This document shows, in pieces, positions 1 to 37,172 of a stretch of 37,172 nucleotides of DNA. Source of the DNA: Nitrospinales bacterium (GTDB taxonomy: Bacteria; Nitrospinota_A; UBA7883; JACRGQ01); contig JAHFEK010000024.1 of NCBI GenBank assembly GCA_023248495.1, positions 1 through 37,172 on the forward strand, given 5' to 3'. The translations under genes were made by a program, and so were the position numbers. The notes beneath the pieces are model-generated. The model was not told the DNA's origin and did not search any database. It worked only from the letters and a program-made list of their open reading frames with translations. Within the stretch, counting starts at the first letter, position 1; every line of letters starts with the position of its first letter.

Positions 1-479
1 GCGACAAAAGTATCCAGCCGTTCCACCACTTGTTCAGCGCTTGTTTTTTTTATTTTTTCAACGTCGTCCACCACATTGCCAATGCCGCTCAAAATAAATG
101 CATCGAGCCGGGCCACCACCTCGGTGATGTTGTGGCTGTTGCTGTTTTCAACGTCATCGATCATGCTGCGAATACTGTCGATGGCCGCCAAAAGCGCGTC
201 CACGAGGCCCGATTTGAGCGTCAGCTCGCCGGCACGGAGCATGGAAAGGAGCGTTTCCGCCGCATGGGCCACCCCCTGCAATTTCGTGAGACCCACAAAA
301 CCGGCGGTCCCTTTGATGGTGTGCACCACGCGGAATATCAGGTTGACCGCTTCGATGAAACCGGCGCTCCCGGCCTGTTTCTCCAAGCTTAGGACGGCCT
401 CTTCCACCGTCTCCAGATGCTCTTTCGCCTCGGTGACGAAATCATCCAGAATCGACTTATCTCCCAGTTGGTCTTCCAT
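1..479 (-). CDS. cheA: Chemotaxis histidine kinase CheA, N-terminal fragment (runs off the left edge)
   Basis: The frame is open from an ATG at 479 to the window edge, giving about 159 residues of an Hpt (P1) domain. The motif VVHTIKGTAGF puts the phospho-accepting histidine at residue 53, in the form typical of CheA. CheA phosphorylates itself here and passes the phosphate to CheY or CheB in response to chemoreceptor signals. The start is supported by a purine-rich ribosome site (GAGGAGGGAG) just upstream. The kinase, P2 and CheW-like domains lie outside the window, so another Hpt-containing protein is possible, but an N-terminal Hpt plus a chemoreceptor gene next to it on the same strand favours CheA. 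No stop or frameshift is seen in the visible part. Confidence 0.82.
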   Translation of the reverse strand, partial: MEDQLGDKSILDDFVTEAKEHLETVEEAVLSLEKQAGSAGFIEAVNLIFRVVHTIKGTAGFVGLTKLQGVAHAAETLLSMLRAGELTLKSGLVDALLAAIDSIRSMIDDVENSNSHNITEVVARLDAFILSGIGNVVDDVEKIKKTSAEQVVERLDTFV

Positions 480-753
480 CACCCCACTCCCTCCTCTTGG
501 CTCCTCAATAGAGAAGACTGAATCAGCGCCGTTTAATAAAACGATTTAAAAACATGGAAAACGCCAATAGCTTCCGATTCCTATTTTTCCCTATTTTGGG
601 AAATCCCCGGCCATTATTCTACTATAGATGCCGTCGAAATTCATCGGCCGCGTTGGTTGCGGGGATATTATCCAAATCGCCGGGTGTATAGTGAAGATTA
701 TTGCATCGGCACAATCCCCTTGCCGCCGCTTGGCCGGCGGTCAGCGGCCCCCG
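480..753. other. Intergenic region between mcp and cheA
   Basis: There is no credible gene here. It contains the upstream region of cheA and the downstream region of the chemoreceptor gene, both minus strand. A GC-rich imperfect hairpin follows the receptor stop codon, but it has no T-tract, so I do not call a terminator. Confidence 0.5.
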
Positions 754-2718
754 TTACCCCGCGTTTTCGCTTAGGATAATCTTCTTGTGGCCGCCGCCGT
801 TGCTTTCCACCTTAAAGCGCGAGATCATCGCTTGCATCGAACTCGCCATCTTCGCCAACTCGCCGGAAGAAGAATTGATCTGACTGATTCCGGCGTTGTT
901 ATCCAGCACCGACTTCGATATTCCTTGGATGTTTGTTAAGACATCATCAACGCCGCGCGCCGCTTCGCCGGAATTCCGGCTTACCTCCGTTGTCCCTTTT
1001 GCGACTTCAGATATCGAGATGGCGATGCTTCCCGCGCCTTTGCTTACTTCCGTCACGTTGCGGGATATCTCGTTCGCCGCGGTTGTCTGCTGGTTCATCG
1101 CGCCAGTGATGTTCTCAACCGACGTGTTTATCTTGCCTATGATGTCCGATACGTCGGAGATCACCTTTACCGCACTGACGGCGCTTCCCCGCACCCCCTC
1201 GATCTTCGCCGCGATTTCCTCGGCAGCCCGCGCACTCTGATTGGCAAGCTCTTTTATCTCGTTCGCGACGACCGCGAAGCCCTTGCCCGCCTCGCCCGCG
1301 CTGGCCGCTTCGATGGTCGCATTCAACGCCAGCAGGTTCGTCTGTTCGGCAATCCGCTTAATCATCGCCGTAACCTTGCCGATCTCGTTGGCCGCCGCAC
1401 CGAGCGTCTGCATGGTGTCGCTGGCGGTTTTCGACAGGCCCATGGCCTCACCGGCGACTTTGGACGTTTCGCCGGTATTCTGCGCCACTTCGCGGATGGA
1501 CTGTGACATCTCTTCCACCGATGTGGCGATGGAATGCATATTCGCAGACATCTGCTCCGCCGTGCTTGAGACGGAGTTGGCGTTCGAGCTTGCCTCTTCC
1601 ACCGCCGCGGCCATGGAATTAATGTTCGACGACATCTGTTCCGTGGCGCTGGCCACCCCGTCCGTCTGGTGTGACATTTGGCTGGAGCTGACGGCGAGCT
1701 GCGACGAGACAGCCGCAAGCTCGTCCGCCGAGGTCGCCAGCGTGCGGGAACTGCCGCCGATCTCCTTGAACATTTCCCGCAGTTCACCCACCATGCCGTT
1801 GAAGGTATCACCCATCACGCCGATCTCATCGCGGCTAAGAATGTGGGCTTCCCGCGTAAAGTCCCCTTTCGCCACGTCATCGATCGCCCGCAGCATGGCG
1901 GCAACCGCGCCGCTGATTTCGCGGGAAAGATAGTACCCCAGCATCACGGCAAGGATGAAGCCGACGATGGCGATGGCGAGAATGAGACGGTAATGGTGCT
2001 CCGCATCGACCGCCGCGAAGCTGGCCGTTTTGTGCGAGTCCTTTACATTTGTTTCCACTAACGCATAAGTATCCTTCATCAAATCACCGCGAATGCCGCG
2101 AATCTCCAGATAGGAAGCCCACAACTTCCCATCCAAAGCAGCCACCCGCGCGTCACCTGGCAGGGCATGAGCTTCTAACAACGCATCCCTCTGTTTCGAG
2201 ACTTCGACCAGCGCCAAGGCCTTGCTTTTATACTCGCCATACTTTGTCACGAACGATTTGGCGAGATCCCCCTCGGTATTTTGCGCCGTTTCCCCGGATG
2301 TGAGCACTTCGGCTTTCTTAATATCACCGTAGGTTTTCCAGTCCGCATCTATTTTGGTAAACGTTTCTTCTAGTTTTTTATACTGTTCTTTCCGCATATC
2401 CGAAGGGGCGAGCGGATTGGCCACCGTCAATTGCATTACCACGGTGTGCCAGATGCCGCCCCGTATCCCCGCCAAGAGGCTTATGCTGGGGACATGGGTT
2501 TCGCTGATATCTTCCGCCGCCTCCTTGCCGTCTTTGATGCCACCCATGCCGATGTATGCGGTGATTACGCCGATTAACGCCACCATAATAAAGCCGCCCA
2601 ACAGTTTTGTCCGAACGCTAAAGCTTAGGCTTCGCGATGTGCCAACAGGTTCCATGTTCAGCCCCTCCCCGGGCCGCGTGGCCCCGCTGTATTTGGTGAT
2701 TCCCTTCTTGTCAGCCAT
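754..2718 (-). CDS. Methyl-accepting chemotaxis protein
   Basis: A transmembrane chemoreceptor of 654 residues that controls CheA activity. A first membrane segment lies near residues 40-60 ([19 protein letters not shown]), then a helical periplasmic sensor of about 180 residues of the four-helix-bundle type. A second membrane segment sits near 244-268, followed by a HAMP linker and a long cytoplasmic coiled coil. The highly conserved hairpin tip ([19 protein letters not shown]) is near residues 456-475. The frame extends upstream to a TTG at 2754, but the ATG at 2718 is preceded by a strong ribosome site (AAGGGGGCGG) and starts MADKKG, so I chose it. The ligand cannot be told from sequence. 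The gene is on the same strand as cheA, 274 bases away. Confidence 0.93.
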
Positions 2719-2786
2719 CGTTCCGCCCCCTTCATTCAATTGATAACCATACAAATTCCACCTATTTGGTTTCAGCCTCGAATAAT

Positions 2787-2815
2787 GTTTTACTTCGATA
2801 CATTTTAAATGTCAA
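2787..2815 (-). promoter_or_regulatory. Candidate sigma-70 promoter for the chemoreceptor gene
   Basis: On the minus strand, TTGACA (2815-2810), a 17-base spacer and TAAAAC (2792-2787) form a good promoter match. A 13-base palindrome, ACATTTTAAATGT (2800-2812), overlaps the -35 box and the spacer and could be an operator. I saw no sigma-28 (flagellar) type promoter in the same interval. Confidence 0.45.
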
Positions 2816-2913
2816 ATATTATTCCATTATTGCACAACTATCACTGAAGGCGCATTGGCATAATATTGATTTATTGGATAAATCCACCTATCGGACCGAG
2901 CAGGGTAATGAAT

Positions 2914-3852
2914 CTAGTTTACAAGGGAAATGACAATTGCCAATAGCACAGTTGCCAGCGCCGTCCAACGCAATAAGCGCCGCGCTTGGGCAATAACTGA
3001 AGTGTCCATCGGCTTGAGGTCATCCCCCAGCCACGGCTTTTGCTTTAAAACGCCGCCGTACAAACTCGGCCCCCCCAGCCGCACCCCCAGCGCTCCGGCA
3101 AAGGCCGCTTCACCGTGCGCGCTGTTAGGGCTGGGATGTTTTAGGCGATCGCGCAGCCCCACCGCCATCGCCATACGTCCGCTCAGGCCCGCCAACCATG
3201 CCGATGCGCTGATGATGACCAGCGCAAGACGAGCCGGGATGAAATTGGCGGCATCGTCAATGCGGGCCGGGATTTTTCCAAAACGCTCATACCGCTCGTT
3301 CCGGTAACCGACCATCGAATCGCAGGTATTCACCGCGCGGTATGCCATCGCCAGCGGGCCGCCCCCCAGCGCCGCGTAGAACAGCGGGCTTATAAGTCCG
3401 TCCACGCTGTTTTCCGCAACCGTTTCAACCGTGGCGCGCACTATGGCGGCGCGATCCATCGGCCCGGTATCGCGCCCAACGATCATCGAAAGCGCCTTTT
3501 TGGCCCCCGTGTCATCCCCCGCTTCCAGACGCTTTTCGATCACCCGCGCTTCGGCCGCCAACGCCGATGGCGACATAGCGCACCAGATCAGCAGCGCATC
3601 GCCGATGAGCGCGGCTGTCCAATGAATACGCCCCAGCGCCATGAGCATCGCCAGCGATACGATGAACACGGCGCCGGGAGTAATGACTGCCAGCAGCAAT
3701 CCGCCGACCAAGTCAAGTTTTAGGATGTCGCGGTAGAATCGCTCCTGAACGGCTATGAAACCGCCAATGAGACGCACCGGATGCCAAGCGGCTTGGGGGT
3801 CTTTAAGCAAAAGATCAAGAAGATACCCCAATCCTATTGCGAATGCAGGCAC
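2914..3852 (-). CDS. cbiB: Adenosylcobinamide-phosphate synthase CbiB
   Basis: An integral membrane enzyme of cobalamin biosynthesis. It attaches (R)-1-amino-2-propanol phosphate, made by CobD, to adenosylcobyric acid to give adenosylcobinamide phosphate. The 312-residue product has the family's usual length, several hydrophobic segments and conserved blocks: DLLLKDPQAAWHPVRLIG at the N-terminus, TVETVAENSVDGLISPLFYA in the middle, then NTCDSMVGYRNERYERFG and DDAANFIPARL. The start is a GTG at 3852 with a good ribosome site (AAGGG), lying inside the 3' end of cobD (19-base overlap), so the two are probably translationally coupled. Naming varies: this protein is called CobD in the Pseudomonas scheme. 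Confidence 0.92.
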   Translation of the reverse strand: MPAFAIGLGYLLDLLLKDPQAAWHPVRLIGGFIAVQERFYRDILKLDLVGGLLLAVITPGAVFIVSLAMLMALGRIHWTAALIGDALLIWCAMSPSALAAEARVIEKRLEAGDDTGAKKALSMIVGRDTGPMDRAAIVRATVETVAENSVDGLISPLFYAALGGGPLAMAYRAVNTCDSMVGYRNERYERFGKIPARIDDAANFIPARLALVIISASAWLAGLSGRMAMAVGLRDRLKHPSPNSAHGEAAFAGALGVRLGGPSLYGGVLKQKPWLGDDLKPMDTSVIAQARRLLRWTALATVLLAIVISLVN

Positions 3853-4910
3853 AAAATCCCTTTCAGAGCCGCCACCAAACGGGCGTTATCGGCTTCACCG
3901 CGCACCGCGACGCGAAACCAGCAGGAATCAAGCCCATCGAAATTCGCGCAGTCGCGGATCAGGATCTTTTCCTTCGACAATAGCCGGTCCTTCAGTTCCC
4001 CCGCGGCAAGCGACCTTGATTCGATCTCGATGAGGAGATAATTTGCCGGAGTGGAAATAATCCGAAGACCGGAAATCTCCCCCAACGCCGCCGCCAGCCG
4101 GCCCCGTTGCACATTGATTTCCGAACGCATTTTTTCGTCGTCCATCCCCCCCTGCAGCAGCCTGCGGCAGATATGCTCCGCCGCGCTGTTGAGGGTCCAA
4201 GGCTCTTTGGCCGCTTTCAGTTTTTCTATCACCGCCACCGATGCGGCCGCAAAACCGGCCCGCAGGCCCGGAATACCGTAAAACTTGGTGAACGAACGGA
4301 GAACCACCGCATTGGATGGAATGAAGGGTAACAGCGATAGCGCCGGAGCAAAGTCGGCAAATGATTCGTCTATCAAGAACAGCGTTTCCGGATGAGAAGT
4401 GATGAATTTGCGCAACGCCACGGGTTCCGCAACGGTGCCGGTCGGGTTGTTCGGCGTGCCAATGACAACGATGTCGAACCCCCCTTGCAGATGATCATTC
4501 AATTTCGCATAATCCAGCGCAAAGTTATTATTTTTATTGAGGTACAGCCGCTCTACCGAGGCTCCCGCCAAGCGAACCGCATCGGCATAATCAGCATACG
4601 AGGGGGAGATTATAAGCCCCCTTTTTACCCCAAAGACACGCGGCACCAGATACATAAGTTCGGTTGACCCATTGCCGGGGAGAAGCATGTCGGGAGAAAT
4701 GGCGTAGTGCTCCCCTATCAGTTTCCGCAAACGGTGATATTCGGGATCGGGGTAGTCGCCTATGCCATCGGCGGCTTCGGCAAGCCATTCTTTCAGTTTA
4801 TTTCTGTCGGCCATCCTGTTGACGCTGGCGCTAAAATCGAGCACCGACGAGGGATCCACCCCCGCAGCGATAGCCGCTTCATATAGATTGCCGCCGTGTC
4901 CTTTTAACAT
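3834..4910 (-). CDS. cobD: Threonine-phosphate decarboxylase CobD (PLP-dependent)
   Basis: A fold-type I PLP enzyme that decarboxylates L-threonine O-3-phosphate to aminopropanol phosphate, the side-chain precursor used by CbiB. The 358-residue protein starts MLKGHGGNLYEAA, the HGGN opening typical of this branch. It carries the cofactor blocks GNGSTELMY, GTPNNPTG and the Schiff-base lysine motif SFTKFYGIPGLRAG. It overlaps cbiB directly downstream, which separates it from the closely related histidinol-phosphate aminotransferase HisC. No strong Shine-Dalgarno site precedes the ATG at 4910, and a long inverted repeat lies 14-62 bases upstream, so expression may be controlled at the leader. 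I looked for a cobalamin riboswitch upstream and did not find its core. Confidence 0.9.
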   Translation of the reverse strand: MLKGHGGNLYEAAIAAGVDPSSVLDFSASVNRMADRNKLKEWLAEAADGIGDYPDPEYHRLRKLIGEHYAISPDMLLPGNGSTELMYLVPRVFGVKRGLIISPSYADYADAVRLAGASVERLYLNKNNNFALDYAKLNDHLQGGFDIVVIGTPNNPTGTVAEPVALRKFITSHPETLFLIDESFADFAPALSLLPFIPSNAVVLRSFTKFYGIPGLRAGFAAASVAVIEKLKAAKEPWTLNSAAEHICRRLLQGGMDDEKMRSEINVQRGRLAAALGEISGLRIISTPANYLLIEIESRSLAAGELKDRLLSKEKILIRDCANFDGLDSCWFRVAVRGEADNARLVAALKGILCLHSQ

Positions 4911-4924
4911 AAAACAGGACTATG

Positions 4925-4972
4925 CTAACGCATTAGGGGGCGGTTTTATCAAAAAAACACCCTAATGGTTAG
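4925..4972. repeat. Inverted repeat in the cobD leader
   Basis: CTAAC-G-CATTAGGG (4925-4938) pairs with CCCTAATGGTTAG (4960-4972): 13 base pairs with one bulged base and a 21-base loop rich in A on the plus strand (U in the cobD transcript). It lies between the small RNA gene and the cobD start. It could be a leader hairpin, an operator or a weak terminator; the sequence does not decide. Confidence 0.6.
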
Positions 4973-5007
4973 TTATTTTTGGGGTTGCCGCAGATTCGGC
5001 AGAGAAT

Positions 5008-5142
5008 AAAAAAAAGAAGGCGGCTCCGGTGGGGCGGTTAAACCGCTCACTGTTTGGATCGGGCCCGGTGTTCCGCACGCCCCTAAGGGCTTTTGTAGCG
5101 GCCAGCGCCTCGGTTCCTTTGTATCACCTGAAGTCGTCTTCC
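5008..5142 (-). ncRNA. Structured small RNA, 6S RNA (ssrS)-like
   Basis: The minus strand encodes a transcript of about 135 bases with its own promoter and a run of eight U residues at the end. Its ends pair in a long closing stem: positions 1-18 (GGAAGACGACUUCAGGUG) with the segment ending CACCGGAGCCGCCUUCU, 15 pairs interrupted only by two A.C mismatches and one bulged A. Inside is an asymmetric bubble, 7 unpaired bases on the 5' side. The 3' side carries a small hairpin (GCGGU-UUA-ACCGC). A long interrupted apical stem follows, capped by GCCC-UUAG-GGGC. Closing stem, central bubble with a 3'-side hairpin and apical stem is the layout of 6S RNA, the RNA polymerase-binding regulator. It is shorter than most 6S RNAs, so an unrelated small RNA remains possible. 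I saw no SRP RNA, tmRNA or cobalamin riboswitch core. Confidence 0.58.
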
Positions 5143-5148
5143 ATAGTC

Positions 5149-5177
5149 AATATCGCATATCTGCGGGGAAAAATCAA
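5149..5177 (-). promoter_or_regulatory. Promoter of the 6S-like RNA
   Basis: On the minus strand, TTGATT (5177-5172), exactly 17 bases, then GATATT (5154-5149). Counting six bases on from the -10 box puts the start at 5142, the first G of the closing stem found independently by base pairing. Confidence 0.6.
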
Positions 5178-5231
5178 TCTCTTATTGTGATCATTTTTCG
5201 AGCGGCAGCTCTTGCCATATGCGAGAAAATA

Positions 5232-5963
5232 CTATTTCTTTTTCCTGGCCTTCAACGCCTTGCCGGTGAGATGAACCTTCAACTCAGGATTTTTGGGATC
5301 GTTCGAGCGGATCACCACAACGTCGTTAATTTTTCCGGCTTTCTCCGGCGTGTAATAAAGGGTCAGTTCTATCCTCTTCCCTTTCTTGATGGCTTTTTCG
5401 CTCAACCTCACCCCCGCCTCGTTCGGCGAATCATCGCCCGTTAGATACAGATCGCCGTCCCCCAAGTTCTCGACAATAACTTTGAAAAGCGCGGCCTCCC
5501 CGGCTTTGAATGTGCCGAGGTTTATCTTGCGCGGCGCCACGCGGATAACCGGATCGGGAAGATTAATTTTCAGCGTTGCGGGATCGAGCGTTTCAATATT
5601 CGCCGCGAGTGTAAGAACATATTTTCCGCCGGAATCGTCTTCCACTATAACGGTGGATTCATGATGTTCCTTTTGTCCCGCCGGGTTGAATTCCGCATGG
5701 ATGTGCCCCGTTTCGCCAGGTTGATATTCGGTTTTCTCCGGTTTCGCGGCGGTGCAGCCACACGATGGGGTGACCGAAAGTATCCGTATAACCGAGTTCG
5801 CCGCGTTGCGGAAAGAAAATTCGTGCGTCCGCTTCTCAACACCCTTAACCGGGCCGAAATCGTGCGTGGTTTCAAAAAATTGCAGAGCGCCATCAGCCAC
5901 CGCGATTGCCGGCGCCGTCCCGCCAATCGCCAGAGTGAAAAGAACCGCGAAGCAATGCCGCAT
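5232..5963 (-). CDS. Exported DUF1573 / Hydin-like domain protein
   Basis: A 243-residue protein with an N-terminal signal peptide (MRHCFAVLFTLAIGGTAPAIAVADG). It has a DUF1573 domain (FETTHDFGPVKG, then VTPSCGCTAAKP) and a second immunoglobulin-like domain of the ASPM/SPD-2/Hydin type (GEAALFKVIVENLGDGDLYL to the end). Such domains are beta-sandwiches in periplasmic or surface proteins; the exact role is unknown. The frame continues upstream to 6041, but that extension overlaps the preceding gene, and the signal peptide starting at the ATG at 5963 decides the start. It is the last gene of the pilus operon, 17 bases after the preceding stop, so a surface or pilus-related job is plausible by context only. 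The C-terminus is very basic (KARKKK). Confidence 0.75.
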   Translation of the reverse strand: MRHCFAVLFTLAIGGTAPAIAVADGALQFFETTHDFGPVKGVEKRTHEFSFRNAANSVIRILSVTPSCGCTAAKPEKTEYQPGETGHIHAEFNPAGQKEHHESTVIVEDDSGGKYVLTLAANIETLDPATLKINLPDPVIRVAPRKINLGTFKAGEAALFKVIVENLGDGDLYLTGDDSPNEAGVRLSEKAIKKGKRIELTLYYTPEKAGKINDVVVIRSNDPKNPELKVHLTGKALKARKKK

Positions 5964-5980
5964 CACAACAATACGCCCGC

Positions 5981-6325
5981 TCACTCGGGAGGCGTAACAA
6001 CGGTAATGCGATCGACAAGCAGCTTGCGTTTTTCGCCCCAATAATAATCAATCCGCACCAAGGACCTTTCTTTAAGGGATGAGATCGGCATTTTCCGGCC
6101 GTTTTGGTCGTACACTTGCGTTTTTGGAGCGAGCCAAAACGTCCGCTCTTGGGCGATGATGTGATCCTCCGCCACCGTTCCCAGCTTCATCACCGCGGAC
6201 TCGCCCGCCAGCCTGCTGCCGGCGCCGGGTAAATGTTCATCCCCTTCTTTCGCGGCAAAAACCGCACCGCCAAAAGTCAACAGCGCGCCCGTGACGATAA
6301 TGGCGGTTAACTTTCCAATATTCAT
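5981..6325 (-). CDS. Small exported protein of unknown function in the pilus operon
   Basis: A 114-residue product starting MNIGKLTAIIVTGALLTFGG, a signal peptide ending near AVFAA. The mature part of about 85 residues contains a beta-rich stretch (TFWLAPKTQVYDQNGRK, then VRIDYYWGEKRKLLVDRITV) recalling small OB-like periplasmic modules, but I do not recognise the family. The start at 6325 is chosen over an ATG at 6337 because GGAGGG lies just before it. It overlaps the end of pilY1 by four bases (ATGA type) and is followed closely by the DUF1573 gene, so it is co-transcribed with the pilus genes. Confidence 0.72.
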   Translation of the reverse strand: MNIGKLTAIIVTGALLTFGGAVFAAKEGDEHLPGAGSRLAGESAVMKLGTVAEDHIIAQERTFWLAPKTQVYDQNGRKMPISSLKERSLVRIDYYWGEKRKLLVDRITVVTPPE

Positions 6326-9300
6326 AATTCCCTCCATGCGAAAATTCCGCTTTGGTTCTTGGTGGCCGCCGTGAAGTTGACTGCCGTTGCTTCCCCGGTG
6401 CTTAGCTGGATGTATGCTTTCATGCCGGATTCGCGCCCCGAGTGTACGGCGATGCTGGAGGCCATGCCGATGGAGGCCGTGGTGCTCTTCTTCATCACCG
6501 TTGTGCCGCTGGTGCCGATAATCGACTTGTAATAGGCGGTGCCGGTTTCATAATAGAGGGCGTAAAAGTAGCTGTTACCGCCCAAGCCGCAGACGCTGGA
6601 ATCCGGGACAAAGCTGGTGAACAAAACCAGGCCGCCGATGACCGTAGGTTTGTTCAGCGAGCGTTCGCCGGAGACGGAGAGATTCATGTACCAGCCCTGC
6701 TTGGATTTTATCAAATCAATCAATCCGGCCCATGTGGATGTGGCAAGCCCCGTCATGGTCACCACCTGATTCGTTTGAACCACCGCGGAAGAAACATCGA
6801 CAAGGTTGGCGGTAGCGACCGACGGGGTATAGGTACCGGCGGTGTTCAGCGAGCCGTAGGAGCAGGTAAGGCTCCAGGCATGTGTGGTGGCATCCCAGCA
6901 GGGGTCCTTGATGCCATAAAAATTCTGAGCTTTTGTATCCGTCTTATCCGTTTGGCTATAGTATTTGCCGGTACCGAAAAAAAGCCATGCGTTGCCGCTG
7001 CTATCCATGGAAGGTGCGGGCGCCGAGGTGATTGGCTGATCCACGTTGGTGTTGTACAGGTTGTACATTTTCCAGTTGGCGGGGTTGACATCGTTATTGG
7101 TGACGATGCGCCACATGCGGCTGTTCCACGAGCCGCCTCCTGTGCTCTTCCAATACGTTTCCCCGATATAGACGACCTCGGTGTTGTATGTGAAGCCGCT
7201 GCTCCCCCCCGGATCGGAGGTGCTGAAATTGAGATCCACGGAAATCGGGTCGGAGAACCACGAAAGCGCATCGGTCACCGGGAAGTTGGCCGCTATGACG
7301 CCGGTTTTAATGTTAATGGCGAATACGCTCCCCGCCTGCGTCGCTTCACCCTGATAGCCGGGGACATAGGACGATTTGGCGCCGGAGCCGACGATGGCGA
7401 AGAAGGAATCCCCCACTTTCGCCACGGCGGGATACGTCATGGAAAATCCCAGCGCGTTGACCGGCGTGATGTTGTGTCCGAGCTCCCACAACACCACGGG
7501 AGCATTGGGATTGGTGACATCGATGGCAAAAAAGGCGCTGCGCCATTTGCGGCCGTCGATGGGGTAGCTGGCGTCGGATATCTCGCCACCGCCAAACCGC
7601 ATACCGCCGATAAGGATGGTTCTCCAGTCCGGCGCGCCGGTGGTTCCCCAATTGATGTCGGATATTTTCATTTTAATATCCACATAGTCCACATGGGTGT
7701 AGGCGGTGTCGGTCAACCACTTGAGGTGCGGCAGCAGGTTGTAGGGAATATACGCCCAAACCTCGGCACCCGTTGCCGCGTTGACCGCGTGCAACATGCC
7801 GTCGTTGCCGCCGACGTAAACGGTGGTCGACCGTGCCGATTGAGACTTGCTCCAGGCCGTATAGCCCGCATCGTTATACAACAGCCCATAACTTTCGGTC
7901 GGCCCCGCCACAACAGTGGGGGTGGAATGGATGATGTCGCCCAATTTCCACTGATTGGCGCCAATTGTACGATCGCGATAGCCGGTTACGCTTTCGCCGC
8001 GAATCCAGCTAATGACATTCTGCGCTTCGGCCAGCGACGCGGTACGCAGATATTTCTGCAAAGTCGCCGCGTTGGCGGTGGTAAAGTCTATTTTTTCGCC
8101 ACCGCTCATTATGCCGTCCTGGTTGGCATCCAAAAAAGTGAAGATCGTGCGGCTGGAGGCGGTCGCGGTGGCCAGTTTCTCCCCGGCATCCCATACGTAG
8201 TTTACAAAGCTGGTCAAGGTGCTGGTGCCGGTGACGGTGGTGCCGCAGGTATCGGTGCCGGAAAGCGTATTCACCATCGTTTGATTCAATGTGGAGTCAA
8301 AGGCAAATGCAATGCAATTACCGCTGCCGCCATTTGCGGCAGTACCATCCCGCAATGAGCCGTTTGCATCGATCTTTAAGGAAATGAGGTGACCGATCCA
8401 CTTCACATCGCGGCTGCCGGTGCCCTCCACAATGGTTTTGGATGGAAGAAAGTATGCCTGAAATACGTTGCCCGCGCCGGTGGCGGAAGTGGCGAGCACC
8501 GACACCGCGGTGCCGGAAGTGGCCCGCTTGAGGATGTCGGTGATGGCCGCCATTAGCTGGGCTTCCAGCGCGGCGCCATCCGACGCCTCATAGTAAGTGT
8601 CCGCCTTGGGGGTTACGCCATCTGTTAAAAACGTGCCGCTGGTGCTCCATTCGCTCTGGACATCCGGCAAATTATTTGCGTTAGAGTCGGTAAAAGCGCC
8701 GTTTTTGGCTGTTTGGTTGAGCAGTTTCTGGGCGCTGAGGGAAGAGCCGAACGCATACACGGTATAAATAGTCAAAGTTTGGCTGCCCGCTATATCGGAG
8801 CGGAGATCGGTAGTGTGCGCCCACAAGGCCACGTCGTCAAGATAGTCGGTGGCAAAGCTGCTGGCCGCGGTACCCGCGGCATCCTGCCCGTCGTCGGTTA
8901 CAAGCCAATTAACCGGTGCAAACGGCGCCGGGGGCGTCGCCGGGATATTATTATCCATGGTGGGATCGCCATCCGTTATGAGAATAACGAAGTTTTTTCC
9001 GCAGGGTACGTACTGAGCGAGATCGCCATAATAAAATGGGTCTTTCCCCTGAACGCCGGTCGAAAAGTCGCCATTGGAGTACTTGAAGGAGGAGTTCTGG
9101 GCGAAATAACCAATCGCCGTATACAGCGATTCAGCCAGCGGCGTCCAGGTTGTGGCCGACTTATTTTCAATCGTGGTGATCATATTGACGCCGTAACCGG
9201 TGCCGACGATTGGCTCCGTCACGTTGCCGCCATCATGCGCCGGATTGCACCCTTCCCCGGCGCCGCCGCAGCCCGTATTGAAGAATTCGAGACCCCAGCG

Positions 9301-9993
9301 GGCTTTCGTCTCCACTTTTTGCATGATGCCAGCCAAGTTGCCGTTCACGAACTCGGTCGGCTCAAGGGTTACATCCTTCTGCACCACGATGGTATAGGCA
9401 TTGACGTACGTCCACACACCAGTTGCTGTATTGTATTTGTAGATGTGCAGGAAGCCGTTGAGGAGTTCATAAGTGAACCACTCGGTGGCGGTGTTTTTAT
9501 ATGCGGCGGGCGATAAGCCGGTATTGTCGGTCGGCCCGAATTTCCAGACCCACCAGCCAGCGGCGCTGTCCCCGATTAGCCGTGCGTTGCCGCCGCCGGT
9601 GCGGGAGGTGGCTTTCCCCCCCACCAGCACTTTGCGGGAGACATCGACGCGCCGCATACAGGCCCAGTTGAGAAAGTTGCCATTCCAATCACCAGCCGCG
9701 TTAATCGTGAATACGTTGGAGGCATAGCTGTATTTGCGGTTGGTGGAAAAATAGCCGAAATAGGTTTTTGCCGGATTGTAGGGCATCTCGGTGGGATTGG
9801 TTTGCGACCCGGCATACGCCATGTCGTTCATGGAACCGGAGTTGTCCTGAATGATGAGCACGTTTGGCGTAATCGTATTGCTCATAAAGATCGGGTTATC
9901 GGTATAGTCCGCCATAGTCTCCACGGCATGGGCGGATCGTCCCGCGAAGGAGAAAATCATGAGCAAAAAGATTGTTCTGGCAACCTGTTTCAT
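6322..9993 (-). CDS. pilY1: Type IV pilus tip-associated adhesin PilY1
   Basis: A 1223-residue exported protein: signal peptide MKQVARTIFLLMIFSFAG, then an N-terminal von Willebrand A-like region with the metal-site motif DNSGSMND (about residues 50-57) and a later ILITDGDPTMDNN strand. The C-terminal half holds the PilY1 beta-propeller, opening with VYVGGNDGMLHAVNAATG. An EF-hand-like loop, LDANQDGIMSGGE, fits the calcium-binding loops known in PilY1. A cysteine-rich patch (TGCGGAGEGCNP) lies in the N-terminal half. PilY1 acts at the pilus tip in assembly, adhesion and surface sensing. It follows pilX with an ATGA overlap. The ATG at 9993 gives the cleanest signal peptide; 9999 and 10020 are in-frame alternatives. 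The N-terminal region is more variable in the family than the propeller. Confidence 0.92.
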   Translation of the reverse strand: MKQVARTIFLLMIFSFAGRSAHAVETMADYTDNPIFMSNTITPNVLIIQDNSGSMNDMAYAGSQTNPTEMPYNPAKTYFGYFSTNRKYSYASNVFTINAAGDWNGNFLNWACMRRVDVSRKVLVGGKATSRTGGGNARLIGDSAAGWWVWKFGPTDNTGLSPAAYKNTATEWFTYELLNGFLHIYKYNTATGVWTYVNAYTIVVQKDVTLEPTEFVNGNLAGIMQKVETKARWGLEFFNTGCGGAGEGCNPAHDGGNVTEPIVGTGYGVNMITTIENKSATTWTPLAESLYTAIGYFAQNSSFKYSNGDFSTGVQGKDPFYYGDLAQYVPCGKNFVILITDGDPTMDNNIPATPPAPFAPVNWLVTDDGQDAAGTAASSFATDYLDDVALWAHTTDLRSDIAGSQTLTIYTVYAFGSSLSAQKLLNQTAKNGAFTDSNANNLPDVQSEWSTSGTFLTDGVTPKADTYYEASDGAALEAQLMAAITDILKRATSGTAVSVLATSATGAGNVFQAYFLPSKTIVEGTGSRDVKWIGHLISLKIDANGSLRDGTAANGGSGNCIAFAFDSTLNQTMVNTLSGTDTCGTTVTGTSTLTSFVNYVWDAGEKLATATASSRTIFTFLDANQDGIMSGGEKIDFTTANAATLQKYLRTASLAEAQNVISWIRGESVTGYRDRTIGANQWKLGDIIHSTPTVVAGPTESYGLLYNDAGYTAWSKSQSARSTTVYVGGNDGMLHAVNAATGAEVWAYIPYNLLPHLKWLTDTAYTHVDYVDIKMKISDINWGTTGAPDWRTILIGGMRFGGGEISDASYPIDGRKWRSAFFAIDVTNPNAPVVLWELGHNITPVNALGFSMTYPAVAKVGDSFFAIVGSGAKSSYVPGYQGEATQAGSVFAINIKTGVIAANFPVTDALSWFSDPISVDLNFSTSDPGGSSGFTYNTEVVYIGETYWKSTGGGSWNSRMWRIVTNNDVNPANWKMYNLYNTNVDQPITSAPAPSMDSSGNAWLFFGTGKYYSQTDKTDTKAQNFYGIKDPCWDATTHAWSLTCSYGSLNTAGTYTPSVATANLVDVSSAVVQTNQVVTMTGLATSTWAGLIDLIKSKQGWYMNLSVSGERSLNKPTVIGGLVLFTSFVPDSSVCGLGGNSYFYALYYETGTAYYKSIIGTSGTTVMKKSTTASIGMASSIAVHSGRESGMKAYIQLSTGEATAVNFTAATKNQSGIFAWREL

Positions 9994-10601
9994 AAGCATC
10001 TGCCACCACCTTCCACACATTTGTACATTGCGCGAACCGTTATTGCCGAGTTTTTATTCGTGCTGTAAGAATCGATCTGGTAATCCAGCGCGATGCTGCC
10101 AGACGTGCCGCTGCCGAGGCCCTCGTAGCGCGAGGCGAACTCGGAAGATGATCCCGCCAACATGCGGCTGCGGATAAAATTAATGTCGATTTTTACCGTA
10201 TCCCCCAAAAAGTTCATCTTAACGTTGGGACTTGCCGAGCTAACCGTATAAAGGGCGTTGTACGCCGTTGAGCCGCCGATAATCGCCTCCAGGTCGCTTG
10301 TGCCTTTGCCGTCGCTATCGATGGCGTTGATCGTAATGTTCGCGCTGGCGCTATCGGTGGCGGAGATGGCGTTATGGTTGGCCAGCGCCCGGGCGATTAA
10401 CTGCGCGGAATAGTCCGCGCCGCCGTCCGCCTCGTAGAGGGTGCTTTGTTCGATCTTGTATTGATTGCTTACCCGCAGCCCGAATAGCGTGCTGTTCACC
10501 GCCGCCATGGAAAAAACCGTGAGCACCGTTAGCACCAACAGCGCCAAAATAAGCGCGGCCCCGCTTTCACCATCGACTCTGTTCAACATGAATTTATGCA
10601 T
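9990..10601 (-). CDS. pilX: Type IV pilus assembly protein PilX
   Basis: A 203-residue protein with the PilX N-terminal pattern: a short basic lead (MHKFMLNRVDGESG), then one long hydrophobic helix (AALILALLVLTVLTVFSMAA), and a polar, Ser/Ala-rich body. Unlike true prepilins it has no glutamate five residues after the cleavage glycine, which is normal for PilX proteins. It is predicted to work with PilV, PilW and PilY1 as a minor pilus component that primes assembly. A ribosome site (GAGG) overlaps the pilW stop codon. Sequence outside the N-terminal helix is poorly conserved in this family, so the name rests on the helix, size and position. Confidence 0.8.
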   Translation of the reverse strand: MHKFMLNRVDGESGAALILALLVLTVLTVFSMAAVNSTLFGLRVSNQYKIEQSTLYEADGGADYSAQLIARALANHNAISATDSASANITINAIDSDGKGTSDLEAIIGGSTAYNALYTVSSASPNVKMNFLGDTVKIDINFIRSRMLAGSSSEFASRYEGLGSGTSGSIALDYQIDSYSTNKNSAITVRAMYKCVEGGGRCL

Positions 10602-10606
10602 GGCCG

Positions 10607-11317
10607 TTACCTCAAGTTATTCCGCAGCAGGACGAGGGCGTCAACTTCGTTTTCCTGTATGTACTGTTTCGTCAGGTCGTGCTTGGCGCGGGATCTGACA
10701 TGGGCGACAATATTTATCCCGCGCAGTTCGCTATACGCATGGGCGGTAACGGAATTATCCGGATACGCGGGGACGGTGATGGTTATCGTTCCGTCCGCCG
10801 CGGTGGTGAAGTCCGTGCCCGTTCCATCCGCGTAGACATATAAAAACAACAATTGCGTGACATTCTGGTACTTCGGCAACCAGCCGCTCACGGCGCCGGT
10901 GCCAGGGTCTATTGCCGCCTTTTCGACCGTGGTGCCGTTAATCCGCCAGCCTATCCGCTCGGATGCGTTGTTTTGCAGCGCTCCGTCACCGTTATCGTCC
11001 ATGGTAAAGAAGATCGAACTGTTGGAGCTTATGGCGTTGGTGGTGAAATTGCCGGTGCTGTCTTTAAGGCCGAAGAGGCCGGTGCTTTCCGCCGTCGGGT
11101 TATAGCCGAGTTGCCGCACCTGGCGGGAAAGGGTTCCCACAACGTTGCGCGCGCCCGCGTAGGTTTCAGCCACTTTTTTCTCCCCGCTGAAAAGCGCGCT
11201 ATTGGCCTTGAATACTTGCATGATGCCAATGCCCAGAATTGACCCTATGGTGATTGCCAACAGCATTTCCATCAGCGACATGCCGGCTTGGTTGCGTATT
11301 ATTCGCAACATGGTCAT
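10607..11317 (-). CDS. pilW: Type IV pilus minor pilin PilW
   Basis: A 236-residue prepilin-like protein. The type III signal is GMSLMEMLLAITIGSILG: the glycine is the cleavage point, followed by the hydrophobic helix with glutamate at position +5. The body (VGTLSRQVRQLGYNP, then the GLFGLKDSTG region) matches the PilW type. Minor pilins of this class sit at the pilus tip and start pilus growth. The ATG at 11317 overlaps the pilV stop codon (ATGA), and a second ATG two codons on is equally possible. pilX follows immediately. Confidence 0.83.
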   Translation of the reverse strand: MTMLRIIRNQAGMSLMEMLLAITIGSILGIGIMQVFKANSALFSGEKKVAETYAGARNVVGTLSRQVRQLGYNPTAESTGLFGLKDSTGNFTTNAISSNSSIFFTMDDNGDGALQNNASERIGWRINGTTVEKAAIDPGTGAVSGWLPKYQNVTQLLFLYVYADGTGTDFTTAADGTITITVPAYPDNSVTAHAYSELRGINIVAHVRSRAKHDLTKQYIQENEVDALVLLRNNLR

Positions 11318-11886
11318 TTTGTTTCCTGAAGGGCCGTGGAGAGCGACAAATAATGGGGAACGGCGCTTCCTTCAAGCCATCCCACCACCACTGTTACCGT
11401 TTTCATGCCCGCCACGGGATAATTGTCACGCACCACCCACGCGGCCCGAGGATAGTAGCCTAGGGTCAGGGTGGGGCTATTGAGCAAGGTGGCGTTTTCA
11501 ACGAACGCAAGACGGCCGCTGGCGTCATTTATTATTACGCCGTCCATAGCGTGATCGGGAGTTGTAAACATCGTCGCCACGCTTGTGGAGGTTGCGTCGT
11601 TGGCGGTTACGGGATTTGTTAATTCGTCCGAGATTACGTCATCGGCCGTTCCCAGCGTGGCATCCGCTCCTAAATTAAAGCCTTTGAAACGGAGTCCTTC
11701 CAACAAACCTTGCGCCTTTGTGGCCGCCTCAAGATATCTCCTTGAAGTGCTGTTACCCCCAATAAGGGCAACGGAGAGCGAGGAGAGCGCCATCAATCCC
11801 AGCGAAAAAACAATCATGGCCACCAGCACTTCCAGCAGCGTAAAACCACCGGAGGAGTTGAAATGGTCATTAAAAACGTTTTTCAA
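11314..11886 (-). CDS. pilV: Type IV pilus minor pilin PilV (TTG start)
   Basis: A 190-residue prepilin with the cleavage and methylation motif GGFTLLEVLVAMIVFSLG and the GLMAL continuation typical of PilV. The frame can be extended to a TTG at 11916, but the TTG at 11886 is preceded by a perfect AGGAGG (11893-11898) six bases away, giving MKNVFNDHFNSSGGFTLLEV; this decides the start. It is the first gene of the operon pilV-pilW-pilX-pilY1-small exported protein-DUF1573. Repeated GGATAG motifs lie 50-100 bases upstream and may belong to its control region. FimT and PilE genes that often accompany this set are not in the window. Confidence 0.85.
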   Translation of the reverse strand: MKNVFNDHFNSSGGFTLLEVLVAMIVFSLGLMALSSLSVALIGGNSTSRRYLEAATKAQGLLEGLRFKGFNLGADATLGTADDVISDELTNPVTANDATSTSVATMFTTPDHAMDGVIINDASGRLAFVENATLLNSPTLTLGYYPRAAWVVRDNYPVAGMKTVTVVVGWLEGSAVPHYLSLSTALQETK

Positions 11887-11938
11887 GAAAATCCTCCTGT
11901 CCAACTTAATGGCCAAAGGTATAGTTGCAATACTAATT

Positions 11939-11982
11939 CACTATCCGCTCTTGCGTGCTATCCCTATAAGGTTGCACTATCC
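11939..11982 (-). promoter_or_regulatory. Three spaced GGATAG repeats upstream of the pilus operon
   Basis: On the plus strand CTATCC occurs at 11941-11946, 11958-11963 and 11977-11982, that is every 17 to 19 bases; two copies extend to CACTATCC. In pilV orientation they read GGATAGTG, GGATAGCA and GGATAGTG. Regular spacing of nearly two helical turns suggests a binding array for a regulator. No such factor is encoded next to it. Confidence 0.35.
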
Positions 11983-12047
11983 ATACCATTGACATCTTAA
12001 CACAACACATTTCATTTCAATGCGGTAATGATTAAAGTATCGCATTA

Positions 12048-12084
12048 CTTCTCCGGATATTGCAAATAAGTGCAACTGGAGAAG
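12048..12084. repeat. Composite hairpin in the pilV / 12224 divergent intergenic region
   Basis: An outer stem CTTCTCC (12048-12054) / GGAGAAG (12078-12084) encloses an inner stem TTGCA (12060-12064) / TGCAA (12071-12075) with a six-base loop. A looser AATGCG...CGCATT repeat lies just upstream (about 12020-12045). No T-tract follows on either strand, so it is unlikely to be an intrinsic terminator. It lies between two divergent genes and may be an operator or a leader structure. The rest of 11887-12223 shows no gene. Confidence 0.5.
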
Positions 12085-12223
12085 CAAATATTCGTACAGC
12101 TTGTTTAATTTCATAATTACAGCTCAAAGGGGCCGATCAAAGAGAATCCGGATTTATCTTCCCCGAAATGTAAAGTACTATATTCCCTTGGCAATATATC
12201 CAAAACGCAGGGGAATGGAATCA

Positions 12224-15064
12224 ATGGGCCGCAAAGCGTTATTTACCTTTATCCTGTTTTCTTCGGGCCTCGCAGGCATTTCCTATGAGGTGCTATATGG
12301 ACGCATTCTCGGCAACATGCTGGGGGATCAATTTGCCGTTTCGGCCGCCGTCCTGATTACCTTTCTCCTCGGCATCGGTCTTGGCTCGAAATATGCTCAT
12401 CGGTTGTGGCGATACCTCTGGTTGCTTGAGGCGGTAATTGGCGTTTATGGCATCTGCTTCGCCCTGGGCAAAGAGCTTATCGATCACCTTCTTTACCACG
12501 GACTGGCGTTTGTGCCTGGCCTGCCGGGATCCATTTTTTTAGGGATGCTTCTTCTATTATTGCCCGCCTTGGCAATTGGGTGCAGCGTGCCGCTGTTTGC
12601 CGGTTATTTGAGCCGCATTGAAGCGGGCGCGGTTTTCTCGCGGGTGTACGCCATTTACAATTTCGGTGCGGCGGCAACGGCACTGATAATCGAGTTTTAC
12701 CTTATCCGCAGGTTTGGCATAACGGGGACGCTGCTTGCTTTTACGCTGGTGAATCTGTTAATCGCGGCGTTACTGCTTGTGTTTTTCAAGCCGATTGCCG
12801 AAAATCCGCCAATGCCAGAAACCGCATTCCAGCCTCCGCCGCGCAATCAGGTTGTTTCCCTGATTCTGATAAGCATCGCTTCGGCGATATTTCAACTTTT
12901 TATGGTGAAGATGTCGGAACTGATGTTTGGCCCCTTCCGCGAATCGTTCGCGCTGGTCTTGGCGATAATCCTCTTTGGCATCGCTGTGGGCTCGTTCCTG
13001 GTTCGGCGCCTGAACATCGGTTACGCGGCGCTATTGCTCATCAACATTGCCGGGATATTCTGTTTTTTCGCCTTTTACGAATACCTGCTTTTTTTCTACG
13101 CGGCCCTGTATGAAACAGCGGTGGCTAATGGCGTTGCCATCGTGCTGCTCAAGGGATTCGTCTTGATCATATTGATGGGGCTGCCCGCCATCACCTTTGG
13201 GGCCACCGTACCGGCATTGCTGAAAAATCATGCTGAAATCGCCGCCGAATCCGGTTCGTTGCTGTTCATATCATCCTTGGCGAACGTCGGCGGTTTCCTG
13301 CTGATGGCGCTGCTGTTGCACCAGTATCTAGATTACGGCGTGCAACTTCTGGCAGTCGCCGGGCTAGCTCTGGCCGCTCTTGCCTCGTACGCGGGAAACC
13401 GGTACCGCCTCCCCTTGGCAACCGCCGCGATAATCACTCTGGCGGCCATCGGTCTGCACGCTTGGTTGTGGGACGAAGACCTGCTGTACCTGAGCTATAC
13501 CTCCTTTCACACAACGGAAGATATGCGCGCTGACCGCGAGAAATTCGAATTTCCCGACAAGTTCAAGGGGCACCAGGATGTTTTCTCGATTAACTGGATC
13601 GACGGCGCCCCTTTCTTCTTCATCAACGGCTACATAAGTATTCCGTTGAACAGTCCCTCTGAAAAGATAGTCGGCGCCATCGGATCGATGTTTTCGCCAC
13701 GGGTCAACGAGGGGCTGGTATTGGGCCTGGGAAGCGGCGGCACCGCGTCGGCCGTCGGCATGCTTTTCGACCACACCGACGTGGTCGAAATCAACCCGGT
13801 GGTGCGGGACAACATATCCCGCATGAAGCAGTGGAATTTCGATATCGAGCACAACCCGAAGGTGAACATTGTTGTCGACGATGCCATCCACTACACCAAG
13901 TCCAACCCCAAGCAGTACGACATGATACTCAATACGGTTACGACGCCGCTTTATTTCAGTTCTTCAAAACTGTACACGCGCGATTTCTTCGAGGTGATTA
14001 AAACACGCCTGACCCCCGGTGGCGTTTACGTAACATGGATGGATTCGCGCATCGGAAGCACCGGCGCCGAGATCGTGTTGAATACCCTCAAACAGAGCTT
14101 TGGTCACTGCTCGATTCTGTTCATAAAAGCCAGCTATTATCTGTTGATCGCGTCGGATCAGCCGGTTCGATTGCACCATCCCGACTTGGCGGACCGGGGT
14201 ATGCCGCTGAAAATGGATTTGATGGGAAAACACGACTGCATTCCACGGAACCTCGCGTACAACCTAATGACCACCCGCCCGTTCGATTTAGTGAAAAATT
14301 CGGAGGCGCCGATCAACACGATTGATAAGCCGGCCCTGGAATTCGAAATAGCGCGGCTTCGGAAGAAAGGATTCGGAATCTTCAAAGGAAAAGTGGTGGA
14401 TACGCTTGCCTTCGATGATGTGCGTTCCGGCATTGAGCCGGCAATGCCGTACGACCCGGTCATGCACGTGGCGCACGCCGCCATGTATCTTAAAAAATCA
14501 AATATCACCAATAGGTGGAAACAGCAGGGACGCATATTTGTAAAGGATTTTGACAAGCGGCTTGATGAAGCCTCCCTCAGCATCTACCGGCAGATAGCGG
14601 AAACGGTCAATGACGGCAATGCGCGCCACCGTCTCGGTTTTCAGTATATGGATCGGGAGCGTTACGACGAGGCGTTGGCCGAATACGGCAAAGTGCTTCT
14701 GCTCGACCCAAACCACCGCAATACGCTGTTTAACATCGCCGCTTCCCATGAATATAAAAACAACTATCAACTGGCGATTACTTATTACGAGCTGGCGGAA
14801 AAACGCGATCCCAAGGATGCCGATGTCCCGTTTCGATTAGGCAGGGTGTATCTGAAAATGCGCCAATACGACGCGGCGCTTGTTGCGATAGACCGGTCAT
14901 TGGCCATGCGGCGAAACGCCAAAAGCCACACGTTGCGGGCGAAAATCCTTGAAGGGATGGGACGAACCAGGGAGGCGGTTGATGCCTATCAAAAGGCGCT
15001 CGACCTGAATGCCGATGACCATGATATCCAGCTCGCGCTTAACCGGCACCTGGCAAGATGGTAA
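12224..15064 (+). CDS. Membrane spermidine-synthase-like protein with C-terminal TPR repeats
   Basis: A 946-residue three-part protein. About 450 N-terminal residues form many hydrophobic segments. A Rossmann domain of the polyamine aminopropyltransferase family follows, with the nucleotide loop LGLGSGGTASA near residue 500, the acidic strand end VVEINP and DDAIHYTKSNPKQYDMIL. The C-terminus from about residue 790 has tetratricopeptide repeats (RHRLGFQYMDRERYDEALAE, then NTLFNIAASHEYKNNYQLAI). In classical spermidine synthases the YDVI strand is followed by an acidic residue in the active site; here it reads YDMILNTVTTP, so aminopropyl transfer is doubtful. The start at 12224 is chosen because it begins the first membrane segment; the frame is open to 12101 and an ATG at 12215 is an alternative. 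Its substrate is unknown. Confidence 0.78.
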   Translation: MGRKALFTFILFSSGLAGISYEVLYGRILGNMLGDQFAVSAAVLITFLLGIGLGSKYAHRLWRYLWLLEAVIGVYGICFALGKELIDHLLYHGLAFVPGLPGSIFLGMLLLLLPALAIGCSVPLFAGYLSRIEAGAVFSRVYAIYNFGAAATALIIEFYLIRRFGITGTLLAFTLVNLLIAALLLVFFKPIAENPPMPETAFQPPPRNQVVSLILISIASAIFQLFMVKMSELMFGPFRESFALVLAIILFGIAVGSFLVRRLNIGYAALLLINIAGIFCFFAFYEYLLFFYAALYETAVANGVAIVLLKGFVLIILMGLPAITFGATVPALLKNHAEIAAESGSLLFISSLANVGGFLLMALLLHQYLDYGVQLLAVAGLALAALASYAGNRYRLPLATAAIITLAAIGLHAWLWDEDLLYLSYTSFHTTEDMRADREKFEFPDKFKGHQDVFSINWIDGAPFFFINGYISIPLNSPSEKIVGAIGSMFSPRVNEGLVLGLGSGGTASAVGMLFDHTDVVEINPVVRDNISRMKQWNFDIEHNPKVNIVVDDAIHYTKSNPKQYDMILNTVTTPLYFSSSKLYTRDFFEVIKTRLTPGGVYVTWMDSRIGSTGAEIVLNTLKQSFGHCSILFIKASYYLLIASDQPVRLHHPDLADRGMPLKMDLMGKHDCIPRNLAYNLMTTRPFDLVKNSEAPINTIDKPALEFEIARLRKKGFGIFKGKVVDTLAFDDVRSGIEPAMPYDPVMHVAHAAMYLKKSNITNRWKQQGRIFVKDFDKRLDEASLSIYRQIAETVNDGNARHRLGFQYMDRERYDEALAEYGKVLLLDPNHRNTLFNIAASHEYKNNYQLAITYYELAEKRDPKDADVPFRLGRVYLKMRQYDAALVAIDRSLAMRRNAKSHTLRAKILEGMGRTREAVDAYQKALDLNADDHDIQLALNRHLARW

Positions 15065-15100
15065 GGCCGGGGTTACAATCCGCCCTTACCGGGCAAAAAT

Positions 15101-15134
15101 AAAAAAGGCTGGCAGGCGGTAAAGCCTGTCAGCC
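15101..15134 (-). terminator. Rho-independent terminator of the Lys/Asp-rich gene
   Basis: On the minus strand GGCTGACAGGC pairs with GCCTGCCAGCC (11 positions, one A.C mismatch, short TTTACC loop), followed by TTTTTTATTTTT. It lies between two convergent genes and has the U-tract only in the minus orientation. Confidence 0.85.
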
Positions 15135-15173
15135 CTTCGCAACGATCTTTGCGCGGAAGCGCTATGTGCTCCC

Positions 15174-15668
15174 TTAGTGCCCGGTCTTCGTGGTGCTCTT
15201 TGACGTGCTGGTGGTGCTTTCGTCATCATTCGCCTTGGTATTATCGGTAGCATTGCAGCCCTCGGAGCCGTTGCCACTGCCGTTGTTGCAGTTCGCTTCT
15301 TTGTCTTTCTCTGCTTGCTCTTCTTCATCGGTCATGTGGGCTGAATTCTTGTTCCCCACGGTTTCTTTCGCGGTGTTCGCGGCGTTGTCCGCATCGGCCT
15401 TATCCCGTGCGTCTTTGGCGTCTTTGTCCTTGGCGTCTTTGTCGGACTTGTCCTTGGCGTCTTTGTCGGATTTGTCTTTGGCGTCCTTGGCGTCTTTGTC
15501 GGCCTTGTCTTTGTCAGACTTATCCTTGCTGGCCTTGTCGCCCTTTTCAGCGGCCGGATTGCTATCTTTTTTCATCAGGTTCTTCGAGGTGCCTGCGTTA
15601 GCGAAGGGAATCACCGCAAAACCTACCGCACCCAGTAACAGAAAAAATACAAACAACCGTTTCATCAT
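15174..15668 (-). CDS. Exported low-complexity Lys/Asp repeat protein
   Basis: A 164-residue protein with a signal peptide (MMKRLFVFFLLLGAVGFAVI, cleavage near FANAG). A central highly charged segment is built from DAKDKSDK-type repeats. The tail is rich in Asn, Gly, Ser and Thr with two cysteines (EANCNNGSGNGSEGCNATD). I recognise no domain. Such sequences are usually disordered and periplasmic or cell-surface. The start at 15668 has GGAGG four bases upstream; the gene ends before a strong terminator and is its own transcription unit. A 232-residue frame on the opposite strand is a shadow caused by the repeat. Confidence 0.7.
   Translation of the reverse strand: MMKRLFVFFLLLGAVGFAVIPFANAGTSKNLMKKDSNPAAEKGDKASKDKSDKDKADKDAKDAKDKSDKDAKDKSDKDAKDKDAKDARDKADADNAANTAKETVGNKNSAHMTDEEEQAEKDKEANCNNGSGNGSEGCNATDNTKANDDESTTSTSKSTTKTGH
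15430..15510. repeat. 24-base tandem repeat inside the Lys/Asp-rich gene
   Basis: Three near-identical 24-base units lie at 15430-15453, 15454-15477 and 15487-15510, with a 9-base partial unit between the second and third. Each codes for eight residues of the DAKDKSDK type, so copy-number change would keep the frame. Confidence 0.8.
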
Positions 15669-16264
15669 AAGACCTCCAAAATTATTTATTACCCTTGACC
15701 GCTATTCAAAGCGCCATATTTTACACTTACTGCAAAATTATGTCTTCCCCACGGTCATAATACAACTAACCGGCCGCCGAAGTCACCCTTGTGACCTCTT
15801 AGCCGTATCACCTTCTATCTATTACCAAGCCCTAGCTTTCACCTCGCTTTCAACATCTAACATGAGCATATTGTGTGCCAGAGAATGACAGAGGCAACGC
15901 ATTTATTTACAGTTACATACAAAACATGGCGAGACTCACCACTTTGGTTATGTATATATTTATGCAACCATTACGAATATTTATTACAACTTTTGTAAAT
16001 AATAATCCTCATCGCATCGCACAAAACAATTCCGGGAAATCACCTCTGCCGCGCTGCGGCGTTGAACTGACAGGTGAGTTATAAGCAAAGAAGATATGGT
16101 GCATATGCCATACATTATTGAAAAGTTTCGCATCGGTTCCGCCGTGGCCATCGATCCACACTGAAGGTTATTGAACGACATTAACAATTCTTAATCATAT
16201 GGTTGTGAGCTATTAACAACAAGTAACTTAGCGTGAAAATGCCTGAAGGATACGCGCCGTCCAC
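15669..16264. other. AT-rich non-coding region upstream of the dsr locus
   Basis: Nearly 600 bases without a believable gene and visibly richer in A and T than the flanking genes. It contains several short inverted repeats: GTCAC-CCTT-GTGAC near 15782, TTACAA-CTT-TTGTAA at 15984-15998, TATGG/CCATA at 16095-16112 and GTTGT/ACAAC at 16202-16220. It is the shared upstream region of the Lys/Asp-rich gene (minus) and dsrE (plus). A small RNA cannot be excluded, but I see no convincing U-tract hairpin. Confidence 0.55.
16202..16220. promoter_or_regulatory. Candidate activator site upstream of the dsr promoter
   Basis: GTTGT and ACAAC flank nine bases, centred about 80 bases before the predicted transcription start. 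This position suits an enhancer-binding protein working with sigma-54, but the match is to symmetry only, not to a known consensus. Confidence 0.25.
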
Positions 16265-16281
16265 TTGGCATCAATATTGCC
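16265..16281 (+). promoter_or_regulatory. Candidate sigma-54 promoter of the dsr operon
   Basis: TTGGCATCAATATTGCC has GG (16267-16268) and GC (16279-16280) separated by exactly ten bases, matching the -24/-12 consensus TGGCAC-N5-TTGC with one substitution (T for C). Transcription would begin near 16292, about 60 bases before dsrE. The TTGGCA part could also pass as a -35 box, but no -10 box lies at 16-18 bases. Confidence 0.5.
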
Positions 16282-16351
16282 TATTATGGGTTAACTTGCT
16301 ATGGCTAAAAAACATAGCTGGCGGGTAAAACGAATTAACAGAGGGTGTGGG

Positions 16352-16711
16352 ATGAAATTCGCCGTACTTATTATCGAGGGGCCGTATCAACATCAGGCCT
16401 CTGACAGCGCTTACCACTTTACGCATGCGGCGCTGAAAAAGGGACACGAGATAACCGGCATCTTCTTCTACAACGATGGCGTGTATAACGCCACCAGCCT
16501 CATGACCCCGCCGCAGGACGACCGGCACATCAGCAAGCGATGGTCCGAGCTGATACAACAATACAAGATCGATTCCATCGCCTGCGTCGCCGCCGCAAAG
16601 CGCCGCGGGATAACGGAAAGCAACCTCGCGGCAGGAACTCGGATATCGGGACTGGGACAACTCACCGAGCTGGGAATTAATGCCGACCGGCTGATAACCT
16701 TTGGAGACTGA
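16352..16711 (+). CDS. dsrE: Sulfur carrier subunit DsrE
   Basis: A 119-residue TusD/DsrE family protein. With DsrF and DsrH it forms a cytoplasmic complex that relays persulfide sulfur to DsrC. The N-terminus (MKFAVLIIEGPYQHQASDSA) and FFYNDGVYNA are typical. The cysteine in DSIACVAA is residue 78, the same number as the sulfur-binding cysteine known from Allochromatium vinosum DsrE. The frame is open from 16301, but the ATG at 16352 has a GAGGG site and begins the family's first strand. First gene of the operon; dsrF starts one base after its stop. The complex is characteristic of sulfur oxidisers; the homologous TusBCD acts in tRNA thiolation, but linkage to dsrAB argues against that. Confidence 0.9.
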   Translation: MKFAVLIIEGPYQHQASDSAYHFTHAALKKGHEITGIFFYNDGVYNATSLMTPPQDDRHISKRWSELIQQYKIDSIACVAAAKRRGITESNLAAGTRISGLGQLTELGINADRLITFGD

Positions 16712-16712
16712 A

Positions 16713-17117
16713 ATGGCCGATGAAAATATTCCCGGCGACGAAGACGCCGGTGGTGAAGAAAAGGTTAAATTCCTTTTTATCTTCAAGAAAGCGCCGCATG
16801 GAACCATCTATCCTTACGAGGGCCTGGAAGTGATCCTTATCATGGCCGCGTACGAACAGGAGATCACCGCCGCGTTCGTGGATGACGGCGTCTATTGCCT
16901 GAAAAAGGGGCAGGACACAACCGGCCTCGGCATCAAGGAGTTCGCGAAAACTTTCAAGGTGCTGGAGCCTTACGGCGTGGAACATCTTTACGTCGACCGC
17001 GCGTCGCTGGAAGCGCGCGGCCTCACCGAAGAGGATATGGTCGCCGGCGTGGAAGTGGTTGAAGCCGAAGAAATCGCGGCCGTCATCAGCGTGCAAAAAG
17101 TCGTTCTGCCGTTTTGA
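16713..17117 (+). CDS. dsrF: Sulfur relay subunit DsrF
   Basis: A 134-residue TusC/DsrF family protein, part of the DsrEFH hexamer. It has an extra acidic N-terminal tail of about 20 residues (MADENIPGDEDAGGEE), then the family core: FLFIFKKAPHGTIYPYEGLE, the FVDDGVYCLKKGQD loop with one cysteine, and a C-terminal EEIAAVISVQKVVLPF. DsrF is thought to shape the complex rather than carry sulfur. The ATG at 16713 overlaps the dsrE end region, with GGAGA serving as the ribosome site. Confidence 0.87.
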   Translation: MADENIPGDEDAGGEEKVKFLFIFKKAPHGTIYPYEGLEVILIMAAYEQEITAAFVDDGVYCLKKGQDTTGLGIKEFAKTFKVLEPYGVEHLYVDRASLEARGLTEEDMVAGVEVVEAEEIAAVISVQKVVLPF

Positions 17118-17129
17118 GGGAAATGAAAA

Positions 17130-17423
17130 ATGCTTTTCACCGTTAACAAATCGCCGTTCACGACGGAAAACCTGAAAAGCTGCCTCCGTTTCGCGGGCAA
17201 AGACGCCCCGGTGCTGCTGTATGAAGACGGGGTGTACGGCGCGCAAGCAGGCACCACGCTGGAAAAGCTGATAACGGACGCGGTCAAAGCGCGGGCCATC
17301 TATGCATTAAAAGAAGATCTTGCCGCCCGCGGCATCGACAAACTGATTGGCGGAGTGCAAGTGGTGGATTACGGCGGATTCGTTGATCTGGTGGCGGAGC
17401 ACAACGTCTGCCCCTGGATTTGA
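17130..17423 (+). CDS. dsrH: Sulfur relay subunit DsrH
   Basis: A 97-residue TusB/DsrH family protein and third member of the DsrEFH complex. It starts MLFTVNKSPFTTENLKSCLR; the cysteine at residue 18 corresponds to the conserved cysteine near position 20 in A. vinosum DsrH. The core LLYEDGVYGA and the ending CPWI are typical. GAGGGA overlapping the dsrF stop codon is the ribosome site. Confidence 0.87.
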   Translation: MLFTVNKSPFTTENLKSCLRFAGKDAPVLLYEDGVYGAQAGTTLEKLITDAVKARAIYALKEDLAARGIDKLIGGVQVVDYGGFVDLVAEHNVCPWI

Positions 17424-17465
17424 ACGGCAGGTATTGGCGATAACCCAACCAAAAGGGAGAAAAAG

Positions 17466-18737
17466 ATGGGCAAAAAGTGGAAAATAAAAACGAGCACGCC
17501 GAAACTGGACGAGTTGGAAAAAGGTCCGTGGCCCAGCTTCATCAAAGAACTTAAGACCCTCGCGGAACGCAAACCGGCGGTGGAGCATCTTTTAGGCCAA
17601 ATGGAACAATCCTACGAAACCAATACGAATTATTGGACCGGCACGGTGCTCAATCTGGACGGGTACGGCGGAGGGGTTATCGCCCGCTACTCGGATCTCG
17701 CGAAAAAATTTCCCGAGGTTGCCCAATTCCACACCATCCGCGTCATCGAGCCGTCGGCCTTTGTGTACTCCACCAAAGCCCTGCGGGAACTCTGCGACGT
17801 AAGCGAAAACCACAGCGCGGGGATACTCCAGTTGCACGGCATGACCGGCGACATCCTGATGCTCGGTTCAACGAACGAAAGCATGCATACCGCCGGCGAG
17901 GCCCTCATGGAAAAGGGCTGGGATATCGGCGGTTCCGGCGGCGCGCTTCGAACGCTTGCCTGCTGCATAGGACCGGCCCGCTGCGAGATGGCCTGCTATG
18001 ACACGCTGGAGGTGACGAAACGCATCACCGACACCTACATAAGCCAGTTGCACAGGCCCGACCTGCCGTACAAATTCAAATTCAAGCTCTCCGGCTGCGC
18101 CAATGACTGCGCGAATTCCATGCAGCGGTCGGACATGCCGATCATCGGAACCTGGCGCGACAACATACAGGTTGACCATGCGGAGGTCGCGGCGTTCATC
18201 GCCGAACATGGCGTGGACTTTGTCGTGGACAACGTCATCACCCGCTGCCCCACCAAGTGCATAACTTTAAAGAACAAGAAGATCGAAATCGACGACAAAA
18301 ACTGCGTTCACTGCATGCACTGCATAAACGTCATGCACAAGGCGCTGGCGCCGGGCAAGGACAAGGGGGTAACCATCCTCTTGGGCGGCAAGCGCACGCT
18401 GAAGATAGGCGATACGATGGGTTCCGTCCTCGTGCCGTTCATGAAGATGGAAACCGAAGAGGACAATGAAAAACTCATCGATCTTATCGCCCGCATATGG
18501 GAATTCTGGGGCGAGAACGGCATGGAACACGAGCGCGTGGGCGAGTTCATCGAGCGCGTGGGGCTGGGAACCTTTTTGGAAGGCGTGGGAATCGAGCCCG
18601 ATCCCCAGATGGTGAAACATCCCCGCACCAATTCGTACATCAAGTTCGAGGAATACACCAAGCCCCTCATGGCCGGCGAGGCCAGCAAATCGCCCCTCGT
18701 GACCAATAAAGAAGTCGAAGGCAAAGAAACCGCTTAA
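17466..18737 (+). CDS. dsrA: Dissimilatory sulfite reductase alpha subunit DsrA
   Basis: A 423-residue subunit of the cytoplasmic siroheme enzyme DsrAB, which interconverts sulfite and DsrC-bound sulfur. The siroheme-[4Fe-4S] ligands are visible: Cys167 and Cys173 in CCIGPARCEMACYD, and Cys211 and Cys215 in SGCANDC. An inserted ferredoxin domain carries CPTKC (261-265) and CVHCMHC (280-286). Length and motifs are normal. The ribosome site AAAGGGAG precedes the ATG. dsrEFH upstream and dsrL downstream point to the oxidative type; DsrA phylogeny would be needed to confirm direction. Confidence 0.96.
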   Translation: MGKKWKIKTSTPKLDELEKGPWPSFIKELKTLAERKPAVEHLLGQMEQSYETNTNYWTGTVLNLDGYGGGVIARYSDLAKKFPEVAQFHTIRVIEPSAFVYSTKALRELCDVSENHSAGILQLHGMTGDILMLGSTNESMHTAGEALMEKGWDIGGSGGALRTLACCIGPARCEMACYDTLEVTKRITDTYISQLHRPDLPYKFKFKLSGCANDCANSMQRSDMPIIGTWRDNIQVDHAEVAAFIAEHGVDFVVDNVITRCPTKCITLKNKKIEIDDKNCVHCMHCINVMHKALAPGKDKGVTILLGGKRTLKIGDTMGSVLVPFMKMETEEDNEKLIDLIARIWEFWGENGMEHERVGEFIERVGLGTFLEGVGIEPDPQMVKHPRTNSYIKFEEYTKPLMAGEASKSPLVTNKEVEGKETA

Positions 18738-18758
18738 TAAAAGAAGAGGTATTGAAAA

Positions 18759-19838
18759 ATGGCTACACCCGGCAAGAAGATGGCTCCCCGCGATAACGGG
18801 GCGCCCGATTATAAAAAGTACCTGCACCCCCTCATGGTCAAGAACTACGGCAAGTGGAAATATTACGAGAAGGTGAAACCGGGCGTTCTGAAGCACGTGG
18901 CCCACAGCGGCGACGTGCTGTACACCGTCCGGGCCGGCTCTCCCCGCACGTTGAGCGTGGATACGATAAGAAAAGTGTGCGATCTGGCGGACAAGCACTG
19001 CCAGGGGTTTCTCCGCTTCACCACCCGCTGCAATATCGAGTTCCAGGTGACGAGCGCGGAGGCCGTGGAACCGCTCATAAAGGATATTAACGAGATACTG
19101 GGATTCCCCGTGGGCGGCACCGGCAATTCCATATCCAACATTATCCACACGCAGGGCTGGATGCACTGCAACCTTCCCGGCACCGACGCGGCCGGATCGG
19201 TGAAAGCGCTGATGGACACGCTGTATGAGGATTTCATCAACGAGCGGCTGCCCCAGCGGGTAAGAATTTCCGCTTCATGCTGCCAGATCAACTGCGGGGG
19301 CCAATCCGATATCGCGATAAACCTTCAGCACCACCACCCGCCAAAAATAAACCACGCCAACATGCAGATTTGCGAATTGCCGAAAACCGTCGCCATCTGC
19401 CCCGTCGCGGCCATCCGGCCCGCCACGGTCGATGGCAAGGATTCCCTTATGGTGGTTGATGAAAAATGCATGTATTGCGGCGCGTGCCACGGGCAATGCC
19501 CCAGCATGGAGATACGGGATCCGCAAACGGACTCGCTGGCGATTTGGGTGGGCGGCAAAACGGCCAGCACCCGCGGCGGCCCCTCGTTCATGAAACTCGC
19601 CACCTTCGGCTTGCCCAACAACCCTCCCCGGTGGCCCGAAGTGGGCGACGCCGTGAAGAAGATACTGGACGCCTACAAGGAATCCGCGAAGCCTTATGAG
19701 CGCATCGGCGAATGGATCGACCGGATCGGCTGGAAGCGGTTCTTCGAAATGACGGGTTTCAAATTCACCAAGTACCATATCGACACCTACCGCTATGCGC
19801 GGACGACCTATAACATGTCAACACAAGTCCGGTTGTAG
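18759..19838 (+). CDS. dsrB: Dissimilatory sulfite reductase beta subunit DsrB
   Basis: A 359-residue partner of DsrA in the alpha2-beta2 enzyme. It carries FTTRCNIEFQV, GWMHCNLPGTDAAG (Cys137), the cluster motif SCCQINCGG (about 174-180) and a ferredoxin motif CMYCGACHGQCP (237-248). In DsrB this set builds the catalytic siroheme site with DsrA. It lies 21 bases after dsrA with an AGAGGT ribosome site, and dsrL follows after 12 bases. Confidence 0.96.
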   Translation: MATPGKKMAPRDNGAPDYKKYLHPLMVKNYGKWKYYEKVKPGVLKHVAHSGDVLYTVRAGSPRTLSVDTIRKVCDLADKHCQGFLRFTTRCNIEFQVTSAEAVEPLIKDINEILGFPVGGTGNSISNIIHTQGWMHCNLPGTDAAGSVKALMDTLYEDFINERLPQRVRISASCCQINCGGQSDIAINLQHHHPPKINHANMQICELPKTVAICPVAAIRPATVDGKDSLMVVDEKCMYCGACHGQCPSMEIRDPQTDSLAIWVGGKTASTRGGPSFMKLATFGLPNNPPRWPEVGDAVKKILDAYKESAKPYERIGEWIDRIGWKRFFEMTGFKFTKYHIDTYRYARTTYNMSTQVRL

Positions 19839-19850
19839 GAAGCGCGAATC

Positions 19851-21542
19851 ATGGAATTCGAGGTTATTAAACTCAAAACCGCGCCGCCGGAAGAGGTCGT
19901 CGTTGTTAACGGCTCCAGTTGGAAATGTCCCGTGTATGTCCGCCGTATGCCGCCGTGCCGGAGCAACTGCCCGACTAGCGAAGACATCAGGGGATACCTG
20001 ACCATCGTGGCGCAGGCGAAGGAAAACAATACCCCCGTCGACGCGGCGCTGGACGAAGCGTGGTACATCCTTACGGACAAAAACCCGTTTCCCGCGATTC
20101 ACGGAAGGGTTTGCCCCCACCCCTGCGAAGATGGGTGCAACCGTCTTTACAAAGACGGCTCGGTGGCGATAAACAATTTCGAACGGGTCGTCGGCGACCA
20201 CGGCCTCAAACGGGGCCTGAAGCTGCGGATGCTCACCGGCGAGAAAAGGGACAAGAAAATAGCGATATTGGGCGCGGGCCCATCCGGCATGTCGTGCGCG
20301 TACCAACTGGCCCGAAGGGGATTCAAGGTAACCGTTTTCGAAGCGAACAAACAGACGGGCGGCATGCTGCGGTATGGCATACCCCAATACCGGCTTCCCC
20401 GTGAAATACTCGACGCCGAGATGCAACGGGTGCTGGACCTCGGCGTCGAGCTTCGCTGCAACACCAAGGTGGGCGTGGATATCCCCTTTGCCCAATTGAG
20501 GAAAGAATACGATGCCATTTATGTCGGCATCGGCGCGCAGAAGGGCGGCAAACTCGGCATACCGGGCGACGGCCTCCCCGGCGTAATGAGCGGCGTCGGC
20601 TTTCTCCACAGAATCAACAGCGGCGAAAACGTGGCGGTCGGCAACAAAGCGGTGATCGTTGGAGGCGGCAACACCGCCATCGACGCCGCGCGCGTGAGCC
20701 GAAGGCTGGGCGCGGATGTTACCCTGCTTTACCGGCGGACGAAAAACGAAATGCCGGCCATCAAAGAAGAAATCGCCGCCGCCGAGGCCGAAGGGGTACA
20801 GTTCCACTTCTTGGCGGCGCCGGTAAGCGCCGAAGCGAAAGGGAGCGGAGCAAATGCCGCGGTAAGCCTGAAGTGCGTAAAAATGCAACTAGGCGAAAAG
20901 GACAAATCGGGCCGGGCCCGCCCTATTCCGATTGCCGGTTCCGAATTCACGCTGGAGGTGAATACCGTGTTATGCGCCGTCGGCCAGGAACCCGACCTTG
21001 AGGGAATAGCCGAGTTGCCCAACAGCTCTTCATGGATTGTCGCCAACGCCATCAGGGAAACTTCCATCCCCGGGGTGTACGCCGGCGGCGACGCCGTAAC
21101 CGTCGACATCGCCGTTACCGCGGTCGGCCATGGGCGGAAGGCCGCGCGGGCCATAAACGCATTCCTGCATGGCCGGACGTACAAGGAGCCATCGCCGCCC
21201 CGGCCCGTCAAACATACCGAGATGAAGCTCGATTACTATAAAGACGCCCCGCGCAACGATGCGGAAGAATTGGCGCCGGAAACGCGGATACGCGGTTTTG
21301 ACGAGATACATAAGACCCTCCCCTTGGATCAAGCAGTCGAAGAATCGAAACGGTGCATGAGTTGCGGCCTCTGCTTTACCTGCGACCGCTGCCGGGTTTT
21401 TTGCCCGCGGGAAGCGATCACCAGGGACAAAAAAAGCCCGGTCGGCCAAAAAATGTTCTCCGATTACACCAAGTGCTCCGGTTGCCACATCTGCGCCGAG
21501 GTGTGCCCGTCCGGGTACATCGAGATGGGGATGGGGTTATAA
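19851..21542 (+). CDS. dsrL: DsrL, NAD(P)H:acceptor iron-sulfur flavoprotein
   Basis: A 563-residue flavoprotein related to the small subunit of glutamate synthase. N-terminal cysteines (CPVYVRRMPPCRSNCP, then VCPHPCEDGC) form a cluster site. An FAD loop is at AILGAGPSGMSCAYQLARRG (138-157). An NAD(P) loop is at IVGGGNTAIDAARVSRR, followed by LLYRRTKNEMPA, whose arginines suit NADPH. A C-terminal two-cluster ferredoxin has CMSCGLCFTCDRCRVFCP (502-519) and CSGCHICAEVCP (542-553). DsrL links DsrAB to pyridine nucleotides and is needed for sulfur oxidation in A. vinosum, whose DsrL is roughly 650 residues, so this one is short; no frameshift is seen. It is chosen over a general glutamate synthase subunit because of its place after dsrB. 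Confidence 0.92.
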   Translation: MEFEVIKLKTAPPEEVVVVNGSSWKCPVYVRRMPPCRSNCPTSEDIRGYLTIVAQAKENNTPVDAALDEAWYILTDKNPFPAIHGRVCPHPCEDGCNRLYKDGSVAINNFERVVGDHGLKRGLKLRMLTGEKRDKKIAILGAGPSGMSCAYQLARRGFKVTVFEANKQTGGMLRYGIPQYRLPREILDAEMQRVLDLGVELRCNTKVGVDIPFAQLRKEYDAIYVGIGAQKGGKLGIPGDGLPGVMSGVGFLHRINSGENVAVGNKAVIVGGGNTAIDAARVSRRLGADVTLLYRRTKNEMPAIKEEIAAAEAEGVQFHFLAAPVSAEAKGSGANAAVSLKCVKMQLGEKDKSGRARPIPIAGSEFTLEVNTVLCAVGQEPDLEGIAELPNSSSWIVANAIRETSIPGVYAGGDAVTVDIAVTAVGHGRKAARAINAFLHGRTYKEPSPPRPVKHTEMKLDYYKDAPRNDAEELAPETRIRGFDEIHKTLPLDQAVEESKRCMSCGLCFTCDRCRVFCPREAITRDKKSPVGQKMFSDYTKCSGCHICAEVCPSGYIEMGMGL

Positions 21543-21581
21543 TGGCCGTAGGATCGAAACGGGATAAGTTGGGAAGCGGCA

Positions 21582-22994
21582 ATGAATAAACACCTTCCAA
21601 GAGCGGTCATTTCGGCGGCCCACAAGAGCGCCGGCAAAACCACTATTTCCGTGGGGCTTTGCGCGGCCATCGCGGAGAATGGCCTGACGGTACAGCCGTT
21701 CAAAAAAGGGCCGGATTTTATCGACCCGATGTGGCTCACCGCCGCGGCCGGACGGGATTGCCGCAATCTCGACAACTTCATGTTCGGATGGGACGAACTG
21801 CTCGGCTCGTTCCACACGCACGCGGCGCGGGCGGACATTTCGCTCATCGAGGGAAACAAAGGCCTGCACGACAGCATGGAGGCGGACGGCGAAGGGAGCG
21901 CCGCCAATCTGGCGCGGCGGCTCAACGCGCCGGTCATCATGGTGATGGATGCCGCCGGCACCACGCGCGGCATCGCCCCGCTTCTGCTTGGCTACAAAAT
22001 GTTCGAGCCGGACATCAACATCGCCGGGGTCATCCTCAACAAAGTAGGCAACGCCCGGCACGAAGCGAAACTGCGCGCCGTCATCGACAAATACTGCGGC
22101 ATCCCGATACTGGGCGCCGTCCGGAAAAATTCCGAAATGGAAATACTGGAGCGGCACCTCGGCCTTATACCGGTCAAGGAAAATAAGAACCTCCAGCGGT
22201 TGGTGCACAACATCAAACGGCAGGTCGCTTTTTCCGTGGACATCGACAAGGTTATCGCCATCGCCCGCGCGGCCGCGCCGATGGAAACCGGCGCGCCGGC
22301 GGATCCCGCCCCCTTCCCCGCCCCGATTGCGCGGATCGGGGTGATGATGGATCGCGCCTTCACCTTTTACTATCCCGAAAACCTCGAGGCGCTCCGGATG
22401 GCGGGCGCCGAGCTGATTCCGCTGGACGCCACGAAAGACAACCGCCTGCCCGAACGGCTCGACGCCCTTTACATCGGCGGCGGCTTCCCGGAAACCAACA
22501 TGGAAGAATTGGAATTCAACGCCGGTCTGCGCGGCAACATAAAGGAAGCCATAGAAAACGGCCTGCCGGTGCATGCCGAGTGCGGCGGGCTGATCTATCT
22601 CTCGCGCGGCGTCACCTGCAACGGTCAAACCGCCGCGATGGTGGGGGCGCTTTCGTGCGACGTGGTTATCCGCCATACACCAAAAGGACACGGCTATATG
22701 ACGCTGGAACCGACCGGCAACGGCCCGTGGTTCAAAGCCGGCGCCGAAATCCGCGCGCACGAATTCCACTACGGCGAGGTGGTGAACAACGCCCACTCGG
22801 CATATGCCTTCCGCGTCACGCGCGGCGCGGGCATCGACGGCAAGCACGACGGCATCGTGTACAAAAACGTCATCGCCGGTTTCGCCCACCTGCACGCGTT
22901 GGGCTGCCCGCGATGGGCGCGCGACTTTGTAAATTTTGCCGCCCGGACCGGCTTCTCCCGGAAGCGGCGGGCCGCTGCAACTTCAGGAAATTGA
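21582..22994 (+). CDS. dsrN: Siroheme amidase DsrN (CbiA family)
   Basis: A 470-residue glutamine-dependent amidotransferase of the cobyrinic acid a,c-diamide synthase family. It has an ATP loop (SAAHKSAGKTTIS, residues 11-23), the KKGPDFIDP motif, a second domain with LDALYIGGGFPE and the class I glutaminase nucleophile Cys334 in HAECGGLIYL. In dsr operons this protein is DsrN, which amidates siroheme to the siro(heme) amide used by DsrAB. Cobalamin genes cbiB and cobD occur 17 kb away, so a CbiA role cannot be excluded, but placement between dsrL and dsrC favours DsrN. A 15-codon frame (21542-21589) starts on the dsrL stop codon and ends within the first codons of dsrN; it may couple translation. 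Confidence 0.9.
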   Translation: MNKHLPRAVISAAHKSAGKTTISVGLCAAIAENGLTVQPFKKGPDFIDPMWLTAAAGRDCRNLDNFMFGWDELLGSFHTHAARADISLIEGNKGLHDSMEADGEGSAANLARRLNAPVIMVMDAAGTTRGIAPLLLGYKMFEPDINIAGVILNKVGNARHEAKLRAVIDKYCGIPILGAVRKNSEMEILERHLGLIPVKENKNLQRLVHNIKRQVAFSVDIDKVIAIARAAAPMETGAPADPAPFPAPIARIGVMMDRAFTFYYPENLEALRMAGAELIPLDATKDNRLPERLDALYIGGGFPETNMEELEFNAGLRGNIKEAIENGLPVHAECGGLIYLSRGVTCNGQTAAMVGALSCDVVIRHTPKGHGYMTLEPTGNGPWFKAGAEIRAHEFHYGEVVNNAHSAYAFRVTRGAGIDGKHDGIVYKNVIAGFAHLHALGCPRWARDFVNFAARTGFSRKRRAAATSGN

Positions 22995-23030
22995 TTGTAA
23001 CCGCATAAACTTTTTATAAGGAGGGGAACC

Positions 23031-23366
23031 ATGGCGACTATACAAATAGCCGGCAAAAATATCGAGGTGGATGAAGACGGGTATCTGGTGAATCTTGAGG
23101 ACTGGTCCGAAGAGGTGGCCAACTCCCTCGCGGCATCCGAGCAGGTTGAGATGAGCCCCAATCACTGGGAAGTCGTGAACTTCCTGCGCGAGTACTATCA
23201 AGAGTACAAAATCGCCCCGATGATCCGCATCCTCACCAAGGAGATCGGTAAAAAGCTGGGCAAGGACAAAGGAAACACCAAATACCTGTACGAACTGTAT
23301 CCCGGCGGCCCGGCGAAACAGGCGTGCAAAATCGCCGGCCTTCCCAAACCGACCGGCTGCGTTTGA
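23031..23366 (+). CDS. dsrC: Sulfur carrier protein DsrC
   Basis: A 111-residue DsrC/TusE family protein that carries sulfur as a trisulfide or persulfide for DsrAB and is recycled by DsrK. The C-terminal arm ends QACKIAGLPKPTGCV with both redox cysteines, Cys99 and Cys110, ten residues apart. Having both marks a true DsrC rather than TusE. It has one of the strongest ribosome sites in the operon (AAGGAGGGG), which fits the high abundance DsrC needs. Confidence 0.96.
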   Translation: MATIQIAGKNIEVDEDGYLVNLEDWSEEVANSLAASEQVEMSPNHWEVVNFLREYYQEYKIAPMIRILTKEIGKKLGKDKGNTKYLYELYPGGPAKQACKIAGLPKPTGCV

Positions 23367-23385
23367 ACGGATCAAGGGGTATTTG

Positions 23386-24114
23386 ATGAGCGGGCTTTCG
23401 CCGTTATCGCTGGTCTACGCCGTCCTCAGCTACGCCGTGACCGCCGTGTTTTTCGGCGGCTTGCTCCACAAGCTGTGGGGATACGCCGTGACGCCCAACC
23501 CGCTCAATATTGCCACCACTCCCGCCCCCGCCACGCGGGGCGGCGTGATCGTTTCCAACATAGTGAACATCGCAACTTTTTCATCCCTCTTTAAAGGGAA
23601 CCGGTGGACATGGATCGGCGGCTACGCCTTCCATGTCATTCTCCTCGCCGTTTTCGCGCGGCATCTGCGCCTGTTTCTCCACCCCGTGCCGCCGCTGCTT
23701 GTCCTTATCCAGCCGGTGGCCCTGCTCGGCGCGCTGTTGTTGCCGCTCCCGCTCATCTATCTCCTGGCGCGCCGCAAAGCGGTCGACCGCTACGCATGGA
23801 TTTCGTCGCCCGCCGATTACTTTGTGCTGGTTCTTCTGCTGCTCATCGGCCTATCCGGCCTCGGCCTCAAATTTGTCAGCCACTCCGATATGGTCGGCAT
23901 AAAACAATTCCTTCTGGGGCTGGTTATGGCAAGCCCGGTCGATATGCCGCCACATCCGGCGTTCATCATCCACTTCACGCTGGTTCTCATGCTGGCCGCC
24001 TACTTTCCCTTCAGCAAGCTGATGCACGCCGGCGGCGTATTTTTCAGCCCCACCCGGACGATGGTGGACGACCCGCGCGAACGCCGCCACGTAAACCCCT
24101 GGGCCGCCAAATAA
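23386..24114 (+). CDS. dsrM: DsrM, membrane cytochrome b subunit of the DsrMKJOP complex
   Basis: A 242-residue NarI-like protein with about six hydrophobic segments, for example SLVYAVLSYAVTAVFFGGLL and FVLVLLLLIGLSGLGLKFVS. Histidines near FHVILLAVFARH and HFTLVLMLAAYFPFSKLMH are the likely heme b ligands. It exchanges electrons between quinone and DsrK. The frame starts at a TTG at 23383, but the ATG at 23386 follows AAGGGG at a better distance. Confidence 0.92.
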   Translation: MSGLSPLSLVYAVLSYAVTAVFFGGLLHKLWGYAVTPNPLNIATTPAPATRGGVIVSNIVNIATFSSLFKGNRWTWIGGYAFHVILLAVFARHLRLFLHPVPPLLVLIQPVALLGALLLPLPLIYLLARRKAVDRYAWISSPADYFVLVLLLLIGLSGLGLKFVSHSDMVGIKQFLLGLVMASPVDMPPHPAFIIHFTLVLMLAAYFPFSKLMHAGGVFFSPTRTMVDDPRERRHVNPWAAK

Positions 24115-24134
24115 AGTAAAGGGATTGACGCATC

Positions 24135-25628
24135 ATGGCCAAAGCTGATTTTGAATTGCCCAATATAGAAAATGGCGTACGCGTGCCCGCCATCAAGCCC
24201 GGCGCGATGGCCCACGTGAAGTATCACCCCGCGTCCGAGGCGCATCTTTCCAAAACCGGCTTCCCCGCCAACCGGGTGGACAACTGGAAGGAAGTGGCGC
24301 TGGCGAAAATGAACGAACTGATGGGAAAATATAAATCCCTGCAACTGTTTCTCGATGTCTGCGTGAAATGCGGCGCATGCGCCGATAAGTGCCATTACTT
24401 CCTCGGCACGGGCGATCCGAACAATATGCCGGTCGCCCGGCAGGAACTGATGCGCAAGGTATACCGCAAAAACTTCACCGTCGGCGGCGCATTGTTCGGC
24501 GGCCTCGCCCGCGCCGAAGACCTCACCGAAGAGGTATTGCAGGAGTGGATGACCTACTTCCACCAGTGCTCGCAGTGCCGCCGCTGCTCGGTCTTCTGCC
24601 CCTTCGGCATCGATACCGCCGAAATCTCGATGGCGGCGCGTGAAATAATGGATTCAATCGGCGCCGGCCAAAAATACACCCTCGAAATCATCGCCAAGGT
24701 GCACGACACCGGCAACAACCTCGGCATCCCTAAAAACGCGCTCATCGGCACGCTGGAATTTTTGGAAGAGGACGTCAAAGAGGCGACCGGCGTGGACGTG
24801 AAATTCCCGCTGGATCAAAAAGGGGCCGAGGTGATGCTGATCGTGCCATCGGCGGACTTTTTCAGCTCGCCGCACGTCGATTCGCTGGTCGGTTACGCCA
24901 AGGTGTTTCACGCCGCCGGCATCAGCTACACGTTCAGCTCCCACGCCTCCGAGTTCGCCAACTTCGGCATGTTCATCGGCAGCTATGACAACACAAAAAA
25001 AATCGCCACCCGCATCGCCGATGCCGGGCGCGATTTGGGGGTCAAGCGGATTGTGGTGGGCGAATGCGGCCACGCGTACCGCGTCGCCTACAGTTTTTGG
25101 AATACGCTGGCGGGGCCGTTCGATTTTCTTGACAAGAATTATCCGGTGCCGACGCACATCTGCGAGTTCACCGAAGAGCTTATCCGGCGCAACGCGCTGA
25201 CATTGGACAAAAGCGCCAACGACGAATTCACCGTCACCTACCACGACAGCTGCAACGTGGCGCGCGGCAGCCGGATGGGAACCGAACCGGGCGGCCAATT
25301 CGAAATCCCGCGCAACATCCTCAAGGCGGTCTGCAACAAATACGTGGAGATGGATCCGGAATCCAACCGCGAAAAGACCTTTTGCTGCGGCGGGGGCGGC
25401 GGATTGCTGAGCGACGAGTTGCTGGAAGTCCGCGTGAAAGGGGCCGCGCCCAAGGCCGCCGCGCTGAAAGAGGTTATGGACAATCAGGGGGTAAACACCA
25501 TGGCGATGATCTGCGCCATCTGCAAAGCGCAGTTCACCAAGGTGTTGCCCTACTACGACATCCCGATGGAAGCGGTGGCCGGAGTTCACCAACTGGTGAG
25601 CAACGCCATCCAGCTTGGCGGCAAGTGA
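24135..25628 (+). CDS. dsrK: DsrK, HdrD-like catalytic iron-sulfur subunit
   Basis: A 497-residue cytoplasm-facing protein of the heterodisulfide reductase D family. Two ferredoxin clusters are bound by CVKCGACADKC (Cys76, 79, 82, 86) and CSQCRRCSVFCP (Cys145, 148, 151, 155). The C-terminal cysteine-rich region (YHDSCNVARG, FCCGGGGGLLS, CAICKAQF) forms the special active-site [4Fe-4S] cluster that handles the DsrC disulfide or trisulfide. It pairs with DsrM, 20 bases upstream. All key cysteines are present. Confidence 0.95.
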   Translation: MAKADFELPNIENGVRVPAIKPGAMAHVKYHPASEAHLSKTGFPANRVDNWKEVALAKMNELMGKYKSLQLFLDVCVKCGACADKCHYFLGTGDPNNMPVARQELMRKVYRKNFTVGGALFGGLARAEDLTEEVLQEWMTYFHQCSQCRRCSVFCPFGIDTAEISMAAREIMDSIGAGQKYTLEIIAKVHDTGNNLGIPKNALIGTLEFLEEDVKEATGVDVKFPLDQKGAEVMLIVPSADFFSSPHVDSLVGYAKVFHAAGISYTFSSHASEFANFGMFIGSYDNTKKIATRIADAGRDLGVKRIVVGECGHAYRVAYSFWNTLAGPFDFLDKNYPVPTHICEFTEELIRRNALTLDKSANDEFTVTYHDSCNVARGSRMGTEPGGQFEIPRNILKAVCNKYVEMDPESNREKTFCCGGGGGLLSDELLEVRVKGAAPKAAALKEVMDNQGVNTMAMICAICKAQFTKVLPYYDIPMEAVAGVHQLVSNAIQLGGK

Positions 25629-25632
25629 CCGC

Positions 25633-25986
25633 ATGATGAACGCCAAAGGATCCATCGCAATAGCCATCACGCTGGTGGCGCTCATCGCCGCGCCGCTGTT
25701 ATATACCGCGGCTGGCAACGGGCTGTTCACAAAACCGCCCGCCCCCCAACTGGCCAAAGCGGTCAACGCCACCGAATGCGTGGAACCGGCGGGCTGGATG
25801 CGCGCCAACCACATGAACCTGCTGACCCATCAGCGCGACCTCATCGTGCGCGAAGGGGAACGGGGCCGCAAATACCGCATCGAGGGATGCGCCACATGTC
25901 ACACCAAGCGCGCCGAGTTCTGCGACCGCTGTCACAGTTATGCCGGCGCGAAACCGGAATGTTTTGACTGCCACTATCTGCCATAA
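25633..25986 (+). CDS. dsrJ: DsrJ, periplasmic triheme cytochrome c
   Basis: A 117-residue membrane-anchored cytochrome with an N-terminal hydrophobic helix (IAIAITLVALIAAPLLYTAA) and three heme sites: CATCH (86-90), CDRCH (97-101) and CFDCH (110-114). Cys49 in ATECVEP matches the unusual cysteine heme ligand of DsrJ. Three hemes and this cysteine are diagnostic. The tandem ATG at 25633/25636 leaves a one-codon uncertainty. It starts four bases after dsrK. Confidence 0.92.
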   Translation: MMNAKGSIAIAITLVALIAAPLLYTAAGNGLFTKPPAPQLAKAVNATECVEPAGWMRANHMNLLTHQRDLIVREGERGRKYRIEGCATCHTKRAEFCDRCHSYAGAKPECFDCHYLP

Positions 25987-25996
25987 AGGGGAAGAT

Positions 25997-26764
25997 ATGT
26001 CCGAATTGGATCGACGTTCGCTGCTGAAAATGGGGGCCGCCGCCATTGTCGGCACGGTGATTGGCAACGGCATCACCCTCTACGCGGCTCCCGCGAACGC
26101 CGGCGAAGCGGCCGCCGCGGCTGGCGGAAACGCGCTGGAAGTTCCACCGAAGGGAAAAGCCCGCTGGGGCATGGTCATCGACAACAACAAATGCACCGCG
26201 CAATGCACCGCATGCACCGCCGCCTGCCGCGCCGAGAACAACGTCCCCGTATTCGGCGATGAGCGGTACGACGGCCACTGGATACGCAAGGTGACGCTGA
26301 CGCCGGAACGCGGCGGGCCGGAAAAGCATTTGCCGCTTCTGTGCAACCATTGCGATCAGCCGCCGTGCCAGCACGTCTGCCCCGTCGCCGCCACGTTCAC
26401 CCGGCACGATGGCATCGTGATGATCGACAAACACCGCTGCATCGGCTGCCGCTACTGCATGATCGCCTGCCCGTACAAAGCGCGTACCTTCGTTTTCAAG
26501 GAGACGACGGAGTGGACCAATAAGGATGTGCCGAAACGGGCCCACGGCGTGGTGGAAAAATGCACCTTCTGCGCCCACCTCATCGATCAGGGCAAATTGC
26601 CCGCCTGCGTGGAAGCGTGCGGCAAATCCGGCGAAGCGGCGATGCTCTTCGGCGACCTCAACAACCCTGAAAGCGCCATCGTCAAATACATCCGCGCCGT
26701 CGCCACCAAAGGGGTGCGCGAAGACCTCGGCCTTGAACCCAAAGTCTTTTACACGGGGATATGA
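25997..26764 (+). CDS. dsrO: DsrO, Tat-exported ferredoxin subunit
   Basis: A 255-residue periplasmic iron-sulfur protein. The N-terminus MSELDRRSLLKMGAAAIVG is a twin-arginine signal. Four cysteine groups follow: CTAQCTACTAAC, CNHCDQPPCQHVCP, CIGCRYCMIACP and CTFCAHLIDQGKLPACVEAC, as in the NrfC/HybA/TtrB-type electron-transfer subunits. It connects DsrJ to DsrP. The ATG at 25997 is chosen for the Tat signal and the GGGGA site; the open frame upstream runs into dsrJ. Confidence 0.93.
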   Translation: MSELDRRSLLKMGAAAIVGTVIGNGITLYAAPANAGEAAAAAGGNALEVPPKGKARWGMVIDNNKCTAQCTACTAACRAENNVPVFGDERYDGHWIRKVTLTPERGGPEKHLPLLCNHCDQPPCQHVCPVAATFTRHDGIVMIDKHRCIGCRYCMIACPYKARTFVFKETTEWTNKDVPKRAHGVVEKCTFCAHLIDQGKLPACVEACGKSGEAAMLFGDLNNPESAIVKYIRAVATKGVREDLGLEPKVFYTGI

Positions 26765-27972
26765 ACGACATGGCGAACACGAAAACAAAATTTTCCGCCA
26801 TCGGGGGAAACTCGCCGGGCTACCTTCTCCTCGTCACGGTTCTCGGACTGCTGTCGCTAGGCGGCTTTTGGTCCGCATACATGATGTTCCTCCACGGCCA
26901 CTACATGACCGGGATGACCAACGCCATACCGTGGGGATTCCCCATCGTGATGGCGGTCTACCTCATCGGCCTTTCCGCCGGTTCGCTCGTGCTTTCCGCC
27001 CTCTCTTCCGTCTTCGGCAGAACGGAGTTCAAACCGCTGGCGCGCATTTCAGCGCTGCTGGCCGCGCTGCTGCTCATCGGCGCGCTGATGGCGATCATCC
27101 TTGATTGGGGCCGGCCGGACCGCATTCTCGTCCCCTTCTTCAGCATGAACCCGCGCTCGATGTTCTCGCTCAACGGCATGCTCTACAGCACGTACATCGG
27201 CATCTGCTTCGTCTACCTCTGGGCGATGTTCAACGACAGGGAGAAGCTGGTGAAGCTGCTGGGTTACACCGCCGTATTCTGGGCGGTGCTGGTGCACAGC
27301 GGCACCGGGGCCATCTTCGGCTTTGTGGGCGCGCGCGAACTGTATCACTCTCCCCTGCTCCCCCCCAGCTTCATCGCGGCGGCGCTTTCCTCCGGCACGG
27401 CGCTCATGATCATGGTGCTCTACGCCACATTCAAGCTCACCGGGCGGAAGCTGGATGACGAACTGATCCGCCGCCTCGGCTTTTACCTCACCGCGTTCAT
27501 CGCCGTTGTGGCGTATTTCATCTTCATTGAAAACGTCACCCGCTCCTACTGGCCGGGAAACTACGCGGTGCAGAAGTTCCTGCTCCTCTTCGGCAACAAG
27601 TACTCGCTCATCTTCTGGATCGGGATGATCGGCTGCGGCCTTCTTTTTCCATTCATAATCCTGGCCAACCCCGCCACCGGCAAATCCGTCAAGTGGATAC
27701 TCTTTGCCTCGGCGCTGGTGGTGACCGGCGTGCTGGCGGAACGGTACATCATTGTCATCCCCGGCCAGGTGATGCCGATGGATATGTTTCCCGGCTACCA
27801 CATCACCGGGCCGTTCCAGGATGGACAATTGACCGGCTATTGCATAAGCCCGATGGAAATCCTCTTCGGCCTGGGCATAACCTCATTTGTTTTTTTCCTG
27901 TATGCGCTCGGCCTGAAATTTTTTGCAATGATGCCGGATAAAGCGGTGATCGCCACTGGTGAAAAGGAATAA
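26761..27972 (+). CDS. dsrP: DsrP, NrfD-like membrane quinone-interacting subunit
   Basis: A 403-residue integral membrane protein of the NrfD/PsrC family with around ten hydrophobic helices (for example ISALLAALLLIGALMAIIL). It lets the DsrJO module exchange electrons with the quinone pool. The ATG overlaps the dsrO stop codon (ATGA). It ends the dsr operon proper; a palindromic repeat follows. Confidence 0.93.
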   Translation: MNDMANTKTKFSAIGGNSPGYLLLVTVLGLLSLGGFWSAYMMFLHGHYMTGMTNAIPWGFPIVMAVYLIGLSAGSLVLSALSSVFGRTEFKPLARISALLAALLLIGALMAIILDWGRPDRILVPFFSMNPRSMFSLNGMLYSTYIGICFVYLWAMFNDREKLVKLLGYTAVFWAVLVHSGTGAIFGFVGARELYHSPLLPPSFIAAALSSGTALMIMVLYATFKLTGRKLDDELIRRLGFYLTAFIAVVAYFIFIENVTRSYWPGNYAVQKFLLLFGNKYSLIFWIGMIGCGLLFPFIILANPATGKSVKWILFASALVVTGVLAERYIIVIPGQVMPMDMFPGYHITGPFQDGQLTGYCISPMEILFGLGITSFVFFLYALGLKFFAMMPDKAVIATGEKE

Positions 27973-27985
27973 CCGGCGGCGGGGT

Positions 27986-28047
27986 GTTAAAAGGCATGTC
28001 ATCCTGGGCCGCGGGCGAAGGCTTTCCGGAATCAGAATGACATTTAA
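27986..28047. repeat. REP-like palindromic element after dsrP
   Basis: ATGTCATCCTG (27996-28006) pairs with CAGAATGACAT (28033-28043), 10 of 11 positions. The symmetry extends outward through GTTAAA (27986-27991) and TTTAAC with a bulge on the left. The interior GCGGGCGAAGG resembles the widespread GTCATCCTGAGC...GAAGGAT class of dispersed repeats, from memory. It separates the dsr operon from the next gene. Confidence 0.55.
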
Positions 28048-28063
28048 CAATGGGGGGGTGGTG

Positions 28064-28954
28064 ATGAAAACTTTTATTTCGTTTCTCGCGATACTGTTTC
28101 TAGCTGGTGGCGTGGCGCGGGCGGCTGAAAACCATCATGCTTTTTACAAAGCCACGGTGGAAATGAATATCGCCGATGCCACGCAAAAAGTGAAAGACGC
28201 GATGGAAACCGCCGGTTTTACCATTATCGGGGAATACAGCCCCGGGGATAAACCGTCCCTGCGGGTCATTGTTTTCTCCAGCCAGGGGCTGCAGGAAGAA
28301 TTGGCGCGGGTGAAAGACCGGGGCCTTCTCGCCGCCGCGCTTAAAGTCGGATTCATGGAAACCGGCGGCAAAACCATGGTTTCCATGGTCAATCCCGCCT
28401 ACCTGTTCCGGGCGTACCTGATGAAAGAATTCAAGGCGCACGAAGGGCCGCTTATGAAAATCGACGATCTCGCCAAACAGGCGCTTCAGGTCGCGGTCAA
28501 GCAGGATCTCGCCCCCTCTGGCGGCGAATTGAGCGCCAAGGAGCTGGAACACTATCACTACATGGTCGGCATGGAGTATTTTGACGATCCGGTGTGGCTG
28601 AAAAAATTCGGCTCTTTCGAAGAAGGTCTGGAAAAAATACGGAAAAACCTCGCCGATAAAAAAGGGGGAGCGGCCCCGGTATATGAGATCATCGGCCAGT
28701 CGGCAAAAATCGCCGTTTTTGGCGTGGCATTGGGGAACAAGGAAACCGGCGAAGCGCATTTTCTACCGATCATCGGCGAAGATCACCTTGCCGCCCTTCC
28801 CTACGAAATCATTCTGGTGGATAACAAGGCCACCATGCTGCACGGCCGCTTCCGGATCGCGCTGCATTGGCCGTTGCTGACCATGGGCACCTTTACCAAG
28901 ATCATCTCCACTCCGGGCGACATAGAACAAACAATGAAAGGATTGACCAATTGA
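28064..28954 (+). CDS. Exported DUF302-like protein
   Basis: A 296-residue protein with a signal peptide (MKTFISFLAILFLAGGVARA). The first mature domain (YKATVEMNIADATQKVKDAM, then GFTIIGEYSP and LRVIVFSS) resembles the DUF302 fold, a small alpha/beta domain common in sulfur-oxidising bacteria; the assignment is tentative. The C-terminal half (AAPVYEIIGQSAKIAVFGVA to LHGRFRIALHWPLLTMGTF) has the same kind of small, hydrophobic alpha/beta pattern. No heme or cluster motif is present. The ATG at 28064 follows a G-rich site; the open frame upstream lies within the palindromic repeat. Function unknown; its place after dsrP suggests a role in periplasmic sulfur chemistry, by context only. Confidence 0.7.
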   Translation: MKTFISFLAILFLAGGVARAAENHHAFYKATVEMNIADATQKVKDAMETAGFTIIGEYSPGDKPSLRVIVFSSQGLQEELARVKDRGLLAAALKVGFMETGGKTMVSMVNPAYLFRAYLMKEFKAHEGPLMKIDDLAKQALQVAVKQDLAPSGGELSAKELEHYHYMVGMEYFDDPVWLKKFGSFEEGLEKIRKNLADKKGGAAPVYEIIGQSAKIAVFGVALGNKETGEAHFLPIIGEDHLAALPYEIILVDNKATMLHGRFRIALHWPLLTMGTFTKIISTPGDIEQTMKGLTN

Positions 28955-28996
28955 CATATGTGTGGAGCGGTTATGACGCCATAAATATTTTTTTGG

Positions 28997-29025
28997 CTGA
29001 CGGAAAATGAAAACAGGCGGATAAT
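28997..29025 (+). promoter_or_regulatory. Candidate promoter of the multiheme cytochrome gene
   Basis: CTGACG (28997-29002), 17 bases, GATAAT (29020-29025). Transcription would start near 29032, leaving a leader of about 87 bases. Only four of six bases match at -35. Confidence 0.3.
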
Positions 29026-29118
29026 TCAGGTACGTTGTTGAAAATCAGGTTGGGGATGGTGCGGAAATATCTCCGGTACCGGCCGCCGGCCTACATAGGG
29101 GTTTAAAAGGAGGTTTTC

Positions 29119-31452
29119 ATGAACAAGTGGTGGTCTGTCTTTAGAATGCCGTTGTTCCTCGCGGCTCTCTTCTTCAGTTGCGGCGCGGCGCTGCAACCGG
29201 CGGTCGCCGAAGCGGCGAAGGAATCGGGGCACGATTACCTGATATCCATCAACTACGAGCTTGGCATGCACTGCACCGGCTTCGACTTCTCCTACTGCTG
29301 CGTACTCCCCCCGTACAACTCCGTGCAGGCCCAAGTGGTGCGCAACGGCAGGCTGGACAGCGGGCCCGACAAGCTGCCGAAGGTGCTGGAAGCCGATCCG
29401 AATAACCACGAAGTGCTGGTCGACGGCAACAAGCGGTTCAAGCTGCACTACGAACATGTCGGCAACTCCTACTCCGAAGGAAACAAGATGGCGTACTGGA
29501 ACGCGCCGTACGACATCAACGGCAACGGCAACCCCTACGAGCCGAACGAGAGCGTGGCGAACGCCTACTTCCGCCACCTCTACGTCTACGCCGACCTGGC
29601 GGGATCCAATCCAAACAACACCAGCAAAGACAGTGCAAAACTGCGCGTTGGCGTCGAAATTCCGATTCCGCAGGACGCGGGGCCTTCCGGCCAGCCGGTA
29701 TCCAACGGTTTCCTCCATTACTCCGGCGATAAAGGAACCGTCGTGTTCACCAAAAGCCCGGTGCTGGACAACGTGCCGATCGTGCTGACCAACCCCGGCA
29801 TATGGGATGCGCTTGGCCTGCCGCTCACCGGCTTCTACGACAAAGACGTGGTGAAAGGAATGCTGCGGTTGGACGAAACCGATATCCAGCCCTATCAGGA
29901 AGCCAAGGTGACACTGGTCGACGAAAAGACCGGCAAAGCGGTTATCGATTCCACCACCGGCAAACCGGTGTCGTTCACCGGCACCAATCCGATCGACGTG
30001 CCGAACTGCTACAACTGCCATTCGAACGCCAACGCCAACGGCGTCCAGTTCAGCAAGTACAAGGATGAAATGAATTACTGGAAATCGGTGGGCGCATCCG
30101 ATTGGTTCGCCAGCCTGAAATCCACCGCCATTTCCATCCTGGAAATCCACGACAGCAAGCATGGCACGGAGTTCCTGAAATCGTACAACCCCAAGGCGAC
30201 CAACAACCGCCTTGGCCGCCAAGCGGTGCTGTGCCAGGATTGCCACGCGGATAACGTCATCGCAAAACTCTCCTCAAAGACGGTGGGCGAAGTGGTGCCG
30301 GGCGCCAAGGACGAAGACAAAGGGCGCGTGATTATGGCGCTGACCGAAGCGTTGCACTTCGCGCATATCAAGAACCGCCCGATGGCGGACAGCAAAGGCC
30401 GCACCGGCTCCTGCCAGGGCTGCCACCCGGCCCACCGGTATGACCGCAGCATGAAGGGCTACCCGATCACCAAGAGCGGGGAAAACGCCTTCGCCAAAGC
30501 GGACAACCGCGACGCCGCCGGCGGCTGCTTCGTGGGCCGCGACGCGCACAGCAACCCGGATACCGCCAAGCTGAAGAGCAAACAGCACCTCAACGCCGTG
30601 GGACAGTACCTCAAGGCGAATGTGTCCAACGAAGGCGGCAAATACAAGGGCATCTGGTGCACCAATTGCCACAACCAGCTTTCCCGCGAACTCTACCAGC
30701 GCGACAACCTGAAATCGGCCTTCAAGCCGGGCGAAGGGGAAACGCTGCGCAACAAGTCGCTTGCCCAGATCGCGGCAGCCATCGGCGTTGATGAAAAAAC
30801 CCTCATCGACCGCTACATCGATCCGAAGGTGACCGAGGAAGACAACGGCGTGCTGCAAACCTGGGGCAAGGTTCGCACCGTGCCGGATATCGCGGTCATC
30901 AAGATCGCCAACGGCGGCCCGGTGGCGACCAAGGATGAAGACGGCGACATCAACGTCCAGATACTTTCGGCCAATCCGAGCGACAAGATTGAAGGCGGCA
31001 TGGCAGTGCCCTACTCGGCGGCAACCAACGGACGCGATTACTGGCTCTCCGCGGGCGAACCGCACTGCGCCGACTGCCACAGCGCGCCGTTCGTCGAAGG
31101 CCAGGGCGGCGTCGCCTTCCCGATCAACCAGCCCGGCAAGTACAGCCTGATGCGGTACTCCAAAGGCCACTCCGGCCTCGCCTGCCAGGTATGCCACCAA
31201 TCGATCCACGGTCTCTATCCGGCCAACCCCAAGGTGGATCAAACCACCTTTAAGCAGGCCGCATCGATGAACGCGGACGGCAGCCACGGCCCGATTAAAT
31301 GCGCCGCCTGCCACGTGGTCAACAAAGGCGGCGTGCCGACCATCGCGGAAAAGCGCGAATACAATGGCAAGAAAATAGGGACCGATTTCGCCCTCGCGGT
31401 CGAATTCATGCACTCTATCGCCCCCGACCTTGGCGGAGCCAACCCCAAGTAA
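29119..31452 (+). CDS. Seven-heme c-type cytochrome with N-terminal beta domain
   Basis: A 777-residue exported protein with seven CxxCH heme sites: CYNCH (297), CQDCH (372), CQGCH (432), CTNCH (514), CADCH (650), CQVCH (689) and CAACH (728). The N-terminus is hydrophobic up to about residue 30; FFSCG could be a weak lipobox, or cleavage may follow AVAEA. The first 290 residues are heme-free and include ELGMHCTGFDFSYCCVLPPY, a signature I associate with uncharacterised multiheme proteins of metal- and sulfur-metabolising bacteria. I do not recognise a characterised enzyme. It has an AAGGAGG ribosome site and a strong terminator just after the stop. A role as periplasmic or outer-surface electron carrier near the Dsr system is inference. 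Confidence 0.85.
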   Translation: MNKWWSVFRMPLFLAALFFSCGAALQPAVAEAAKESGHDYLISINYELGMHCTGFDFSYCCVLPPYNSVQAQVVRNGRLDSGPDKLPKVLEADPNNHEVLVDGNKRFKLHYEHVGNSYSEGNKMAYWNAPYDINGNGNPYEPNESVANAYFRHLYVYADLAGSNPNNTSKDSAKLRVGVEIPIPQDAGPSGQPVSNGFLHYSGDKGTVVFTKSPVLDNVPIVLTNPGIWDALGLPLTGFYDKDVVKGMLRLDETDIQPYQEAKVTLVDEKTGKAVIDSTTGKPVSFTGTNPIDVPNCYNCHSNANANGVQFSKYKDEMNYWKSVGASDWFASLKSTAISILEIHDSKHGTEFLKSYNPKATNNRLGRQAVLCQDCHADNVIAKLSSKTVGEVVPGAKDEDKGRVIMALTEALHFAHIKNRPMADSKGRTGSCQGCHPAHRYDRSMKGYPITKSGENAFAKADNRDAAGGCFVGRDAHSNPDTAKLKSKQHLNAVGQYLKANVSNEGGKYKGIWCTNCHNQLSRELYQRDNLKSAFKPGEGETLRNKSLAQIAAAIGVDEKTLIDRYIDPKVTEEDNGVLQTWGKVRTVPDIAVIKIANGGPVATKDEDGDINVQILSANPSDKIEGGMAVPYSAATNGRDYWLSAGEPHCADCHSAPFVEGQGGVAFPINQPGKYSLMRYSKGHSGLACQVCHQSIHGLYPANPKVDQTTFKQAASMNADGSHGPIKCAACHVVNKGGVPTIAEKREYNGKKIGTDFALAVEFMHSIAPDLGGANPK

Positions 31453-31476
31453 GCGGGCCTTCGCGCGTATAATGAA

Positions 31477-31510
31477 ACGGCTGGCGGTTGTATGCCGCCA
31501 GCCGTTTTTT
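31477..31510 (+). terminator. Rho-independent terminator after the multiheme cytochrome
   Basis: ACGGCTGGCGG (31477-31487) and CCGCCAGCCGT (31495-31505) form a perfect 11-pair stem with a seven-base loop, followed by a run of T. Confidence 0.92.
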
Positions 31511-31527
31511 ATTTCAGGGAGAATACA

Positions 31528-32874
31528 TTGAACCACGAAGGACACGAATTGAAAAAAAAGAAAGCGTTTTCATTTTCCCTTTCTCCCCATTTGCGTCATT
31601 CGTGTCATTCGTGGTTAAAAAATCTATCCCTCCTTGCGGTTCTCTTATCCCCGCATCCCGCGATGGCTTCCGCCGATACCCCCGCCGCGAAAGTGGGCGG
31701 CCGCACCATCACCATCGAAGAACTGACCAAAACGGTGAATAGCACCCCCTACGCTTTGCCGCACGGTTCCCCCGCCACCACATCGCAAAAAACACTCGTG
31801 ATGGAAGTGCTGGGAAACATGATCGACGCCGAACTTTTATTCGGCGATGCGGTGAAGCAGGGCGTCACCGCCACCGCGGCATTCGCCGGAGAGATGAATT
31901 TGCACCAGCGCGCGCAACTGGCGGCCCTCTATCGAAAAACAATACTCGGCGCCGTTTCAATTGACGATAATGAAATCGCCCTTTTCGCAAAAGAGAAAAA
32001 GATAAAAGAAGAAGCGGCGAAGGCGCTGCTGTTGAAAAATCGCCGCCGCAAAGCAATTGAAAACGAATCGATCCGCCTGTTCGATCTCCATGCGGTCAAA
32101 TATGTTCCCACAATCGCCACGGCCGCGCTCTCTTCGTTGGTGGATGACGATATTCTGGTTTCTTCAAAATCGTTCAGCATCTACTTTAAAGATGTCAAAG
32201 GGCCGCTCGCCGAGATGGGCAACGGCAAGGACGCATTGATGGATGTTCTTGCCCAATCAGTGGAAGAGGAACTGTTCGCCGCCGCCGCGCGCGATGCGGG
32301 CCTCGATGCGGATAAGGACTATAAAGACGAGATAGCCGAAAATGGCCGCGTGCTGGCCATCGTGATTCACCGGCGCAATCTGGAAAAGCATTTTACTCCC
32401 GCCGAAAAAGAGCTAAACGCGTTTATAAAAAAGAACGGCCACCTGCGCTATACACCGCAGACCGCCGAGGTGTTGTTGATCGTCGCCAAATCAAAGCCGG
32501 AGGCCGAAGCGTTGCGGCAACGCGCCCTGAAAGGGGAAAGCTTTTATGCGCTCGCCACCGAGCATTCCATCGCGCCGAACGCCGGCATCAACGCCGGCCG
32601 CATCGAGCCGGTGCGTATCGGCGAACACCCCTACTCCCGCATCGATGAAACGCTGATGCAAATGAAACCGGAGGAAATCACGCCGCCGATCAAAGGCGGC
32701 AAAGGGTACAGCATCTTCAAACTGCTCTCCATCACCCCGCGCGAAAAGCGCGGCGCGGCGGATCTGCGGAAGGCCGCTTCGCAACTCATCATTGAAAGCC
32801 GAATGCTGAAATATCTGGAAGAACTGCGCGTGGGAAAAGACATCGCCATCTACCCCGCCGTCAACGATTTGTGA
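31528..32874 (+). CDS. Parvulin-type peptidyl-prolyl isomerase, exported
   Basis: A 448-residue SurA/PrsA-like periplasmic folding factor. The N-terminal helical chaperone part begins AAKVGGRTITIEELTKTVNS, the usual opening of such proteins. A parvulin domain lies near residues 300-400 (PQTAEVLLIVAKSKPEAEAL, GESFYALATEHS, YSRIDETLMQMKPEEITPPI), with a C-terminal helix after it. The signal peptide core is KNLSLLAVLLSPHPAMASA, but it is preceded by about 29 odd residues encoded by a palindromic repeat. TTG at 31528 has GGGAG six bases upstream and is the best start; a TTG at 31549 (after AAGGA) is an alternative. It may help fold the preceding exported cytochrome and neighbours. Confidence 0.8.
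   Translation: MNHEGHELKKKKAFSFSLSPHLRHSCHSWLKNLSLLAVLLSPHPAMASADTPAAKVGGRTITIEELTKTVNSTPYALPHGSPATTSQKTLVMEVLGNMIDAELLFGDAVKQGVTATAAFAGEMNLHQRAQLAALYRKTILGAVSIDDNEIALFAKEKKIKEEAAKALLLKNRRRKAIENESIRLFDLHAVKYVPTIATAALSSLVDDDILVSSKSFSIYFKDVKGPLAEMGNGKDALMDVLAQSVEEELFAAAARDAGLDADKDYKDEIAENGRVLAIVIHRRNLEKHFTPAEKELNAFIKKNGHLRYTPQTAEVLLIVAKSKPEAEALRQRALKGESFYALATEHSIAPNAGINAGRIEPVRIGEHPYSRIDETLMQMKPEEITPPIKGGKGYSIFKLLSITPREKRGAADLRKAASQLIIESRMLKYLEELRVGKDIAIYPAVNDL
31531..31617. repeat. Palindromic repeat inserted at the start of the isomerase gene
   Basis: Arms AACCACGAAGGACACGAAT (31531-31549) and ATTCGTGTCATTCGTGGTT (31598-31616) are inverted copies with one mismatch around a 48-base A/T-biased centre; the right arm contains TCATTCGTG twice. 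It looks like the dispersed ACCACGAAGGACACGAA-type repeats of environmental bacteria. Removing 31531-31617 (87 bases, 29 codons) leaves TTG-AAA-AAT-CTA, an ordinary start and signal peptide. Confidence 0.75.
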
Positions 32875-32975
32875 TTCTCCCCCAGGCTGACAGGCAGGTT
32901 CAACCGGACGGACAAAATGGGAGTATAATGGCGCGAGTGATGGACGATATGTATTGCCAAAGGAGAACATGAATC

Positions 32976-33695
32976 ATGAATGACAGATTTTTCACCAACT
33001 CATCGTCACGCACCGTGACGAGCGAGAAGGTGGCCGGGGAAAACCGCCGTTTTCTCGTGCGCGTGTATAATTGGATGGGAACCGGCTTGGCGCTTACCGG
33101 CGCCATTGCCTGGTTTGTCGCGGACAGCCCTTCGCTGTTACACGCCATTTTGGGTAATCAGCTCATCTTTTGGGGACTTATTATCTGCGAACTCGGCGCG
33201 GTCTTTTATCTATCAGCAATGATTAACCGGATCAGCGCGCAAATGGCGATGGCGGTATTCATCGGCTACGCCATTCTTAACGGTCTCACCTTTTCCACCA
33301 TCTTCGTGGCGTACACCCATTCATCCATAACCACGGCGTTCGTGGTGACGGGGGGAATGTTCGGCGCCATGTCATTTTACGGGGCCACCACCAAGAGCAG
33401 CCTTGAATCGTGGGGATCGTTTCTGTTTATGGGGCTTGTCGGGATCGTCATCGCATCGGTGGTCAACATCTTCCTTAATAGCCCCGCCGTATACTGGATA
33501 TCCACGTATGCCGGCGTTTTGATTTTCACCGGCCTGACGGCATACGACACCCAAAAAATCCTTAAAACAAACATAATCGGGAACGAAGGAACGGACGGCG
33601 ACACGAAAGAGGCGATCATGGGCGCGCTCACGCTGTATCTCGATTTCATCAACCTCTTCCTGATGCTGTTGAGGATCATGGGCAACCGCAGATAA
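32976..33695 (+). CDS. Bax inhibitor-1 / YccA family membrane protein
   Basis: A 239-residue inner-membrane protein with seven hydrophobic segments and the family signatures NGLTFSTIFVAYTHSSI and GLTAYDTQKIL near the C-terminus. The acidic residues near the end (YLDFINLF) are those linked to proton or calcium leak activity in the family. Cellular role in bacteria is poorly defined; E. coli YccA modulates FtsH. The start follows AGGAGA; an ATG seven bases earlier gives only a four-codon frame. Confidence 0.9.
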   Translation: MNDRFFTNSSSRTVTSEKVAGENRRFLVRVYNWMGTGLALTGAIAWFVADSPSLLHAILGNQLIFWGLIICELGAVFYLSAMINRISAQMAMAVFIGYAILNGLTFSTIFVAYTHSSITTAFVVTGGMFGAMSFYGATTKSSLESWGSFLFMGLVGIVIASVVNIFLNSPAVYWISTYAGVLIFTGLTAYDTQKILKTNIIGNEGTDGDTKEAIMGALTLYLDFINLFLMLLRIMGNRR

Positions 33696-33720
33696 ACTCC
33701 CGGCGGCTCCAACACACGCG

Positions 33721-33751
33721 CGTCATGCCGGGCTTGACCCGGCACCCAGTC
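33721..33751. repeat. Dispersed-type palindrome between convergent genes
   Basis: CGTCATGCCGGGCTTGACCC... contains TGCCGGG (33726-33732) and CCCGGCA (33738-33744) around CTTGA, followed by CCAGT. This is the GTCATGCCGGGCTTGACCCGG repeat type, common in many bacterial genomes from memory. It lies just after the Bax-inhibitor gene and has no T-tract. Confidence 0.6.
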
Positions 33752-33771
33752 ACATCGTCAAAGCTCTCCGC

Positions 33772-33990
33772 TCAGCGTCCCGCTTTTGCCCCTGCGAAGA
33801 AATCTTCCGCCAAGAGCAAGTATGCCGCCATCGACACGCCCGCGGCAGCGGCGCGTTTGCGTATTTGATCCTTGCGCTTCCGGTCAATTCGCATTATTAA
33901 TAGTTCCTCTTTGGCGAACTTCTTGACGATCTTTTCCGCTTCATCAGCGGTTAGCGGGGCTTCAAAAACGTTCTTTTTCAGTTTTTTCAT
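33772..33990 (-). CDS. Small RHH-like (antitoxin-like) protein
   Basis: A 72-residue basic protein. LIMRIDRKRKDQIRKRAAAA followed by GVSMAAYLL fits a ribbon-helix-helix pattern: a short beta strand with alternating polar residues, then two helices split by GVS. Such proteins are often antitoxins or autoregulators. The ATG at 33990 has GGAGGAATAGGAAT upstream. It follows the 36-codon gene by four bases, so both likely share the promoter at 34158-34186. No toxin of a known family lies beside it. Confidence 0.6.
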   Translation of the reverse strand: MKKLKKNVFEAPLTADEAEKIVKKFAKEELLIMRIDRKRKDQIRKRAAAAGVSMAAYLLLAEDFFAGAKAGR

Positions 33991-33994
33991 ATTC

Positions 33995-34105
33995 CTATTC
34001 CTCCATATCAGGTTCGGCAATCCGCTTTGCGTCGTCTACGGGCATGCCAAGGGCTAACAGTGCCTCAAACAGTCTGCCCGGCGTAATTGAGTAGCGGCTG
34101 GACAT
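33995..34105 (-). CDS. Small hypothetical protein upstream of the RHH-like gene
   Basis: A 36-residue product, MSSRYSITPGRLFEALLALG followed by MPVDDAKRIAEPDMEE. I do not recognise it. The frame can be extended to a TTG at 34132, but the TTG at 34186 is the -35 box of the promoter and cannot be a start. Its ribosome site is weak. It could be a real short partner of the RHH-like protein or the tail of a truncated gene. Confidence 0.4.
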   Translation of the reverse strand: MSSRYSITPGRLFEALLALGMPVDDAKRIAEPDMEE

Positions 34106-34157
34106 TCCACGCGCTGTATGGTCAAAAGCCAAAGTCCGTGCTGTCTGACATGGGTAA

Positions 34158-34186
34158 AGCGTATCATGATGTATATACAGTGTCAA
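34158..34186 (-). promoter_or_regulatory. Promoter of the RHH-like cassette
   Basis: Minus strand: a perfect TTGACA (34186-34181), 17 bases, then TGA-TACGCT, an extended -10 (34163-34158). The -10 hexamer itself matches only partly. The spacer contains TGTATATACA, a 10-base palindrome that could be an operator for the RHH-like product. Confidence 0.55.
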
Positions 34187-34219
34187 TTGAGCTCCCGGGG
34201 TGCGAAAAGTACCGGCGGG

Positions 34220-35176
34220 CTAGGCATTCTGAATCTTGATCCACTCGTCGAAATTGATTTCAAAAAGCGGGGCGTTCGAGGGGCGGTCCACATCGAGCGC
34301 CGCGCCGCCATAGGTGGTCACCACTATCGTAGACCGGGTGCCGAGAATCTTGTCCACCGCGCCGGTCACCGTGCCCATCGGGGCGCCGCGCCGCAGCGAT
34401 TCGGCCAGCCGCGTAAACCCCATCCGCCGCGCCTTTATCGCGATGAACATCCGCGCCCACACACGCCACTCCTCCGCCGTGAGGCCGCGCTTGCTCAGCG
34501 CATAACCAAGCTTGACGATATTCCCCGCCTTCCGCAGGTGGCGCAGCTGATACATCTCGTGAAGCTCGTTCCGGTGCGCTATCTTGAACGGTTTCGCGAG
34601 ATGAAGATTGTTCACCCGCAGCAGGCCTTCGGCAAACGGCGTGCTAATCAGTTTGATTCCCCGGTGGCCGTGATGCGCATAAAACCGTTGCAGCGTCTCT
34701 TCAGGCGTCATGCCGACAAAGTAATCGTACCGCGAAAGATCGCACCGGTCCAAAAACTGATCCACCTCTTCGGGAAGGATGAGCGGGCAGTCCCCCGCCA
34801 CGCCGAAGATCGATTGTTCCAGCAACGCCGCGTTATTTATCTCTTCCCCCGCATGATAGCCTTGAATCGATGCGGTGAACGCGTTGAACATATTGTCTAT
34901 CAGGTTCCTCGATTCGGAGATCACCGTCACCGGTTTGAGGGAAAGGGGAAGCGCGGTATCGGCCGCAAGCTCTTTCTCCACCGCTTGCCGCGGACCGACA
35001 ACATAGATGCGCTGAATCCGCCGGGCGTTCAGCAGGGCGTTCAACACGTGCGCGAAAAGGCAGCGCCCCCGTATTTTGATAAATGTTTTGTTGGGCAGAT
35101 TCCGCGCGAATGGAGCTATGGGGCCGCCAGCCATAATCGCCGCATCGAATTTCTTTGGGCTGTTGTCAGTTGCCAT
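34220..35176 (-). CDS. MobA-like NTP transferase domain protein
   Basis: A 318-residue protein with a nucleotidyltransferase fold: FDAAIMAGGPIAPFARNLPN at the N-terminus with the glycine-rich nucleotide loop, NKTFIKIRGR carrying the lysine, and the metal-binding aspartate in VAGDCPLILPEEVD near residue 125. The C-terminal third (EEWRVWARMFIAIKARRMGF, GTVTGAVDKILG) is specific to a group I cannot name. It may make a sugar-nucleotide or a molybdenum-type cofactor; neighbours give no clue. It is divergent from the small membrane protein gene 37 bases away. Confidence 0.72.
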   Translation of the reverse strand: MATDNSPKKFDAAIMAGGPIAPFARNLPNKTFIKIRGRCLFAHVLNALLNARRIQRIYVVGPRQAVEKELAADTALPLSLKPVTVISESRNLIDNMFNAFTASIQGYHAGEEINNAALLEQSIFGVAGDCPLILPEEVDQFLDRCDLSRYDYFVGMTPEETLQRFYAHHGHRGIKLISTPFAEGLLRVNNLHLAKPFKIAHRNELHEMYQLRHLRKAGNIVKLGYALSKRGLTAEEWRVWARMFIAIKARRMGFTRLAESLRRGAPMGTVTGAVDKILGTRSTIVVTTYGGAALDVDRPSNAPLFEINFDEWIKIQNA

Positions 35177-35213
35177 TCATCCTCATATTCATTCTAAACA
35201 GAATCGCGGGGAT

Positions 35214-35417
35214 ATGGGCAAAAAACGAGGCCGCCCCACGGGTATGCTCGAATCCTATATAGGCGCCCAGGCTCTATATCAAAAGCAGCTAAATATGGCA
35301 TACAAACCATATATATGGCGGAAAGACGTAGAAGTGCCGTATAATATGCAAATATTCAATGTGTTGCTATTTCCTGCTTTGGCATTATTATTGCGCGTAT
35401 TTATGGCTTATCTGTAA
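35214..35417 (+). CDS. Small membrane protein with basic KKRGRP N-terminus
   Basis: A 67-residue product beginning MGKKRGRPTGMLESYIGAQA and ending in one hydrophobic helix (IFNVLLFPALALLLRVFMAY). KKRGRPTG resembles an AT-hook-type basic motif, though it may be only a positively charged cytoplasmic end. The start has GCGGGGAT upstream, and 19 bases separate it from the TauE-like gene. It is more AT-rich than its neighbours. Longer starts upstream would run into the divergent gene. No family recognised. Confidence 0.5.
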   Translation: MGKKRGRPTGMLESYIGAQALYQKQLNMAYKPYIWRKDVEVPYNMQIFNVLLFPALALLLRVFMAYL

Positions 35418-35436
35418 AATAATTGGGGGAAATTAG

Positions 35437-36267
35437 TTGGAATTTATCGAGTCGTTTAGAACTCTCACATTAGCGTATTCGGGCGAGCAGCTAATCATTG
35501 GATTCATAATGGGGATACTGGTTGGGCTTACCGGCATAGGAGCCGGCATAGTGGCGATGCCTGCCATGATTGCCATCTCCCATCTGGATTCCGTCACCGC
35601 CATCGGCACCAGCCTTTTCTTTTCGGTTCTTTCTCGGTTATACGGCGTGAAACAGCACTGGAAAATGGGCTTTATCGACAAGGAGACCAACTTCTGGTTC
35701 AGCATAGGCTCCATCCCCGGGGTTCTGTTGGCCTCGTTCGGGATGAATTACATCAAAACGGTGGTGAACAAAGCGGAAATGGACCACATGATTAAATTGG
35801 CGCTGTTGGTTGTGGTTTTTTTCGTTGCGGTTTATCTTATATATGACGGGTTTAAGAAGAACCAAGAGGATAAATATAAATGTGGCGATCCGCTTTTGCC
35901 CAGCCAGAAACTTCACGGGGCCTTTTGGGGAAGCGGCATCGGCGCGCTGGTGGGGGCCACCTCCATTGGCGGCGGCGTCTTTATTATTCCCGTGTTGACC
36001 GCCGTTTTCAAACTTTCGGCAAAATGCGTGATAGGCACCAGCAACATGATATCGGTGGCGCTGACCTTGGTGGGTTCCATCGTTTATATATATTATGGAA
36101 ACGTTCATTACGCCGTCGCCTTTCTGGTCATCGCCGGTTCGCTGCCGGGAATAAAACTGGGGGCGCAGATAGCGCAACGCATGGAAAACTTAACCCTCAA
36201 ACGGATCATGGCGGGCGTTGCGCTGGTAAGCTTTATAACCATGTTGCACGGCATCAACGGTCCTTGA
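35437..36267 (+). CDS. TauE/SafE family permease (putative sulfite exporter)
   Basis: A 276-residue membrane protein with the two-repeat TauE/SafE pattern: MGILVGLTGIGAGIVAMPAM in the first half and IGALVGATSIGGGVFIIPVL in the second, with about eight helices. Family members export sulfite, sulfoacetate or related organosulfur anions. Eight kilobases from a dsr operon, sulfite export is a reasonable guess, since oxidative Dsr produces sulfite. The start is a TTG with GGGGGA six bases upstream. It follows the 67-residue protein and precedes the histidine kinase by 19 bases. Confidence 0.85.
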   Translation: MEFIESFRTLTLAYSGEQLIIGFIMGILVGLTGIGAGIVAMPAMIAISHLDSVTAIGTSLFFSVLSRLYGVKQHWKMGFIDKETNFWFSIGSIPGVLLASFGMNYIKTVVNKAEMDHMIKLALLVVVFFVAVYLIYDGFKKNQEDKYKCGDPLLPSQKLHGAFWGSGIGALVGATSIGGGVFIIPVLTAVFKLSAKCVIGTSNMISVALTLVGSIVYIYYGNVHYAVAFLVIAGSLPGIKLGAQIAQRMENLTLKRIMAGVALVSFITMLHGINGP

Positions 36268-36286
36268 ACAAGCGGGTAAACAGGCG

Positions 36287-37172
36287 ATGTTGAATACACT
36301 TGCCGCGGCCAACACGGGAAAGGGAAGCTTTACCGAAACCAATCCCATCCTCCAATCCATTTTCGACGGCATCACCGACGGCATTCTTGTCATCGACCAC
36401 AACTACCGCGTCGTCATGTTCAACAAAGCGATGGAAAAATTCATGGGAAAGACGGCGGACGAAATCGAGGGGCGCTTTTGCTTCTTCGTCTGCCACAGCA
36501 ATAACACCGTCTGCGAGGATTGCCAGGCGCAGACCGCCTTTAGCAACATTTCCCCTCCGTCGCGCATCAAACAATGCTTCAAGGACAACCTGCGGCGCCA
36601 GTTCGAAATCCGCAACTTCCCCATCCGCGGCGGAGACGGAAACGTGGAGTTCATGGTTGAATACATCAAGGACATCACCGAGCGCCAGATGATGGAAAAG
36701 GAACTGATGGCATCGCGCCGTTTGGCGATCATCGGCGAGATGGCGGCGAAAACAAGCCACGAGATACGAAACCCGCTGCAAGCGATGGAGGGGGCGGCCC
36801 ACTATCTCCTGCAAGAATATGCGGACGATGAAAAGATACAAAAATACCTGGGCCTCATCAAGGAACAGATCGGCCGCCTGAACAAAGTCACCACCGGCAT
36901 GCTGGAAGACGCCCGGCCGAAACTGATGCGCATGGAAAAAGCGTTGATTAACGCCGCGCTGCTCAAGTCGGTGGCGGTTATCGAAGAACCCGCGCGGACG
37001 CGCGACATCAGCGTGGAATTGTTCCTTGATGAACGGCTTCCCACGGTGCAGTACGATTCCGAGCGGATGCAACAGGTGTTCATCAACGTGCTCCGCAATG
37101 CCGTCGATGCCGTCGACGGATCCGGGAGCATTGAGATTGTGGGCGCTCAACGGCGAATAAACGGGGAAGATT
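36287..37172 (+). CDS. PAS sensor histidine kinase (cut by the right edge)
   Basis: The frame is open to the window end, 295 codons seen. A PAS domain (about residues 20-130) opens QSIFDGITDGILVIDHNYRV and contains four cysteines, Cys65, 69, 76 and 79 (CFFVCHSNNTVCEDC), a pattern seen in PAS domains that may bind metal or sense redox. A HisKA dimerisation domain has the phospho-accepting His158 in TSHEIRNPLQAMEG. The start of the ATPase domain shows the N-box FINVLRNAVDAVDG. No membrane segment precedes the PAS, so it is cytoplasmic. ATG at 36287 is the first possible start after an in-frame stop; its ribosome site is poor. Such kinases often pair with sigma-54 activators (NtrC type); the partner is outside the window. 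Confidence 0.88.
   Translation, partial: MLNTLAAANTGKGSFTETNPILQSIFDGITDGILVIDHNYRVVMFNKAMEKFMGKTADEIEGRFCFFVCHSNNTVCEDCQAQTAFSNISPPSRIKQCFKDNLRRQFEIRNFPIRGGDGNVEFMVEYIKDITERQMMEKELMASRRLAIIGEMAAKTSHEIRNPLQAMEGAAHYLLQEYADDEKIQKYLGLIKEQIGRLNKVTTGMLEDARPKLMRMEKALINAALLKSVAVIEEPARTRDISVELFLDERLPTVQYDSERMQQVFINVLRNAVDAVDGSGSIEIVGAQRRINGED

Follow-up and report, generated by a model that had tools for sequence, protein, structure and literature searches.

A palindromic element at the start of an isomerase gene in a Nitrospinota genome and its possible relation to GxxExxY genes

The isomerase gene and the palindrome at its start

The window, i.e. the whole stretch of 37,172 nucleotides that was analysed, constitutes contig 19 of a Nitrospinota genome with a size of 2.57 Mb. 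In it, the multihaem cytochrome gene at 29119-31452 is followed on the forward strand by a terminator-like hairpin with a T-run that belongs to it (31475-31507), a Shine-Dalgarno-like AGGGAG (31516-31521), a TTG codon (31528-31530), a palindromic element located approximately 20 bases behind the hairpin, and a PpiC/SurA-like peptidyl-prolyl isomerase gene. Counted from TTG 31528 this gene extends to position 32874 and encodes 448 amino acids, of which about 29 stem from the element. Rotamase and SurA_N-type domains were found in its product (PF00639, 1.4e-08; PF13145, 1.6e-08; SurA_N_3), which is in agreement with the isomerase assignment. Further downstream, a small open reading frame on the reverse strand (33772-34020) has a NikA-like match (PF21983) that lies below its cut-off.

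The element (31531-31616, forward strand) is bounded by terminal inverted repeats and has an AACCAC...GTGGTT core with the ends AACCACGAAGGACACGAA ... TTCGTGTCATTCGTGGTT. By an inverted-repeat search two forward-strand arms of 22 nt each were delimited, 48 nt apart and 91% complementary to each other (31528-31549, with the flanking TTG included, and 31598-31619). The RNA of positions 31525 to 31620 is predicted to fold with -30.4 kcal/mol (z -5.76), and none of 200 shuffled sequences was equally stable. The arms and the fold confirm the palindromic repeat that had been proposed in the initial annotation of this DNA. The palindromic core comprises 86 bases, compared to the 87 given there; the removal of 87 bases (31531-31617) restores the downstream frame. 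In being short, enclosed by terminal inverted repeats and free of a coding gene the element resembles a MITE.

The open frame runs from 31492 to 32874 and passes through the entire repeat, as had been claimed; it hinges on runs of eight adenines (A8, 31552-31559) and six adenines (A6, 3' of the element), where an assembly error could hide. Three in-frame TTG codons are candidate starts. TTG 31528 is preceded by AGGGAG at a spacing of 6 nt, which bears out the good ribosome site ascribed to it, but TTG 31549 has AAGGA at the same 6-nt spacing (31538-31551, forward strand, for motif, spacer and codon) and is also a plausible start that would give MKKKKAFSF...; for the third, TTG 31591, no Shine-Dalgarno motif was seen. 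Both TTG 31549 and its AAGGA are derived from the element. The hairpin starts immediately 3' of TTG 31528 and leaves AGGGAG outside its main stem, and the AAGGA of the element lies within the stem.

The element is followed on the same strand by the signal-peptide stretch KNLSLLAVLLSPHPAMASADT (31618-31680). Downstream of the element, no in-frame ATG, GTG or TTG precedes the hydrophobic core LSLLAVLL, and the next ATG (31663) is located inside the signal-peptide stretch, past the core. As no start codon is available in this interval, the element must be translated in part unless the signal peptide has been lost. If the protein is exported, this would imply translation of at least part of the repeat.

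The mature isomerase gene is under purifying selection, with dN/dS values of 0.156-0.212 in all six pairs formed from four congeners. The dN of the window branch showed no excess over that of the congener G002 with G003 as outgroup (0.057 vs 0.062) and was close to it with G001 as outgroup (0.065 vs 0.054). If the window was paired with G003 and G001 served as outgroup the window branch was longer (0.097 vs 0.031), as a sister relationship of G003 and G001 would predict.

The same site in related genomes

Isomerase orthologues were sought in 60 genomes, and the leaders of nine of them were examined. An alignment by MAFFT of the leaders of the window and its congeners put the insert in the wrong position and did not enter the results. 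The congeners G003 and G001, whose proteins are 68-75% identical to the window isomerase, have an empty site: the same cytochrome gene and terminator hairpin are followed by GCGGGAGCACC-ATG and a normal signal peptide. This supports the earlier proposal that an inserted repeat separates the signal peptide from the start region. The same extended N-terminus in distant orthologues would have spoken against such an insertion; the extension is absent from all nine orthologues.

Other palindromes do occur at this place. In G002, which is of the same genus, two features lie 5' of the ATG, namely AACCGCGAATTACAG, which is probably a single decayed arm, and a further palindrome, and in G007 a 90-base palindrome with another kind of arm ends approximately 30 bases upstream of the ATG. 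In G008, a member of a second genus (L011:1354-1560), ATGATGACTGATTT is followed by a 144-base palindrome (AACCACTGAGACACAG...GTGTCTCTGTGGCT), different from that of the window and in frame, the right end of which joins the hydrophobic core directly. The frame is open throughout, AGGAAG is found upstream of the ATGs, and the palindrome apparently forms part of the signal-peptide core. Counting the window and the nine orthologues, a clear palindrome is present at the site in three of ten cases, with three arm types and two of the three in frame. In our interpretation this place in the isomerase gene has received insertions repeatedly; that the terminator hairpin perhaps favours insertion there is a guess. 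Another palindrome was observed 3' of the isomerase gene in G003, where the flanks are too diverged for any junction to be read.

It is also conceivable, if unlikely in our judgement, that the window element is 5' untranslated sequence only, that translation begins inside or after it, and that the upstream frame is open by chance. Such elements often leave frames open anyway: in 25 of them 67 of the 150 frames are stop-free, and the length is divisible by three in 12 of the 25. A repeat that becomes coding had been regarded as a rarity, and at least for the open frame as such this does not hold. The palindrome of G007 and the probable decayed arm of G002 precede a normal ATG, two TTG codons (31549 and 31591) are available in frame, and according to the available text of Di Nocera 2013 (PMC3733652) many N-terminal REPs may be non-coding. 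However, a start at 31549 or 31591 would still translate part of the element, and with no start between the element and the hydrophobic core a later initiation would give a protein without signal peptide, unlike those of the congeners.

Distribution of the repeats and their association with GxxExxY genes

A count over the rest of the genome, as proposed in the initial annotation, found further repeats of the same kind. Among 385 genomes the exact left arm is present in five, namely the own genome, G002 and, with up to 25 copies, three that do not belong to the phylum, and a reversed control pattern of this arm had no match in the 385 genomes. A related arm, AACCACNGAGNCACNGAG, is present in 24 of the 385, with 43 copies in the congener G003. 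Only the arms, which consist of tandem units of 8-10 bases, are common to the copies, and the loops are unrelated. Among 24 genomes the arm pattern of the G007 type was found at 3 places, and that of the CAGATT type at 13 places in 6 genomes. Mobility of the repeat, as suggested earlier, we infer from the empty sites and the scatter of copies, but no movement was seen and, regarding a target-site duplication, 25 of 26 elements are without a directly abutting repeat of 2-11 bases, the remaining one having 3 bases.

In G002 three of four AACCACGAAGG copies (L036, L038 and L040, around 1450-1650) seem by eye to be nested in CCGGAAAG..GAAGAATC palindromes, and this nesting suggests a preference for palindromic targets. 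The copies at L042:1501-1596 of G002 and at L004:1292 of the own genome, the latter decayed, are apparently orthologous and would represent an old insertion that was inherited vertically. Two near-identical 93-base palindromes of G003 (L090:1501-1593 and 2704-2796), 1.2 kb apart and with similar flanks, are probably the result of a segmental duplication.

With respect to the mobilizing agent, it is highly improbable that we are dealing with a REP-like repeat moved by RAYT (Y1_Tnp) transposases. Y1_Tnp matches do occur in 17 of 24 Nitrospinota genomes, and intragenic REPs are known (PMC3733652, available text), but such arms were found at only 1 of 40 RAYT places (40 of the 47 listed places were examined), and this candidate was rejected. 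RAYT loci of this family, 103,520 bases in total, contained no two-armed element according to a finder that is stricter and also misses the G008 copy, a count that also serves as background for the three palindromes among ten isomerase leaders. The window element has 86 bases compared to the 20-40 described for REPs.

Arms of this kind were found next to GxxExxY genes, the proteins of which matched PF13366 (PD-(D/E)XK nuclease superfamily) in all three cases tested. In Nitrospinota GxxExxY genes occur in 5 of 24 genomes, and all eight loci have adjoining arm-like units on one or both sides. An inverted repeat between the flanks (score of at least 16) was present at 28 of 44 GxxExxY loci, that is at 23 of 36 plus 5 of 8 whose motif had been missed by the first script, and absent at 16; as L159 and L160 are one locus, the corrected count is 27 of 43. 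In the controls inverted repeats appeared in 12 of 3000 random intervals, in 0.06% of shuffles and in 5.9% of mixed-locus flank pairs, the last value being raised because arms are similar from locus to locus. If loci were chosen by protein score alone and not by their arms, 15 of 26 had an inverted repeat. Two tandem units per arm on both sides were found at 18 of 35 loci (9/21, 4/8 and 5/6 by subset) versus none of 3000 random intervals, in a count that left out the eight motif-missed loci and used an arm grammar composed after the data had been seen.

The arm types flanking GxxExxY genes vary and include CAGAG, CGAAG, CAGATT and CCGATGAACG (L140-L147 and L151-L186, from many bacterial families). 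The single GxxExxY gene of the own genome has arms of the CAGATT type, unlike those of the window element. The 15-base arm of the latter was seen adjoining a GxxExxY gene only in G354, where CACGAAGGACACGAA on the right agrees in 15 of 15 bases and CACGAAGAGCACGAA is found on the left. At the level of genomes, GxxExxY is present in 23 of 28 with either arm compared to 67 of 357 others (Fisher p 1e-11), and outside the phylum in 19 of 22 arm-bearing genomes compared to 66 of 339 others, whereby both variables are partly dependent, as the counts include G109 and G024 whose only arm matches are the repeats of the gene itself.

The association might also be read in the opposite direction, with the arms as old target sequences and GxxExxY genes as homing-type nuclease genes for which palindromes already in place are the entry sites. 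We regard this as rather doubtful, though less so than an entirely untranslated element, and it leaves the reading of the isomerase gene unchanged. In line with it, the copies have unrelated loops in which GxxExxY remnants are mostly lacking (one was found in only 1 of 30 unique short elements, L144), further palindromes lie nested within or around elements, and five arm-bearing genomes (G002, G007, G061, G214 and G336) have no GxxExxY match. On the other hand, the two flanks of a gene share one arm type while the types differ between loci, and truncated genes persist between intact arms. The latter are found at L144 and L147 (242 and 256 bases) and look like internal-deletion steps from full to gene-less elements.

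The 35 viral-contig stretches bearing the exact arm contained no GxxExxY gene, a protein scan of viral contigs gave no relative, and 8 of 72,556 plasmid records hold a relative, too few for a comparison of empty sites. In G010 (L141:83-790) a GxxExxY gene lies between two near-identical palindromes of approximately 138 bases, an arrangement like that of a composite element.

Proposed origin of the element and known repeat systems

On balance we favour, with some reserve, the explanation that the window palindrome is a gene-less, MITE-like miniature of a GxxExxY element, which landed in frame and extends the n-region of the isomerase signal peptide. The parent class would consist of small elements made up of a GxxExxY (PDDEXK_3) gene and two enclosing inverted repeats of tandem 8-10-base units, with the GxxExxY protein as the putative mobilizing enzyme. 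Counter-evidence comes from the CAGATT arms of the own genome's gene, the five arm-bearing genomes without a GxxExxY match, the 16 loci with no inverted repeat, the rarity of gene remnants in short elements, the viral stretches and the lack of a target-site duplication. In this lineage one copy would have entered the isomerase gene in frame, with the start codon on one side and the signal peptide on the other. Translation may then proceed from TTG 31528, or from TTG 31549 by means of the Shine-Dalgarno motif brought along by the element. The resulting pre-protein would possess a longer, lysine-bearing n-region that is partly encoded by the repeat and could still be exported, with the signal core and the mature enzyme presumably remaining functional. 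The strong hairpin just 3' of the start codon probably reduces initiation, which may lead to lower expression.

A wider idea is put forward more tentatively. GxxExxY genes together with their tandem-unit inverted repeats might be a new class of minimal mobile elements, approximately 0.42-0.67 kb in length if complete and spread over many bacterial families. The AACCAC...GTGGTT palindromes would be their gene-less derivatives, and such palindromes would have joined the signal peptide in one isomerase gene of one family twice independently.

Palindromes with these arms occur in many bacterial families, and we found no account of the agent that spreads them. In the literature searched, which excludes most subscription papers, there was likewise no account of a link between palindromes and GxxExxY (PF13366/TIGR04256/PDDEXK_3), and the arm strings were not found. 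With this link, the GxxExxY nuclease becomes a candidate enzyme for the repeats, and the repeats become its candidate substrate. If our reading is true, the repeats are stripped-down versions of a tiny and little-studied nuclease-carrying element. The isomerase gene, judged by its sequence, provides two natural cases of a repeat seemingly becoming the front of an exported protein.

Several known systems share part of these features. In their available text, PMC10969869 and PMC3733652 describe Rickettsia palindromic elements (RPE) as palindromes of approximately 100 bases that lie in frame in unrelated genes, N-terminal cases included. The window element has the in-frame insertion of a palindrome into a protein gene in common with them. 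It differs in its hosts, in that most copies found here lie outside the frames of known genes, and in the link to GxxExxY genes.

REPs within genes, N-termini included, are reported from many bacteria, and in TIR/TIRYT systems inverted repeats flank an enzyme gene, beside which repeat families without a gene exist (both in the available text of PMC3733652). Our repeats resemble GTAG/CGTC REPs as dispersed palindromes, some of which are located at the N-termini of open reading frames, and TIR/TIRYT by a flanked enzyme gene accompanied by gene-less repeats. REP/GTAG repeats are 20-40 bp hairpins associated with RAYT genes, whereas the window element is an 86-bp palindrome of a kind seen at a single one of 40 RAYT loci. 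Compared to TIR/TIRYT the gene is GxxExxY (PDDEXK_3) and not a tyrosine transposase, the elements are longer, and there is no association with RAYT.

For MITEs, larger gene-bearing relatives with like ends as well as in-frame fusions are reported in the available text of PMC10969869. The repeats agree with bacterial MITEs in their terminal inverted repeats and the lack of a gene; the GxxExxY elements would be their larger gene-bearing relatives at the level of the arm class, although the gene of the own genome has arms of another type. They differ from them in that no target-site duplication accompanies them, the loops are unrelated, and the presumed enzyme is of the nuclease type with a putative role in transposition. 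In comparison with all these systems the isomerase case is one more in-frame palindrome, and its unusual aspect is that a second independent case exists in the same gene.
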